A DNA stretch of 64,000 nucleotides from Actinobacteria bacterium IMCC19121 (GTDB taxonomy: Bacteria; Actinomycetota; Actinomycetes; Nanopelagicales; Nanopelagicaceae), in contig CP015605.1 in the NCBI GenBank assembly GCA_002284895.1, positions 1,240,001-1,304,000 on the forward strand. The letters are read 5' to 3'. The position numbers and the translations under genes are program-made. Within the stretch, counting starts at the first letter, position 1; every line of letters starts with the position of its first letter. The notes under the pieces are model-generated. The model had not been told where the DNA came from. It made no database searches and worked only from the letters and a program-made list of their open reading frames with translations. Shown piece after piece: positions 1 through 64,000 of the stretch.

Positions 1-565
1 TAATGTGCTCTGGAAGGAAATCTTCCACTTCATCGAGTGAATCAATGGCCATCTCAACACATTTAGAAATCTTCCACGATGGCATCTTCGCACTGGCTGG
101 ATAAACGGGCAGATACTTTCCTGCAAAAGAACTTGCTGCGGCATCAACATCATTGCCGTCAGGAATCATCTCGTAATCAGGATGGGCTAACTGCTTCTTG
201 CCGTTAAATACTCCTACTTTGCCGGCAAATAAACCTTGACGTCCAGCCTTTAACTCTTTCTCTCGCCAGGCTTGATTAAAGAAAGTCAGTGAGAGTTTGT
301 CGGTGCCATCGGTGACTACTACTTCAAAGATGCTTCCCTTGCGCCCGCGCAGCGGCCTATTTGTTGAACTGAGGACTTCGGCCAAAATAGTTACTTCATC
401 ACTTTCAACTAACTCAGAAATATCTGAGAGCTCTCCTCGCACTAAATACCTGCGCGGATAGTGGCGCATCAAATCGCCAACGGTTTTTATCCCAAAAGTA
501 TCGGTGAGAACTTTGGCAGTGCGATCTCCAATAACTGCGGAGAGTTTGCTTTCAAGATCTGCCAT
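1..565 (-). CDS. recG: ATP-dependent DNA helicase RecG, N-terminal part (cut by window edge)
   Basis: The visible 188 residues are the N-terminal wedge/OB-fold region of RecG, the helicase that reverses stalled replication forks and branch-migrates Holliday junctions. The family signature near residues 30-42 (VGDLMRHYPRRYL) is clear, followed by the beta-rich OB fold. The helicase motor lies outside the window. The ATG at 565 is the only reasonable start: the reading frame upstream has no other start before it runs into the end of cydC, 37 bases away. RecG next to rpmB and thiL is a conserved actinobacterial arrangement; here the cyd operon separates recG from rpmB. Confidence 0.93.
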   Translation of the reverse strand, partial: MADLESKLSAVIGDRTAKVLTDTFGIKTVGDLMRHYPRRYLVRGELSDISELVESDEVTILAEVLSSTNRPLRGRKGSIFEVVVTDGTDKLSLTFFNQAWREKELKAGRQGLFAGKVGVFNGKKQLAHPDYEMIPDGNDVDAAASSFAGKYLPVYPASAKMPSWKISKCVEMAIDSLDEVEDFLPEHI

Positions 566-602
566 GGAGGCATTCTCTCGTATGAGTTGGATGGGTGCGA
601 AG

Positions 603-2162
603 TTAACGCGCCATAGTCAGAGTTTTATCGCAATCTCTCCAGCCAGAGTGCGTAATGACGATTGCAATCTTGTGATCCAGCCACTTGGAGATAGAGATCT
701 CTAATCTGCGGGCTAGATCGGCATCTAGATGCTCGGTCGGTTCATCCAAGATGAAAACCTCGGCATCGGCGAGCAGTACTCGTGCAATTGCTAAGCGTTT
801 TGCTTCACCACCGGAGATTACGCGTCCGAAATCACCAATAACTGTGTCTAATCCAAATTCGAATTCGCGCAACAAAGCATCCAGTTCTACGCACTTAAGT
901 GTTGCAATGATTTGCTCGTCAGTGACATCTTGGTTAGCTATTTTCATATTCTCGCGAAGAGAAGTGTTAAAGATGTGTGAGCGCTGAACTGTTCCAACTA
1001 TCCGGCCACCGGTGCCACTAAAGCTGCACAGTTCTTGATTGTTAATTTGTAGTGACCCACTATAAGGAAGTAGTGAGAGCAAGCCCATCGCCAGAGTTGA
1101 CTTGCCGCTTCCGCTACGACCTCGGATGACAAGTAGTTCGCCTCGCTTAATTTCAAAATCAACAGGGCGCATAAAGTCATCTTCCCAAGCAACTTTAACT
1201 GCTTTTGCACTTACTGAAAAAATCTCTTCACTTAACTGAGAGCCATGTTGCACGTCATCTGTTTGCTGCATTAACTGATCAACCGAATGTTGAGATTTCA
1301 ATAACTTGCCCGCAGTAAATAAATTTGGATACCAAGCGGTAATTGCCTCAAAGAGTACAAGCGGTAAAAAGATCAGCATGCTTACCTGTACAGGTGGTAT
1401 CCCCTGAGTTTTAGCCAATGAATACGCCAACCATGACAGTCCAACAACCGATCCAGCAATAAGCAGATTTGTCAGCGTGGAAAATCCAAAGACACTCTTT
1501 AGGAGATCCTCCTCTTTGGCACGTATCTTCTTTTCCTCAGTCTTTGAAGCAGATAAGTTCTCATCTAAGTATCCGTAAATCGCCGCCTCAGCCAAACCTT
1601 GGACGCTGGATTGAATCAGTTCTGTGTAGGAGTTCTCGCAACTTTCGATAGCTCGGGCAATACTCTCGCTCTTGTTCTTAATTAGTTTTGGAATAATAAA
1701 TAAAAGCATTGCACTTGCTGGGAGTGTGATTTGTAGACTTTGTGGATGCACCCAAAGACCCAGCAATGCTCCTGTGAAAAGTGAAATTACCGCTGAAGCA
1801 TGTGGAAGTTTGATGCGTAGCTGATATTCCTGAGCGCGTTCAACATCATCAACAATCGTTTTCACCGCAGTGCCTGAGCTAAACCTACGAGAAGCTGAAA
1901 TTGAACTAGAAGCAATCTTTGAATAAATCCCAACACGCAGCTGGGTAAGACGCGCAAATACAACTTTGTGACTTACAAGCCGCTCGGTGTATCGGGCAGC
2001 TGATCGAAATATTCCAAAAAAGCGGACCATGACAATGGCAACACTTAAAGTCAGGATAGGTGGGTGCGAAGCAGCCATAGTGATTAGCCAAGCACTAGAA
2101 ACAGTAAGTCCTATTCCCCCAATGAAAGCAAAAGCGCCAAGGCAATATGCGATGAGCATCAT
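603..2162 (-). CDS. cydC: Heterodimeric ABC exporter subunit CydC
   Basis: This is one half of the CydDC ABC transporter, which exports cysteine/glutathione-type thiols and is needed to assemble cytochrome bd. Six hydrophobic helices fill about residues 1-300. The nucleotide-binding domain has Walker A GRSGSGKST (348-356), an ISGGE signature (about 449) and Walker B VFILDEP (about 469-475). At 519 residues it is of usual size. Its ATG overlaps the cydD stop (ATGA), so the two halves are probably translationally coupled and made 1:1. Thiol transport is inferred from the family and from linkage to cydAB. Confidence 0.93.
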   Translation of the reverse strand: MMLIAYCLGAFAFIGGIGLTVSSAWLITMAASHPPILTLSVAIVMVRFFGIFRSAARYTERLVSHKVVFARLTQLRVGIYSKIASSSISASRRFSSGTAVKTIVDDVERAQEYQLRIKLPHASAVISLFTGALLGLWVHPQSLQITLPASAMLLFIIPKLIKNKSESIARAIESCENSYTELIQSSVQGLAEAAIYGYLDENLSASKTEEKKIRAKEEDLLKSVFGFSTLTNLLIAGSVVGLSWLAYSLAKTQGIPPVQVSMLIFLPLVLFEAITAWYPNLFTAGKLLKSQHSVDQLMQQTDDVQHGSQLSEEIFSVSAKAVKVAWEDDFMRPVDFEIKRGELLVIRGRSGSGKSTLAMGLLSLLPYSGSLQINNQELCSFSGTGGRIVGTVQRSHIFNTSLRENMKIANQDVTDEQIIATLKCVELDALLREFEFGLDTVIGDFGRVISGGEAKRLAIARVLLADAEVFILDEPTEHLDADLARRLEISISKWLDHKIAIVITHSGWRDCDKTLTMAR

Positions 2163-3778
2163 GTGAGAGGCCCTCGCACAAAAGTTGATTTCGTATCTGT
2201 TTCAACGAGCAATGAAAGATCGTGTGAAATGCAAATAACAATTGCTCCACTTGCGGCATATGCCCGAAGTACCGAAAGAACTTGATCACTACTTTCTTGA
2301 TCCAAATCAGCAGTTGGTTCATCTGCAACTATTAATCGAGGTTTGGCTGCTAAAGCACGTGCAACCGCAATCTTTCTTATTTGTCCGCCAGATGCGGCAG
2401 AGCCCCCTTCAGTCGCACTTGCTAGGACAGAATCTAGTCCTCGAGGTAAATCTGCAATTGAAAGACCACAACTTGCAAGTAAGGCCACTATGTCGCCATC
2501 TTTGAGAGAAGCATCAACTACATTAAATTGTTTGCGCACAGTTCCAGATGCAAGTGCAGGGTTCTGTGGAATCCAGCCAACGACTTTGAACCATGAATCT
2601 CGGAGAGTAGGGGCCAGTTCAATACCATCGGCAACAACGTGGGCTTTATTGCTCATGCCTAATAAATTCATCGCAAAGCTTGTCTTTCCAATTCCAGATT
2701 CGCCGACTATGAAATGAAAATCCCCAGAGCTCAGTTGGTTGGGTGCAATCGTGGAGTTAATTCGCCCAGGGATATTAAGGTTCCATTGCTGCCATGAAAT
2801 AGCGTCAAGAGCAGAAAAATCATGCTGAACTTGCTCTACTTTTTTCTCTGCCATATTTTTCATGGAGCTCAGTTCAGCTAAGGCTTGTGTGCCATCTGCT
2901 GAGGCATGAAAGAGTGAAGCGGCGTTTCGAAGTGGGAAGTAAACCTCTGGTGCCAAAATCAAAACTGCCAACGCATGTCCAAAAGAGATTTGATTATCTA
3001 CTAGACGAATTCCAACTGAAACCGCAATTAAGGCAACTGAAATAGTTGCACATAATTCAAGTGCTAAGGCAGATAAAAAAGAAATCCTCAGAACTTTCAT
3101 TGTTTCATCTGTGTAGCGATCCCCCATCTGCTTTATTCGAAGGCTCTGGGTGCTGTGTCGACCAAATATTTTCAGCGTCACAAATCCACGTAATGAGTCT
3201 TCAAAGTATTGCGAAAGTGAACCTAGAGTCTGCCATTTCTTTGCCACTGAATCAGCTGTATATCTACCAATGAGGGCACCGAAAATTGGAATTAAGGGCA
3301 GGGTCACAATTGCAATAAAGCCTGATAATGGATCCAAAATTAATATAGTTGTTATGACAATTACAGGTGTGATGGAGGCAAAAAACATCTGTGGCACAAA
3401 GCGCCCTAGATAGATATCTAAAGAATTCAGACCCTTAACCAATAAGACACTGATATGTGAGGCTGAGACATTTGAATAGGCATCTAATGAACCTGTTACT
3501 TCACTACGCAGCTCCTGCTTAATACGCACTGCTTGCCGACTGCACCAAAATTCAAAGCTGGATTGGAAAATCGCTCGAAAACCCCATGCACAAGCTAGAT
3601 AAATCAAAAGGGTAGGGGCAGAGCCTTCACCATTGATGATGTCAGTAATAAGTGAACTTAATATCAGTGCACTAACAACTATTGCTGCAGACCAAAGCAA
3701 CGCGGCAGCAATAGCCACAAACAGAACTCTGCGGCTACCGCCCCTCGAGAGCAATAGCCGCAGATCGGAAGATTTCAC
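2159..3778 (-). CDS. cydD: Heterodimeric ABC exporter subunit CydD
   Basis: Partner of CydC in the inner membrane. A six-helix transmembrane domain is followed by an ATPase domain with Walker A GESGIGKTS (359-367), signature ASGGQ (about 462-466) and Walker B LIVADEP (about 482-488). The first signature residue is Ala rather than the usual Leu, a mild deviation often seen in heterodimeric exporters. The start is GTG at 3778, overlapping the cydB stop as GTGA; the end overlaps cydC by 4 bases. The order cydABDC with all junctions overlapping or nearly so indicates one transcript from upstream of cydA. Confidence 0.93.
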   Translation of the reverse strand: MKSSDLRLLLSRGGSRRVLFVAIAAALLWSAAIVVSALILSSLITDIINGEGSAPTLLIYLACAWGFRAIFQSSFEFWCSRQAVRIKQELRSEVTGSLDAYSNVSASHISVLLVKGLNSLDIYLGRFVPQMFFASITPVIVITTILILDPLSGFIAIVTLPLIPIFGALIGRYTADSVAKKWQTLGSLSQYFEDSLRGFVTLKIFGRHSTQSLRIKQMGDRYTDETMKVLRISFLSALALELCATISVALIAVSVGIRLVDNQISFGHALAVLILAPEVYFPLRNAASLFHASADGTQALAELSSMKNMAEKKVEQVQHDFSALDAISWQQWNLNIPGRINSTIAPNQLSSGDFHFIVGESGIGKTSFAMNLLGMSNKAHVVADGIELAPTLRDSWFKVVGWIPQNPALASGTVRKQFNVVDASLKDGDIVALLASCGLSIADLPRGLDSVLASATEGGSAASGGQIRKIAVARALAAKPRLIVADEPTADLDQESSDQVLSVLRAYAASGAIVICISHDLSLLVETDTKSTFVRGPLT

Positions 3779-4833
3779 TTATGCAGAATATGACTTACTG
3801 CATCGAGTGAGCCATGTTCTGGGTTCATAATCTGAGATGCACTCACGCGCTTTCTAAATACCCAATACGTCCAGCCCTGATAAATCAGGACTAGTGGAGT
3901 CATAACCACTGCAACCACCGTCATCACCTTGAGTGTGTAATCGGTGCTGGAGGCATTTGTGATTGTGAGATCAAATTGTGAGCCGAGTGAACTTGGCATC
4001 ACACGTGGATATAGAGCATAGAAGAGCGTTGAAACAAACACAGCGATAGTTCCAGCTGAGAATATAAATGCCCAACCTTCACGTCCCATGAGGTTGGCCG
4101 CCATTCCTGCTACCCATAAGAGTGCAACAATGACGGACAGGGTTAACACGCGTGCATTAATCTCTGGCAACATCAGATTTGTCCAGGCTAAGAATCCAAC
4201 TGCAGCAACTGCTGCAACTAGACCTGAAATCTTCGCTATCCCTTGGGCACGAACTCGGATTTCTCCCGCTGTCTTGAGTGAGAGAAACACTGCGCCATGG
4301 GTGAGGAAGACCGTAAGAGTCACAATGCCGCCCAAAAGTGCATATGGGTTAAGCAAATTGAAGAATCCACCTGTGTACTCGAGTGAGCCACTGGCAGCTT
4401 TTTCAATTGGAACTCCACGAACGATATTTGCAAAGGCAACGCCCCATAGAAGTGCTGGAATTGCGCTACCAATAAAAATGGCCACATCCCAACGCTGACG
4501 CCATTGAGCCTTGCCATACTTACTGCGATATTCAAAAGCCACACCGCGAATAATGAGTGAAACCAAAATCAGAAATAGCGGTAGGTAAAAACCGCTAAAC
4601 AATGTTGCATACCACTCAGGGAAAGCCGCGAAAGTTGCTCCACCTGCGACGAGTAACCAAACCTCATTACCGTCCCAAACTGGTCCAAGAGTTGTTAGAA
4701 CCGCTCTGCGATCAGCTTCATTTTTCGATACTGCTCGAACCAGCATTCCAACACCAAAGTCAAAGCCTTCAAGAATGAAGTATCCGACCCATAAAACTGC
4801 GATTAACAAAAACCATACTGTTTGAAATGTCAT
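3775..4833 (-). CDS. cydB: Cytochrome bd quinol oxidase subunit II
   Basis: Membrane subunit II of cytochrome bd, which oxidises quinol and reduces O2 with high affinity. The N-terminus carries the family motif EGFDFGVGML, followed by VWDGNEVWLL and a further set of hydrophobic helices, as in other CydB proteins. About 352 residues. Two in-frame ATGs (4839 and 4833) are possible; 4833 is chosen because AAAGGGG lies about 7 bases upstream of it and directly abuts the other. It follows cydA by about 15 bases and overlaps cydD. Confidence 0.94.
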   Translation of the reverse strand: MTFQTVWFLLIAVLWVGYFILEGFDFGVGMLVRAVSKNEADRRAVLTTLGPVWDGNEVWLLVAGGATFAAFPEWYATLFSGFYLPLFLILVSLIIRGVAFEYRSKYGKAQWRQRWDVAIFIGSAIPALLWGVAFANIVRGVPIEKAASGSLEYTGGFFNLLNPYALLGGIVTLTVFLTHGAVFLSLKTAGEIRVRAQGIAKISGLVAAVAAVGFLAWTNLMLPEINARVLTLSVIVALLWVAGMAANLMGREGWAFIFSAGTIAVFVSTLFYALYPRVMPSSLGSQFDLTITNASSTDYTLKVMTVVAVVMTPLVLIYQGWTYWVFRKRVSASQIMNPEHGSLDAVSHILHK

Positions 4834-4848
4834 CTCCATACCCCTTTC

Positions 4849-6252
4849 TTAATAGGCCATCACTAGTTGTTTGTCTTCACTTCCACCAAGTTGTGGATCT
4901 GCATAATCAAGCTCTTCTGCTGGACCCATTTTGATTACTCGCAAAGTAAGTCCGACCTCAATAAATGCAAGAACTCCATACAAGAGTGTGAAGACAATCA
5001 TTGTGAATAAAACAGCTCCTGCTGAAACAACTGCACTAACTCCATCTGCAGTTTTGATAAGTCCAAATACTGCCCATGGTTGACGTGCTGTTTCAGTAAA
5101 GATCCAACCAAATGAATTTGCAGCTAGTGGAATAAATGGAAGTGAAACCATCGCTGGATAGAACCACTTACCCTTAGGAGTTGCGCCTTTACGCATCTGC
5201 CATAAGCCAAGAAGTGCAAAGAAAATTCCGATAAAGCCAAATCCCATCATTAATCTAAATGACCAATAGGCAAGCGGAATATTCGGTGTGTAGTTACCAG
5301 CACCATATTGCTTGTCATAGGCGGCTTCTAAATCATTAACGCCCTCTACGACTCCGTTGAAATTACCTGTAGACATGAAGGATAGAACTGAAGGCAAACC
5401 GATCTGGAATACAGATTTTGAGCCATCCAAAGTTCCTAGGGTAAATAATGAGAATGGAGCATTCGCAGTTGAGTCATAAAGAGCCTCAGCTGCAGCCATT
5501 TTCATAGGTTGTTGATCAGTCATCACTCGAGCTGTTAAGTCTCCTGAAATGCCAACGAGAATAAAACTAACCACCATGGTGATTGCACCAAGTTTGAAAG
5601 TGCCTCGAGACATTTGAAGATCTTTACCTTTGATAATTAAGAACGCGGAAATACCGGCAACAAATGCCCCTGCAGTAAATGCTGCAGAAGGAATTGTGTG
5701 GAAGAAGGTTGCCAACGCAGTTTTTTGTGTAAGAACTTCAATTATGTTTGTTAATTCTGCACGATTCTTGGCTGCGTTATATGTGTAGGCAACTGGATGT
5801 TGCATCCAAGAGTTTGCTGCCAAAATGAAATATGCAGAAAGTAAGGTGCCTGCTGCTGCGAGCCAGATTGTTGCAAGGTGCAATTTCTTAGACAGGCGAT
5901 CCCATCCAAAAATCCAAAGACCTAGGAATGTTGATTCCATAAAGAATGCTAAAAGTCCTTCCATTGCAAGTGGTGCACCAAAGATGTCACCCACAAAGCG
6001 ACTATAAGAAGACCAGTTCATTCCAAATTGGAACTCTTGAACTATTCCTGTCACGACCCCAATTGCAAAGTTAATGAGAAATAACTTGCCAAAAAATTTA
6101 GTGGCGCGCAGATATTGCAGCTTGCCAGTGCGATACCAAGCAGTCTGTAGGCCTGCGACCATGAAGCCCATACCTATAGTGATTGGCACGAATAAGAAGT
6201 GATAAACCGTTGTAATAGCGAATTGCCATCTAGCTAGATCTAAGGAGTTCAT
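4849..6252 (-). CDS. cydA: Cytochrome bd quinol oxidase subunit I
   Basis: Catalytic subunit carrying hemes b558, b595 and d. Visible landmarks are LARWQFAITTVYHFLFVP at the N-terminus (heme ligand His), FFHTIPSAAF in the middle, the quinol-loop segment GDLTARVMTDQQPMKMAA with a short Q-loop, and FGWIFTETARQPW, in which the usual Gly before RQPW is Ala. About 467 residues, normal for the short Q-loop class. The ATG at 6252 fits the family N-terminus and has AAAAGGG upstream. An in-frame GTG at 6294 has a stronger GGAGG seven bases upstream and would add 14 residues; both starts remain possible. Confidence 0.94.
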   Translation of the reverse strand: MNSLDLARWQFAITTVYHFLFVPITIGMGFMVAGLQTAWYRTGKLQYLRATKFFGKLFLINFAIGVVTGIVQEFQFGMNWSSYSRFVGDIFGAPLAMEGLLAFFMESTFLGLWIFGWDRLSKKLHLATIWLAAAGTLLSAYFILAANSWMQHPVAYTYNAAKNRAELTNIIEVLTQKTALATFFHTIPSAAFTAGAFVAGISAFLIIKGKDLQMSRGTFKLGAITMVVSFILVGISGDLTARVMTDQQPMKMAAAEALYDSTANAPFSLFTLGTLDGSKSVFQIGLPSVLSFMSTGNFNGVVEGVNDLEAAYDKQYGAGNYTPNIPLAYWSFRLMMGFGFIGIFFALLGLWQMRKGATPKGKWFYPAMVSLPFIPLAANSFGWIFTETARQPWAVFGLIKTADGVSAVVSAGAVLFTMIVFTLLYGVLAFIEVGLTLRVIKMGPAEELDYADPQLGGSEDKQLVMAY

Positions 6253-6432
6253 GAAACCCTTTTCCCCGATTCTGAACCGCTTGTGCCGGCTCACAGGTAA
6301 TCCTCCGCTTGAAAAGTTGTGGGCACATTAAAGAAACCATGGGCTAGCCCTCATGTTGCCTAACTCACGCCCAGGCTCAGTCCACGCTCAGCGCTAATTG
6401 GCTTCCTCCCCCGCCTACGAGGTACCCTTACG

Positions 6433-6461
6433 CTCTGTTCCCACTGGAACGACATACAGAG
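6433..6461 (+). promoter_or_regulatory. Hairpin in the rpmB 5' leader
   Basis: CTCTGT (6433-6438) pairs perfectly with ACAGAG (6456-6461). Nested inside, GTTCC (6437-6441) can pair with GGAAC (6446-6450). The element ends about 8 bases before the rpmB ribosome-binding site. A folded leader before a ribosomal protein gene suggests feedback control, but nothing in the sequence proves it. The rest of the 6253-6481 spacer must hold the divergent cydA and rpmB promoters; I could not assign them confidently. Confidence 0.4.
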
Positions 6462-6481
6462 AAGTTAAAAGGAGTACCGCT

Positions 6482-6667
6482 GTGGCATCAACATGCGATA
6501 TCTGTGGCAAAGGGCCCAGCTTTGGCAATAACGTTTCACACTCTCAGGTAAAGACACGTCGCCGTTGGAATCCAAATATCCAGCGCATCCGTACCTTGGT
6601 AAACGGAAACACAAAGCGTCAAAACGTCTGTACTTCTTGCCTTAAGGCTGGAAAAGTTACACGCTAA
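6482..6667 (+). CDS. rpmB: 50S ribosomal protein L28
   Basis: A 61-residue L28 of the zinc-binding (C+) type, with CDIC near the N-terminus and CTSC near the C-terminus, separated by a basic stretch ([13 protein letters not shown]) that binds 23S rRNA. The start is GTG at 6482, with AAAAGGAGT just upstream; the longer open frame reaching back to 6398 has no family support. The gene is single, followed by a strong terminator, and faces thiL tail to tail. L28 next to thiL and recG is a conserved actinobacterial context. Confidence 0.96.
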
Positions 6668-6677
6668 CTAAATTTTC

Positions 6678-7598
6678 TTAACTGAAATGGCGCCAGGTAT
6701 CTGGCGCTTTTTTCATTTCTAAACCAAGTACCCCGCTACCTTCTTTAACCACTCCCACGCACAAGCCAGGTAAATCTTTGCCTGTAGCAAGGAAAACATG
6801 ATCTTCTCCCCCAGCAAAAATCCATTGCCAGACATCTACGCCACTAGCTTCTGCTAACTCAGACAGTTGTGCGAATTCTTCACTTGTCTTAAATCTTTGA
6901 GCATCAAAAACCAACTGCACGCCAGATGCTTGAGCTAACTGCTCGGCTTGAATCACTAGCGCATCACTCACATCACACATTGCATGAGCACCTTTATGCG
7001 CAAAGGCAACTGCCATTGCATAATCAAGAGTTGGAGAACAGAACTCTTCCACCGCATAGCTCTCTAAATCACTTAACTCACTTTTCTCAATACAGGAAAG
7101 CCCAGCTGCAGACCATCCCGGCAGTGAAGAAACATAGATTGAATCTCCTACTTGTGCACCAGATCGCGTAACTGCCATTTCGACTTCACCGAGTGCGGTC
7201 ATTGAAATTACTTTCACAGCTCCCCTGGCTAAATCCCCACCAACTACGACTGCCCCACAAGAACTGGCCTCATGTTTTATTCCTTGCGCCAGTTCAGAAA
7301 TCCACTCCATCGACTCTTCGCCGGTCAATGTAACCGCGGCGACTAGATAAGTAGGCGTGGCACCCATGGCATATACATCTGCCAGGTTTGCAGCCGTAAT
7401 CTTTCGGCCAATTTCAAAAGCACCTGACCACTGGCATTTAAAGTGCGTTCCCTCAACTGCCATATCGGTTGTAATCACCGTGTGTTTGCCTGTAGCAACA
7501 ACTGCAGCATCATCGCCAATTCCAACCTGAACGCCACGGTGGTTTGTGCCAAAAACTGAAGCAAGCGCATCGATAATCTGGGCTTCATTCAAGGTCAT
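6678..7598 (-). CDS. thiL: Thiamine-monophosphate kinase
   Basis: ThiL phosphorylates thiamine monophosphate to the active cofactor thiamine diphosphate using ATP. The N-terminal IGDDAAV and DMAVEGTHF motifs bind nucleotide and Mg2+, and GGDLARGA and CDVSDALV follow in the order expected for the PurM/ThiL superfamily. The length of 306 is normal. No TPP riboswitch was seen upstream. The last dozen codons contain the rpmB terminator hairpin in antisense, which constrains the C-terminal sequence. Confidence 0.93.
   Translation of the reverse strand: MTLNEAQIIDALASVFGTNHRGVQVGIGDDAAVVATGKHTVITTDMAVEGTHFKCQWSGAFEIGRKITAANLADVYAMGATPTYLVAAVTLTGEESMEWISELAQGIKHEASSCGAVVVGGDLARGAVKVISMTALGEVEMAVTRSGAQVGDSIYVSSLPGWSAAGLSCIEKSELSDLESYAVEEFCSPTLDYAMAVAFAHKGAHAMCDVSDALVIQAEQLAQASGVQLVFDAQRFKTSEEFAQLSELAEASGVDVWQWIFAGGEDHVFLATGKDLPGLCVGVVKEGSGVLGLEMKKAPDTWRHFS
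6690..6713 (+). terminator. Intrinsic terminator of rpmB, inside the thiL 3' end
   Basis: A perfect 7-bp stem, GCGCCAG and CTGGCGC, with a GTAT loop is followed at once by six T. It starts 22 bases after the rpmB stop. On the minus strand the same bases encode the last residues of ThiL. There is no T-run in the opposite direction, so it should terminate only rpmB transcription. Confidence 0.88.
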
Positions 7599-7673
7599 AG
7601 AGATAAGAGTAATCGACTAGCCATCTGCCACATCTCTGAAGTAGCCTTTACCCACCAACGAAAGGAAACTCTT

Positions 7674-7910
7674 ATGTCAGTACAGGCCTACATTTTGATT
7701 CAAACCGAGGTCGGCAAAGCGGGATCCGTAGCAAAAGCTGTTTCAGCTATCGCTGGTGTCACTCTGGCCGAAGGCGTCACCGGTCCTTACGATGTCATCA
7801 TGCGTGCAGAAGCACCCAGCATGGAAGATTTCGGTCGTTTGATTCTCTCTAAGGTCCAAGGTGTTGCAGGCATTACTCGCACACTGACCTGCCCAGTTAC
7901 TTACCAATAA
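7674..7910 (+). CDS. Stand-alone Lrp/AsnC ligand-binding (RAM) domain protein
   Basis: A 78-residue protein consisting only of the RAM sensor domain of Lrp/AsnC regulators; there is no helix-turn-helix. Lines such as VTGPYDVIMRAEA and the final TRTLTCPVTY fit the ferredoxin-like fold, in which amino acids bind at a dimer interface. It starts at ATG 7674 with GAAAGGAAA upstream. Such short Lrp-like proteins commonly sit beside thiL in actinobacteria. Without a DNA-binding domain it probably acts by protein contact or as a small-molecule sensor; its partner is unknown. Confidence 0.8.
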   Translation: MSVQAYILIQTEVGKAGSVAKAVSAIAGVTLAEGVTGPYDVIMRAEAPSMEDFGRLILSKVQGVAGITRTLTCPVTYQ

Positions 7911-7923
7911 AAATCTTTCTCAT

Positions 7924-9486
7924 ATGAGCACGCTTTATACAAACGCGCGCTTTTGGTCTTCTGGCAAAGAAATCTTTCATGACTTGCTCGTCAAAGATTC
8001 ACTCATCCTTGCCGTAGGTGAAGAAGTTAAGAATTTCACTGCTGAGAAAACAATAGATTTAGATGATGCCTTTGTCATCCCAGCATTTCTAGATGGCCAT
8101 GCCCATCCAATTTTTGCAGGTCGCGAGGCTGCTGGCCCAAAAATTAATGGCATCACTAGCATTGAAGAAATCAAAACCCAAGTGAAAGCTTTTGCAGATG
8201 CAAACCCTTCCATAACATGGATTATTGGCGGTGCTTATGAAGCTGCAATCATTGAAGGTGGAGATTTTGATGCAAAGTGGCTTGATGAAGTAGTAAGTGA
8301 TCGCCCAGTTGTCTTACACGCCGTTGATCACCACACCATCTGGGTTAATTCCAAAGCACTTGAATTAGCTGGGATCACTAGTGCAACGAAGGATCCCCAA
8401 GGTGGCACTATCGCCCGTAATTTAGATGGCAGTGCAAAAGGAACCTTGCGCGAGCCATCTGCTATGGCCTTAGTTCTAGATCACGCTCCTGCCAACACCC
8501 TTGAAAGTGATATTGCTGCAATCAAGTATGCCTGCAAGGAATACAGAAAAGTCGGTGTTATTGCAGCAATTGATTCTTGGTGTGAGAAAGATATGGCGCG
8601 GGCATATATCGCTGCTGCACAATCCAATGAGTTAACAATTGCTTTCAATCTCTCGCTACTTGCTACTCCCGCCACGTGGTCTGGCGACATTGATGATTTC
8701 AATGAAATTCGCCAACAGTGTCTAGAACTAGATAATCCATCACACCTACAAGCCAATAGCATCAAGTTTCTACTCGATGGCGCCTTATCTGCAGGAACTG
8801 CGCATTTAATGCAGCCATATGTGGATGATCCAACCTCACATGGAATTGCCATTTGGAGCGATGAAGAACTTCTCAATGCCCTTGTTGCATACGATGCGTT
8901 GCAATACCAAGTTCATTTACATGCCATTGGAGATGCTGCTGTGAAGCAGGCATTAGATGCGCTAGAAGCCATGCAAAGCATCAATCCCACATGGGATCGG
9001 CGCCCAGTAATTGTTCATGCTCAATTAATTCGCGATGAAGATCTACCCCGCTTTGCTCGACTTGGAGTTATTGCAAATATTCAACCGCTCTGGTGCTACT
9101 TAGATCCCATGAACAAAGAACTCATAGCACCGCGAATTGGTAATGCGCGAAACAACCAGCAGTACCGTCTTCGCTCAATGCTAAAAGCAGGTGCCATGAT
9201 CGCTTTTGGTAGTGATTGGCCAGTAACAAGTCATGTGCCAATGCAAGCAATAGATGTTCCAGTTACTCGTTCAAACCCTGCCGATGGTGTTACCCAAGCT
9301 TGGGTAATTGAGGAAGCGCTCACAATGGATGAATCGCTCACCTTCTATACAAAAAACGCTGCTTATCAACTCTTTCGTGAAAATGAGTTTGGAACACTAG
9401 AGGTTGGCATGAGAGCGGCGTTCCTAATTATGGATTCAGATCCTGCTCAAAACCTCGCAGCAAAGATTGTTGAACTAATTTCCTAA
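7924..9486 (+). CDS. Amidohydrolase family 3 protein (YtcJ-like)
   Basis: A 520-residue metal-dependent hydrolase of the amidohydrolase superfamily, closest in layout to the YtcJ/amidohydrolase-3 group. Seen in the sequence are GHAHP after the first beta domain (metal-binding HxH), a VHLHAIGDAA strand, a VHAQLI strand, and FGSDWPV near the C-terminus, which holds the final Asp. The substrate cannot be told; members act on amides or formylated compounds. It follows the RAM protein by 13 bases with no clear ribosome-binding site, so coupling is likely. Its 3' end overlaps the convergent ddl by 12 bases. Confidence 0.82.
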   Translation: MSTLYTNARFWSSGKEIFHDLLVKDSLILAVGEEVKNFTAEKTIDLDDAFVIPAFLDGHAHPIFAGREAAGPKINGITSIEEIKTQVKAFADANPSITWIIGGAYEAAIIEGGDFDAKWLDEVVSDRPVVLHAVDHHTIWVNSKALELAGITSATKDPQGGTIARNLDGSAKGTLREPSAMALVLDHAPANTLESDIAAIKYACKEYRKVGVIAAIDSWCEKDMARAYIAAAQSNELTIAFNLSLLATPATWSGDIDDFNEIRQQCLELDNPSHLQANSIKFLLDGALSAGTAHLMQPYVDDPTSHGIAIWSDEELLNALVAYDALQYQVHLHAIGDAAVKQALDALEAMQSINPTWDRRPVIVHAQLIRDEDLPRFARLGVIANIQPLWCYLDPMNKELIAPRIGNARNNQQYRLRSMLKAGAMIAFGSDWPVTSHVPMQAIDVPVTRSNPADGVTQAWVIEEALTMDESLTFYTKNAAYQLFRENEFGTLEVGMRAAFLIMDSDPAQNLAAKIVELIS

Positions 9487-10524
9487 AACTCCATTTGTGC
9501 GAAGCAAAGCCGTTTCAATCAAAGCTGTAATAACACTCGTGTAGTCAACCCCACTTGCAGCCCACAGCTTTGGATACATAGATGTTCCCGTGAAGCCTGG
9601 CATCGTGTTTATTTCATTAATAATGATTTCGCCCTTATCGGTATAGAAGAAATCACATCGAGCAAGTCCGCTACACCCCAGCGCCTTAAATGCCTGCACA
9701 GCTTTTTCGCGAATTTCCTCAGCAGCTTTTGCTGGAATATCAGCAGGAATTTTTACAGTCGTTGCTCCATCTAAGTACTTGGCTTCAAAGTCATAAAACT
9801 CAAACTTGCTATCAATAACAATCTCACCAACTACTGATGCTTTTGCCACACCTTGAGATTCAAGTACTGCGCACTCAATCTCGCGGCCTGCCACTGCCTG
9901 CTCGATCATCACTTTGTGGTCATAGAGAAATGCATCTTTGAGCGCAGTGTTGAGCGCATCTACTGATTTAACTTTGTGTGTGCCACGACTTGAGCCACCT
10001 CTAGCTGGCTTAACAAAGACTGGATATGCCAAATCATCAATTGATACTTGCTTGTCTTTGCTCGTTACAACAATTCCATCAGCGACCTTCATGCCAGCTG
10101 CAGCAAAAATTGGCTTGGCAAAAGACTTATCCATCGCTACTGCTGATGCTAAAACTCCGCTGCCAACATAAGCAAGGTTGGCGATTTCAAGCAGCCCTTG
10201 AATTGTTCCGTCTTCTCCATAAGGCCCATGCAGCACTGGAAACACAACATCAATCTTTAGGGCTTTACCTGCAGCCGAAAAACCATGAACATCAGCCACA
10301 ACTGCCGGTGCAGCTTCATCAACAGTCGGAAGCTTTCCATTCACGATTTCTAGCGGATAGTCATTAGGCAACAAAACCCAATTGCCCGCTTTTGTGATTC
10401 CAATAAGGATTGCGTTGTATTTACTCGAATCTAAACCTTTAAGAACTCCCCCGGCAGAAACGCAGGAGATCTCATGTTCACTGCTGATTCCACCGCAAAT
10501 TACGGCGACATTTAATTTACTCAT
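9475..10524 (-). CDS. ddl: D-alanine--D-alanine ligase
   Basis: An ATP-grasp enzyme making D-Ala-D-Ala for peptidoglycan. It has an N-terminal VICGGISSEHEIS loop, FPVLHGPYGEDG, VKPARGGSSRGTH in the ATP-grasp part, and the C-terminal metal-binding line INEINTMPGFT. Length 349, normal. The ATG overlaps the gpsA stop (ATGA), so plsC-gpsA-ddl read as one operon. This cluster near thiL and rpmB is conserved in actinobacteria. Confidence 0.95.
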   Translation of the reverse strand: MSKLNVAVICGGISSEHEISCVSAGGVLKGLDSSKYNAILIGITKAGNWVLLPNDYPLEIVNGKLPTVDEAAPAVVADVHGFSAAGKALKIDVVFPVLHGPYGEDGTIQGLLEIANLAYVGSGVLASAVAMDKSFAKPIFAAAGMKVADGIVVTSKDKQVSIDDLAYPVFVKPARGGSSRGTHKVKSVDALNTALKDAFLYDHKVMIEQAVAGREIECAVLESQGVAKASVVGEIVIDSKFEFYDFEAKYLDGATTVKIPADIPAKAAEEIREKAVQAFKALGCSGLARCDFFYTDKGEIIINEINTMPGFTGTSMYPKLWAASGVDYTSVITALIETALLRTNGVLGN

Positions 10525-11522
10525 CGGATGAAGTTTTCGGCTCTAGTTGTAATTTCCATGAGGCGATCCAGAGCATCAGATGGTGAAATCGTGCCGGCAA
10601 CAACATCGGCCACCGCTTCAATAACTGGCACTTCAACTCCTACTCGGTGAGCAATCTCAAGAACTGCATTGGAGGAGGCTACCCCCTCCACGGTCTTTGC
10701 CACATGTTCACGCGCAGTTGCCATTGAACCTGAGCGCCCCAGCACTTCGCCAAAGGTGCGATTGCGAGATAGCGGTGAACCGCAACTTGCCACCAGATCG
10801 CCCATTCCCGCTAATCCGGCAGCACTGAGCGGATCTGCCCCATGGGCAGCACACAGCCGCGCAACTTCATTTAAACCTCTAGTAATAAGCATGGCCTGTG
10901 TGTTTTCGCCAAATCCCATTCCAATTGAAATTCCAACGGCAAGTGCAATAACAGATTTGATAGCACCTGCTAATTCGCAACCCAACACATCGGTCGATGT
11001 GTAAACGCGGTAGTAGGGCGTTGCAAATAGTTTTTGCACTTTCTCAGCTAAGAGCATTGTTGGTGCTGCCGCAACTGCCCCCGCAGGCTGACGCAGAATT
11101 AACTCATTAGCAAGATTCGGACCTGTAATAAGTGAAAAGTTTTCAGTCTGCGTCTGTTCCTGAAGAACTTGTGTCATGCGAGAAAGAGTGCTGACTTCAA
11201 TGCCTTTAAGGGTGCTGACATAGGTCGCATCAGGCTGGACTAGCTTTGTCCAACTCTTGAGGTTTTCTCTCAAAGTTTGGGCTGGTACGGCCAAAATATA
11301 GATATTCGAATATCCAAAAGCCTGACTTAAATCTGTTGTGGCTTGAATCCCCAGTGGCAAGATATTGGAATCTAAATACTTTGAATTTGTGTGCTGAGAG
11401 TTAATTTCATTAACAACGCTTTCATTGCGTCCCCACATCAGAACATGATTACCTGCATCAGATAAAACCTGGGCCATCGTGCTGCCCCAAGCACCAGTAC
11501 CAAGGACGGTTACTTTGCTCAT
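10521..11522 (-). CDS. gpsA: NAD(P)-dependent glycerol-3-phosphate dehydrogenase
   Basis: Makes sn-glycerol-3-phosphate from dihydroxyacetone phosphate, the backbone of phospholipids. The N-terminal Rossmann motif GTGAWGST is followed by GPNLANE and ELAGAIKSVIALAVG, with the catalytic Lys in the second, and GLAGMGDLVASC. Length 333. It overlaps plsC at its start and ddl at its end by 4 bases each. With PlsC directly upstream in the operon, substrate supply and second acylation of glycerolipids are co-expressed. Confidence 0.95.
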   Translation of the reverse strand: MSKVTVLGTGAWGSTMAQVLSDAGNHVLMWGRNESVVNEINSQHTNSKYLDSNILPLGIQATTDLSQAFGYSNIYILAVPAQTLRENLKSWTKLVQPDATYVSTLKGIEVSTLSRMTQVLQEQTQTENFSLITGPNLANELILRQPAGAVAAAPTMLLAEKVQKLFATPYYRVYTSTDVLGCELAGAIKSVIALAVGISIGMGFGENTQAMLITRGLNEVARLCAAHGADPLSAAGLAGMGDLVASCGSPLSRNRTFGEVLGRSGSMATAREHVAKTVEGVASSNAVLEIAHRVGVEVPVIEAVADVVAGTISPSDALDRLMEITTRAENFIR

Positions 11523-12295
11523 CGCTTCTTTTTAAAGTTTCCTGTTCGAGGCAAATCAGAGTTGTGTGGATCAAAGATGTCAACTGGGCGTTTCTCACCG
11601 CGCAGCTCTTCTAGTAGATCAGTTATTGCCCTCATTACAAATGCTGTGGCTTCAGTCAGTGCAGCTGGGTCGCTTTCTTTGCCATACCAGGGCGATAAAT
11701 CTAAAGGCTTTCCCGCCAATATCTTGATGGGGGTGCGAGGAAATAGCTTTACTTTCTTTTCATAGGTGGGCATCACAATCTGTGAACCCCACTGAGCAAT
11801 TGGAATAACTGGGGAATGGGTCATAATCGCAAGACGAGCAAGACCAGTCTTAGCAACCATTGGCCAACCGTTGGGATCGCGGGTAAGTGTGCCTTCTGGA
11901 TAAACTCCTAAACAGTGGCCAGATTCCAAAAGCTTCAACGCATGCTCAAGGGCTTTAGCAGCATCTTTTCCTTCTCTAGCAACTGGAACTTGACCAGCAG
12001 CTAGCAAGATTTTTCCAATCACTGGAACTTTAAAGACGCCTTCTTTGCCGATATAGCGAGGTGCACGGCCGCTTCTAAAAAGAAAATGTGTAAAGAACAA
12101 GACATCTAAATATGAAACGTGGTTGCTGGCAACAATCACGCGACCAGTCTGGGGAATATTTTCTGCCCCGCGCCAATTTTTTTTGCCTACAAGATTTAAA
12201 ATAGGAATGGCAATCTTTGTGCAGATCTTAAAAGTAAGATTTGTTCCAAGGGGCTTTCCTTGAGGCGGTGCGTAAGAAACCTTGTATTCCGCCAT
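11519..12295 (-). CDS. plsC: 1-acyl-sn-glycerol-3-phosphate acyltransferase
   Basis: Second acyltransferase of phosphatidic acid synthesis, at the inner face of the membrane. The catalytic H(x4)D is in NHVSYLD and the phosphate-binding line is YPEGTLTRD; AKTGLARLA and VIPIAQWG follow as usual. Length 258. No ribosome-binding site is visible; TAGTAT lies 7 bases before the ATG, suggesting a leaderless transcript. The C-terminal tail is basic (FKKKR). First gene of plsC-gpsA-ddl. Confidence 0.92.
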   Translation of the reverse strand: MAEYKVSYAPPQGKPLGTNLTFKICTKIAIPILNLVGKKNWRGAENIPQTGRVIVASNHVSYLDVLFFTHFLFRSGRAPRYIGKEGVFKVPVIGKILLAAGQVPVAREGKDAAKALEHALKLLESGHCLGVYPEGTLTRDPNGWPMVAKTGLARLAIMTHSPVIPIAQWGSQIVMPTYEKKVKLFPRTPIKILAGKPLDLSPWYGKESDPAALTEATAFVMRAITDLLEELRGEKRPVDIFDPHNSDLPRTGNFKKKR

Positions 12296-12302
12296 GTGGG
12301 TA

Positions 12303-12308
12303 ATACTA
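12303..12308 (-). promoter_or_regulatory. Probable -10 box for a leaderless plsC transcript
   Basis: TAGTAT on the minus strand ends 7 bases before the plsC ATG, and there is no Shine-Dalgarno sequence between. The spacing places transcription start at or next to the A of the ATG. No good -35 box was found. Confidence 0.45.
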
Positions 12309-12321
12309 ACGAATTGGCATA

Positions 12322-12352
12322 AGAAAACGGGGCCGGCGTGAGCCGACCCCGT
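12322..12352 (-). terminator. Intrinsic terminator of the HU gene
   Basis: On the minus strand ACGGGGTCGGC and GCCGGCCCCGT form an 11-bp stem with one T-G pair around a TCAC loop, followed by TTTTCTT. It lies 19 bases after the HU stop codon, between HU and plsC. A stem this strong suits a highly expressed gene. Confidence 0.88.
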
Positions 12353-12371
12353 TAACTAATAACTAAGCGAA

Positions 12372-12824
12372 TTACTTCTTCTTAGCCTTCTTTGCTGGCT
12401 TGCGCTTTGCAGGAGCCTTCTTGGCAACCTTCTTCTTAGCTGCAACCTTCTTCTTAGCTGCTGGCTTCTTCTTAGCAGCCTTCTTTGCAACTGGCTTTGC
12501 CTTAGCAACTGGCTTTGGTTCTGGCTTTGGAGCAGGTCCTAGCTTGCGCTCACCTGAGATGACATCCTTCAAACCCTTTGCAGGCAAGAAGCGAGCCTTC
12601 TTTGAAGCCTTGATCTTGATTGTTTCGCCAGTGAATGGGTTACGTCCCATGCGAGCCTTGCGATCAACCTTCTTGAACTTACCGAAATCGTTGATCATTA
12701 CGTCTTCACCCTTTGAAAGGTTGCGAACGATAGTGTCAAAAACGATATCTACAGCGTGTGCTGCTTCCTTCTTGCTGTCGTTGAAATGTGGTGCCAACGC
12801 CGCAATGAATTGGGCCTTATTCAT
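12372..12824 (-). CDS. hup: HU-family histone-like DNA-binding protein with Lys/Ala-rich tail
   Basis: About 90 residues form the standard HU fold (MNKAQFIAALAPHF start, then MINDFGKFKKVDRKARMGRNPFTGE, the DNA-bending arm). A further 50-odd residues are almost only Lys, Ala and Pro (repeats such as AAKKKVAAKKK), the histone-H1-like tail typical of actinobacterial HupB. The ATG at 12824 has AAGGGG upstream; the longer frame to 12875 is unsupported. The single gene has its own structured leader and strong terminator. HU next to leuCD is a conserved actinobacterial arrangement. Confidence 0.95.
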   Translation of the reverse strand: MNKAQFIAALAPHFNDSKKEAAHAVDIVFDTIVRNLSKGEDVMINDFGKFKKVDRKARMGRNPFTGETIKIKASKKARFLPAKGLKDVISGERKLGPAPKPEPKPVAKAKPVAKKAAKKKPAAKKKVAAKKKVAKKAPAKRKPAKKAKKK

Positions 12825-12837
12825 TGAAATCCCCTTA

Positions 12838-12889
12838 TTACGCGTAAATGTTAAGCAATTGCTTAACGTGTTCATAAACTTACGCGTAT
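12838..12889 (-). promoter_or_regulatory. HU leader: TTACGCGTA repeat pair around an 18-bp palindrome
   Basis: TTACGCGTAA (12838-12847) and TTACGCGTAT (12880-12889) lie 42 bp apart centre to centre, close to four helical turns. Between them is a perfect palindrome, GTTAAGCAA plus its complement (12850-12867). In RNA the outer copies can pair for 9 bp around the inner 9-bp hairpin, ending just before the AAGGGG ribosome-binding site. TATATA directly upstream on the minus strand could be the -10 box. It could be a protein operator, an RNA switch, or both. Confidence 0.5.
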
Positions 12890-12974
12890 ATATAGGGTGA
12901 TTAGGCTATTCATGCAGGTGTGTCGCGAATTAATTTTTTAATGAAATTACGAAAAATCGCTGTTTTTATGCGTA

Positions 12975-13004
12975 GAAAACCCTCAATTCCAAGTTGAGAG
13001 TTTT
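12975..13004 (-). terminator. Probable terminator of leuCD
   Basis: Minus strand AACTCTCAA pairs with TTGAGGGTT (9 bp, one U-G) around a 7-base loop, followed by a short T-run. The plus-strand copy also ends in TTTT, so it may work both ways. About 60 bases after the leuD stop. A second hairpin at 13026-13046 (8-bp perfect stem) lies between and has T-run only on the plus strand. Confidence 0.55.
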
Positions 13005-13061
13005 ACATCATCACGCTCACCCCTACGTAAATCTCAGTGATTTACGCTTGTTTTTCCGCGA

Positions 13062-13661
13062 TTATCCGCGAATTGGAAGTGTTGCTGGCTTCAGGGTTGT
13101 TCGAGATTTCTCAAAAGAGTCAATGGAATCAGCGTTTTTAAAGGTCAAGCCAATGTCATCTAGACCCTCCATTAAACGCCAGCGGGTGTAGTCATCGATT
13201 GCAAAAGGCAAAACAACGTTGTTATAGCTCACTGTGCGAGTTTCAAGGTCGACGCTGACAGACGTGGCTGGATTAGCCTCAATTGCCGCCCAGAGCGCCT
13301 CTACATCGCTTTGTTCGATGATGACAGTGAGCAGGCCACCTTTGAGTGAGTTACCGCGAAAGATGTCAGCAAAGCGGCTAGAGATAACAGCTTTAAAGCC
13401 ATAGTTCTGTAGCGCCCACACTGCGTGTTCGCGAGATGAACCAGTACCAAAATCAACTCCTGCCACAAGAATTGTGCCAGCCTTGTATTCGGCCTTATTT
13501 AAAACAAACTGCGGATCATTGCGCCAAGCAGAAAAAAGTCCATCCTCAAAGCCGCTGCGTGTAACGCGCTTTAAATAGACAGCCGGGATGATTTGATCTG
13601 TATCAACATTGCTACGACGCAGTGGAACTGCGGTGCCAGTGTGCTTAATGAATTTTTCCAT
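13062..13661 (-). CDS. leuD: 3-isopropylmalate dehydratase small subunit
   Basis: Swivel-domain subunit of isopropylmalate isomerase in leucine synthesis. Seen are [17 protein letters not shown] near the start, [13 protein letters not shown] (substrate-binding loop) and the C-terminal [19 protein letters not shown]. Length 199. It follows leuC by 12 bases with a GGAGCAAACACC spacer and forms a two-gene operon with it. leuA and leuB are not in the window. Confidence 0.96.
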
Positions 13662-13673
13662 GGTGTTTGCTCC

Positions 13674-15065
13674 TTACAGATCCGCAGGTGATGAGAGAGT
13701 GCCACGCAGGGCCGTTGCTGCCGCTACTAGTGGACTGACTAAGTGAGTACGTCCGCCCTTACCTTGGCGGCCTTCAAAGTTTCTATTAGATGTTGAGGCA
13801 GAGCGCTCTCCCACTGCTAATTGATCTGGGTTCATACCCAAGCACATCGAGCATCCGGCGTTTCGCCATTCAGCTCCGGCATCAATAAAGACTTTATCCA
13901 AACCTTCTGCTTCCGCTTCTAGTCGCACACGGGCAGAACCAGGAACAACCAACATACGAAGAGTTGATGCAATCTTCTTACCCTTCACAACTTCTGCAGC
14001 TGCTCGTAGATCTTCGATTCGACCGTTGGTGCATGAGCCCAAGAAAACAGTGTCAATGGCTATCTTTTTAAGAGGTGTTCCAGCCTCTAGACCCATATAA
14101 ACAAGTGCGCGCTCTGCTGCCCCACGTGCTTCTGGATCTGTAATATCTGCTGGGTTTGGAACATTTGAACTCAGCGATGCACCTTGGCCTGGGTTAGTTC
14201 CCCAAGTAACAAATGGTTCTAGGTCATCAGCGTTCAGATTTACTTCAACATCAAATTGTGCATCGCTATCTGTATAGAGCGTGCTCCAGTATTTCACCGC
14301 AGCATCAAAATCCTCTGGTGCATGGGGCTTGCCCTTTATGTAATCAAATGTAGTTTGATCAGGTGCAATCAGACCTGCGCGAGCGCCAGCCTCAATAGAC
14401 ATGTTGCACACCGTCATCCGAGATTCCATAGACAGCGCACGGATTGCAGAGCCGCGGTATTCAATGACATAGCCCTGGCCTCCGCCAGTACCGATCTTTG
14501 CAATGATTGCCAAGATAATATCTTTTGATGTAACACCAGTCTTGAGGCTTCCCTCAACATTTATCGCCATGGTCTTTGGACGAGCTAGCGGCAAAGTCTG
14601 TGTTGCTAATACGTGTTCAACTTCAGAGGTTCCAATACCAAAAGCCAGAGCGCCAAATGCGCCGTGGGTAGATGTGTGTGAATCTCCGCAAACAATTGTC
14701 ATGCCCGGTTGTGTCAGACCCAGCTGTGGACCAACTACGTGCACAACGCCTTGGTCTTTATCGCCTAGCGAATGAATGCGAACGCCGAATTCGGCGCAAT
14801 TTGCGCGAAGTGTGTCCACCTGCAGCTTTGAAACAGGATCTGCAATTGGCTTATCAATGTTAAGCGTTGGAACGTTGTGATCTTCTGTAGCAATCGTGAG
14901 TTCAGGGCGACGCACTGTGCGTCCAGCAAGGCGCAGACCATCAAAGGCCTGTGGGCTAGTTACTTCATGGATCAGATGAAGATCGATATACAAAAGATCT
15001 GGTTCACCATCGGCGGCGCGAACAATGTGTTCTGCCCAAATCTTTTCAGCTAGCGTTTTACCCAT
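13674..15065 (-). CDS. leuC: 3-isopropylmalate dehydratase large subunit
   Basis: Aconitase-family subunit holding the 4Fe-4S cluster that isomerises 2- to 3-isopropylmalate. Motifs in order: [31 protein letters not shown] (first cluster Cys) and [11 protein letters not shown] (the other two). Length 463, normal. The gene is divergent from the IclR regulator with only 58 bases between starts, the standard context for NdgR/LtbR control of leuCD. Confidence 0.96.
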
Positions 15066-15087
15066 CTGCTTGTCCTTACTCCTTCAT

Positions 15088-15122
15088 TTGCCATATCACA
15101 TAGTGGGATGTTAATATCACCC
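15088..15122 (+). promoter_or_regulatory. iclR promoter with overlapping dyad operator
   Basis: TTGCCA (15088-15093), an 18-base spacer and TAATAT (15112-15117) form a good sigma-70-type promoter whose start would fall on or next to the ATG at 15124, giving a leaderless mRNA. An imperfect 20-bp dyad (15103-15122, 14 of 20 positions symmetric) overlaps the -10 box. This is where an IclR-type dimer could repress its own gene and control the divergent leuCD. Confidence 0.6.
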
Positions 15123-15123
15123 T

Positions 15124-15840
15124 ATGAGCAGAAAGAATAGCGGAGTTGGCGTATTAGATAAAGCCGCATCGATTTTAAATACCTTAGAAGCTGGCCCGCA
15201 TTCATTAGCAGAACTCGTTGCCGCCACAGGAATTGCCCGTCCAACAGCCCACCGCTTAGCTGTGGCACTTGAATTTCATCGCTACGTCGCCCGTGACCTC
15301 TCTGGTCGCTTTGTATTAGGCCCACGCGCGGCTGAACTTGGCGCAGCAGCAGGAGAAGATCGATTACTAGCCGCTGCTGCCCCAGCACTTGCTGCGCTGC
15401 GTGATGCAACAGGTGAGAGCGCCCAACTCTATAAGCGACAAGGTGATCAAAGAATTTGTGTGGCAGTTGCAGAGCGTTTATCAGGTCTTCGTGACTCTGT
15501 TCCCGTTGGCGCAGCGCTCACTATGCAGGCAGGTTCTGCTGCGCAGATTTTGCTGGCTTGGGAAGATAGCGAAAAGATTCATCGCGGTGTTGCAAATGCC
15601 AGATTTACTGCCGCACAACTTGCTGCAGATCGTCGTCGCGGTTGGGCGCAATCTGTAGGAGAGCGCGAAGCTGGAGTTACTTCTGTTTCTGCCCCAGTTC
15701 GCGGTCCTAATGGAAAAGTTATTGCAGCGGTGAGTATCAGTGGACCAATTGAGCGTTTAGGTCGACAGCCTGGCCGCGTTCATGCCGCAGCCGTTGTTGC
15801 TACAGCTGCTCGCCTGAGTGAATATCTAGCTCGCGAATAA
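15124..15840 (+). CDS. ndgR: IclR-family regulator, NdgR/LtbR type
   Basis: N-terminal winged helix-turn-helix (about residues 8-65, with LAELVAATGIARPTAHRLAVAL as the recognition region) and a C-terminal IclR sensor domain with GERE and ITSVSAPVRGPNGKVIAAVSISGP lines. Length 238. Divergence from leuCD is the hallmark of the actinobacterial leucine/amino acid regulator called NdgR or LtbR. No ribosome-binding site; the promoter suggests a leaderless transcript. Its 3' end overlaps recX tail to tail by 41 bases. Confidence 0.88.
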   Translation: MSRKNSGVGVLDKAASILNTLEAGPHSLAELVAATGIARPTAHRLAVALEFHRYVARDLSGRFVLGPRAAELGAAAGEDRLLAAAAPALAALRDATGESAQLYKRQGDQRICVAVAERLSGLRDSVPVGAALTMQAGSAAQILLAWEDSEKIHRGVANARFTAAQLAADRRRGWAQSVGEREAGVTSVSAPVRGPNGKVIAAVSISGPIERLGRQPGRVHAAAVVATAARLSEYLARE

Positions 15841-16309
15841 CACGACCAATAACACCAAAGCCAAAACCTTTGCGCTGTAGCAAGGATTGAATTCTACGAA
15901 TCTGAACTTCTGGTTCCATCCGAGACATTGTTGAATACTTTTTCATCGCCAAAGAAAAAGCTGTCCGGTATTCAGATTCATCATCAATCTCATCTAGGGC
16001 CTCATCGATCGAGCTTTGATCTACTCCCCTGGTGCGAAGCTCTCCTGCAATGATTCGCTTTGAGAGTTTTTTGGCGTTATGACGAGATTGAGTCCATGCT
16101 TTTGCAAACTCAGCATCATTGATTAAACCGTTTTCGGTTAATCTATAAATGGTTGCGTTAGCAACATCATCCTCAACGCCACGCTTTTTAAGGTGAGCCA
16201 AGAGCTCACCCTTACTCTTGGCCCGCGCAACCAAAGCATTTTGTGCAATGGCATATGCGATTGAGTAAGGGTCAGCCTCTTGGTCAACCTTTGCAAATTG
16301 CAGGCTAAT
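15800..16309 (-). CDS. recX: RecA regulatory protein RecX, probable AUU start
   Basis: RecX binds RecA filaments and limits their activity. The three-helix repeats are visible (GELLAHLKKRGV, then IIAGELRTRGVDQSSIDEAL, then IQSLLQRKGFGFGVIGRVI). The only ordinary start in frame is TTG at 16234, but it cuts into the first helix; coding-like sequence (EADPYSIAYAIAQNAL) runs on upstream. The frame opens after a TGA at 16316-16318, and an ATT at 16309 overlaps the recA stop as TAATT, with GAGG ten bases upstream. I take this ATT as the start (169 residues); the TTG gives 144. Confidence 0.8.
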   Translation of the reverse strand: MSLQFAKVDQEADPYSIAYAIAQNALVARAKSKGELLAHLKKRGVEDDVANATIYRLTENGLINDAEFAKAWTQSRHNAKKLSKRIIAGELRTRGVDQSSIDEALDEIDDESEYRTAFSLAMKKYSTMSRMEPEVQIRRIQSLLQRKGFGFGVIGRVIRELDIHSGEQL

Positions 16310-17403
16310 TAGAAATCAACCTCAGCGGTGGCTTCATCGATAGCTGCGATCAGATCTGCATCTACCTCGATTGGCACAAAGTGAGCGCGAATCTTGGCTT
16401 CAATCTCATTAGCTAGATCTGGGTTATCGATAAGGAATGTGCGTGCATTTTCCTTGCCTTGACCCAACTGATCGGCCTCATATGTATACCAAGCGCCAGA
16501 TTTCTTCACGATTCCAACTTCAGCTCCAAGATCGATCAGTGAGCCTTCACGTGAAATACCTGTGCCGTAAATGATGTCGAACTCAGCTTGCTTAAATGGT
16601 GGAGCCATCTTGTTCTTAACAACCTTAACGCGAGTACGGTTACCGACTGCGTCCTGGCCATCTTTAAGAGTTTCAATACGACGGATATCCAAACGAACTG
16701 ATGCATAGAACTTGAGTGCTTTACCACCAGTAGTTGTTTCAGGTGAACCGAAGAAGACACCAATCTTTTCACGCAACTGGTTAATAAAGATTGCAGTTGT
16801 CTTTGATTGGTGAAGAGCGCCAGTAATTTTACGTAGAGCTTGTGACATAAGACGTGCTTGAAGACCCATATGAGAATCTCCCATTTCGCCTTCAATTTCA
16901 GCGCGTGGAACAAGTGCTGCAACTGAGTCAACGACAACTAGATCAAGTGCACCTGAACGAATTAGCATGTCCATAATTTCTAACGCTTGTTCACCTGTGT
17001 CTGGTTGTGAAACAAGAAGAGCATCAATATCAACACCGAGCTTCTTTGCATACTCTGCATCGAAAGCGTGCTCAGCATCGATGAATGCACAGATACCGCC
17101 TGCAGCTTGTGCGTTAGCGATTGCATGCAATGTAAGAGTTGTCTTACCTGAAGATTCTGGTCCGTAGATTTCAACGATGCGACCGCGAGGCAATCCACCA
17201 ATACCAAGAGCGATATCAAGTGCGATTGAACCAGTTGGAATTACTTCAACAATCTGGTTTTGACGATCTGACATCTTCATTACTGAGCCTTTTCCAAATT
17301 GACGTTCGATCTGGGCTAGGGCTGTATCGAGCGCTTTTTGGCGTTCGCTTGTAGCTTTTTCTTGTGCAGCTTCGTTAGCTTTATTACTTTTTTCAGTAGC
17401 CAC
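16309..17403 (-). CDS. recA: Recombinase RecA
   Basis: Strand-exchange protein and SOS co-protease. Walker A is GPESSGKTT (81-89), followed by [10 protein letters not shown], the L1 region and [25 protein letters not shown]. Length 364 with no intein. The start is GTG at 17403, with GAAAGGAAAG upstream. It has a long leader of about 140 bases from a LexA box at 17544-17559 and is followed directly by recX, as in other actinobacteria. Confidence 0.97.
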
Positions 17404-17421
17404 TTACTTTCCTTTCGATAG

Positions 17422-17437
17422 AACGTCGTGTGACGTT
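17422..17437 (-). repeat. Perfect hairpin in the recA leader
   Basis: AACGTC and GACGTT are separated by four bases, giving a perfect 6-bp stem ending about 8 bases before the recA ribosome-binding site. No T-run follows, so it is not a terminator. Confidence 0.5.
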
Positions 17438-17543
17438 TGGGTCTGGCCCAGAAGGTACGGAGACCTAACGACGGACCGCAGCGCTCGGGGGAAGAGCTGT
17501 GGGCGGAGGTTAGAACCGCTCTGGTTGTACTCGGATAGAATAT

Positions 17544-17559
17544 CCGAACATCTGTTCGA
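17544..17559. promoter_or_regulatory. LexA (SOS) box between recA and yaaA
   Basis: CCGAAC-ATCT-GTTCGA matches the actinobacterial SOS box TCGAAC-N4-GTTCGA at 11 of 12 defined positions. It sits 141 bases before recA (minus) and 68 bases before yaaA (plus), so it can control recA and perhaps both genes. LexA itself is not in the window. Confidence 0.85.
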
Positions 17560-17626
17560 AAGGTAGCAGGCGGCACTGACAAATATGAGCGTGTCGCCAG
17601 CACTCTGCAGCCCCATACTTACCCCC

Positions 17627-18175
17627 ATGCTCATCCTGCTTCCCCCCAGTGAGAAAAAGGCGGCAGAGCCAGGTCCAGCCATCACCGTCTATACCGGCGT
17701 GCTCTATCAAGGCCTGGGCTGGGCAACGCTGACTAAAGCTGCCCAAAATCGTGCCCAGAAATCAATTGCAATCATCTCGGCTAAGTACGGAGTTCTAAAA
17801 TGCCTTGATCCCATTGAGCCCTATAAGGAAAAAATCGATGCAGCTCACATGCGTGGACCAATCACCCAAGTACTAGATGCCATTGAAACTGATTTAGTTA
17901 TCGACTGTCGCTCTTCGACCTATCAAAGCGTTTGGACTCCCCCGGCGCACAAATGCGTGGAGATTAAAGTGTTCAGCAAAGTTGATGGCGTGAAGAAAGT
18001 CATTACTCATATGTCTAAAAAGACTCGCGGAGAAGTAACACGACTACTGCTGCTCTCCAAATCGGTTCCTACTAACCCCCAAGAATTAGCAGAGATTGTT
18101 TCAACAGAGTTTGAATGCGAACTCTTTGAATCCAATGGCAAAGAACCCTGGGTCCTAGAGGTTATTGCCCACTAG
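17627..18175 (+). CDS. yaaA: Peroxide-stress protein YaaA (DUF328)
   Basis: The MLILLPPSEKK start is the hallmark of YaaA, which lowers free iron and oxidative DNA damage under peroxide stress in E. coli. Other family lines are SAKYGVLKCLDPIEPYK and the C-terminal KKTRGEVTR. Length 182. The ATG at 17627 fits the family; the frame open to 17585 adds an unsupported leader. No ribosome-binding site; CATACT seven bases before the ATG could be a -10 box for a leaderless mRNA. Divergent from recA across a LexA box. The 3' end overlaps the next gene tail to tail by 14 bases. Confidence 0.88.
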   Translation: MLILLPPSEKKAAEPGPAITVYTGVLYQGLGWATLTKAAQNRAQKSIAIISAKYGVLKCLDPIEPYKEKIDAAHMRGPITQVLDAIETDLVIDCRSSTYQSVWTPPAHKCVEIKVFSKVDGVKKVITHMSKKTRGEVTRLLLLSKSVPTNPQELAEIVSTEFECELFESNGKEPWVLEVIAH

Positions 18176-18956
18176 TTTGGTTAATGATTTTTACCATCAG
18201 TTCCGGATAATCCCACATCGGCGCATGTCCACAATTATCAATAACAATCCATGAGGCATGCGCTGGTGCCAGCGAGCGCTCTTGTGAATGCGGATAAGGC
18301 AAAGTGTTATCAGTATCGCCAAAAAGAATTGTTACAGGAACGCTTTCTGGGATATGGGCCTCGAATCGTTTTCCTAACATTCCATCCCAGGCAGGGAAAT
18401 ATCCCGTCGCATGTCCCATTGCATATGCTGAGTCATAACAGATTTCATAACTGAACTCTTTCCATTTAGGACTCACGTTTGCATAGCCAATCTTGCGCAA
18501 CGCCATCACATGAAGTCCGACTTTGATGACAGGCCGTAACACTTTGGCCATGTAATAGGACCATGCTTCACTGGGTGTGCGCCCCGATGCTGGCTTTAAC
18601 CAAAGGCCGGCAGGGGCAAGGCCTGTGAGAGTTTTGATGCGTTGTGGTTGATCAGCTGCCATCTCAAGTGCAATCCATCCACCGAGTGAATTACCTGCAA
18701 CATGAAACTCTTTAACTCCATATTCGCGCTCTACTGTTTCAAAGATTGCACGGCCCAGAGACTTAGGGTCCATAGCTTGTCCCTTGTTATAGGCACTTTT
18801 GCCATGTCCTGGCAGATCCACAGTAATCACCCGAAAGCGCTGTGAGAGCGCAGGGATGATGGGCTTAAATGCCGTTGCAGCCGATCCCAGCCCGTGAATT
18901 AAAACTAAGGGTGGGTGCGATTGATCTGTCTGTGTCAGGGTTGTAACAAGGCTCAT
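18162..18956 (-). CDS. Alpha/beta hydrolase
   Basis: A 264-residue alpha/beta-fold hydrolase. The oxyanion-hole line LIHGLGSAATAF is near the N-terminus, the nucleophile Ser is in GNSLGGWIA, the acid Asp is probably in FGDTDNTLP, and the catalytic His is in NCGHAPMWDYPE. This matches esterases and C-C bond hydrolases of the family; the substrate is unknown. It follows the DUF3046 gene by two bases and may be the last gene of that operon. Confidence 0.82.
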   Translation of the reverse strand: MSLVTTLTQTDQSHPPLVLIHGLGSAATAFKPIIPALSQRFRVITVDLPGHGKSAYNKGQAMDPKSLGRAIFETVEREYGVKEFHVAGNSLGGWIALEMAADQPQRIKTLTGLAPAGLWLKPASGRTPSEAWSYYMAKVLRPVIKVGLHVMALRKIGYANVSPKWKEFSYEICYDSAYAMGHATGYFPAWDGMLGKRFEAHIPESVPVTILFGDTDNTLPYPHSQERSLAPAHASWIVIDNCGHAPMWDYPELMVKIINQTSGQ

Positions 18957-18958
18957 TG

Positions 18959-19153
18959 TTAGTACTTATGTTTTTCTGTCTCTTTAGGATGCGCCCTACA
19001 TACCGCTTTCCAAATCTCATCAGCCTCTAGGCCAGCAGCAAGGGCCTCATTAACGGTTTTGCTACCAAGTTCTGAGATGGCAATATCAGTGGGAAAGTGT
19101 GAATGCTCGCCAAATGAAAGCGCTAAACGCTCACGAAGATCAGAGATTCGCAC
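18959..19153 (-). CDS. DUF3046 small protein
   Basis: A 64-residue protein matching DUF3046, an actinobacterial family of unknown function normally coded close to recA-recX. The diagnostic part is ISELGSKTVNEALAAGLEADEIWKAVCRAH. The start is taken as GTG at 19153, inside the end of tetR (14-base overlap), because family members begin at this point ([14 protein letters not shown]). The longer frame to 19219 lies wholly inside tetR. Its steady presence beside recA hints at a DNA-repair link, but no function is established. Confidence 0.85.
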   Translation of the reverse strand: MRISDLRERLALSFGEHSHFPTDIAISELGSKTVNEALAAGLEADEIWKAVCRAHPKETEKHKY

Positions 19154-19664
19154 GGGCAATAAGAAACTCTGCTTGGAGCCTTGAATCTTCTGGTGTGAGA
19201 GGTTGAATTGCTTGGCCAATTAACCAGCGTGTGGCTAGGTCAGCCAAAATCTGTGAACCAAGAATCATTGCAAGGGCGTCATTGAACTGCATCCATAGTG
19301 GATGTTGGGTTGCTGCCATTACCTGAGTTAAAGGTGCTGGATCGCAAATTCGCATATTGGCAAGGGCGCCATCTGATGAGATTTGAGTTGATAAAACTTC
19401 TAGGGCGTCAGTGGGATTGGGTGCACTCTGGGCAATGCTTACTAACCTACGGATCTCTGAATCACAAAGGGCGGAAAGCACTGATTCTTTATCTCGGTAG
19501 TGATTATAGAGAGTTGCACGAGAAATCTGTGATGTGTCAGCGATTTCGATCATAGACATCTTGGCTAAGCCAACAATTGCAATTAAATTCTTAGCACCTT
19601 CAAGGATTGCACTTTGTGTGCGGCGATGTGTTGCAGCTTGTGGTGCGTATTTATTAAGCGGCAT
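19140..19664 (-). CDS. TetR-family regulator
   Basis: N-terminal helix-turn-helix (about residues 17-62; [26 protein letters not shown] is the recognition part) and a divergent C-terminal ligand domain. Length 174. It overlaps clgR upstream by 11 bases and DUF3046 downstream by 14, so it belongs to a cotranscribed chain. Its target and ligand cannot be read from the sequence. Confidence 0.85.
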
Positions 19665-19920
19665 CGACGACAGTAAGAGTGACGCTCTCGCGGCTCTTTA
19701 ACTCAAGTGCTACATCATTGAAAACACCAGAAAGAGAAAGACCTAGAGCTACACAAATTGCGTTAAGGAGTTCAGATGATGCTTCTTTTTGTCCACGTTC
19801 TACTTCTGATAAGTAACCCAGTGAAACACGGGCATCACGTGCAACATCGCGCAATGTGCGATTTTGTGATGTGCGGGCAGCGCGAAGTGTGAGACCAACT
19901 GCTTCACGAACTAGAACCAC
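19654..19920 (-). CDS. clgR: ClgR-type helix-turn-helix regulator
   Basis: An XRE-type protein of 88 residues with the ClgR core ([40 protein letters not shown]). In actinobacteria ClgR activates clpP, clpC and related protease genes. The GTG at 19920 is chosen because GGAGGTGG lies just upstream; the open frame to 20058 runs into cinA. The protein ends in Ala-Ala, resembling C-terminal signals through which ClgR-type regulators are removed by Clp proteases. Next to cinA, as in many relatives. Confidence 0.88.
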
Positions 19921-19936
19921 GGGCCCACCTCCTTTT

Positions 19937-20428
19937 TTACGCTCGGTGTCTAAGGATACGCGCAAAGGTGGCAATGGCGCTTGCTGTAGCTGCGTTTCGC
20001 ACAGATTCTCGCTCACCAGATAAGGATAATTCGATGCTCTGACATACAGGCCCGGCAATTGCTACCCACACCATGCCCACTGGGTGTCCATCTAATGGGT
20101 TAGGTCCAGCAACTCCTGTTGTGCCAATGGCCCACGTTGTTCCAAAAGATTTCAGTGCACCTTGCGCCATTGCAACTGCAACTTCTTCACTGACCGAGGT
20201 GTGCTCGGTGATAATTGCTGGATCAACGCCTAAGTGCGAAATCTTTATTTCATCACGATAAGCAGTCGTGCTACCCACAAAAACATCAGAAGCACCAGCG
20301 ATTGTGACAATGGCAGAGCTAACTGCTCCTGCAGTTAAGGATTCAGCAGTACTAAGAGTTTCACCACGAGCACGTAAGTCATCAACTACTTGCGCCGCAA
20401 GGCTGATGATCTCGGCAGGCAGTGCCAT
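19937..20428 (-). CDS. cinA: CinA-family nicotinamide-nucleotide amidase
   Basis: A single-domain CinA C-terminal protein (163 residues). The family lines are [22 protein letters not shown] and [23 protein letters not shown]. This domain deamidates nicotinamide mononucleotide to nicotinate mononucleotide, recycling NAD (PncC activity). The N-terminal COG1058 domain found in longer CinA proteins is absent. Twelve bases after pgsA and 16 before clgR, in the same transcript. Confidence 0.88.
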
Positions 20429-20440
20429 GTGGTTGTGTTC

Positions 20441-20983
20441 CTAACTCTTAGTAAACACTGATTTTACATAGTATGCGCCAGTAACGATAGTCAGAGCCAC
20501 TGCTATATACATAAATCCATCACGGAACCAGTAGAGCGAGGAGCTCAAAGGCAAGACGTAGAAGCCCACTCCAAAGTTTTGCATGGTGGCCTTGATCTTG
20601 CCACCCTTATTGGCGGCAATGACTCCGCGATTGAGAATCATCAAACGAAAAACCGTAATTCCTATTTCGCGAGCCAAGATAACAATCGTGATCCACCATG
20701 GCATGCGCCCAAGAATTGAAAGGGAAATCATGGCAGTGCCAATCATGACCTTGTCGGCAACTGGATCTAGAAACTTTCCAAACTCTGTAATGGTGTTTCG
20801 ACTACGTGCCAAATTGCCATCCAGAATATCGCTCATTCCAAGGATGAAAAACACACACCAAGAAATGTATTGCCACGTTGGATCATCTCCACCATTTTTA
20901 AAAAGTGTGTACGCACCTACTGGCACCAGCAGCAATCGCATAACGGTTATAAAGTTAGGAGTCACAAATCCTGGCAACTTCAT
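20441..20983 (-). CDS. pgsA: CDP-diacylglycerol--glycerol-3-phosphate 3-phosphatidyltransferase
   Basis: Membrane enzyme making phosphatidylglycerol phosphate. The CDP-alcohol phosphotransferase signature is complete: [18 protein letters not shown] followed by KFLDPVADK. About four to five membrane helices; 180 residues. The ATG overlaps the rimO stop (ATGA). The order rimO-pgsA-cinA-clgR is conserved in actinobacteria. Confidence 0.92.
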
Positions 20984-22335
20984 AGAGGCTTTGCCACCAA
21001 ATCAGCGCCCATTGAATCAATCACCACAGCATCAACATACTGCCCAGCCGCAAAATTAGTTCCGATAAAAGTGGTACTTCCATCTACTTCTGGACCTTGA
21101 TGAGCTGCACGGCCTTCTTGTAGTTCGGCATCTTCGATCAACACGCGAATAGTTTCACCGATGCGAGCCTGTGCGCGCAATGAAACCATTTCATCGGCCA
21201 AGGAAGACAATGTCTCCACGCGCTGAGCAATCACTTCTTCATCGATTTTTCCATCAATCTTTAGCGCTTCAGTGTTATCTTCATCAGAATAACCAAAGAT
21301 TCCAACAGCATCTAACTTAGCTTCAGTAATAAATCTAGCAAGCTCATCAAAGTCTTCTTGAGTTTCTCCTGGAAAGCCAACAATAAAATTAGATCGAATT
21401 CCAGCCTCTGGAGATAAGACGCGGATCTGATTGATTAAATGCAGGAACTTTTCATTATCGCCAAAGCGGCGCATGCGGCGCAGAACTGTTGGCGATGAGT
21501 GCTGGAAAGATAAATCAAAATAAGGAACTGTCTTTGGCGTTGCAATCATGGCCTGAATCAGAGTTGGGCGCATCTCTGCGGGTTGTAGGTATGAAAGGCG
21601 AACCCGCTCAACTCCTTCGATGGCTGCAATCTCTGGAAGAATCTTCTCCATTAATTGCAGATCACCTAAATCTTTTCCATAAGAAGTTGTATTTTCACTG
21701 ACTAAAAACAGCTCTGTTACTCCGTTTGCAACTAACCAACGTGCCTCATCCAAGATTTCATGTGGGCGGCGTGAGATGAAAGAACCTCTAAAGTATGGAA
21801 TCGCACAGAAGGAACAACGGCGATCACAGCCAGATGCAATCTTTAATGGTGCCCAAGGCGCATCGCCTAAGCGCTTGCGGGAAAATTCAGAACTTTCACG
21901 AGTTTCAGCGCGATCTGCTGGAGCAATAGGCAAGAGAGCGCGACGATCTCGCGGGATATGAGGCGCATGCGAATTACCTGCAACGATTGACTGCAAACGC
22001 GCAGAGATATCTTGATAGTCATCAAAGCTCAATATTGCATCAGTATCTGGGAGTGCCTCGGCTAATTCATTTCCATAACGCTCAGCCATACACCCCACTG
22101 CAACAACTGCGCGTGTTTGACCATGACCTTTGAGTGAGTTTGCCTCTAGCAGAGCATCAATTGAATCCTTTTTAGCTGATTCAATAAAACCACATGTGTT
22201 AACTAATGCAACTTCGGCTGATTCAACATCATCAACTAGCGTCCAACCATCAGCTGCTAAACGACCAGCCATCTCTTCTGAATCAACTTCATTTCGTGAG
22301 CACCCTAAAGTGACGACTGCTACGGTGCGCTTCAT
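20980..22335 (-). CDS. rimO: Ribosomal protein S12 methylthiotransferase RimO
   Basis: Radical-SAM enzyme that methylthiolates an aspartate of ribosomal protein S12. The N-terminal domain has [12 protein letters not shown] and [10 protein letters not shown] (second 4Fe-4S cluster). The radical-SAM cluster is [13 protein letters not shown]-like domain ends the protein. Length 451. TAAGAT lies 7 bases before the ATG with no ribosome-binding site, suggesting a leaderless transcript. Confidence 0.94.
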
Positions 22336-22342
22336 TTGGCAA

Positions 22343-22348
22343 ATCTTA
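22343..22348 (-). promoter_or_regulatory. Probable -10 box for a leaderless rimO transcript
   Basis: TAAGAT on the minus strand ends 7 bases before the rimO ATG; no Shine-Dalgarno sequence is present in the 18-base spacer after the upstream gene. No clear -35 box. Confidence 0.4.
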
Positions 22349-22353
22349 GCGTG

Positions 22354-23100
22354 TTATGAATCGACTCCATACGACACGCTAACTACCTCACCATCGATGC
22401 CTATTGATGGAACTTTCTTGCCATTTACTTTCAGATCTACTCCCCCAGCATTTCCAACCTTGAGATTGAGTTGTGAATCTGAGGAAAATGTCTTCGCTTG
22501 TCCACGTGGTATTTGCCCACTAAATAAGGTTCGACCAGCTGCATCTGAAACAAAGAGCCATGACTTTGCTCGTGCTGCATCGATTACAACTTCAACACCA
22601 GTTCCTGTGGAGAAAGTACTTTGTGCAGAAGGCTCTGCCTCTGGTGATTCACTTTGAGTTTCGGTTGCTGAAGGTGTTGCACTAGCCGATGGCTTAGCAC
22701 TCACTACATCAGTTGAGGTCGTATTGGAAATTATTACTTGAGCAACACCAACCACAAAAAGGGAAACCACTGAAATCATCACAAGTACTTTCCAAGAGAT
22801 CTTGCGTGCTTCCTCAGGTTGGCGCATGACACTTGTTTCAACAAGCAAATCCTGCATCGAGCGGACTTCACCGCCCTGCTCTTCTTCATAGAGGCGGATG
22901 AACTCTTTTTGATCAGCTCTTAGTGCAGTTGCAATATTTCTAATATGTCCGCGTGCATAGGTTTCACCGCCGCAATGAGAGAAATCATCTTTCTCTATTT
23001 CACTCAAGACATTTATGCGAATATTTGTTTTGGCAGCCAAATCTTCAAGTGAAAGGCCCGCGTCTTTACGCGCCTTAGCAATTAAAGAGCCTAGTGACAT
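22354..23100 (-). CDS. RodZ-like membrane protein with N-terminal helix-turn-helix
   Basis: Residues 1-70 form an XRE helix-turn-helix (LSLEDLAAKTNIRINVLSEIEKDDF), residues about 101-125 one membrane helix, then a Ser/Thr/Pro/Glu-rich linker and a C-terminal DUF4115-like beta domain (SWLFVSDAAGRTLFSGQIPRGQAKTF). This is the RodZ layout, which links MreB to the cell wall in rods; in actinobacteria without mreB the role is less clear. Length 248. It sits between ftsK and rimO, a conserved spot. Confidence 0.82.
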   Translation of the reverse strand: MSLGSLIAKARKDAGLSLEDLAAKTNIRINVLSEIEKDDFSHCGGETYARGHIRNIATALRADQKEFIRLYEEEQGGEVRSMQDLLVETSVMRQPEEARKISWKVLVMISVVSLFVVGVAQVIISNTTSTDVVSAKPSASATPSATETQSESPEAEPSAQSTFSTGTGVEVVIDAARAKSWLFVSDAAGRTLFSGQIPRGQAKTFSSDSQLNLKVGNAGGVDLKVNGKKVPSIGIDGEVVSVSYGVDS

Positions 23101-23140
23101 CGTTGCTGGTCCTTAAGGGAAATTACTTCTGCCGATGAGA

Positions 23141-23161
23141 GCCCAAGTCTAGAACCTGGGC
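23141..23161 (-). repeat. Hairpin between ftsK and the RodZ-like gene
   Basis: GCCCAGG and CTTGGGC pair over 7 bp (one G-U) around a 7-base loop. No T-run follows, so it is a leader hairpin or processing site rather than a terminator. It lies 41 bases before the RodZ-like ATG. Nothing else stands out in the 132-base spacer. Confidence 0.4.
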
Positions 23162-23232
23162 AAGCCCTATGACTAGAGAGTGGAGTGAGAACAGGGGGTG
23201 AATTGCGTGCTAACCCCTCGTAAAATCTTGCG

Positions 23233-25560
23233 CTAGTAATCCCTCAACGTTGCAATTACCGAATCCAGTTCATCAGGCTTCACTAGAACGGTTCTGGCCT
23301 TGGAACCTTCAGATGGTCCAACAATTCCTCGGGACTCCATCAGATCCATCAGGCGTCCAGCTTTAGCAAATCCAACACGAAGTTTTCTTTGCAACATTGA
23401 AGTTGAACCAAACTGAGTTCCAACAACTAATTCAACTGCTTGGAGCAAAATGTCGAGGTCATCTCCAATTTCTTTATCGACCATCTTTGGGTGAGATTGC
23501 ACAGCAGTAACATCATCGCGATAGCGTGGTTTTAACTGCTTCTTTACGTGGTTTGTAACTGCTTCAATTTCACGCTCTGAAACATATGCACCTTGGATGC
23601 GAACCGCGCGACTTGCACCCATGGGAATAAAGAGTCCATCGCCCTGCCCAACTAGTTTTTCAGCACCTGGGCTATCTAAAATAACTCGGCTATCTGCTAA
23701 AGAACTCGTTGCAAATGAGAGTCTGGACGGAACGTTTGCCTTAATTAATCCTGTAACAACATCCACAGATGGGCGCTGTGTTGCAAGAACTAAGTGAATA
23801 CCAGCAGATCGTGCCAGCTGGGTAATGCGCACAACAGACTCTTCTACTTCCTTTGCTGCCACAATCATCAAATCTGCAAGCTCATCAATGATGACTAATA
23901 GGTATGGATATGGCTCAACTGTGCGATCACTTCCAGGAGGAACGGTTACCTTGCCAGCCCGTACAGCTTTATTGAAATCATCGATATGTCTAAAGCCAAA
24001 TGTTGAAAGGTCTTCATAACGCAAATCCATCTCGCGCACTACCCATGTCAGGGCATCTGCAGCCTTTTTAGGATTAGTAATAATTGGTGTAATTAAATGT
24101 GGGATACCTTCATAGGCAGTTAGCTCAACGCGCTTGGGATCGATGAGAACAAGGCGAACTTCATCAGGTGTTGCACGCACCAAAATTGAGGTAATCATGG
24201 AGTTAATCATGGAAGATTTACCGGCACCTGTTGCACCGGCAACTAATAGGTGAGGCATTTTTGCAAGATTTGCACAGACAAAGTTGCCTTCAACATCTTT
24301 ACCAAGTGCGACCAACATGGGGTGGTGATCTTGGCCAGCAACTGATGAGCGCAAAACATCACCCAAAGCCACGATTTCACGATCAACATTTGGAATTTCA
24401 ATTCCAACTGCAGATTTTCCTGGAATTGGCGAAAGGATTCGCACGTCACTGCTTGCAACTGCATAGGAAATATTCTTAGCAAGAGCGGTAATGCGCTCTA
24501 CTTTGACCGCATTTCCCAGCTCCACTTCATAGCGTGTAACCGTTGGACCGCGCATAAAGCCTGTTACTTGGGCATCAATTTCAAATTGTGCAAAGACTTC
24601 AGTAAGGGCTGCAACTACTAAATCATTGGCCTTGCTCTTTGCCTTTGCTGCAGGTCCCGTGCGCAGAAGATCGGCAGGTGGCAGTTCATACATTGAATCA
24701 GGGGTAAGTAGTAGTTGTTCAGGTCGCTTGGTAACCGTTTCTGGGGTTACTACGGGAGAGATAGGAATAGGAACAGTGAACTCTTCATCAAAGCTCTCTT
24801 CATCTAACTCTTCTTCATCTTCTTCCACCGGTTCATTCCAGGCGGCAACGATAGGAGTTTCAAAAGGTGGGGTGTCTGTGATTTCAAAATCTTCAACTTT
24901 TATCGGGCGCTCAGGTCGCTTAGACCATAACCAACTAGCACTAGAGGTAAAGCGATCTAGAACTTGTGAAACTGGTGTGGCAGTAACAACGAGCAAACCA
25001 AAGATGAAAACAATAATTAAGACTGGATAAGTAAGTACTGAGGTCATGAGTGAAACCAATGGTGTGGTTACTGCATAACCAATCCAGCCGCCACCTTCGC
25101 GCATTGCAGTGGCTCCTGTACCAATAGAGCCATTGAGCAAATGTGAAATGCCTGTTGATGAGAGCAGTAGCGCTAATGTGCCAACTACAACTCGCCCAAT
25201 AGCGGCCTTATCTTCTGGAGTTCTAAATAGTTTAAAAGCAAAATAAATCAAGACAAGTGGCGTGATAAAACCGATGCGTCCAAAGCCACCGTACACAAAG
25301 GCATAAACTGCGCGACCAACAATATTGTCGGCATGAAACCATGTGCCGGCTGTAGCAACGAGTGCAAGAATGAGAATGAGAAATGCAATTCCATCGCGTT
25401 GATGTGCTGGATCTAAATCACGAGCACCACGAGCTATAAATCGAACTGAGTTTCCAAGAATTTTTGCAATAAATCGCCAGATTGCAGCTAAGCCTCTTCC
25501 GAGCGCGCCACCTACTGCGCCGCTTTTGGATTTAGATTTCTTCTTAGCCACACTCCTCAT
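23233..25560 (-). CDS. ftsK: DNA translocase FtsK/SpoIIIE
   Basis: Septal DNA pump that clears chromosome ends at division. Four membrane helices (about 57-75, 96-112, 123-145, 172-195), an acidic linker (EEDEEELDEESFDEE, about 246-260), alpha/beta motor with Walker A GATGAGKSS (442-450) and LLVIIDELADLM, and a C-terminal gamma winged helix that reads KOPS/SRS sites. Length 775. A Lys/Ser-rich N-terminus precedes the first helix. The start may be ATG 25560 or GTG 25551; GAGGAG abuts the latter too closely, so the ATG is kept. Confidence 0.94.
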   Translation of the reverse strand: MRSVAKKKSKSKSGAVGGALGRGLAAIWRFIAKILGNSVRFIARGARDLDPAHQRDGIAFLILILALVATAGTWFHADNIVGRAVYAFVYGGFGRIGFITPLVLIYFAFKLFRTPEDKAAIGRVVVGTLALLLSSTGISHLLNGSIGTGATAMREGGGWIGYAVTTPLVSLMTSVLTYPVLIIVFIFGLLVVTATPVSQVLDRFTSSASWLWSKRPERPIKVEDFEITDTPPFETPIVAAWNEPVEEDEEELDEESFDEEFTVPIPISPVVTPETVTKRPEQLLLTPDSMYELPPADLLRTGPAAKAKSKANDLVVAALTEVFAQFEIDAQVTGFMRGPTVTRYEVELGNAVKVERITALAKNISYAVASSDVRILSPIPGKSAVGIEIPNVDREIVALGDVLRSSVAGQDHHPMLVALGKDVEGNFVCANLAKMPHLLVAGATGAGKSSMINSMITSILVRATPDEVRLVLIDPKRVELTAYEGIPHLITPIITNPKKAADALTWVVREMDLRYEDLSTFGFRHIDDFNKAVRAGKVTVPPGSDRTVEPYPYLLVIIDELADLMIVAAKEVEESVVRITQLARSAGIHLVLATQRPSVDVVTGLIKANVPSRLSFATSSLADSRVILDSPGAEKLVGQGDGLFIPMGASRAVRIQGAYVSEREIEAVTNHVKKQLKPRYRDDVTAVQSHPKMVDKEIGDDLDILLQAVELVVGTQFGSTSMLQRKLRVGFAKAGRLMDLMESRGIVGPSEGSKARTVLVKPDELDSVIATLRDY

Positions 25561-25602
25561 CGTAAAGGAAGAGTAATTTCTTAGCGCCTAGGCGCGCCGT
25601 TC

Positions 25603-27285
25603 TTAAACTTCAATAACAACAGGGACAATCATCGGCTTTCGGCGATGTTCTCCCCCTACCCAGCCACCAACGGTTTTTCTCACAATCTGTGAAAGCTGAT
25701 GTGTTCCATTAATTCCTTCGGCAACTGCTGCTGCCAATGCCTTTTCAATCTTTAACTTCACATCATCAAAGAGCGCCATATCTTCATTGAATCCACGTGC
25801 ATGGATATCAGGTCCGGCAACGATCTTTCCACTTTGTGAATCAATCACCACAATGACTGAAATGAAACCTTCTTCACCGAGAATTCGACGATCTTTCAGT
25901 GATGTCTCTGTGATGTCTCCAATACTCTGACCATCAACATAAACAAATCCACATGGGACTGAACCAACAACTTGTGCTTCATGATCAATCAAATCGACCA
26001 CAACGCCATTTTCAATAATTAAAGCATTTGATCGTGGGACTCCAGCTTGAATCGCCAGTTCAGCATTTGCCTTCATATGTCGCCACTCACCGTGAATAGG
26101 CATGACATATCGTGGCTTAACGATGTTGTAGCAGTAAAGAAGTTCACCTGCAGCAGCGTGTCCTGAAACGTGGACCATCGCATTTGCTTTATGAACTACT
26201 TTGGCACCAAAGCGAGTGAGTTCGTTGATCACTCTAAAGACTGAGTTTTCATTACCAGGAATGAGTGATGAAGCCAAAATAACTGTGTCGCCTTCACCCA
26301 CTCGAATCTGGTGATCACCATTTGCCATACGCGATAGTGCTGCCATCGGTTCACCTTGTGAACCTGTGCAAATCAAAACGACATTATCATCAAAGGAATC
26401 AAGATCCTTTGCATCCATAACGATTCCAGGTGGAACAGTTAAATAACCCATGTCTTGGGCAATCTTCATATTGCGCACCATGGAGCGACCAATAAAGATT
26501 ACTTTTCTATTATGAATTGCAGCAGTATCAATAACTTGTTGAACCCGGTGCACATGGGATGAAAATGAGGCGACAATTACTCGGCGCTTGGTTGAACCAA
26601 TAACGCGATTAAGTGCGGGCATAATTTCGCGCTCTGAAGGTGTAAAGCCAGGAATATCTGCATTAGTTGAATCCACCATAAATAGATCAACGCCTTCTTC
26701 ACCCAAACGAGCAAAGGTGCGCAGATCTGTAATGCGACCATCAAGTGGTAACTGATCCATCTTAAAATCACCTGTTGCAAGAACTCGGCCTGCTTCAGTG
26801 TTGATAACTACTGCTAAAGCATCTGGAATTGAGTGGTTAACGGCAACAAACTCAAGTTCAAATGGCCCAACATCTTCATGTCCACCTTCGCGAACTTCGC
26901 GTGTGAGTGGAGAAATTCTGTGCTCTTTTAGCTTTGCTGTGACAAGGGCCAGCGTAAGAGCTGATCCATAAATAGCAATATCTCCACGTTCGCGCAATAA
27001 ATAAGGAACTGCGCCAATGTGGTCTTCGTGGCCATGCGTTAAAAAGACTCCAACAACATCATCTAGGCGATCACGGATATATGAGAAATCGGGAAGAATT
27101 AAATCGATTCCTGGCTGCGTATCTTCAGGAAATAGAACGCCGCAGTCAACAATGAGTAGTTTTCCTTTAGTTTCAAAGACGGTCATATTGCGACCGATTT
27201 CACCTAAGCCGCCAAGGGCGACAATGCGCAATCCCCCTTTTACTAAAGCTGAGGGTAATCCGAGATCTGGGTGAGGATGATTCAT
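25603..27285 (-). CDS. rnj: Ribonuclease J
   Basis: Metallo-beta-lactamase/beta-CASP RNase with 5'-3' exo- and endonuclease activity in rRNA maturation and mRNA decay. The metal site is LTHGHEDHIGAVP, then GDFKMD; the beta-CASP part has CTGSQGEP and HVSGHA, ending with MPIHGEWRH and a C-terminal domain. Length 560. The ATG overlaps the dapA stop as TAATG. The pair dapA-rnj is conserved in actinobacteria. Confidence 0.95.
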   Translation of the reverse strand: MNHPHPDLGLPSALVKGGLRIVALGGLGEIGRNMTVFETKGKLLIVDCGVLFPEDTQPGIDLILPDFSYIRDRLDDVVGVFLTHGHEDHIGAVPYLLRERGDIAIYGSALTLALVTAKLKEHRISPLTREVREGGHEDVGPFELEFVAVNHSIPDALAVVINTEAGRVLATGDFKMDQLPLDGRITDLRTFARLGEEGVDLFMVDSTNADIPGFTPSEREIMPALNRVIGSTKRRVIVASFSSHVHRVQQVIDTAAIHNRKVIFIGRSMVRNMKIAQDMGYLTVPPGIVMDAKDLDSFDDNVVLICTGSQGEPMAALSRMANGDHQIRVGEGDTVILASSLIPGNENSVFRVINELTRFGAKVVHKANAMVHVSGHAAAGELLYCYNIVKPRYVMPIHGEWRHMKANAELAIQAGVPRSNALIIENGVVVDLIDHEAQVVGSVPCGFVYVDGQSIGDITETSLKDRRILGEEGFISVIVVIDSQSGKIVAGPDIHARGFNEDMALFDDVKLKIEKALAAAVAEGINGTHQLSQIVRKTVGGWVGGEHRRKPMIVPVVIEV

Positions 27286-28175
27286 TATTTAAGTACTACG
27301 CCACCTGCGCGTAGGTCGTCACGCAACTGCGCAACTTGCGCATCTGTTGCATCGACTAGAGGAAGACGGGTATATCCACCAGGTAGACCCATTAATGTCA
27401 GTGCGGCTTTTGTCATGATGGCACCTTGTGTGCGGAAAGTTCCGGTAAAGACTGGTAGCAATTGCTGATGAATCTCTAGTGAGCGAGCAGGATTGCCTGC
27501 AAACCAAGCATTGAGCATTTCCTTGAGTTGTGATCCAACTGTGTGACCACACACTGAAACAAAACCAACTGCTCCTACTGATAGAAGTGGCAAATTAAGA
27601 ATGTCATCACCTGAATACACAGGGATTCCGCAGCGCTTGATTACCCAAGAGGTTGCTGCAACATTTCCTTTAGCATCCTTGAGCGCAACAATTGAAGGGT
27701 GTTCAAAGAGTTCAACGATTGTGTCTGATTCAATCTCTACTCCTGTGCGACCAGGAATGTCATAGAGCATCATTGGCAGACCTGTTGCATTTGCCATTGC
27801 TAGGAAGTGAGCCTTGATACCTGCTTGTGGAGGCTTGTTGTAATAAGGAGTAACTACCAAAATTCCATCAGCACCAGCTGCTTCACTGCGCTTGGCTTGA
27901 TTGATTGAATAATCAGTTTCATTATCACCGGCACCTGATACAACCTTGATGTTTGCACCAACTACACGCTTAACAACTTTAATAATCTCTTCTTTTTCAG
28001 ATGATTTAGTCGTAGGAGCTTCACCTGTTGTGCCATTGACGACAATGCCATCATGACCATTCTTAACAAGATGATCTGCAATCTTTTCAACGCCATCCCA
28101 ATCAATGGAGCCATCTTTTTTAAATGGCGTGACCATTGCGGTCAACATGCGGCCAAATGGCGCTGGCGTACTCAT
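27285..28175 (-). CDS. dapA: 4-hydroxy-tetrahydrodipicolinate synthase
   Basis: First committed enzyme of lysine and diaminopimelate synthesis, condensing pyruvate with aspartate semialdehyde. GTTGEAPTTKSSEK binds pyruvate, the catalytic Tyr is in MLYDIPGRTG (Y138) and the Schiff-base Lys in ALKDAKGN (K166). Length 296. TAGAGT seven bases before the ATG and the lack of a ribosome-binding site suggest a leaderless mRNA. dapB lies 2 kb away on the same strand. Confidence 0.96.
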   Translation of the reverse strand: MSTPAPFGRMLTAMVTPFKKDGSIDWDGVEKIADHLVKNGHDGIVVNGTTGEAPTTKSSEKEEIIKVVKRVVGANIKVVSGAGDNETDYSINQAKRSEAAGADGILVVTPYYNKPPQAGIKAHFLAMANATGLPMMLYDIPGRTGVEIESDTIVELFEHPSIVALKDAKGNVAATSWVIKRCGIPVYSGDDILNLPLLSVGAVGFVSVCGHTVGSQLKEMLNAWFAGNPARSLEIHQQLLPVFTGTFRTQGAIMTKAALTLMGLPGGYTRLPLVDATDAQVAQLRDDLRAGGVVLK

Positions 28176-28182
28176 GCGGGCA

Positions 28183-28188
28183 ACTCTA
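28183..28188 (-). promoter_or_regulatory. Probable -10 box for a leaderless dapA transcript
   Basis: TAGAGT on the minus strand ends 7 bases before the dapA ATG, in the 19-base gap after thyX. No Shine-Dalgarno sequence and no clear -35 box. Confidence 0.4.
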
Positions 28189-28194
28189 CCCGTT

Positions 28195-28914
28195 TTATGG
28201 GGCGATGCGACCAGACTTTTCGAAGGCTCCGTATGTAAGCGGCATTAATTTCGCGAATTCTGCTTCCATTTTCTCGGCCACCATCTCAATTTCGCGTTGA
28301 GGGTAGCTTGGAAAGTGCGAGCCATCGCGGGATGTGCGAAGGGATAAAAAGTTCATGAGTGCTCGGGCATTCATCGTTACATACATAGATGAATATGTGG
28401 CCACAGGTAAAACAGCACGTGCAACTTCGCGTGCAACTCCAACATCTAACATTTTCTGATAACTATCGTAGGCAACAATGTAAGCAGCCTTCATGGAGTT
28501 AACTGTAACCTCAAACTGCTCTGCTGTTCCGTCTTCAAAAGTGTAAGCACCAGTCTTACCAACTTGCACAAGTTTGCGCTCCTTAGATGGAATGTAAAAA
28601 ACAGGTTTCAATTCGCGGTAACGACCACTCTCTTCATTGTATGAAGCGATGCGATGGCGCATGAACTCACGGAAAACAAATATCGGTGCTGATATAAAGA
28701 AAGTCATAGATGTATGTTCAAAAGGTGAACCATGGCGCTCACGAGCAAGATAGTTAATTAATCCGGCAGAGCGAGCTGGATCCTCACCAATCTCATCCAT
28801 TGACTGTTCACCAGCAGTTGAAACACGTGCTGCCCAGATTACGTCGGCATCACTTGCACTGGCTTTAACTAATTCAACGGTTACATCGTCTCTAAATATG
28901 ATTTCCTCAGGCAT
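28195..28914 (-). CDS. thyX: Flavin-dependent thymidylate synthase ThyX
   Basis: Makes dTMP from dUMP with FAD and methylene-tetrahydrofolate. The defining RHRxxSxNExSxRY motif is present at residues 86-99 (RHRIASYNEESGRY). Length 239. AAGGTGAG precedes the ATG. thyX beside dapA and near dapB is the usual actinobacterial order. Confidence 0.96.
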   Translation of the reverse strand: MPEEIIFRDDVTVELVKASASDADVIWAARVSTAGEQSMDEIGEDPARSAGLINYLARERHGSPFEHTSMTFFISAPIFVFREFMRHRIASYNEESGRYRELKPVFYIPSKERKLVQVGKTGAYTFEDGTAEQFEVTVNSMKAAYIVAYDSYQKMLDVGVAREVARAVLPVATYSSMYVTMNARALMNFLSLRTSRDGSHFPSYPQREIEMVAEKMEAEFAKLMPLTYGAFEKSGRIAP

Positions 28915-28973
28915 GGGCTCACCTTATAAGGGGCCGGGTTTGAGCCTTTGGATATCTAGGGCAGAATGTCTGC

Positions 28974-29636
28974 GTGTCCAGAATTGAATCCACCACATTT
29001 CGCGATTCTCTGAGCGTTTCCATCACTGTTGGGGCTTATGGAACCGCTTTTGGAGCAGCTGCGGTTGCAAATGGCTTTTCAGTTCTGCAATCGTGCTTAC
29101 TATCACTTCTAACATTTTCTGGTGCATCTCAGTTTGCAGTGATCGGAGTTCTTGGAGCTGGCGGCGGTGCAATAAGTGGAATTGCAACTGCATCTCTCCT
29201 TGGAATTCGAAATGGTGTGTATGGCGTGATTATGGCGCCTCGGTTAAAGGTAAAAGGTTTTAAGAGAATCGTTGCTGCCCAAATCACAATTGATGAGTCA
29301 ACAGCAGTAGCACTCGGTCAAGAAGTTCGCGGAGAAAGTGCCATGCGCCAAGGTTTTTGGCTCACCGGTTTTGGAGTTTTTCTCTTTTGGAATCTATTCA
29401 CAGTTGCAGGTGCCCTTGGCGCACAAGCCATGGGAGATATCCGTGCATGGGGTCTTGATTCAGCAGTTCCCGCGGCGTTTCTTGGTCTGGTTTGGCCACG
29501 CTTAAAAACTAATCGTGATCGCATCCTTGCAATTGGCTGTGTTGTTTTTGCTCTTGCGATGACACCGATTTTGCCGGCAGGGTTGCCAATCATTGCAACT
29601 GCATTTATTGCCGTAGCAGTAGGGCTGCGCAAATGA
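28974..29636 (+). CDS. azlC: AzlC-family branched-chain amino acid exporter, large subunit
   Basis: Polytopic membrane protein of 220 residues with the AzlC lines SGASQFAVIG and GIRNGVYGVIMAP. AzlC works with the small AzlD subunit to export branched-chain amino acids and toxic analogues. The start is GTG at 28974; no ribosome-binding site is obvious. It overlaps azlD by 4 bases (ATGA). The pair stands on the plus strand between minus-strand operons, so it looks inserted into the dapB-thyX neighbourhood. Confidence 0.88.
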   Translation: MSRIESTTFRDSLSVSITVGAYGTAFGAAAVANGFSVLQSCLLSLLTFSGASQFAVIGVLGAGGGAISGIATASLLGIRNGVYGVIMAPRLKVKGFKRIVAAQITIDESTAVALGQEVRGESAMRQGFWLTGFGVFLFWNLFTVAGALGAQAMGDIRAWGLDSAVPAAFLGLVWPRLKTNRDRILAIGCVVFALAMTPILPAGLPIIATAFIAVAVGLRK

Positions 29637-29941
29637 ATTCATTTTGGATAGCAACAATAGGCACAAGTGTTATTGCTTTTGCCCTTAAATACGCTGGCCA
29701 TAACGTACCAGAGAGAATATTTGCTCACCCTAAAGTGCAATCTATTAATGCTTTGATTCCTATTGCTCTACTAAGTGCCTTGGTTGCCGTACAAACCTTT
29801 ACCGAAAAATCACAGTTAATGATTGACCATCGCTTGACAGGGGTATCGGCTGCAGTTGTAGCCCTTATTCTTAAAGCACCATTTCCAGTTGTCGTACTAA
29901 GCGCAGCCTTCACATCGGCTGCAATATATAACTGGTTTTAG
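29633..29941 (+). CDS. azlD: AzlD-family branched-chain amino acid exporter, small subunit
   Basis: Short membrane protein (102 residues, about four helices) with the AzlD-like opening helix and FALKYAGHNVPER. It overlaps azlC by 4 bases upstream and the convergent glutaredoxin gene by 4 bases downstream. Partner of AzlC in the exporter. Confidence 0.88.
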   Translation: MNSFWIATIGTSVIAFALKYAGHNVPERIFAHPKVQSINALIPIALLSALVAVQTFTEKSQLMIDHRLTGVSAAVVALILKAPFPVVVLSAAFTSAAIYNWF

Positions 29942-30195
29942 ATAATTTTGAGAGCTTGAAGCTTAGCCTTCAAGTCATTATCTGAAGGCTCAGTTAAGTG
30001 AGTGCCATCAGAGAAAACAATCACAGGAATTGACTGCGCTCCACCATTAATCTCTTTGACTTTATCAGCAGCACTTAGATCTGCATCAACATCGATAAGT
30101 GTGTATTCAACATTTAACTCTTCAAATAAACGCTTTGAACGGCGGCAATCTCCGCACCAGTCAGCGCCATACATTGTGATTTGATCTTTTGACAT
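29938..30195 (-). CDS. Glutaredoxin-like protein (mycoredoxin type)
   Basis: An 85-residue thioredoxin-fold protein with a WCGDCRR redox site near residue 13, QSIPVIVF (cis-Pro) and a C-terminal helix. The CxxC with Asp and the genome type suggest a mycoredoxin that uses mycothiol rather than glutathione; this is inferred. It follows dapB by 12 bases and is the last gene of that operon. Confidence 0.85.
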   Translation of the reverse strand: MSKDQITMYGADWCGDCRRSKRLFEELNVEYTLIDVDADLSAADKVKEINGGAQSIPVIVFSDGTHLTEPSDNDLKAKLQALKII

Positions 30196-30207
30196 GTGGA
30201 TCTCCCT

Positions 30208-32216
<2,009 letters not shown>

Positions 32217-34418
32217 TTATTCAGCAGAACCAGTTGTTCCATCTTCAAGAACTGGAACCAAAGACAACTTGCCCTTTGGATCAATCTCGCCGATTTCAAC
32301 TTGAATCTTGTCGCCAACCTTCATGACTTCTTCCAAGTTCTCAATGCGCTTTCCACCATGCATCTTGCGAATCTGAGATACGTGGAGCAAGCCATCTTTA
32401 CCTGGCATCAATGAGATGAAGGCACCAAATGCAGCAAGCTTTACAACGGTACCGAGGTAGCGCTCTCCAACTTCTGGCATCTGTGGGTTAGCAATTGCAT
32501 TGATTTGAGCACGTGCAGCTTCAGCTGATGGACCATCAACTGCGCCGATGTAAATTGTGCCGTCATCTTCAATTGAAATATCTGCGCCAGTTTCATCTTG
32601 GATCTGGTTAATAATCTTGCCCTTAGGCCCAATTACTGCGCCGATCTGATCAACTGGAATTTTCACAGAGATAATGCGTGGAGCAAATGGGCTCATCTCA
32701 TCTGGGCCATCAATTGCTTCATTCATTACATCAAGAATTGCAAGACGTGCTTCCTTAGCTTGGTGCAGTGCACCAGCTAGAACTGAAGCAGGAATTCCAT
32801 CAAGCTTTGTATCTAGCTGCAAAGCCGTAACGAAGTCCTTAGTTCCAGCGACTTTAAAGTCCATGTCACCAAATGCATCTTCTGCACCAAGGATGTCTGT
32901 TAGTGCTACGTACTCGACCTTGCCATCGACAGTGTCAGAGATAAGACCCATTGCAATACCTGCAACTGGTGCACGTAGTGGAACACCTGCGTTATAGAGC
33001 GCAAGAGTTGATGCACAGACAGATCCCATAGATGTTGATCCATTTGAACCAAGAGCTTCAGAGACCTGACGGATTGCGTATGGGAACTCTTCGCGTGATG
33101 GAAGTACTGGAATCAAAGCACGCTCTGCAAGTGCACCGTGGCCGATTTCGCGACGCTTAGGTGTACCAACTCGACCTGTTTCACCAGTTGAATATGGTGG
33201 GAAGTTGTAGTTGTGCATATAACGCTTATGGTTTTCAGGATTTAACGTATCTAGCTGTTGTTCCATCTTGAGCATGTTAAGAGTCGTGATTCCAAGAATC
33301 TGTGTCTCTCCGCGTTCAAAGATTGCTGAACCGTGAACGCGAGGAATAACTTCAACCTCTGCAGATAGTGCACGGATATCGCGCAATCCACGTCCATCGA
33401 TACGGATCTTGTCACGCAAAACACGCTGACGAACAAGCTTCTTCGTTAGTGAACGAAACGCTGCAGGAACTTCCTTCTCGCGGCCTTCAAAGGCAGCAGA
33501 AACTGATTCCTTCGTTGATGCAGAAATCTCATCAATCTTTGATTCGCGCTCTTGCTTTCCAGAAATTGTTAGCGCCTTTGCAAGATCTGCACTTGCTGCC
33601 TTTTCAACAGCTGCAAATACATCATCTTGGTAATCAAGGAACACAGGGAACTCAGCAGTTGGCTTTGCAGCCACCTTTGCAAGCTTTAACTGTGCTTCGC
33701 AGAGAATCTTGATAAATGGCTTTGCAGCATCTAGACCTTGCGCAACAACTTCCTCATTAGGAGTTGGTGCTCCGCCCTTGATGAGCTCAATCGTCTTTGT
33801 TGTAGCTTCTGCTTCAACCATCATGATTGCAACATCGCCATCGTTAATGCGACCAGCAACAACCATGTCAAAGACTGCGTTTGCAACCTGTGAATGGTTA
33901 GGGAATGCAACCCACTGTCCATCAATCAAAGCAACGCGAACGCCACCGATTGGACCAGAGAAAGGCAAACCTGCAAGTTGTGTTGACATTGAAGCAGCGT
34001 TAATCGCGATCACGTCATACATGTGGTCTGGATCAAGTGCCATTACTGTTACAACGATTTGAACTTCATTACGAAGTCCCTTAACAAATGATGGACGCAA
34101 TGGACGGTCGATTAAACGACAAGTAAGAATTGCATCTTCTGATGGACGACCTTCACGACGGAAGAACGATCCTGGAATACGACCAACTGCATACATCTTC
34201 TCTTCAACATCAACTGTTAAAGGGAAGAAATCAAATTGATCTTTAGGAGTCTTTGATGCAGTTGTTGCTGAGAAGATCATTGTTTGATCATCTAAGTAAA
34301 CTGCTGCTGCTCCTGCTGCTTGGCGCGCTAGGCGACCTGTTTCAAAACGAATCTCTCGTTTTCCAAATTTTCCGTTATCAATAACTGCAACGGCTGACTG
34401 AACCTCTTGACCCTCCAT
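32217..34418 (-). CDS. pnp: Polyribonucleotide nucleotidyltransferase (PNPase)
   Basis: Phosphorolytic 3'-5' exoribonuclease. Two RNase PH domains ([16 protein letters not shown] in the first; [13 protein letters not shown] and [16 protein letters not shown] in the second), a KH domain ([15 protein letters not shown]) and a C-terminal S1 domain ([19 protein letters not shown]). 733 residues from ATG 34418, which has AAAGGAGG upstream; the frame open to 34451 lacks support. It has a long structured leader after rpsO. Confidence 0.96.
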
Positions 34419-34580
34419 GGGTCCTCCTTTATTACTATGGACGCGACTCATTGCAAGTCACATCGTGGTTACTACCCACTTAAAGGAGAATGAATCTTCG
34501 ATCGAAGTTCACGCACATTAATTTGTGCGGAAACCACTACCGAGGACCATTTGCCTTGAAGTGGTGTAGGTATTACTTAA
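34419..34580 (-). ncRNA. Structured pnp 5' leader (candidate Actino-pnp-like element)
   Basis: The 162-base rpsO-pnp spacer can form three hairpins in the pnp mRNA: ACCACT with AGTGGT (arms at about 34533-34565), CGCACA-N6-TGTGCG (34512-34529, perfect), and the palindrome CTTCGATCGAAG (34496-34507). None is followed by a T-run. A conserved RNA called Actino-pnp is known upstream of actinobacterial pnp genes; I cannot test the match, and the claim rests on position and foldedness. Confidence 0.45.
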
Positions 34581-34850
34581 TTAGCGGCGAATACCGAGCT
34601 TCTCGATAATCACGCGGTAACGGTTGATATCTGTCTTAGCAAGATATTGAAGAATGCGACGACGACGACCAACTAGCAACAACAGACCACGACGGTTGTG
34701 GTGATCATGTGGATTGGTCTTTAAATGTAATGTGATTTCTTCAATACGCTTAGATAGCAAAGCGACCTGAGCTTCAGGACTTCCCGTGTCAGTAGGAGTA
34801 GATCCGAACTGAGCGACAATTTGCTTTGTTACTTCTGGTGTTAGTGCCAT
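34581..34850 (-). CDS. rpsO: 30S ribosomal protein S15
   Basis: Standard 89-residue S15 ([24 protein letters not shown] and [22 protein letters not shown]), a primary 16S rRNA binder. AAGGAGT lies 9 bases before the ATG. The conserved order rpsO-pnp is kept. Its leader can form alternative stems (see separate entry), as expected for S15 autoregulation. Confidence 0.97.
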
Positions 34851-34876
34851 TCTTTAGTACTCCTTGGTTTCTGATC

Positions 34877-34918
34877 ACGAGGGCTTTCGGTTTGCCTCAC
34901 GAAAGCTCGCTTTCTCGT
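34877..34918 (-). promoter_or_regulatory. rpsO leader with mutually exclusive stems
   Basis: In the rpsO mRNA the segment CTTTCG (34900-34905) can pair either with the upstream GAAAG (34910-34914, 4-base loop) or with the downstream CGAAAG (34884-34889). Outer arms ACGAG (34914-34918) and CTCGT (34877-34881) enclose both. S15 is known to repress its own mRNA through such alternative folds in several phyla. The site ends about 11 bases before the ribosome-binding site. Confidence 0.5.
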
Positions 34919-34967
34919 TGGACTGGGCAAGATTACCAGCGGGGGCGAATAAGGTGAAATCCTGAGC

Positions 34968-35840
34968 CTAAAGCTCGGTTAATTCACGGGCTTTTGCACA
35001 GTCTTTAGCCATCTGCTCAAGCAATGGCTCAAGTCCATCAAATTTTAAAGTTTCACGAAGTCGCCAACCAAATTCAATTGTTGCCCGTTTTGAATAGAGC
35101 TCTAAACCGACTTGATCAATTGCATATGCCTCAACTTGTCGGCCTCGAACTCCATCAAATGTTGGGTTAGTTCCAATTGAAATAGCAGCAGGCCATCTAT
35201 CAATGCCAACAGTTAACCATCCTGCATACACGCCATCAGCTGGAATAGTTTGGTGTTCAAGATCTCCCAAGTTTGCAGTTGGGTAACCAATTTCGCGACC
35301 ACGCTTTTCACCATGAACCACGATTCCATCCAAACGATGTGGTCTAGTCAAAAGTGTGCGTGCAAGTTCAACATTTCCTTCAACAATTAATTTGCGAATC
35401 CGAGTGGATGAAACAACTTCTCCCTCAGAAGGCTCTAGATCTAAAACAATTGTTTCAAACTGGGAATGTGCCTTTAATGAATCAACGTTGCCTGCCGCCT
35501 TTGATCCATATGTGAAGTTCTTTCCTACGACAACTGTGGTTGCGCCAAGCTGGTCTACCAGAACTTTATTTACAAAATCCTCAGGTGACATAGCTGCAAA
35601 TTCCGGAGTGAATTTCATAACGGCTACTTGATCGGCGTTGTGAATCTTGAGTAACTCAATCCGATCAGTCAAAATGGTGAGCAAAGTTGGTGCACGATCG
35701 GGTGCAAAAACAGTTGTTGGATGTGGATCAAAGGTCAGCGCAATAATCTTTTCATCACCAGCAATCTTTTTGGCTTGATTGAGTACTTCTTGATGGCCCT
35801 TATGGACACCATCGAAGACTCCAATTACTACAACGCTCAT
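34968..35840 (-). CDS. ribF: Bifunctional riboflavin kinase/FAD synthetase
   Basis: Makes FMN and then FAD. The N-terminal nucleotidyltransferase domain has GVFDGVHKGHQEVL and TFDPHPTTVF, then VVGKNFTYGSKAAG and SSTRIRKLI; the C-terminal kinase domain has GREIGYPTANLG. Length 290. It sits between truB and rpsO, as in most actinobacteria. Confidence 0.95.
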   Translation of the reverse strand: MSVVVIGVFDGVHKGHQEVLNQAKKIAGDEKIIALTFDPHPTTVFAPDRAPTLLTILTDRIELLKIHNADQVAVMKFTPEFAAMSPEDFVNKVLVDQLGATTVVVGKNFTYGSKAAGNVDSLKAHSQFETIVLDLEPSEGEVVSSTRIRKLIVEGNVELARTLLTRPHRLDGIVVHGEKRGREIGYPTANLGDLEHQTIPADGVYAGWLTVGIDRWPAAISIGTNPTFDGVRGRQVEAYAIDQVGLELYSKRATIEFGWRLRETLKFDGLEPLLEQMAKDCAKARELTEL

Positions 35841-35858
35841 GGCCTTATTCTCTCAGAC

Positions 35859-36731
35859 CTAGTTAGCTACCGCGAATACGGCGATGGGCTTAGCTAAACC
35901 ATCCTTGTTGCACAGCAGTGCAATGAGATCTTGACCAGAAATTGCTGCATAGATCCCTTCATCTGGGTTAGCACTGAGCGGGCGACCAAAGGAAAGTTCA
36001 TTGACTTCATCAAGTGCCAGCTCACGCGCGCTAAATGTTTTTCGTGCGACATCTACTAATCCAAGGGTTGAAAACTCCCCTGCTTTAAGGGATGCAAGAG
36101 AGATGGCCTTTTCTAAACCAAAGCCAGCAACACGTGTGCGACGCAAAGAATTCAAGTGTCCGCCAACAGCAAGTGCATCTCCGCAGTCTCGGGCAATGGC
36201 ACGGATAAATGTTCCGGCAGAGCAGGTGACTTTAATATCTACTTCAATCGCATTTTCTTTGCGGCGTATTTCTTTAATATCTAATTGAGAGATTGTTACT
36301 TCGCGGGCAGCAAGTTCAACGCTTTCTCCTGCTCGAACGCGATCATATGCGCGCTCACCGCCAACTTTCACGGCAGATACTGAACTTGGGCGTTGCATGA
36401 TGGTTCCACGCATCTTGGCCATCTCTGTTTCTATTTGCGCTTCAGTAATCGCTGATACATCTGCGCGTGAAATGACTTCGCCTTCAACATCATCTGTGAC
36501 AGTTGCGGCACCTAAAACAACAGTTGCTTCATAGGTCTTGTCGCCATTTGTAATGTATTGAAGCAAGCGCGTTCCATTGTTAAACCCTAAAACCAAAATA
36601 CCTGTAGCCATCGGATCAAGAGTTCCTGCATGGCCCACTTTGCGTGTTCCAAGTGCGCGCCGAGCGATAGCCACAACATCATGGCTTGTCATACCTGGTT
36701 CTTTATCTACAACCAGAAATCCGTGCTCGAT
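35859..36731 (-). CDS. truB: tRNA pseudouridine-55 synthase TruB, probable AUC start
   Basis: Makes pseudouridine 55 in the tRNA T-loop. The catalytic Asp is in HAGTLDPMATGIL. The first ordinary start, ATG 36692, lies inside the conserved first strand and helix (GFLVVDKEPGMTSHDVV), so it would delete part of the fold. The frame stays open upstream to a TGA at 36744-36746 and holds no ATG, GTG or TTG, only two ATC codons at 36734 (TAATC, overlapping the rbfA stop) and 36731. I choose 36731 because GAGGA lies 6 bases upstream, giving 290 residues. Confidence 0.88.
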   Translation of the reverse strand: MEHGFLVVDKEPGMTSHDVVAIARRALGTRKVGHAGTLDPMATGILVLGFNNGTRLLQYITNGDKTYEATVVLGAATVTDDVEGEVISRADVSAITEAQIETEMAKMRGTIMQRPSSVSAVKVGGERAYDRVRAGESVELAAREVTISQLDIKEIRRKENAIEVDIKVTCSAGTFIRAIARDCGDALAVGGHLNSLRRTRVAGFGLEKAISLASLKAGEFSTLGLVDVARKTFSARELALDEVNELSFGRPLSANPDEGIYAAISGQDLIALLCNKDGLAKPIAVFAVAN

Positions 36732-36733
36732 GA

Positions 36734-37168
36734 TTAATCCTCGTCAATTACACGAGGAGCTTTATATGGATCTTCTCCCCCGGCATATGTTGCATTCGCA
36801 CGAAGCGCCGCTACCTCAGCATCTAATTCATGTACTTTTGAAAGCAATGAATCAAGTGCTTTAGCACTTTCTGGCAAACCATCTTCAAAGAAGGCAAGTG
36901 TCGGCGTAATGCGCAAACCTAATTCACGCCCAAGTGCTGATCTGATTGCACCGTTAGCACTCTCGAGGGCGGCAGTTGTTGCTGCGCGTTGGTCGATATC
37001 GCCAAGAACGGTATAGAAAACAGAGGCTTGTTGGAGATCTCCAGTTACGCGTGCATCAGTAACTGTGACGAAGCCAAGACGTGGATCTTTAATCTTTGTC
37101 TCAAGCAACTGCGCCACAATCACTTTGATTCGGTCTGCAACCTTTTGGCTGCGGTGTGATGCTGCCAT
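36734..37168 (-). CDS. rbfA: Ribosome-binding factor A
   Basis: Binds the 30S subunit late in assembly and at low temperature. The KH-like fold is seen in [42 protein letters not shown]-type lines (residues about 12-55). Length 144 with an acidic C-terminus. Two bases after infB and overlapping or abutting truB, so infB-rbfA-truB are one operon. Confidence 0.94.
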   Translation of the reverse strand: [144 protein letters not shown]

Positions 37169-37170
37169 TG

Positions 37171-39837
37171 TTATACCCGCTTTTTCTCGCGCATCTCAAA
37201 GACTTGAATGGTGTCGCCAATTTGAAGATCCTTCATATTGCCAAGACCAATTCCGCACTCGAAGCCTTCTTTGACTTCATTTGCATCATCTTTAAAGCGC
37301 TTGAGTGAATCGATTGTGAGGTTATCAAGAATGAGGGTTTCACCACGCAAAATACGTGCCTTTGCATTACGACGGATGACTCCATCCTTAACAAGTGAAC
37401 CTGCGATGTTTCCAGCCTTAGAAGATTTGAAGATCTCACGAACTTCAGCGTTACCAGTGATAACTTCTTCATAGATTGGCTTGAGCAGACCCTTAAGTGA
37501 GAGCTCAATCTCTTCAATTGCTTGATAGATGACTGAGTAGAAGCGAACTTCAACGCCTTCTTGATCAGCAAAGATTGCAGTCTGTGGTTCTGGCTTAACG
37601 TTAAAGCCAATCACTACTGCAGTTGAAGCAGATGCCAACGTAATATCGCTCTTAGTAATTGCACCAACACCACGGTGGATAACGCGAAGATCAACCTCTG
37701 CGCCAACATCTAGCTGCATTAATGCCTCTTCTAGAGCTTCTACAGATCCACTCACGTCACCCTTAAGAATCAAATTAAGAGTAGTGATCTTGGATTGCTC
37801 CATAAAGTCTTCAAGTGAGACCTTCTTGCGTGCCTTAGCAAGTTGGGCGTTGCGCTCTGCAGCTTGACGCTTTTCAGCGATCTGACGAGCGGTGCGATCT
37901 TCATCGGCTACTAAGAATGTATCTCCAGCACTTGGAACAGATGTGAAACCAAGAACCTGAACTGGACGTGATGGACCAGCGATTTCTACTGAATCACCAT
38001 TCTCATCCAACATCGCACGAACGCGACCAAATGCACCACCGGCAACAATTGGATCACCAATTCGTAGCGTTCCACGTTGCACGAGCACAGTTGTAACTGG
38101 ACCACGACCACGATCAAGGTGAGCTTCAATTGCAACACCGCGAGCAGAATCATCTGCAACAGCGCGTAAATCAATAGCTGCATCGGCAGTAAGAAGAATT
38201 GACTCGATCAAATCTTGAACGCCTTGGCCTGATTTAGCAGAGACGTTTACGAAGATTGTTTCTCCGCCGTACTCTTCTGCGATCAAGTTGTACTCAGTTA
38301 ACTGCTGACGGACCTTATCTGGGTTCGCACCCTCTTTATCCATCTTGTTAACGGCAACAACGATTGGAACATCGGCTGCTTGCGCATGGTTTAGCGCTTC
38401 AATTGTCTGAGGCATGATTCCATCATCTGCAGCCACAACTAGAACTGCAATGTCAGTTACCTTGGCACCACGAGCACGCATAGCTGTGAAAGCCTCGTGA
38501 CCAGGTGTATCAATGAAGGTAATTGCGCGGTTAATGCCGTTATGGTCATGGTGAATTTGATAAGCACCAATGTGCTGAGTAATTCCACCAGCTTCAGACT
38601 TCATAACTTCACTCTTACGGATTGCATCCAAAAGCGAAGTTTTACCGTGGTCAACGTGACCCATAACAGTTACTACAGGTGGGCGTGCAACCAAAGTATC
38701 TGGATCAATATCACTGAGCTCATCAGTTAAATCAATATCAAAGCCTTGTAGAAGTTCACGATCTTCATCTTCTGGGCTAACAATTTGAATGTCATAACCA
38801 AGTTGAACGCCAAGAATTTCGAAAGTGTCAGCATCAACAGATTGTGTTGCTGTAACCATCTCACCTAAGTGAAATAGCGCTGCAACTAATGCTGCTGGAT
38901 CTGCATTGATCTTGTCTGCAAAATCTGCCAATGAAGCACCGCGACGCATACGAATAGGAGTCTTGCCATCACCGTGTGGAACAACTGCTCCACCAAGTTG
39001 TGGTGCTTGCATATTGTCGAATTCATCGCGCAATGCTTTTCTAGATTTAGATTTACGTCCTGACTTCTTGCTTGCATTCTTTCCAAATGCTCCACCTGCA
39101 CCGCCACGTTGTGGTGGACGACCGCCACCTGGACGTTGTGGACCACCTGCTGGTGCTCCACCTGCATTTGATTTATATGGAGATGCTGGTGCACCAGTTG
39201 ACGGAGCTCCAGTACGTGGAGGAAAACCTGCACCTGCTGGTGGGCGAGATCCTGGTGGACGCGCAGCAAATCCTGGACGAACTGAACCTGGACGTGGTCC
39301 TGACATTCCAGGACGTTGCGGTGCACCGCCTGGTCGTTGCGGTGGTCGTGGTGTTGTTCCACCAGTTGAAAATGGATTATTACCTGGACGTGGTGGACGT
39401 GGAACGGCTCCACCAGTTGAAAATGGATTATTACCTGGACGGGGTGCAGGTTTTGGAAGCTCTGATTTTTCTTCAGCGATTGCTTCTGCAGCATGTGACT
39501 TTGCAGATTCTGCCTTTGCTGCTTCAACGCGTTCTTGTTGTGCCTTCAGTGCGTTGATATCAACGCCAAGTTCTGCCGCTAACTCCGCAGCTTGCTCTGC
39601 ACTTACTTCACTTTTCGGTTTTGCCGCGGCCTTTTTGGCTGCAGCCTTTTTGACAGGCTTTTTTTCCTCTGCAGGTTTTGCATCGGGATACATCTCGATG
39701 AGCTTGCGCACAACTGGCGCTTCTACTGTCGATGATGCTGATCGGACGAATTCGCCCATTTCTTGGAGCTTTGCAAGGACAACCTTGCTCTCCATACCGA
39801 GTTGCTTTGCTAACTCGTGTACGCGGACCTTTGACAC
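37171..39837 (-). CDS. infB: Translation initiation factor IF-2
   Basis: GTPase that places initiator tRNA on the 30S subunit. An N-terminal IF2N domain ([23 protein letters not shown]), a long Ala/Lys/Glu- then Gly/Pro/Arg-rich linker (to about residue 280), the G domain ([26 protein letters not shown]) and C-terminal domains. 888 residues from GTG 39837, preceded by AGGGGAAA; an in-frame ATG at 39861 is less likely. The linker holds a 32-bp direct repeat. Confidence 0.95.
39359..39441 (-). repeat. 32-bp direct repeat in the IF-2 linker
   Basis: Identical 32-bp copies at 39359-39390 and 39410-39441 (period 51 bp) encode [11 protein letters not shown] twice. Such repeats in the disordered IF-2 linker arise by slippage and may vary between strains. 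Confidence 0.85.
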
Positions 39838-39975
39838 TTTTTCCCCTGTCTTGGCCCGCATGAAACTTCACATGCAAGCCCTAGTTGTACGACCTCATAG
39901 TTCTAACGAGCTCATTTGAGTTTCATATCTTTCTTATCCATTTCATCGGTTAAAGCAATGCCCCATGGTATCGAA

Positions 39976-40005
39976 CCTAAGGCCTGAATACATAATGGCC
40001 TTAGG
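39976..40005 (-). repeat. Inverted repeat at the nusA stop, in the nusA-infB spacer
   Basis: CCTAAGGCC (39976-39984) and GGCCTTAGG (39997-40005) form a perfect 9-bp stem with a 12-base loop that includes the nusA stop codon. No T-run follows. The 163-base spacer (39838-40000) holds no credible gene where actinobacteria usually have ylxR; the longest frames there are about 10 codons. Confidence 0.6.
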
Positions 40006-40975
40006 CCTCAATCGGATTGTCTGGGTGAATATCGATTCGCCAGCCAGTAAGGCGGGCCGCTAAGCGTGCATTTTGCCCATCTTTTCCGATGGCAAGTGAG
40101 AGTTGGTAATCAGGCACAACCACCTTGGCCGCGCGTCCAGCTAGGTCAGTAATTTGCACCGATGCAACTTTGGCTGGTGCAAGTGAATGTCCAACAAATG
40201 TTGCAGGATCTTCTGACCAATCCACAATATCGATTTTCTCTCCATGTAATTCATCCATCACAGCGCGAGCACGTGCACCCATTGGTCCAATCAATGAACC
40301 TTTAGGACTAACACCTGCTCGGTGTGAGCGAACTGCAATCTTTGTGCGATGTCCTGCTTCGCGTGCAACTGCCATGATTTCAACAATGCGATCATTAATC
40401 TCAGGAACCTCTAGAGCAAATAACTGCTTCACAAGTGCTGGGTGGCTGCGAGATAACATAATCTCAGGGCCTTTAAGACCTTGTTTTACTTCAACAACAA
40501 AACATTTAATGCGATCACCGTGGTTATATACCTCACCTGGTACTTGCTCCTGTGGCGGAATTCGTCCTTCAAATCGTCCAAGATTAACAAGAATCATTTT
40601 TGGATCTCGGCCTTGCTGAACAACACCAGAGATAACATCACCAACATTGGCAGTGAACTCAGCAACAATTGATGCATCATTGGTTTCACGCATCTTCATC
40701 TTGATTACTTGTCTGGCTGTTGATGTGGCAACGCGGGAGAAACCTTCAGGCATATCGGCTTCATCACCGATTTTTTCCCCGATTTCATTGAACTGAGGTA
40801 TCAATATTTGAATTTCACCTGACTCACGATTTAGCACAGCATGAGCATGTCGCTTAGCTTCATCGGTCTGGTTATAGGCCGTAAGAACACCCACCTCAAT
40901 TGCTTGAATCAACTGCTCTAACGGAATGCCTTTTTCGTTGGTGAGTTCTACTAAGGCTGACATCTCAACATGCAT
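40001..40975 (-). CDS. nusA: Transcription termination/antitermination factor NusA
   Basis: N-terminal RNAP-binding domain (VELTNEKGIPLEQLIQAIEVGVLTAYNQ), an S1 domain (VGDVISGVVQQGRDPKMILVNLG), and two KH domains (KIAVRSHRAGVSPKGSLIGPMGARARAV; LSLAIGKDGQNARLAARLTGWRIDI). Length 324; no C-terminal acidic repeats, as usual in actinobacteria. The ATG overlaps the rimP stop as TAATG. A second ATG four codons in (40963) is also possible. Confidence 0.95.
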   Translation of the reverse strand: MHVEMSALVELTNEKGIPLEQLIQAIEVGVLTAYNQTDEAKRHAHAVLNRESGEIQILIPQFNEIGEKIGDEADMPEGFSRVATSTARQVIKMKMRETNDASIVAEFTANVGDVISGVVQQGRDPKMILVNLGRFEGRIPPQEQVPGEVYNHGDRIKCFVVEVKQGLKGPEIMLSRSHPALVKQLFALEVPEINDRIVEIMAVAREAGHRTKIAVRSHRAGVSPKGSLIGPMGARARAVMDELHGEKIDIVDWSEDPATFVGHSLAPAKVASVQITDLAGRAAKVVVPDYQLSLAIGKDGQNARLAARLTGWRIDIHPDNPIEA

Positions 40976-41448
40976 TAGTTGTCATCCTTTCGATTAAATT
41001 CAATTTCAACCACAGCGCGCTTGATATCTGCAAAGGCAATCTCATGGTTTTTCATGCGGCCTTTAATGTTTTCAACTAATTGGGCATGCGTGTCATTAAA
41101 TTCACTGAGTCTGGCAGTGACTACCGTTCCATCATTGAGAGCCATCTTGATTAATCGAGTGAGGTTTTTGGTCCAATGGCGGGGCAAAGTAAGTGGACGA
41201 TCAACACCTGGTGATGTGACTTCTAGTGTGAATGGGTTATCTCCCAAGGCAGGTTCATTATCTAAAAGCTCTGAGATCACGCGCGAAACAGAAGTAACTT
41301 CATCCATGTTGAGCGGCTTTAGTCCATCAACAACACATATAACAGTGCTGTGGTTACCGGCTTTTTGTATTTGAACTTCTTCTAAGAAAAATCCCGCGGT
41401 TTCAACAGCTGGGGTGAGAAGTTCGGTCAGTGAATCCTTGAGCGCCAT
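40975..41448 (-). CDS. rimP: Ribosome maturation factor RimP
   Basis: Needed for 30S maturation. Family lines are TVICVVDGLKPLNMDEVTSVSRVISELLD and FTLEVTSPGVDRPLTLPRHW. 157 residues from ATG 41448; a TTG at 41484 would add 12 residues starting right after the TSUP gene. rimP-nusA-infB-rbfA-truB follow the conserved order, but without ylxR. Confidence 0.93.
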   Translation of the reverse strand: MALKDSLTELLTPAVETAGFFLEEVQIQKAGNHSTVICVVDGLKPLNMDEVTSVSRVISELLDNEPALGDNPFTLEVTSPGVDRPLTLPRHWTKNLTRLIKMALNDGTVVTARLSEFNDTHAQLVENIKGRMKNHEIAFADIKRAVVEIEFNRKDDN

Positions 41449-41490
41449 GATTGTTTCTGCTTTCTTATTAAGTTGTAAGCGCAAGTGTAA

Positions 41491-42273
41491 CTAGAAAGAT
41501 GCGAAAGTATCAATTCCAACTTTTAGGATTAAAGCCACCGTGACAATCAGGAAAACCTTACGCACAAGGACTGACCCGCCTCGAATAGCAAGGCGTGAAC
41601 CTATGACAGCACCTGTGACATTTGCTGCCCCAAGCATCAACCCCAGCTGCCAAATAATGGCCCCATGTAAACCGAAAATCATAATTGCTCCAACATTTGT
41701 TGAAACATTCACTACCTTTGCAATTGCAGATGCGGTGATGAAGGCATATCCGAGTGATGCCACCAAAATTAGCATCAGGAATGAGCCTGTTCCTGGTCCA
41801 AAGATTCCATCATAGAAACCGATAATGAGGCCGGCAGCAATTGATATTTGAATTCGACGCTTTGATGCATGGCGCAGCAACTCTATTTTTCCTAAATCTG
41901 GCTTTAACCATGTATAGATCGCAACAACAATAAGTAGCACCAGAACAATCGGGCGCATAGATTGTGTAGGAATGCGCGAGGCCAGAGATGCCCCAATAGC
42001 AGATCCGATAAATGCTGGTATCGCCATTGCTGCAAGAACTTTGATGTCTGGCTTTATCTGCCTGCGATAGAGAGCGGCTGCTGTTGTGGTTCCAAAAACT
42101 GATCCCAGCTTATTGGTGCCAAGAACTGTGACTGTATCTGTTTTTGGCAAACCAATTAATAGTGCTGGAAGTTGAATTAATCCCCCGCCACCTGCAATTG
42201 AATCAACAAAACCAGCAAAAAATGATGCCGAGATAAGAAATAAGCCAGTAGCTAGCGTTAAGTCAGCAAACAC
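41491..42273 (-). CDS. TSUP-family permease (TauE/SafE type)
   Basis: A 260-residue membrane protein with two repeats of about four helices each and the TauE/SafE lines AGFVDSIAGGGGLIQLPALL and GFYDGIFGPGTGSFLMLILV. Members move sulfite, sulfoacetate or other organosulfur anions, usually outward; the substrate here is unknown. It sits between proS and rimP, four bases after proS, and is probably cotranscribed. Confidence 0.88.
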   Translation of the reverse strand: MFADLTLATGLFLISASFFAGFVDSIAGGGGLIQLPALLIGLPKTDTVTVLGTNKLGSVFGTTTAAALYRRQIKPDIKVLAAMAIPAFIGSAIGASLASRIPTQSMRPIVLVLLIVVAIYTWLKPDLGKIELLRHASKRRIQISIAAGLIIGFYDGIFGPGTGSFLMLILVASLGYAFITASAIAKVVNVSTNVGAIMIFGLHGAIIWQLGLMLGAANVTGAVIGSRLAIRGGSVLVRKVFLIVTVALILKVGIDTFASF

Positions 42274-42277
42274 TTTT

Positions 42278-44002
42278 CTAAGCTAGCAACTTGGTAATAG
42301 TTGAAACGGCATCGGCAAGTAAAACTTCACTCTTATCCCCGCTCTTGCGGACGCGAACTTCTACCTTGCCTTCAGCTAGCGCTTTACCAACCACCACAAT
42401 AATTGGATTACCAATTAACTCAGCATCTTTAAACTTAACTCCCGCACTTGCATCACGGCGATCATCGAGCATGACAGTGATGCCTGCAGCTTCTAGTTTT
42501 TGACCAATATCAAGGGCGGTATCAAATGGAAGATCTTCTTTACCTGTGGCAACAATGTGCACCTTAGCTGGAGCAATTTCTGCTGGCCAGTTAAGTCCAA
42601 TCTCATCACTAGTCTGCTCAGCAATGGCGGCAACTGCGCGTGAAACACCGATTCCATAAGAACCCATGGTCACCACTTGAGATTTACCGTTTTGATCTAA
42701 GACTGTAAGGCTCAAGGCCTCTGCATACTTGCGACCAAGTTGGAAAATATGACCAATTTCAATTGCGCGATCAATAATAATTTCAGTGTTGCACTCAGGA
42801 CAGCTATCTCCTGCGCGAACTTCAGCTGCTTCAACGTATGCATCTGGAGTGAAGTCGCGACCATTAACAACATAGCGGGCGTGGTGATCTTTCTTATTGG
42901 CGCCACTTATCCATGAAGTTCCTGGTGCTACGCGTGGATCAGCTAGAACCTTAATTCCAGATTTAGCGGCATCTTGTGGTCCGATATATCCCTTAACAAG
43001 TGAAGGATGTTTAGCAAAGTCTGCTTCTTCAAATACGCGAAGCTCATGAACGCCACCTAGGTTTTCCTGCAGGCGCTTCAAATCAACTTCACGATCACCT
43101 GGAACCAAAACGGCAATTGGTGTGCCATCTGCCATCAACATAATGTTTTTCAAAGTATCAGCTGCGCTATATCCCCCACCAAATTTTTCATTCATCAGAT
43201 CGACTAGTGAATCAATTGTTGGTGTGTTTGGTGTGTTCAATACTTCAAGGGCGGGTGTGCTTGATGCATCACCGGCTGGGACTTTAGTAACCATCGCTTC
43301 AACATTTGCAGCAAAGCCACACTTAGGACACAGCACATATGTGTCTTCACCAGTTGAGCAAGGAGCTAAGAACTCTTCAGATTTAGATCCCCCCATAGCA
43401 CCAGAGACTGCCTTAACAATGTTGTATTTCATTCCTAAGCGATTAAAACAGCTGACATAGGCATCACGGTGCTTTTGATAGGAGATTTCTAAACCTGCAT
43501 CATCGATATCAAATGAATAAGAATCCTTCATCACAAACTCACGCCCACGGATGATTCCACTGCGTGGACGTGCTTCATCGCGATACTTCGTTTGAATTTG
43601 ATAGATAGAAAGTGGAAGATCTTTATAGGATGAATATTCACCCTTAACCATCAAAGTGAACATCTCTTCGTGTGTTGGTCCTAATAAATAATCTGCACCG
43701 CGACGATCTTGCAGACGAAATAGGGATGGACCGTACTCTTCCCAACGGTTGGTTGCCTCATATGCCTCGCGTGGCAAAAGTGCTGGGAAGTGAACTTCTT
43801 GAAAACCTGCTTGATCCATCTCTTGGCGAATAACGTTTTCAACGTTTCGAAGAGTGATAACTCCAAGAGGCAACCATGAGTAAATTCCAGCTGCGATTCT
43901 GCGAATATATCCCGCTCTTACTAATAAGCGGTGGCTAGCAACTTCAGCATCTGCTGGGTCATCGCGCAGCGTACGCAAAAAGAGCGTAGACATTTTTAGC
44001 AT
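42278..44002 (-). CDS. proS: Prolyl-tRNA synthetase
   Basis: Class II synthetase of the bacterial type with an editing domain inserted (about residues 230-390). Motif lines: [89 protein letters not shown]. Length 574. TAGGCT six bases before the ATG and no ribosome-binding site; but that box overlaps the ispG stop, so coupling to ispG is also possible. Confidence 0.96.
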
Positions 44003-44011
44003 GGAGTGAGC

Positions 44012-45163
44012 CTATCGAACATCAACAGATGGTTGCCCTGAAGCAACGCCAGCAGCTTCCATTTCTTCGGCCAATCTCATAGCTTCTTCAATTAAAGTTT
44101 CAACAATTTGGGCTTCAGGTACGGTTTTAATTACTTGGCCCTTAACAAATATCTGGCCTTTGCCATTTCCTGATGCAACACCAAGATCTGCTTCACGTGC
44201 CTCACCTGGGCCATTAACAACGCAGCCCATAACAGCAACGCGAAGTGGAACAGTCATTCCTTGCAACCCTGCTTGTACTTTCTCAGCCAATGTATAGACA
44301 TCAACTTGTGCGCGTCCACATGAAGGACAAGAAACAATTTCTAATTTACGTTGACGCAAGTTAAGAGATTCAAGAATTGAGATTCCAACTTTGACTTCTT
44401 CAACTGGAGGCGCTGAAAGAGAAACACGAATGGTGTCGCCGATACCTTCTGCTAGCAAAATTCCAAATGCAGTTGCTGACTTGATTGTTCCCTGGAAAAG
44501 AGGTCCTGCCTCAGTCACACCTAGGTGCAATGGGTAGTCACACTTTGCAGCAAGAATTCGATAGGCATTGACCATGATTACTGGGTCATGGTGTTTTACT
44601 GAGATTTTAATATCTGAAAAACCATGCTCTTCAAATAATGACGCTTCCCACAGAGCTGACTCCGCTAAAGCTTCTGGAGTTGCCTTGCCATACTTTGCAA
44701 GAAGGCGTGGATCTAATGAACCTGCGTTAACGCCAATACGAATTGGAATTCCTGCATCTCCTGCAGCTTTTGCAACTTCCTTTACTTTGTCATCAAATTG
44801 CTTGATGTTGCCGGGGTTAACACGCACCGCAGCACAACCTGCATCAATGGCAGCGAAAATGTATTTAGGCTGAAAGTGAATATCTGCAATAACTGGAATT
44901 TGGGATTTCTTAGCAATCTGAGCCAGCGCATCAGCATCATCTTGACTTGGAACTGCCACACGAACAATCTGGCATCCAGAAGCTGTTAACTCTGCAATCT
45001 GCTGCAGAGTTGCATTCACATCAGCTGTAAGAGTTGTGCACATAGATTGCACGCTGACCGGAAAATCACTTCCAACGCCAACTTTGCCCACCATCATCTG
45101 ACGCGTCTTTCGGCGCGGGCTTAGCGTGGCAGGTGGTGCACTTGGGATTCCTAGATCAACCAT
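44012..45163 (-). CDS. ispG: 4-hydroxy-3-methylbut-2-enyl diphosphate synthase (MEP pathway)
   Basis: Iron-sulfur enzyme of isoprenoid synthesis. TIM-barrel lines [10 protein letters not shown] and [10 protein letters not shown], then the cluster Cys residues in SCPSCGR and [15 protein letters not shown]. Length 383. It follows the site-2 protease by 32 bases, in the operon with dxr, so two MEP enzymes are together. Confidence 0.95.
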
Positions 45164-45195
45164 GGCGCTATTGTGCCGTAAGAATGCGGGTTGCG

Positions 45196-46341
45196 CTAAA
45201 GATTAAGTACGACTGGATTAACGATGTCTGCAATCAGGAGCAGAACCGTTAGGGCAGCCAGAATCACGAAGACCACCATGGTTACTGGGGTCAGCAAAGT
45301 CACATCAATTGCAGCCGGGCGTGCTCGACCGCGAAGGCGCGCTATAAGTGCACGAATCTCATCTGCAATAGCAACAGCCATATGACCGCCATCAAGTGGC
45401 AATATCGGCAATAAATTAAACAATCCGACGAATATGTTTAAGCTGGCAATAATCAATATAAATGTTGATAGGCGTTCGGTTACCGATAGCGCATCACTAC
45501 CAACTGCTTGTCCAGATACACGGGCAACACCAACAACCCCCACTAGCCCATTGGGATCACGAGTTTCTCCGCCCACAGTCTGTCCCCATAACGCTGGGAT
45601 TTTTGAAGGAAGATTAATGAGTGATTTAACACTTTGCACTAAGAAATCCTTGGTAACTATCGCTGAATTTTTAAATGAGGTAGCAAGATCAGAGCGCTTA
45701 ATTCCAACATCATTAATGATTCCAAGCACATAGCGCTTTGTTCCATCAATTGTCTCGAGTTTAGCTGAGGCAGAGATTGTAATTTCTTCTGCTCCGCGCT
45801 TAATTAACAAAGTAAGGGGTGCACCATTAGAATTACGAATGATCTGAACATCTGAATACCAGTTTTGAACTTGCTTGCCATTAATTGCTAGAACTTCATC
45901 TCCAGCAAGAATTCCAGCAGATTGAGCCGCTGAACCTTTGACTACTTCATTAATTGTTGGCAATAGCTGATTAGTGCCAATTCCTGCAAATAAAACAAAG
46001 AGAAGAATGTAGCCAAGAACAAAATGCAGAAATGAGCCTGCACCAAGAACAATTAACTTCTGTGAAGATTTCGCTGTATAGAAAGCTCGCGACTCTTCAC
46101 CTTCTGGCATAACATCACCAGGTGTCATTCCTTCAATCTTGCAATATCCGCCTGCAGGAATTGCTTTTAGTCCAAACTCAGTTTCACCACGCTTGGTTGA
46201 CCATATCCGTGCACCGAAGCCTAAAAAGAACTCACTGACCTTCATTCCATAACGCTTAGCCGTTAAGTAATGGCCAAACTCATGAATCATTACTGAGGCA
46301 AGTAGAGCAACAACAAAGCCGAGGATTCCGATGATCTGCAT
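45196..46341 (-). CDS. rseP: Site-2 zinc metalloprotease (RseP/Rip1 type)
   Basis: Intramembrane protease that cleaves anti-sigma factors or signal peptides within the membrane. The zinc site is [12 protein letters not shown] (H20, E21, H24), a PDZ domain lies at about residues 130-200 ([18 protein letters not shown]), and [12 protein letters not shown] holds the third ligand. Length 381. The ATG overlaps the dxr stop as TAATG; the order dxr-rip-ispG is conserved in actinobacteria. Confidence 0.93.
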
Positions 46342-47486
46342 TATGGGGCCAATCGTAGTAGATGTGCTTGTGCACGGGTGCGAGCATCATCTTCTAGGGC
46401 ACTGACATCAGATAAATCTCTGAGAGTTTTCGGTGAATCTTTCTCTAGATCTGCAACAACGTCAGCTATAACTCTAACTATTGATTTGAATTCAAGCTTT
46501 TTGGAGATAAATGCAGCCACTGCCACTTCATTAGCTGCGTTAAAGATCGCAGGTAATCCCCCACCTATTTCACCACAATGGCGTGCTAGATCAACACTTG
46601 GAAATTGTTTGGCATCAATGGGTGCAAAGCTCCAGGAATGTGGAATCGACCAATCTATTGGCGCAGTTGATTTACTCAATCTATCTGGCCAGTTCATTGC
46701 ATATGCAATAGCGCCTTTCATATTAGGCGGGCTGGCTTGAGCAATCGTTGAGCCATCATTGAACTCAACAAGAGAGTGAACGACCGACTGTGGATGAATA
46801 ACAGCTTCAATATCTGAATACGGCAAACCAAATAGGTAATGCGCTTCAATGATTTCAAGACCTTTGTTGACAAGAGTTGCTGAATTAATAGTAACAACGG
46901 CCCCCATTGACCATGTTGGATGCTTAAGTGCATCTTCGACTGTAATTGCATCAAGGTTCGAGCGATCTCTAAATGCTCCCCCGCTTGCAGTTAAAACAAT
47001 CTTTTTAATCTCAGATTTCTTGCCAGCTAATGCCGACTGAAAAATCGCGCTATGTTCTGAATCAACAGGGATTATTTGGTGTTCTCTAGACCTGGACATA
47101 ACCAGATCGCCAGCAGCAACTAGCGACTCCTTATTAGCAAGTGCCAAGGTATTGCCGGCATCTAAAGCTGCAAGAGTTGGACCAAGCCCAATAGATCCTG
47201 TGATTCCATTGAGCACAACATCGCAGTTGATGGCTGCAATTTCGGTTGATGCATTAGCGCCGTCAATGACAGTGACTCCAGGCAATGCTGTGCGCACCAC
47301 ATCTGCATTATTTACTACTCCAACATGTGAAACTTTGAATTGCTTAGCCTGTGCAATGACTAGCTCTGGATTACTACCTGCAGATGAAATTGCCACAACT
47401 CTAAAGAGGGAAGGATTACTTGCAATAACTTCAAGGGCCTGAACACCAATTGAGCCCGTAGAGCCCAAAATAACTACATCACGCAT
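46341..47486 (-). CDS. dxr: 1-deoxy-D-xylulose 5-phosphate reductoisomerase
   Basis: First committed step of the MEP pathway. NADPH loop GSTGSIGVQALEV, NGITGSIG, ALANKESLVAAGD, PVDSEHSAIFQ (metal ligands) and LTASGGAFRD. Length 381. It directly follows the ureohydrolase gene (one base between) and overlaps rseP. Confidence 0.95.
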   Translation of the reverse strand: MRDVVILGSTGSIGVQALEVIASNPSLFRVVAISSAGSNPELVIAQAKQFKVSHVGVVNNADVVRTALPGVTVIDGANASTEIAAINCDVVLNGITGSIGLGPTLAALDAGNTLALANKESLVAAGDLVMSRSREHQIIPVDSEHSAIFQSALAGKKSEIKKIVLTASGGAFRDRSNLDAITVEDALKHPTWSMGAVVTINSATLVNKGLEIIEAHYLFGLPYSDIEAVIHPQSVVHSLVEFNDGSTIAQASPPNMKGAIAYAMNWPDRLSKSTAPIDWSIPHSWSFAPIDAKQFPSVDLARHCGEIGGGLPAIFNAANEVAVAAFISKKLEFKSIVRVIADVVADLEKDSPKTLRDLSDVSALEDDARTRAQAHLLRLAP

Positions 47487-48485
47487 TTATCGGTCCAGAA
47501 GATTTTGTGTTGGAGAGTACTTGGTTCCTGAACGGCGTTTTGCGATTGCACTCAGGGCCTCTAAGACAACACGGTTAGCCAAAATTGCAGTTATATCCGC
47601 GCTATCAAATGCTGGTGCGACTTCAACTACATCAATTCCAACAATCGGTAGTTCAAGACAGATTCTGCGCACGGACTCTAAAAGCTCACGGCTAGTCATT
47701 CCACCTGGCTCAGGAGTTCCAGTTCCCGGTGCCATGCCTGGATCAACAACATCAATATCTACAGATAGGAAAACTCCATTGCACTCATTTGTAAGAATTG
47801 CAAAAGATTCATCTAGAACTGTATTGAGTCCGCGGTGGTGAATCTCTGTCATTTCATAGGAGCGCATTCCTTGATCGCGCATCCAATCTAAAGTTTTTGC
47901 ATCTGGCCAATAACCGCGCAAACCTAACTGTAAGAAACGATCTCCACGCACTGTGCCGGTATCGATTAAGCGACGCATTGGTGTGCCGTGACCAACTAAA
48001 GATCCCCATTGGTCTTCACCAGTGTCAGCATGTGCATCAAAGTGAATCATTGAAATCTTACCCATGCCGCGGTGGCGTGTAATTCCTGCAACATCTGCAG
48101 ATGCAATTGAATGATCTCCGCCAAGAATGACTGGAATTGCACCAGCACGTGAAATCTTTTCAGTGGCTTGTGCTAAAACTTCTAGGGATGCAACCAAGTC
48201 ACTACCTGGCATCAACAAATCTCCGGCGTCGACAACTTTCATCTCTTTTAGTGAATCAACACGCAAAGCTAAATGCGGACGCTCGGCATCGTGAGGCAAA
48301 TAATCTCCCCCGCGAATTGCTTGAGGACCAAACTTGGCCCCTGAACGATGTGAAGTTCCACTATCAATCGGTGCGCCAACGATCACTACATCTGCATCGG
48401 CATAAGAGGAAGGAATATCTAAATCACAGCGCTCGATTCCAAGAAATGTGAAATCGGGGCCATACATATTGCCGTGATTAGTCAT
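47487..48485 (-). CDS. speB: Agmatinase-family ureohydrolase
   Basis: Mn-dependent ureohydrolase with all metal motifs: GGDHSIA, MIHFDAHADTGED and SVDIDVVDPGMAPGTGTPEPGG. Length 332. The closest simple reading is agmatinase, giving putrescine and urea; guanidinobutyrase or another guanidino-acid hydrolase is possible because this family changes substrate easily. The linkage to potABCD, an amine oxidoreductase and an aldehyde dehydrogenase favours agmatine. TATTCT six bases before the ATG suggests a leaderless mRNA. Confidence 0.88.
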   Translation of the reverse strand: MTNHGNMYGPDFTFLGIERCDLDIPSSYADADVVIVGAPIDSGTSHRSGAKFGPQAIRGGDYLPHDAERPHLALRVDSLKEMKVVDAGDLLMPGSDLVASLEVLAQATEKISRAGAIPVILGGDHSIASADVAGITRHRGMGKISMIHFDAHADTGEDQWGSLVGHGTPMRRLIDTGTVRGDRFLQLGLRGYWPDAKTLDWMRDQGMRSYEMTEIHHRGLNTVLDESFAILTNECNGVFLSVDIDVVDPGMAPGTGTPEPGGMTSRELLESVRRICLELPIVGIDVVEVAPAFDSADITAILANRVVLEALSAIAKRRSGTKYSPTQNLLDR

Positions 48486-48491
48486 GGCTTA

Positions 48492-48497
48492 AGAATA
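48492..48497 (-). promoter_or_regulatory. Probable -10 box for a leaderless ureohydrolase transcript
   Basis: TATTCT on the minus strand ends 6 bases before the ATG at 48485, in the 22-base gap after the oxidoreductase gene. No Shine-Dalgarno sequence; a weak TTGATT lies 15 bases upstream of the box. Confidence 0.45.
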
Positions 48498-48507
48498 GAG
48501 GTAAAGC

Positions 48508-49920
48508 TTAAGAATCAAAGCCCAAGCCCAAGGCATCAAGTAATTTCAGCCACAAATTACGCTTACCCTGATTTTGATCCGCCCTATTTATTGACCACTG
48601 CGTAATTCGGATAAAAATAAACTTCAAAGGCTCTGGTGGGAAAGGCAGCGGCTTCTTGCGAACCATCTTTAAACGAGTGCGTTCGTTATCAACTTTATCT
48701 AGAAGATCTAACATCACTTGTGCTCCAAATCGAGTGGAACCAACGCCTAGACCGGTAAAGCCCAGAACATATGCCACACGCCCACCATATGCTTTGCCCC
48801 AAAATGGTGAGAACCGAGAACATGTATCAATTGCTCCGCCCCAACCATGGGTGAACTTAATGCCCTTTAACTGTGGGAAAGTTTCCAAAAATGCCTGTGC
48901 TAAATGTGCATATGTTTCAGCATCAGATTCATACTCTTGGCGCACTTTGCCACGGAAGTTATAAATAGCATCATAACCGCCCCATAAAATCTCGTTATCT
49001 TTTGTCAAGCGATAATAATGAAATTGGTTTCCAGCCTCTGATAAACCCTCACGGCCTTTCCAACCAATTGATTTCATTTGCGCTTTAGTTAAAGGCTCTG
49101 TCACTAACTGAAAGTCATACACCGGCACAACATATTTATGAGCTCGTTTAACCAGAGATTTAAAGACGTTAGTAGCAAGAGCCACCTTTTGTGCATACAC
49201 AGAACCGTAGGGAGTGTGAACAATCATTCCCTCGCTCGTACGCTCTAACCACTCCACATGTGTGTTTTCGAAAATCTTCACACCAAGCTTGAGACATGCG
49301 CGCTCTAATCCCCACACCAATCGCGCCGGATCCACTAAGGCAGTTCCATCTGGATCCCACAGTGCAGCTTTGGATAAAGGTGAGTTAACGCGCCGTTGAA
49401 TCTCATCTTGATTGAGAACTTCAACATTGTCGCCAAAAGAGTTTCGAAGGTTTGCTTCTTCTGCCAAGCCTTCGATCTGCCATTCTTCATTGGCAATTCG
49501 CAGCTCACCAGTCCACTCAAATTGGCAATCAATCCCATATCGCTTAATAGTTTCTTCAATTAAATCTAAATTCTCACGGCCCAAGCGTTCAATAACGGCC
49601 ATCTCATCTTTAAATCTGCTGTATCCATTCATAAAACCGTGCGTCAATGAGTAGCTACAAAATCCACCATTTCGCCCAGAAGCACCTGCGCCAGTTTCGC
49701 GTTGTTCAACAATGATTACTTCGCGCTCTGGGTTTTGCTCTTTTGCAATTAAAGCCGTCCACAAACCGGTATAGCCAGCACCCACCACGCACAAATCAGT
49801 AGTGACATCACCAATTAATGTTGGATTCGGTTGAGGTTCAAGGGGATCTTCATCCAGCCAATACAAAGCTGGCTGCATATGTGAAAGATGCTTGAGAACG
49901 TAAGGGTCGATGGTTGCCAT
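48508..49920 (-). CDS. FAD-dependent amine oxidoreductase (PuuB/DadA-like)
   Basis: DAO-family flavoprotein of 470 residues. The FAD loop is VVGAGYTGLWTA, then VEQRETGAGASGRNGGF, typical of gamma-glutamylputrescine oxidoreductase and related enzymes, and a C-terminal GFTGLGVGSTRFGAQ. In a cluster with polyamine transport, an aldehyde dehydrogenase and a ureohydrolase it most likely oxidises putrescine or a derivative to the aminoaldehyde; no PuuA is present in the window, so direct oxidation of the amine or other amine substrates are open. Confidence 0.85.
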   Translation of the reverse strand: MATIDPYVLKHLSHMQPALYWLDEDPLEPQPNPTLIGDVTTDLCVVGAGYTGLWTALIAKEQNPEREVIIVEQRETGAGASGRNGGFCSYSLTHGFMNGYSRFKDEMAVIERLGRENLDLIEETIKRYGIDCQFEWTGELRIANEEWQIEGLAEEANLRNSFGDNVEVLNQDEIQRRVNSPLSKAALWDPDGTALVDPARLVWGLERACLKLGVKIFENTHVEWLERTSEGMIVHTPYGSVYAQKVALATNVFKSLVKRAHKYVVPVYDFQLVTEPLTKAQMKSIGWKGREGLSEAGNQFHYYRLTKDNEILWGGYDAIYNFRGKVRQEYESDAETYAHLAQAFLETFPQLKGIKFTHGWGGAIDTCSRFSPFWGKAYGGRVAYVLGFTGLGVGSTRFGAQVMLDLLDKVDNERTRLKMVRKKPLPFPPEPLKFIFIRITQWSINRADQNQGKRNLWLKLLDALGLGFDS

Positions 49921-49927
49921 CGCGCTA

Positions 49928-49991
49928 TCCGGCCTTAACCGGAATCACCCCTTCAATCACTACTCGTAGTTGGCCCGGGTCCTCCGGAACC
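49928..49991 (-). promoter_or_regulatory. Hairpin-rich leader of the amine oxidoreductase gene
   Basis: The 130-base spacer after potC holds three small hairpins in the oxidoreductase mRNA: GGTTCC-GGA-GGACC (49978-49991), ACTACGAGTAGT (49959-49970) and TCCGG-N6-CCGGA (49928-49943). The last ends about 8 bases before the ATG with no free ribosome-binding site visible. Near potC a 5-bp hairpin (50018-50036) might be a weak terminator. No known riboswitch was recognised. Confidence 0.35.
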
Positions 49992-50050
49992 TAACCCCAC
50001 AGCGCAGATTTTCTTAAACAACCTGTAGTTCGTTGTGGACTGGGTAAAGG

Positions 50051-50887
50051 TTAGCGGGTTTTCTTTCTTTTTACTAGTTGCCCCGCAATAACTATGGCTA
50101 AAGCTAAGAAAAACATCGCAGAACCAATCACATTGGCCTGTGCTGGGATTCCACGAGCTGCCGATACATAAACAAATTTAGGGAAGGTAATTAATGTTCC
50201 AGAGTTGAAATTAGTAATAATAAAGTCATCAAATGAAAGGCTAAAGGCTAATAACGCTGCGCCTGCAATTCCAGGTGCTACTAATGGCAACGTAACTTTG
50301 CGGAAAGTTTCAAGTTCATTGGCATAAAGATCCATTGCAGCCTGTTCAAGGCGTGGATCAAGAGATGCGATGCGAGCCTTTACTGTCACAACAACGAAGG
50401 AAATACAAAACACAACGTGGGCAATAACTGTTGGCCAGAAGCCTGGATTAATTTTAAAGACCAAGAACAACGAAAGCAGTGATGCTCCTAGAACAATCTC
50501 AGGTGTAGCCATAGGTAAAAAGATGAGCAGGTTAGAGCTTGAGCGACCTTTGAACTTATAGCGTCCAATTGCAAAAGCAATCATTGTGCCGAGAATTGTT
50601 GAAAAAATGGTGGCTAGTAATCCAATCTTTATTGAATTTCCTAGAGCATTACACACTTCAGGGGCACCACATGGATTTTGCCAGTTATTTAAAGTGAAGC
50701 CCTTCCAGATTAAATTACTCTTACCAGAGTCATTAAATGAGAAGACAAATGTGTAAGCAACTGGAATAAAAAGGTATGTGAAACCAAAGAGCATGTAAAT
50801 GCGCAGTAGGTTGCGCCCAAACCAGCGAGAGAAACGGGCCTTAAAGGGAATGGTTGGGATGGAGGCATCCTTAATCTTTTGGCTCAT
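50051..50887 (-). CDS. potC: Polyamine ABC transporter permease PotC
   Basis: Six-helix permease, 278 residues, with the EAA loop QAAMDLYANELETFRKVTLPLVAPGI that docks on the PotA ATPase. It overlaps potB by 4 bases. The order potD-potA-potB-potC and family similarity support spermidine/putrescine import. Confidence 0.9.
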   Translation of the reverse strand: MSQKIKDASIPTIPFKARFSRWFGRNLLRIYMLFGFTYLFIPVAYTFVFSFNDSGKSNLIWKGFTLNNWQNPCGAPEVCNALGNSIKIGLLATIFSTILGTMIAFAIGRYKFKGRSSSNLLIFLPMATPEIVLGASLLSLFLVFKINPGFWPTVIAHVVFCISFVVVTVKARIASLDPRLEQAAMDLYANELETFRKVTLPLVAPGIAGAALLAFSLSFDDFIITNFNSGTLITFPKFVYVSAARGIPAQANVIGSAMFFLALAIVIAGQLVKRKKTR

Positions 50888-51738
50888 ACCAACTCCTCCG
50901 TTCCTGCTTTGCGAATATATAAAGTAACGAGAATTAAGATCGCTGCCATAAGCGTGAAGGAAAGCGCAGCTGCGGTTGGGTAATCCACAATCTTGAAATA
51001 ACGTGACTCAATCACGTTGCCAATCATCTTTGTGTTGGGACTTCCCAAAATTGCAGCGTTGACATAGTCACCAGCTGCTGGAATAAATGTGAGCAAGGTT
51101 CCTGCGACCACCCCAGGCAATGAAAGTGGAACAGTCACACGGCGAAATGCGGTTAACCCGTTGGCGTAGAGATCGCCTGCAGCTTCAATTGTGCGAGGAT
51201 CGATGCGCTCCAGTGATGCATATAGTGGCAGGGTCATAAAGGGTAGGAAGTTATATGTCATACCAGCCACAACTGCTACCGAAGTTGAAGTAAGCGTGGT
51301 CTGCTGACCAATAATGTTGAGGGCACGAAGGCCTGGAACAACAAAACCTTCTTCTCCTAAAATCTGCTTCCAGGCAATTGTGCGTAGCAAAAATGAGGTA
51401 AAAAACGGAGCAACTACTAATACAAGAAGGATGTTCTTAAATTTTCCAGATTTAAAAGCAATTGCATAAGCCAATGGATAGGCAATTGCTAAAGCAAATA
51501 TTGTGGCAAGAGTTGCATAAACAAATGAGCGGCCAAACTGTTCCTTATTATCTACAAAAGCTTGGATGTAGTTAGAAAAGGCTAGGGTTTGTTCGTACTG
51601 TCCAGTGTCACCACCAGCAATCGGTGTTTGGGTTGAAGTTTGAGCAAGGTTAATAATTGGCAGAATGAAGAAAGTAAATAGAAAAGCAAAACCTGGAAGA
51701 AGAAGCAGGTAAGGAACGCGTACCTTTGGAAAGGACAC
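50884..51738 (-). CDS. potB: Polyamine ABC transporter permease PotB
   Basis: Second permease subunit, 284 residues, six helices, with the EAA loop EAAGDLYANGLTAFRRVTVPLSLPGV. It starts one base after potA and overlaps potC by 4 bases, so the four subunits are a tight operon. Confidence 0.9.
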   Translation of the reverse strand: MSFPKVRVPYLLLLPGFAFLFTFFILPIINLAQTSTQTPIAGGDTGQYEQTLAFSNYIQAFVDNKEQFGRSFVYATLATIFALAIAYPLAYAIAFKSGKFKNILLVLVVAPFFTSFLLRTIAWKQILGEEGFVVPGLRALNIIGQQTTLTSTSVAVVAGMTYNFLPFMTLPLYASLERIDPRTIEAAGDLYANGLTAFRRVTVPLSLPGVVAGTLLTFIPAAGDYVNAAILGSPNTKMIGNVIESRYFKIVDYPTAAALSFTLMAAILILVTLYIRKAGTEELV

Positions 51739-51739
51739 G

Positions 51740-52888
51740 TTATTCCTCCTCTAATTCCTCAGGATTAACTTCTGTACCGGCTTCAATATCTTCATCGCCG
51801 CGAAGACCAAAAGTAAAGGTTGGCTCCCATGAGATGTTTACTTCATCGCCTTTATCAAATGGTGCAACACCGTCATCGTTTTGCTCAAAGACCATAACTT
51901 CCTGGCCCCAAGGCATCGCAACGACATACTGCGTGCTCACGCCAATGTAGGAAACATCTTCAATATGTCCACCGGTTAAAATGTTTCCCTTAACTGGAGT
52001 TCCAAGACGTGAGATTCTAAACTTCTCTGGACGAATTCCTGCGTAGAGTGAATTATCAACAGCATGGCTGCGCTTTTTAGGCATAGAAATCTTTTGGCCA
52101 TAGAGATCAACTACTAAGTTATCTCCATCATTGCCATCGATTTTGCCCTTAATCAAATTAGATTGACCTAGGAAGTTAGCAACAAATGCAGTCTTGGGAT
52201 TGTCATAGAGATCTGCAGGTGAGCCCATCTGCTCGATCTTTCCCTCATTCATAACTGCGATCGTGTCAGCCATAGTCATGGCCTCTTCCTGATCGTGTGT
52301 TACGTGAACGAAAGTTAGGCCAACTTCACGCTGAATCCACTTGAGTTCGATCTGCATCTGTCGACGCAGCTTTAGATCAAGTGCACCTAATGGTTCATCA
52401 AGAAGCAAGAGGGCTGGGCGGTTAACGATTGCGCGAGCAAGTGCGATGCGCTGTTGTTGACCACCTGAAAGTTGAGTTGGCTTGCGTTCTGCTAAATGTG
52501 GAAGCTCAACAAGGTTAAGGACTTTATCAACCTGTTCCTTAACATCTTTGATTCCGCGGCGGCGAAGACCGAAAGCAATATTTTCAAAGATTGTGAGGTG
52601 AGGAAAGAGCGCGTAGTTTTGAAAAACAGTATTAATGGGGCGTTGATACGGACGCGTAGTAGTGATGTCCGTATCACCCAAGTGAATACTTCCAACTGTT
52701 GGCTCTTCTAAACCTGCAACCATTCGAAGCGTAGTTGTTTTGCCACAACCTGAAGGGCCAAGTAATGCAAAGAAGGATCCTTTTGGAATCGTAAGAGTTA
52801 AATCATCTACTGCTGTGAAGTCACCATATGACTTAGTAATGCGAGTTAGACGTAAATCTCCTCTTGCAGTAATTGGATCTTTCGACAC
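51740..52888 (-). CDS. potA: Polyamine ABC transporter ATP-binding protein PotA
   Basis: ATPase subunit with Walker A GPSGCGKTT (44-52), the LSGGQQQRIALARAI signature, Walker B LLLDEPLGALD and a C-terminal TOBE regulatory domain (GIRPEKFRI). Length 382. GTG start overlapping the potD stop as TAGTG. A C-terminal acidic tail ends the protein. Confidence 0.93.
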   Translation of the reverse strand: MSKDPITARGDLRLTRITKSYGDFTAVDDLTLTIPKGSFFALLGPSGCGKTTTLRMVAGLEEPTVGSIHLGDTDITTTRPYQRPINTVFQNYALFPHLTIFENIAFGLRRRGIKDVKEQVDKVLNLVELPHLAERKPTQLSGGQQQRIALARAIVNRPALLLLDEPLGALDLKLRRQMQIELKWIQREVGLTFVHVTHDQEEAMTMADTIAVMNEGKIEQMGSPADLYDNPKTAFVANFLGQSNLIKGKIDGNDGDNLVVDLYGQKISMPKKRSHAVDNSLYAGIRPEKFRISRLGTPVKGNILTGGHIEDVSYIGVSTQYVVAMPWGQEVMVFEQNDDGVAPFDKGDEVNISWEPTFTFGLRGDEDIEAGTEVNPEELEEE

Positions 52889-54063
52889 TAGTTTCCTTGA
52901 GCTTGCTGGAAGGCTTCAGACCACTTTGTCTCTTCATCTGGTGTCAGAGAGCGGAAGACGTTAAGGCGAGAGGCTGTCTTTTCAGTTGGGAAGATGTACT
53001 CACTTGTTGCAAGCTCAGGAGCAATCTTTTCCATCTCAGCTTGTGCACCCTTTACAGGACACACATAGTTAACATATGCAGCAACTTCTGCTGCAACAGC
53101 TGGCTCGTAGTAGTAATTAATCATCTTTTCACCGTTTGCTTTACCGGCCGCAGATGCAGTTGATGGAATCATCAAGTTATCACCTGAAATAGTTCCACCT
53201 GACTCTGGAATTGCGAAGTCAAACTTTCCTTCATTTTCAGAGGCAAGAATGAACATATCGCCAGACCATCCAATAACTGCGGTTGCATCACCTGAAGTAA
53301 GGTCTTCAGCGTATTCATTACCCTTAACGCCGCGAATCCAACCATCAGAGATCTTCTTAGCCATGAAATCAACGGCATTCATAAATTGATCTTCAGTAAC
53401 CTTAGTAATATCAATTCCTTGACCTAACAAAATCACACCAATTGTGTCGCGCATTTCTGTTAGAACAACAATCTTTCCCTTGTTCTGAGGCGCGAATAAG
53501 TCATCGAGTGTGCGAATTCCCTTTGGATTCTTCTCAACATTCCATCCAAATCCGCCCATGATGCCCTGCCAAGTAAGGGTTGACTCGCGATTTGGGTCAT
53601 ATGAAGGTGATGCAAGTGAATCAAGAATGTTTACCTTATTTGGAATATTTGCAGTGTCATACTTTTGTGCATATCCCAAACGAATCCAGCGAGCTGCCAT
53701 CCAGTCAGTTGGCGTAACAACGTCATAACCAATATCTTCTCCGAGCTTTAGCTGCGCTTGAACTTTTCCGAAGAACTCATCGTTATCGTTGTAATCTTCA
53801 AAATACTTTGCATCAATTCCGGTTTGTTCTGAGAACTTAACAAGAGTTGGGTAAGTCTTTGTTGCTTCATCAAAATCTAAATACAAAGGCCAGTTACCCC
53901 AGCGCACAGTGTTTTCTGCAGACGCACTATCTCCACCGCCACCGCATGCAGCTAACAATCCTGCTGCACCGATTCCACCTGCTCCTGCTAAAACGGCACG
54001 ACGTGAAATCTGAGTTCCAAGTATCGAACGTGCCTCAGGTGAAAGTGAGCGCTCTTTTGCCAT
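52888..54063 (-). CDS. potD: Polyamine-binding lipoprotein PotD (Tat-exported)
   Basis: Extracytoplasmic binding protein of the PotD/PotF family, 391 residues. The N-terminus has a twin-arginine signal (SRRAVLAG, R21-R22) and a lipobox LLAAC with C40 as the lipidated residue, followed by a Gly-rich linker; so it is folded in the cytoplasm, exported by Tat and anchored outside the membrane. Binding-domain lines such as NWPLYLDFDEATKTYP follow. AAGGAGT precedes the ATG. Confidence 0.92.
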   Translation of the reverse strand: MAKERSLSPEARSILGTQISRRAVLAGAGGIGAAGLLAACGGGGDSASAENTVRWGNWPLYLDFDEATKTYPTLVKFSEQTGIDAKYFEDYNDNDEFFGKVQAQLKLGEDIGYDVVTPTDWMAARWIRLGYAQKYDTANIPNKVNILDSLASPSYDPNRESTLTWQGIMGGFGWNVEKNPKGIRTLDDLFAPQNKGKIVVLTEMRDTIGVILLGQGIDITKVTEDQFMNAVDFMAKKISDGWIRGVKGNEYAEDLTSGDATAVIGWSGDMFILASENEGKFDFAIPESGGTISGDNLMIPSTASAAGKANGEKMINYYYEPAVAAEVAAYVNYVCPVKGAQAEMEKIAPELATSEYIFPTEKTASRLNVFRSLTPDEETKWSEAFQQAQGN

Positions 54064-54102
54064 TGCTGTACTCCTTATTGATTCGGGTTCTTGGGCGAAA
54101 TA

Positions 54103-55527
54103 CTACGCCCCAAGGTTGGTCATGACGTGCTTGATTCGTGTGTAATCTTCAAATCCATAAGCAGAAAGATCCTTGCCATAGCCTGAGCGCTTGAATCCGC
54201 CGTGCGGCATCTCAGCAACCACAGGGATATGGGTATTGATCCAGACGCAACCAAAGTCAAAGGCCTTAGCCATTCTCATCGCACGGCCATGGTCCTTGGT
54301 CCACACGCTAGATGCCAGCCCATACTCAACTCCGTTGGCCTTTGAGATTGCATCTGCTTCATCGCTAAATTTTTGAACAGTAATGACTGGACCAAAGATT
54401 TCACTCTGGATCATCTCGTCATCTTGCTTCAAGTCGGCAACTACGGTTGCTGGGAAGAAGAAACCTGGCTTATCTAGCGCCTTTCCACCTGTCATCACCT
54501 TTGCGTGAGAAGGAAGGCGATCGAAGAAGGCGCTAACACGGGCTAACTGGTTTGCATTATTAACTGGTCCCAAGAAGACATCTTCAGATGGAGAGCCAAT
54601 AGCAATGCCCTTAGCTTGCTCGGTCAAAAGTGCGACAAATTCATCATAAACACTGGCTTCAACAATTACGCGTGTGGCAGCTGTGCAGTCCTGGCCGGCG
54701 TTGAAATACCCAGCAATAGCAATTCCTTCAGCTGCTGCGGCTAGATCTGCATCAGCAAAAACTACAACTGGTGCTTTACCACCGAGCTCTAAGTGCACGC
54801 GCTTGAGTTGTGTGGCTGCAGATTGTGCAACTTGAATTCCAGCTCCGACTGAACCCGTGATTGAAACCATGTCAGGACGTTTGTGTTCAACAACCATGCG
54901 TCCAGTTTCACGTTCACCACACACAACATTGAAAACGCCTGCTGGTAAAAACTCTGACATCACATTGGCCATCCACACAGTTGATGCTGGTGTTGTATCA
55001 CTTGGCTTTAACACAACCGTGTTACCTGCAGCAATTGCTGGAGCCCACTTCCACACAGCCATCATCATTGGATAGTTCCATGGTGTTACTTGTCCAATAA
55101 CTCCGACTGGTTCGCGGCGAATCATTGAAGTCATACCTGGCATGTATTCACCAGCAGATTTTCCTTCTAGATTTCGTGCAGCCCCTGCAAAGAAACGAAT
55201 CTGGTCCACCATCGGTGGTACTTCTTCTGAAGTTGTTAAAGAGATTGGTTTGCCTGTATTAGTTGTTTCAATTGCAATAATTTCATCTGCGCGAGATTCA
55301 ATGGCATCTGCAATTTTCAGTAAAGCTTTCTGACGCTGCGATGGAGTGGAATCACGCCAACCTGGGAAGGCATCACTTGCAGCTTTAAAAGCTGCATCAA
55401 CATCTGCGGCATTTGATTTAGGTGCACGGGCATACTCTTTGCCTGTTGACGGGTTAATCAGTGGCGAGCTTTCACCGGATGTTGAATCGACGGCTTTGCC
55501 ATTAATGAAGTTAGTTAACTTTTCCAT
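54103..55527 (-). CDS. Aldehyde dehydrogenase, probably gamma-aminobutyraldehyde
   Basis: NAD(P)-dependent ALDH-superfamily enzyme, 474 residues. TPWNYPMMMAVWKWAPAIAAGNTVVLKPSD, the catalytic Glu in LELGGKAPVVVF and the nucleophile Cys in NAGQDCTAATR are all present. The NPSTGKEYA start and overall layout match aminobutyraldehyde dehydrogenases (PatD/Prr), which finish putrescine conversion to GABA; context supports this. First gene before potD (39 bases). TAGGCT seven bases before the ATG suggests a leaderless mRNA. Confidence 0.88.
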   Translation of the reverse strand: MEKLTNFINGKAVDSTSGESSPLINPSTGKEYARAPKSNAADVDAAFKAASDAFPGWRDSTPSQRQKALLKIADAIESRADEIIAIETTNTGKPISLTTSEEVPPMVDQIRFFAGAARNLEGKSAGEYMPGMTSMIRREPVGVIGQVTPWNYPMMMAVWKWAPAIAAGNTVVLKPSDTTPASTVWMANVMSEFLPAGVFNVVCGERETGRMVVEHKRPDMVSITGSVGAGIQVAQSAATQLKRVHLELGGKAPVVVFADADLAAAAEGIAIAGYFNAGQDCTAATRVIVEASVYDEFVALLTEQAKGIAIGSPSEDVFLGPVNNANQLARVSAFFDRLPSHAKVMTGGKALDKPGFFFPATVVADLKQDDEMIQSEIFGPVITVQKFSDEADAISKANGVEYGLASSVWTKDHGRAMRMAKAFDFGCVWINTHIPVVAEMPHGGFKRSGYGKDLSAYGFEDYTRIKHVMTNLGA

Positions 55528-55534
55528 GGAATTG

Positions 55535-55540
55535 AGCCTA
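55535..55540 (-). promoter_or_regulatory. Probable -10 box for a leaderless aldehyde dehydrogenase-pot transcript
   Basis: TAGGCT on the minus strand ends 7 bases before the ATG at 55527, in the 29-base gap after rlmN, with no Shine-Dalgarno sequence. It would be the promoter of the polyamine operon. No clear -35 box. Confidence 0.4.
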
Positions 55541-55556
55541 CCAATTCCATCCTGGC

Positions 55557-56684
55557 CTAACCAGTAGGGCTTTTACCTTTTTCTGCAGCCGCTAGTTGAC
55601 CACAGGCCCCATCAATTTCACGGCCTCTGGTATCTCGCACTGTGACAGGAACCCCGTAACTTTCCAATATGCGGACAAACTCAGCTTCATCTTCTCGACG
55701 AGAAGCAGTCCACTTAGAACCTGGAGTGGGATTGAGGGGAATTAAATTAACGTGGGCATTACGGTTTTTTAGCAACCGGCCAAGCAAATCTGATCTCCAT
55801 GATTGATCATTGATATCTCGGATTAAGGCGTATTCGATTGAATAACGTCGTCCGGTCTTTTTCTCATAAGCATCGGCTGCAGCCAACACTTCCTTAATTT
55901 TCCATCTCGAGTTGATTGGAACCAAGGTGTCACGAAGTTCATCATCTGGGGTGTGAAGTGAAACGGCCAAAGTAACTGAAAGTCCTTCCTCAGTTAGCTT
56001 TTCAATTCCGTTAACTAAACCAACAGTTGAAACAACGACAGAACGTGCACTGATTCCTAATCCGTCAGGGTTTGGGTCAGTGATATTTCGCAGTGTTCGT
56101 ATCACTGCGTTGTAATTGGCAAGAGGTTCGCCCATGCCCATAAAGACGATATTTGAAAGACGAGCTTCTCCCCCAGGTAATTCACCGTTTGCACATGCTC
56201 TTGCCGCTGCAACGATTTGTTCTGTGATTTCTCCTGCGCTTAAGTTTCTCGTTAAACCTGCTTGCCCAGTTGCACAAAATGGGCAGTTCATTCCACATCC
56301 TGCCTGGGATGAAATACAGACTGTTACGCGATCGGTGTAGCGCATCAAAACTGACTCCACTAAAACTCCATCATGGAGTTTCCAGAGATCTTTACGTGTC
56401 ATTCCCCCATCGCACTCAACTGAGCGCACAAGTTCAATAAGATTAGGAGTGAACTGTTCGGCGATTGTCTGACGCATCTCTGCCGGAATATCTGTCCAGT
56501 TCTCTGGATCATTGGATAAATGCGTGAAGTAATGGGTGGCTACTTGGTTGGCACGAAATGCCGGCAGACCTAAAGACTTAGCAAGTTCACGTCGCTCTTC
56601 AGGTGAATAATCAGCTAGATGTTTCGGTGTCTTCTTGCGCTGAACTGGTTCATCGAAAACTAATTTAATCTCAGGAACGCTCAT
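55557..56684 (-). CDS. rlmN: Dual-specificity RNA methyltransferase RlmN
   Basis: Radical-SAM enzyme methylating C2 of A2503 in 23S rRNA and A37 in some tRNAs. The cluster is [35 protein letters not shown] and the C-terminal [16 protein letters not shown] (catalytic Cys) follow. 375 residues from ATG 56684, which overlaps the cdsA stop (ATGA); the longer frame runs back into cdsA. Confidence 0.95.
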
Positions 56685-57526
56685 AACCAGCGCTTCACTA
56701 GCTCTAGTGCAAGCCACAGCGCTGGGGCTGAAATCAATACTGAATCCAAACGATCCAAAATTCCACCATGGCCAGGAAGTAATGTGCCCATATCCTTAAG
56801 GTGTAGGTCACGCTTCATTGCACTTTCAATCAGATCACCGCATGTGGCAGTGAAAACAATCATTAGTCCAACTACTGCGCCAATCCACCAATGCATTTCC
56901 ATGATGTATTTAAATGCCAGAGACCCACCAATAACAGTGAAGACAAGAGAGCCAATTAAGCCTTCCCAGCTCTTTTTTGGGCTGATGACAGGAACAAGTG
57001 GATGCTTTCCGAATAGAACTCCCACGATGTAACCAAAAGTGTCGTTGCAGCCAACTAAGACAACAAAAGTCATTACGCGCTCTAAGCCAGTGCTTGGCTT
57101 AGCAAGAAGAATAAGGAAGCCGCCTAGAAACGGTAGATAAAGAAGTGAAAACGTAGTTGCCGTTGCACTTTGAACAAAACCATCTGGTCCTTTAGTCAAA
57201 AGCTGAATAAGCAATAGTGGAATAGCAATAGCCGTTGCAATTGCTAAACCTGCTGCCCCACCGTTCCATGTTGCATAAGTTAGAGCCACCGCCCCAACTG
57301 CAAGAGAAACTACTGAAATATAAATGCCGCGAGCACTAAAGGCTCGAACAATTTCACGAATGCCAAGAAGAACAGCAATGGCAACTACAACAGCAAAAAC
57401 TTCACGATGATAAGCAAGGGCAAACCACACCAATGCAATTAAGGATAATGAGACCACAATTGAAGGTCCAAGCTTTCGCCCGGCCTTCTTGTTTATAGCC
57501 TCATTTATCGATTGAAAATCAGACAT
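56681..57526 (-). CDS. cdsA: Phosphatidate cytidylyltransferase
   Basis: Membrane enzyme making CDP-diacylglycerol, the substrate of PgsA. The C-terminal signature is [27 protein letters not shown], preceded by several membrane helices. 281 residues from ATG 57526 (AAGGAG ten bases upstream, overlapping the frr stop); a TTG at 57535 is too close to that site. frr-cdsA-rlmN is a conserved order. Confidence 0.94.
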
Positions 57527-57540
57527 CAGTGACAAACTCC

Positions 57541-58104
57541 TTAAACTTCTAGGAGTTCGACCTCCTTATGCTTTAAAAGTTCATCGATTTTTGCAACATG
57601 ATCGGAAGTGATTTTCTCTAGCTCTTTTTCACCGCGTGCTAAATCATCTTTTCCGATATCACCGTCTTTTTCCATCTTCTCCATCGCCTCTTTTGCCGAA
57701 CGGCGGATGTTTCGCATAGAAACCTTTGAATCTTCAGCTTTGCCCTTAGCGACCTTGATGTATTCCTTGCGACGCTCTTCAGTTAATTGTGGGAAGTTAA
57801 TACGAATAACAACGCCATCATTTCCAGGGTTAACGCCTAAGTCAGATTCGCGAATCGCTTTTTCGATGCTAGCCATTGCGCCTTTATCAAATGGAGCAAT
57901 CGTTGCCATGCGCGCCTCAGGTACTTGGATTGAAGCTAATTGTGAAAGCGCGGTGTATGTACCGTAGTAATCGACCATAATTTTATTGAACATTGATGGG
58001 TGTGCACGGCCAGTTCGAATTGAAGCAAAATCATCCTTTGCGACCTCAACGGCTTTGCTCATTTTCGTTTCAGCGTCCTTGAGGGCGCTTGCTACATCTG
58101 CCAT
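57541..58104 (-). CDS. frr: Ribosome recycling factor
   Basis: Splits post-termination ribosomes with EF-G. 187 residues with [24 protein letters not shown] at the N-terminus and [29 protein letters not shown] in the three-helix bundle. AAGGGAGA precedes the ATG; it follows pyrH by 72 bases. Confidence 0.96.
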
Positions 58105-58176
58105 GACATCTCCCTTGGTATTACTTAATTATTGATTCTATCGGCAATTCCCAGCCAAGCTCTATAAAACTTTGAA

Positions 58177-58899
58177 CTAAGAAACCAACGTTCCTATCGT
58201 TTCCCCGCGCACTGCGCGCGCGATATTGCCATTTTTCATTAAGTCGAAAATAACAATGGGAAGCATATTTTCACGGCAAAGGGCAAAAGCTGCAGCATCG
58301 GCAACTGCTAGGGATTTACTCAAGACTTCATCGTATGAAATCTCATCATATTTAACTGCCGACTTATCCTTCTTTGGATCTGCACTGTAAACACCATCAA
58401 CACCGCTCTTGGCCAGAAGTAATGCTTCGGCTCCAATTTCAAGAGCGCGCTGGGCTGAAACTGTATCTGTTGTAAAGAATGGCATTCCTGCGCCTGCACC
58501 AAAAATTACTACGCGACCTTTTTCAAGGTGGCGGATTGCGCGAAGTGGAATGTAAGGCTCAGCAACTTGACCCATAGTGATTGCAGTCTGAACACGAGTT
58601 TGAACGCCTTCTTTTTCTAGAAAATCTTGAAGTGCTAGGCAATTCATTACCGTTCCAAGCATTCCCATGTAGTCAGCTCGTGAGCGATCCATTCCACGCT
58701 GGGATAGTTCGGCTCCACGGAAATAGTTACCGCCACCAACAACGATGGCAACTTGTACGCCACTTCTGGCTACATCTGCGATTTGTTTAGCAATATCTTG
58801 CACAACATCGGGATCAACACCAATGCCTTTAGCTCCACCAAAAACTTCTCCAGAAAGTTTAAGGAGCACCCGCCGATACGTTCCTCGTGTACCGGGCAT
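58177..58899 (-). CDS. pyrH: Uridylate kinase
   Basis: UMP kinase of the amino-acid-kinase fold, 240 residues: [71 protein letters not shown]. Part of the conserved rpsB-tsf-pyrH-frr series. Confidence 0.96.
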
Positions 58900-58920
58900 G
58901 AGTGCTCCTTTAACTACTAG

Positions 58921-58940
58921 TTAGAATATCTAAATTCTAA
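58921..58940 (-). repeat. Perfect inverted repeat between tsf and pyrH
   Basis: TTAGAAT and ATTCTAA (7 bp, 6-base loop) lie in the 59-base spacer before pyrH. It is AT-rich and not followed by a T-run, so a processing or stability hairpin is more likely than a terminator. Confidence 0.45.
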
Positions 58941-58958
58941 GCGATGTCGCCTTTGAAC

Positions 58959-59789
58959 TTATTGACCCACGCGGAAGCGATTGAACGCCTTAACGGCTGT
59001 TCCTGCCTCATCGAGGATCTGCTTTACAGATTTCTTGGCATCTTTAGCAAAAGATTGCTCAATCAAAGAAACTTCCTTGACGAAGCCTGTTACGCGACCT
59101 TCAATGATCTTGATGAGGGAAGCTTCTGGCTTTCCTTCCTCGCGTGCAGTCTCTTCTGCGATACGACGTTCGTTTTCGATTAGTTCAGCAGGAACATCTT
59201 CGCGATTTACAAACTGTGGAGCAAAGGCTGCGATGTGCTGAGCAATATCTTTACCAACTTCAGCTGCATCCTTAGTTAATTGAACTAGAACGCCAACTTG
59301 TGGTGGCAAATCTGGGCTTGTACGGTGCAAGTAGATTCCAACTGGAGAATCCTTCAACACTGCAATTCGGCGAACTTCAATCTTCTCGCCAAGAGTTGCA
59401 TTTGCCTCATCAACAGTTGCCTGAACGGTTTTGCCGCTAGACATTGTTGTTGTGAGGAATGCCTCTAGCGAATCAGATTGCGCATTTTGTAGGTGAGCAA
59501 GTAGCTCATCTGCAAGTGCAACGAAGCGCTCACCCTTAGCAACGAAGTCTGTTTCGCAGTTAAGTTCTAGCATCACACCAAGATTTCCTTCAACCTTTGC
59601 AACTACTGCACCGTTTGAAGTTAAACGACCTTCACGCTTTGTGACTCCCTTGAGTCCCTTAACGCGAATAATGTCGATCGCCTTGTTGTAATCGCCTTCT
59701 GCTTCATCCAAAGCTTTCTTGCAATCAAGCATTCCAGCAGCTGTTGCTTCACGAAGATTCTTAACGTCTTGCGCTGTATATGCAGCCAT
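58959..59789 (-). CDS. tsf: Elongation factor Ts
   Basis: Nucleotide exchange factor for EF-Tu. The N-terminal UBA-like domain (YTAQDVKNLREATAAGMLDCKKALDEAEGD) and KLEVNCETDFVA-type line (ELNCETDFVAKGERF) are present. Length 276. Four bases after rpsB; same operon. Confidence 0.96.
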   Translation of the reverse strand: MAAYTAQDVKNLREATAAGMLDCKKALDEAEGDYNKAIDIIRVKGLKGVTKREGRLTSNGAVVAKVEGNLGVMLELNCETDFVAKGERFVALADELLAHLQNAQSDSLEAFLTTTMSSGKTVQATVDEANATLGEKIEVRRIAVLKDSPVGIYLHRTSPDLPPQVGVLVQLTKDAAEVGKDIAQHIAAFAPQFVNREDVPAELIENERRIAEETAREEGKPEASLIKIIEGRVTGFVKEVSLIEQSFAKDAKKSVKQILDEAGTAVKAFNRFRVGQ

Positions 59790-59793
59790 TTAA

Positions 59794-60612
59794 TTAAGCT
59801 CCTTCTGTTACTGCGGTTGCTTCTGCTGTTACTTCAGTTGTTCCAGCAATCTCTTTTTCCCAATCAGCTAAAGGCTCACCAGCTGCAACTGCAGGGGCTT
59901 CATCCTTTACTTCGCTCTTAGCCTGTGCTGAACGTGCAGCAAGACCAGCAGCGATTGCATCAGTGATAACGCGAGTCAAAAGACCGATTGAACGGATCGC
60001 ATCGTCGTTACCTGGAATCTTGTAGTCAACTTCATCTGGATCACAGTTTGTGTCCAAGATTGCTATAACTGGAATACCAAGCTTCTTGGCTTCCTGAACA
60101 GCTAAGTGCTCCTTCTTAGTATCAACAACCCAGATTGCTGAAGGCAACTTAGTCATGTTACGGATACCGTTGAGGTTCTTAAATAGTTTTTCGCGTTCGC
60201 GACGAAGAACAAGAAGTTCCTTCTTTGTAAGAAGTAGATCGTTCTTCTCTTCTAGAGCTTCTAGCTCCTTCAGACGCTGAATACGCTTGTAGACAGTTGG
60301 GAAGTTTGTAAGCATTCCACCTAACCAGCGCTCAGTCACTGTTGGCATACCAACACGTGCTGCTTGCTCGATGATTGGTTCCTGTGCTTGCTTCTTTGTT
60401 CCAACAAACAAAACGTGACCGCCCTTTGCAACTGTGTCCTTAACGAACTCATATGCATTGTCGATGAGCGCAAGTGATTGCTGGATATCGATGATGTAGA
60501 TGCCATTGCGCTCTGTGAAAATAAAACGCTTCATCTTTGGGTTCCATCGACGAGTCTGGTGTCCGAAGTGGACTCCGCTGTCGAGAAGTTCTCGCATTGT
60601 TACTACTGCCAT
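59794..60612 (-). CDS. rpsB: 30S ribosomal protein S2
   Basis: 272 residues with the S2 lines [44 protein letters not shown] and [30 protein letters not shown]. The ATG at 60612 has AAGAAGGAG upstream; the frame open to 60714 runs through the leader and is not coding. It is preceded by a strongly folded 215-base leader. Confidence 0.97.
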
Positions 60613-60641
60613 GACGGCATACTCCTTCTTAGGTTTATTTA

Positions 60642-60765
60642 TGTGCGCAGCACAATAAAAAACCCGCTCGGTTTTGGCCAAACAATTTGTTGGGCCCGTC
60701 GCACTGAAAGTCATCTACCGATTTAACGGACCGAGATGATTCACCCACTAAAAGTGAGGCAGTGC
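60642..60765 (-). ncRNA. rpsB leader RNA: three-way junction plus terminator-like hairpin
   Basis: In the rpsB mRNA, GCACTG (60760-60765) and CAGTGC (60701-60706) close a perfect 6-bp stem around two hairpins: CTCACT-TTT-AGTGGG (60744-60758; 6 bp with one U-G) and CATCT...AGATG (60712-60738; 5 bp with an inner CCG/CGG). Downstream come GGCC...GGCC (60676-60696), then AAAACC-N5-GGTTTT plus Ts (60657-60675), like an attenuator, and TGTGC-TGC-GCACA (60642-60654). The arrangement suits S2 feedback by attenuation; the T-rich hairpin might instead end the upstream xerC operon. Confidence 0.6.
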
Positions 60766-60828
60766 TGAGATGTCACCGCAATTTCTTGTGGTGCGAGGCA
60801 AATCTTACCTGAGCCGTGAGCGTGCTAA

Positions 60829-61521
60829 TTACCGCCCAACTATGCGTAAAAGCCCCCAAGCGCTGATGCGCAACACCGCTTCTAGGGCAATTGCAAAGCT
60901 CATCTTGCTGACCCCATGTTCGCGCTCGATAAAAGTGATGGGAACTTCAGCAATTGATCCACCCCTGGCAAGTGCCCTGCGAGTCATCTCGATTTGAAAG
61001 CAATATCCCTCGCTAGCAATTGTTTGGATATCCATCTTTTTTAATAGTGAGGCTGAATAGATTCGAAAACCTGCAGTTGTATCGGCCACCCCAAGGGATA
61101 AGACAACATTTGCATACTTATTAGCAGCCTTTGAAAGCAGCTCTCGAAACTTGCTCCAGTTGGCAATCGTGCCATCAGCAACCCAGCGTGATCCAATTAA
61201 TAAATCAGCTGATCCAATCCATTGCATCATCGCCACTAAATCTCTTACTTGGTGTGATCCGTCGGCATCCATTTCAATAATGTTTTCATACCCACGATCA
61301 AGTGCAATCTGAAAACCGGCACGATAAGCACTTCCCAATCCTTGCTTGCCGCTTCGTTCAATAACTTCAACCCCATGGGCTTTACAGATTTGTGCTGTGC
61401 CATCAGGTGAGCCGTCATCAATGACTAGAACATCAAGATCGAGTGTGGCCAATTCATCGAGTAGTGAGCCGATGCTCTCAACTTCGTTATATGTTGGAAT
61501 AACAACGATAGATTTATTCAT
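60829..61521 (-). CDS. GT2 glycosyltransferase (polyprenol-phosphate mannose synthase type)
   Basis: Single-domain GT-A enzyme of 230 residues. VVIPTYNEVESIG, DDGSPDGTA and EMDADGSHQ (metal-binding DxD) match dolichol/polyprenol-phosphate mannosyltransferases (Ppm1/DPM1), with the C-terminal ITFIEREHGVSKMS line. No membrane anchor. Actinobacteria use such enzymes for lipoglycans and protein mannosylation. It overlaps xerC by 4 bases and precedes the rpsB leader; it is not usual at this locus. Confidence 0.87.
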   Translation of the reverse strand: MNKSIVVIPTYNEVESIGSLLDELATLDLDVLVIDDGSPDGTAQICKAHGVEVIERSGKQGLGSAYRAGFQIALDRGYENIIEMDADGSHQVRDLVAMMQWIGSADLLIGSRWVADGTIANWSKFRELLSKAANKYANVVLSLGVADTTAGFRIYSASLLKKMDIQTIASEGYCFQIEMTRRALARGGSIAEVPITFIEREHGVSKMSFAIALEAVLRISAWGLLRIVGR

Positions 61522-62432
61522 GCGCGTGGATGTGCCTGTTTGAAAGCTTTTTGTAAACGCTCTGTTGATACATGTGTATATATCTGAGTTGTGGCCAACG
61601 ATGCATGGCCCAAGATCTCTTGCACTGTGCGCAAATCTGCGCCACCTTCTATTAGATGTGTTGCAGCAGAGTGGCGCAGAGCATGTGGTCCCATACGCTC
61701 AATGCCTTCAATTGCAGAGAGAGCTTCATACACAACGGTTCTCACTGCACGTTGATCTATTCGCTTTCCTCTAGCTCCAAGAAAAACAGCTTTCTCAGAC
61801 TTCTCATTAAGTAACTCTTGGCGTCCATCATCTAGCCACTTCTTAAGTGCGCGCATTGCAGGGTTGCCCAGTGGAATAACACGTTCCTTATTTCCCTTTC
61901 CCAGCACTTGAATAGTCTGGCGGTTGTAATCAATATCGCCTAGATCTAAGCCACACAGTTCTGCCACGCGGGCACCTGTTGCATACAGCAGTTCCACCAT
62001 TGCAACATCGCGCAAAGTCATAGGAGTTTCATCTTCTGCTGCCCGCGTAGCCATTGAATCCATTGCAGTTTTAGCATCATCAATGCCTAAAACTTCAGGC
62101 AATGTGCGATGTCCCTTGGGTGTTGCAAGGGAGGCACCCACATCACTGGATATGTATTTGTTCTTTAGCGCCCACTTGGTAAACAAGCGCACGGAGACGG
62201 CTCTGCGCGAAATAGTTGTGCGCGATGCACCTTTAACTTGTTGATTAGCTAACCATGAGCGCAGATGGACAAGCTGCAACTGTGAAATTTCACTAAGGCC
62301 ACTATTTTCTAGATGCTCTAATAAAGAGGTCAAGTCCCCCATATATGCACGAATTGTGTGAACTGAAAGATTGCGTTCAACTTCTAAATGGCGTTGAAAA
62401 GTAGTCAGTAACTTTTCAAAATCTTCGCTCAC
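61518..62432 (-). CDS. xerC: Tyrosine recombinase XerC
   Basis: Resolves chromosome dimers at dif with its partner and FtsK. An N-terminal SAM-like domain and the catalytic residues R155 (TGARVAEL), K in GKGNKER, H250/R253 (HALRH), H276 (LGHAS) and Y285 (YTHVS). Length 304, no sign of a phage or integron origin. GTG start; TAAAGT lies six bases upstream but overlaps the cimA stop. Near rpsB as in other actinobacteria. Confidence 0.92.
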   Translation of the reverse strand: MSEDFEKLLTTFQRHLEVERNLSVHTIRAYMGDLTSLLEHLENSGLSEISQLQLVHLRSWLANQQVKGASRTTISRRAVSVRLFTKWALKNKYISSDVGASLATPKGHRTLPEVLGIDDAKTAMDSMATRAAEDETPMTLRDVAMVELLYATGARVAELCGLDLGDIDYNRQTIQVLGKGNKERVIPLGNPAMRALKKWLDDGRQELLNEKSEKAVFLGARGKRIDQRAVRTVVYEALSAIEGIERMGPHALRHSAATHLIEGGADLRTVQEILGHASLATTQIYTHVSTERLQKAFKQAHPRA

Positions 62433-62441
62433 GCGCTAACT

Positions 62442-64000
62442 TTACTCGGGTTTGCGTCCCTGACGCAGAAGGCCAAAGGTAACTGCGTCCTCAAGTGCCA
62501 TCGCAGAGGCTGCAATAACGTTTTCGTGCACACCAACGGTGTTCCATTCACCCTTGCCATCACTGGTTTCAACTAATACGCGTGTAACAGCGCCTGTGCC
62601 CAGACGACCCTCAAGGATGCGCACCTTGTAATCAGTGAGCTCTAGAACTTCTAGCTCTGGATACAGAGTCTTTAATCCAGTGCGCAAAGCATTATCAAAT
62701 GCGTTAACCGGACCATTACCAACACCAGAGCACGAAATCTGTTTGCCCATAGCAGTTACTTTCACTTCAGCTTTTGTGAGAATGCTTTGATCTTCAGAGC
62801 GCTCAACGGTTGTTAACCAATGGTCGATGGTGAAGAAGGATGGGCGTTTGCCGCTCATTTCTTCGTGTACAAGAAGTTCAAAAGATGCATCTGCTGCTTC
62901 GAATGTAAATCCGCGAGATTCCATCTCTTTAACTCGATCAACGATACGGCCAATAAGTTCTTTATCTCCCCCAAGATCAACACCAAGTTCCTGGGACTTT
63001 AATTCGATGGATGCACGCCCAGCCATGTCAGAGACCAACATCCGCATATCGTTTCCAACAGATGCTGGATCTTCATGTTGGTAAAGGGATGGATCAACCT
63101 TGATAGCGCTGGCATGCAGACCAGCCTTATGAGCAAATGCTGAAACTCCCACATACGGCTGACGCGCACTAGAAGAGACGTTTGTAACTTCTGCAACAGC
63201 ATGCGAAATTCTAAATGCTTCGCGAAGAGCATTTTTAGGCAAAACTAATTGCTGCTTCTTGAGCTCTAAGTTGGCAATGATTGTTACAAGATCAGCATTT
63301 CCCGTGCGCTCACCATAACCATTGAGTGTTCCTTGAACATGTGTTGCACCTGCTGCAACTGCAGCCATTGAGTTAGCAACTGCGCAACCTGTGTCGTTGT
63401 GGCAGTGAATTCCAAGACGGGCAGAACTTGCTGTTAAAACATCATGGACAACTTGTGAAAGCTCATCTGGCAACATTCCGCCGTTTGTATCGCACAAAGC
63501 AATCACATCAGCGCCAGCTTCAGCAGCGGTGCGCACTACTTCTAGCGCATATGCACGATTACTTCGATAGCCATCAAAGAAGTGCTCAGCATCTAGAAAT
63601 ACGCGTTGTCCCTCTGAAATTAAGTGACTCACTGAGTCACGAATCATCTCTAGATTTTCATCAAGGGTTGTCTTGAGTGCTAAATCAACGTGGCGATCAA
63701 AAGCCTTTGCGACCAGAGTTACCGCAGGTGCGCCTGAATCACGTAGTGCCCCAAGTAGAACATCATCAGCAGCTTTAACGTTAGGACGTCGTGTGGCACC
63801 AAATGCAACAAAGGTTGCATTCTTTAGTACTAATTCCTTTTTAGCACGTGCAAAAAACTCGGTGTCCTTTGGGTTTGCACCAGGCCATCCGCCTTCGATA
63901 AATCCAACACCAAGTTCATCAAGATGACGTGCGATAGCCAACTTGTCATGAACTGAAAGGTTTAAACCTTCCTGCTGTGCACCATCTCGCAGAGTGGTGT
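62442..64000 (-). CDS. cimA: Citramalate synthase (start beyond window)
   Basis: Alpha-isopropylmalate synthase-family enzyme. The frame continues past the right edge with TTLRDGAQQEG before LAIARHLDELGVGFIEGGWPGANPKDTEFF. HCHNDTGCAVANSMAAVAAGA is the metal-binding His line, and a C-terminal LeuA regulatory domain (about the last 120 residues) is present. The GGWPGANPKD line is typical of citramalate synthase, which makes 2-oxobutanoate precursors for isoleucine from pyruvate and acetyl-CoA. About 519 residues visible. Confidence 0.9.
   Translation of the reverse strand, partial: TTLRDGAQQEGLNLSVHDKLAIARHLDELGVGFIEGGWPGANPKDTEFFARAKKELVLKNATFVAFGATRRPNVKAADDVLLGALRDSGAPAVTLVAKAFDRHVDLALKTTLDENLEMIRDSVSHLISEGQRVFLDAEHFFDGYRSNRAYALEVVRTAAEAGADVIALCDTNGGMLPDELSQVVHDVLTASSARLGIHCHNDTGCAVANSMAAVAAGATHVQGTLNGYGERTGNADLVTIIANLELKKQQLVLPKNALREAFRISHAVAEVTNVSSSARQPYVGVSAFAHKAGLHASAIKVDPSLYQHEDPASVGNDMRMLVSDMAGRASIELKSQELGVDLGGDKELIGRIVDRVKEMESRGFTFEAADASFELLVHEEMSGKRPSFFTIDHWLTTVERSEDQSILTKAEVKVTAMGKQISCSGVGNGPVNAFDNALRTGLKTLYPELEVLELTDYKVRILEGRLGTGAVTRVLVETSDGKGEWNTVGVHENVIAASAMALEDAVTFGLLRQGRKPE

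Follow-up and report, generated by a model that had tools for sequence, protein, structure and literature searches.

The stretch upstream of rpsB in the window (the whole 64,000-nucleotide stretch of DNA analysed here) most plausibly encodes an S2 autoregulatory leader of rpsB-tsf found in most of the actinomycetes examined, a far-diverged counterpart of the Proteobacteria S2 leader that would act on translation initiation; judging by comparative sequence analysis, we put the probability of this reading at roughly 0.7. Comparison of related leaders reveals the helices, a pseudoknot, a steady placement of that pseudoknot near the Shine-Dalgarno sequence (SD), and an association with rpsB alone. 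The leader lies between a glycosyltransferase-like gene, which ends at 60829 and borders it, and the start at 60612 of what we take, from recognition of the encoded proteins, to be rpsB and, further downstream, tsf (Table 1).

Table 1. Genes and leader elements in the window (positions counted from its first letter)
Feature	Coordinates	Strand	Basis or remarks
rpsB (ribosomal protein S2)	59794..60612	-	reading frame; relatives by protein search
tsf	58959-59789	-	downstream of rpsB; reading frame
-10-like box TAAGAT	60802..60807	-	transcript start expected near 60795
P0, 5′ hairpin	60774..60793	-	outer stem CACC 60793-60790 / GGUG 60777-60774
Conserved linker ACAUCUCA	60766..60773	-	conserved columns in A1 and A3
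P1 5′ strand, closing stem	60760..60765	-	covariation in A1 and A3
P1 3′ strand	60701..60706	-	covariation
P2 side-arm hairpin	60744..60758	-	sequence and length variable; missing in some relatives
P3 arm	60711..60739	-	outer stem 60739-60736/60714-60711, inner stem 60729-60727/60720-60718, pseudoknot strand between
Pseudoknot 5′ strand CUCGGU	60730..60735	-	within P3; partner 60672-60667
P5 hairpin (GGCC hairpin of the original prediction)	60676..60696	-	covariation and folding z-score
Pseudoknot 3′ strand ACCGAG	60667..60672	-	pairs with CUCGGU
P6 spacer hairpin	60631..60665	-	15 pairs; separates pseudoknot from SD; competes with AAAACC/GGUUUU
Shine-Dalgarno AAGGAG	60622..60627	-	sequence; conserved among relatives

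Compensatory changes in the rpsB leader

The original prediction, made from the window alone, described a perfect closing stem around two inner hairpins, followed by a GGCC hairpin and an attenuator-like AAAACC/GGUUUU stem with a T-run just before the ribosome-binding site. Most of this is readily found on the minus strand: the closing stem (P1) joins GCACUG (60765-60760) to CAGUGC (60706-60701) with every pair perfect; the first inner hairpin (P2), CUCACU/AGUGGG (60758-60753/60749-60744), has 6 pairs including one U-G; the second, UCAUCU/AGAUGA (60739-60734/60716-60711), is present in P3; and the GGCC hairpin (P5) pairs 60696-60689 with 60683-60676 with one mismatch. AAAACC/GGUUUU (60675-60670/60664-60659) and the T-run are also there, but the T-run does not immediately precede the ribosome-binding site, as it sits within P6, which separates it from the SD. 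The fold so described is only the middle part of a larger element, whose 5′ hairpin P0, pseudoknot, and P6 hairpin had been missed.

Single-sequence folding of a 216-nt stretch gives z -2.06, equalled by 6 of 200 shuffles; the window alone is thus only mildly unusual, and the case for structure beyond chance, which had been claimed from it, must rest on relatives. Protein searches located rpsB in 52/60 relatives, 190/201 genomes of the order, 145/148 of the class, and 197/197 of a phylum sample; 80 loci came from named genomes including Streptomyces, Nonomuraea, Nocardia, Mycobacterium, and a Candidatus Nanopelagicales genome, and another 100 leaders were retrieved by genomic place. In alignment A1 (24 order-level leaders), 15 of 30 pairs change on both sides versus 8.6 in shuffles, double-change cells number 85 versus 25.1 (neither value reached by any of 500 shuffles), and 87.2% of cells are paired versus 77.0%, a count made with the pseudoknot columns one out of register. 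In alignment A3 (42 class-level leaders), 78.4% of cells are paired versus 65.8% shuffled, with 239 double-change cells versus 104.2 (0/500 shuffles in each case); slid versions pair 30.7-44.2% of cells, a control that favours the true version in that the helix registers were set by best pairing on A3 itself. Two weaker measures on A3 give 24 both-side-changed pairs versus 21.2 shuffled (37/500) and 80 further pair types versus 72.7 (4/500).

Helix by helix, the cells of P0 in A1 are 100% paired, with double changes in 2/4 pairs, and those in A3 are 65.5% paired with double changes in 6/6, order-level P0 stems being partly cut off; P1 has double changes in 5/6 pairs (95.7% of cells paired) in A1 and 6/6 (85.7%) in A3; the outer and inner stems of P3 are 94.8% and 98.6% paired in A1, 71.4% and 83.3% in A3; and P5 is 95.8% paired in A1, with double changes in 5/8 pairs, and 73.9% paired in A3. 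The fold is real: helices and pseudoknot show compensatory changes, and the structured leader with covarying stems is borne out by the very covariance test that the original prediction had proposed. A chance fold, or conservation without structure, would suit the low z-score of the window taken alone, but the double changes that keep P0, P1, P3, and P5 paired, set against slid and shuffled controls, rule it out, and its probability is negligible.

Aligned relatives share a common plan: P0, a linker GAC(A/U)UC..., P1, GACGG or (C/U)AGG, P2, P3, P5, and AACC. The linker together with the last G of P0 reads GACAUCUCA in the window and GACUUC(G/A)C in many class leaders, and the P1 3′ strand is followed by GACGG (60700-60696) in the window and by (C/U)AGG in most other class leaders. 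For z-scores and promoter counts we dropped 23 leaders with wrong or doubtful pseudoknot anchors as well as exact duplicates, which left 185. Against letter shuffles, P5 folds with z < -1 in 179/179 leaders having room for it, and P2 with a median z of -2.07 over 168 leaders (z < -1 in 117/168), while 17 leaders have no room for such a hairpin. P2 is seemingly missing from five leaders (L051, L055, L081, L235, L238) that retain P1, P3, and the pseudoknot, so that it looks dispensable. Three leaders (L020, L058, L059) carry big extra insertions in P2 and the P3 loop.

The transcript probably begins 5′ of all these helices. In 159/185 leaders a TAnnnT box is found 3-12 nt ahead of P0, versus 4/183 at a control position 40 nt further up, and the TAAGAT box of the window places the expected start just 5′ of P0; a start downstream of 60700, one of the circumstances that the original prediction had named as refuting it, is accordingly unlikely. 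A consensus promoter scan, which requires a -35 box, found no promoter.

The pseudoknot, its distance to the SD, and the attenuator question

CUCGGU in P3 is complementary to ACCGAG downstream of P5, a stretch formerly taken as arm and loop of the attenuator. Stem-based segmentation began with 232 leaders of at least 200 nt; removal of 8 without anchors, 10 with a weak P1, and 1 without AAC left 213, a few of which are one contig under two labels. The anchors were set on GU ahead of a pyrimidine and on AAC plus C or U; this fixes the first two pairs in advance, but beyond them the anchors are blind to pairing. Of the 213 leaders, 186 form 4 or more contiguous pairs, counting the two that the anchors impose; the exact CUCGGU/ACCGAG combination occurs in 83 of the 213; and 15 other hexamer pairs (25 leaders) hold double changes that preserve pairing, such as CCUAGU/ACUAGG (L136) and CCUGGU/ACCAGG (L183, L187), with CGCAGU/ACUGCA (L148) forming 5 pairs. 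When partners were swapped among leaders, a test that grants the first two pairs to both sides alike, the 63 leaders with a 3′ strand other than ACCGAG averaged 4.59 native pairs versus 4.00 swapped (maximum 4.38 in 1000 swaps), and all 213 leaders 5.28 versus 4.93 (maximum 5.06). The alignment columns themselves hardly vary: in A1 both strands are invariant and 100% paired in an in-register count, and in A3 94.8% of cells are paired with a double change in 1/5 pairs. The 27/213 leaders with fewer than 4 pairs include some anchoring errors. In L028, L071, and L091 the presumed pseudoknot of AGGU with ACCGGAA would need a bulge, and the pairing is uncertain.

The pseudoknot keeps a steady distance from the SD. 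In 58 leaders, a few of them mis-anchored, the 3′ strand lies less than 20 nt from the SD (median 6 nt); many Streptomyces leaders are of this kind, with about 6 nt and no hairpin between. In the other 155 the gap is long (median 32 nt), but the P6 hairpin leaves a median residual distance of 4 nt, exactly 4 nt in 68/155 and also in the window; letter-shuffled spacers leave 7 nt and fold with -8.3 kcal/mol, versus -15.9 kcal/mol for the native ones. The likely pseudoknot 3′ strand also reaches the SD in 3 of 20 leaders from other classes, running into it in L249 (ACCGAAGG) and L252 (ACCGG then AGG) and abutting it in L260 (ACCGCG then AAGGAG), the partner in each being the best of many positions and not a blind test.

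Could the AAAACC/GGUUUU stem and T-run instead be an intrinsic terminator, gated by S2 or by the upstream fold, as the attenuator of the original prediction implies? Stem and T-run exist, the stem with 5-7 pairs in 27/47 distinct genus leaders; a terminator-like pattern is scored at 60685-60664, but with another stem (2 such patterns in the region versus 0.5 expected); and, as ACCGAG cannot join the pseudoknot and this stem simultaneously, a switch is thinkable. Yet the stem reaches only 4 pairs in 20/47 of the same leaders, and its folding energy in the window is -4.4 kcal/mol versus -11.6 for P6, the averages over the 47 being 5.0 pairs and -3.5 kcal/mol for the stem and 12.2 pairs and -12.3 kcal/mol for P6; the T-run is replaced in genus leaders by UUAUUUUUG, UUCUUCG, and similar words; and the Streptomyces leaders with the short gap have no hairpin there. 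Judged by the spacing and by the genus leaders, no conserved terminator hairpin with a U-run precedes rpsB. Its ACC also belongs to the pseudoknot and its GGUU to P6, and we read the stem as arising incidentally from those two: it is weak, poorly conserved, and in competition with both, and transcription attenuation through it is very unlikely.

Distribution and kinship with known S2 leaders

An order-level covariance model (R2) matched 24 times at E<=1 across 100 loci and was replaced by a class-level model (R3), whose P1 is shifted by one base in the six seeds of the window's genus type. Scanned over the whole genomes of the class (148, at least 15 of which supplied seed sequences), R3 finds 112 matches at E<=0.01 in 111 genomes, and every one of the 112 sits immediately 5′ of rpsB and on the same strand, those below 0.001 at a median of 41 nt from the rpsB gene match. 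The first match away from rpsB comes at E 0.0104, and 11 of the 12 with E from 0.01 to 0.1 are away from that gene too; in the genome that contains the window, a single match reaches E<=1. The 37/148 genomes without a match at E<=0.01 include 3 that had no rpsB hit in the protein search, as well as several whose leaders show the same words by eye (L166, L190, and L191, for example). One genome (G251) has two rpsB copies, on contigs C9 and C67, each preceded by an R3 match (E 5.4e-6 and 9.6e-10); the C67 copy has an in-frame TAG. The two copies may be a duplication or reflect a mixed assembly. In three others (G003, G005, G220) the rpsB protein match crosses one in-frame TAA.

Rfam holds two S2 leaders, rpsB (RF01815) and t44 (RF00127), and both match E. 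coli, RF01815 below its cut-off. At E<=10, RF01815 (cut-off 40 bits) does not match the window, and it exceeds its cut-off nowhere in 118 class genomes, where 0/7 weak matches lie at rpsB, or in the phylum sample of 197 genomes, 18 of them in the class. t44 (cut-off 44 bits) has none in the window or in the 18 class genomes searched, and none over the cut-off in the 197 phylum genomes, where the best, 39.4 bits, is in another class; a scan of 14 class loci against all of Rfam returned neither family. The actinomycete leader is therefore not a member of RF01815 or RF00127 as modelled. The original prediction had recognised no known family in it; this holds in the sense that no Rfam S2-leader family matches the window at E<=10, but not for the architecture, which is that of RF01815/RF00127.

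The likenesses are several. In excerpts of Meyer et al. 2009 (PMC2704228) the rpsB motif has a P1, a three-stem junction, and a J2-3 pseudoknot with a 3′ extension, and is reported from Proteobacteria, Cyanobacteria, and some Firmicutes, the Actinobacteria not being named in those excerpts. The actinomycete leader likewise precedes rpsB, where the R3 matches put it in what is probably the 5′ UTR, and likewise has a pseudoknot between the junction and a 3′ extension after P1 (compare PMC2704228, in the same excerpts); P1 and the pseudoknot show compensatory changes, while the mapping of P2 and P3 onto the published stems is our own reading. The RF01815 consensus has a UAACCGG strand near the SD, where the pseudoknot 3′ strand lies here, but the actinomycete leader adds P0, the side-arm P2, P5, and P6, and its linker words differ. 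By eye, t44 likewise has P1 with a hairpin inside it and an AAC-bearing 3′ extension, but shows GAGGC after P1 in place of GACGG or (C/U)AGG, and its consensus has no counterpart of P0 or P5. Rfam types RF01815 as sRNA, and E. coli RefSeq labels the stretch with the rpsB leader (L158 413-548) "putative small RNA T44".

We hold with good confidence, from these sequence features, that the actinomycete leader is of a common kind with the rpsB/t44 S2 leaders, and with fair confidence that they share common descent. An independent origin in Actinomycetes, yielding a leader that merely resembles rpsB/t44, would explain why both Rfam models miss the leader in the class genomes searched, why R3 fails to match the E. 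coli leader at E<=1, and why P0 and P5 lack a t44 counterpart. It nevertheless appears unlikely, as t44-like leaders occupy the same place in other classes of the phylum: t44 has 18 matches at E<=1 in the 197 genomes, all sub-threshold and all outside the class, 13 of which, including the 8 best, lie directly upstream of rpsB, with 1 elsewhere and 4 unplaced (G519, G435 with two, G535). Two of 20 retrieved other-class leaders match t44 (E 1e-4 and 7e-4), and 17 of the 20, on inspection, have GAGG...AAC words as in both forms, a loose pattern. RF01815 has 10 matches in the phylum sample, ranks 1, 2, and 4 being upstream of rpsB, 6 elsewhere, and 1 unplaced. Outside the class, R3 itself finds no S2 leader at E<=0.001 and one weak rpsB match (G373, E 0.86).

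Structured r-protein leaders are known from the same phylum: actinobacterial L31 and L17 leaders are described in parts of Eckert et al. 2020 (PMC7247131), and in mycobacteria a pseudoknot upstream of the start is needed for autorepression by S15 (rpsO; PMC8470358, in excerpt), a functional parallel only, with another protein and gene. The greater part of Table 1 of PMC7247131 lists no Actinobacteria S2 leader, and the paper's main text mentions rpsB once, in a row on an L13 leader from Bacteroidia; a term search of PMC3765725 and PMC4681348 met r-proteins in the reference lists only. Our literature search found no S2 leader of Actinomycetota, which does not show that none is in print, and turned up neither binding nor expression results on S2 in an actinomycete.

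Proposed control of S2 synthesis

S2 probably switches off its own production through this leader. The transcript would begin at P0; P1 would close a junction with two arms, P3 and the variable P2; CUCGGU of P3 and ACCGAG downstream of P5 would form the pseudoknot, its 3′ strand ending near the SD, with P6 bridging the gap where it is long; and free S2, in excess over 30S subunits, would bind and stabilise junction and pseudoknot, so that 30S loading would be blocked and less S2 and EF-Ts made. We infer S2 as the ligand, repression as the effect, and translation rather than transcription as the level: self-regulation by S2 fits both the exclusive placement of the R3 matches ahead of rpsB and the known S2 leaders, and the way the pseudoknot stays near the SD suggests that S2, by stabilising it, would sterically block 30S loading. 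Repression of rpsB-tsf by S2 in E. coli is translational and assisted by S1, and the operator there reportedly excludes the ribosome-binding site (review, PMC10931766, in excerpt); the blocking step may therefore differ here.

A constitutive leader, one that protects the mRNA or aids 30S loading without S2 feedback, is a rather improbable alternative. P0 at the extreme 5′ end does resemble a stabilising hairpin, regulation by S2 is a hypothesis here, and some r-protein pseudoknots also serve ribosome binding, as in the S15 leader of mycobacteria (PMC8470358, in excerpt). A general stabiliser would, however, also precede other genes, and the link with rpsB alone at E<=0.01, together with the layout of S2-controlled leaders, argues for a specific ligand.

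A bolder version of S2 autoregulation is tentative at best. S2 touches helix 35 of 16S rRNA, and the genome's own 16S rRNA holds CGUCAGCUCGUG...CAACGAG, in what we take to be the place of helix 35, resembling CUCGGU...CAACCGAG of the leader; the likeness is a lead only. One ancient S2 leader might span Proteobacteria, Cyanobacteria, and Actinomycetota, having become in Actinomycetes a modular clamp in which CUCGGU/ACCGAG mimics 16S helix 35 and the 3′ strand is kept at a distance of 4-6 nt before the SD, directly or by means of an excisable spacer hairpin; S2 binding would then close the ribosome site by geometry.

If the leader is indeed an S2 autoregulatory element, the whole class, including Streptomyces and mycobacteria, gains a testable control element for S2 and tsf that Rfam did not detect in the class genomes searched. 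The range of S2 leaders, as given in excerpts of PMC2704228, would be extended to Actinomycetota, and the spacing suggests a rule linking pseudoknot and SD that points to where regulation may act.
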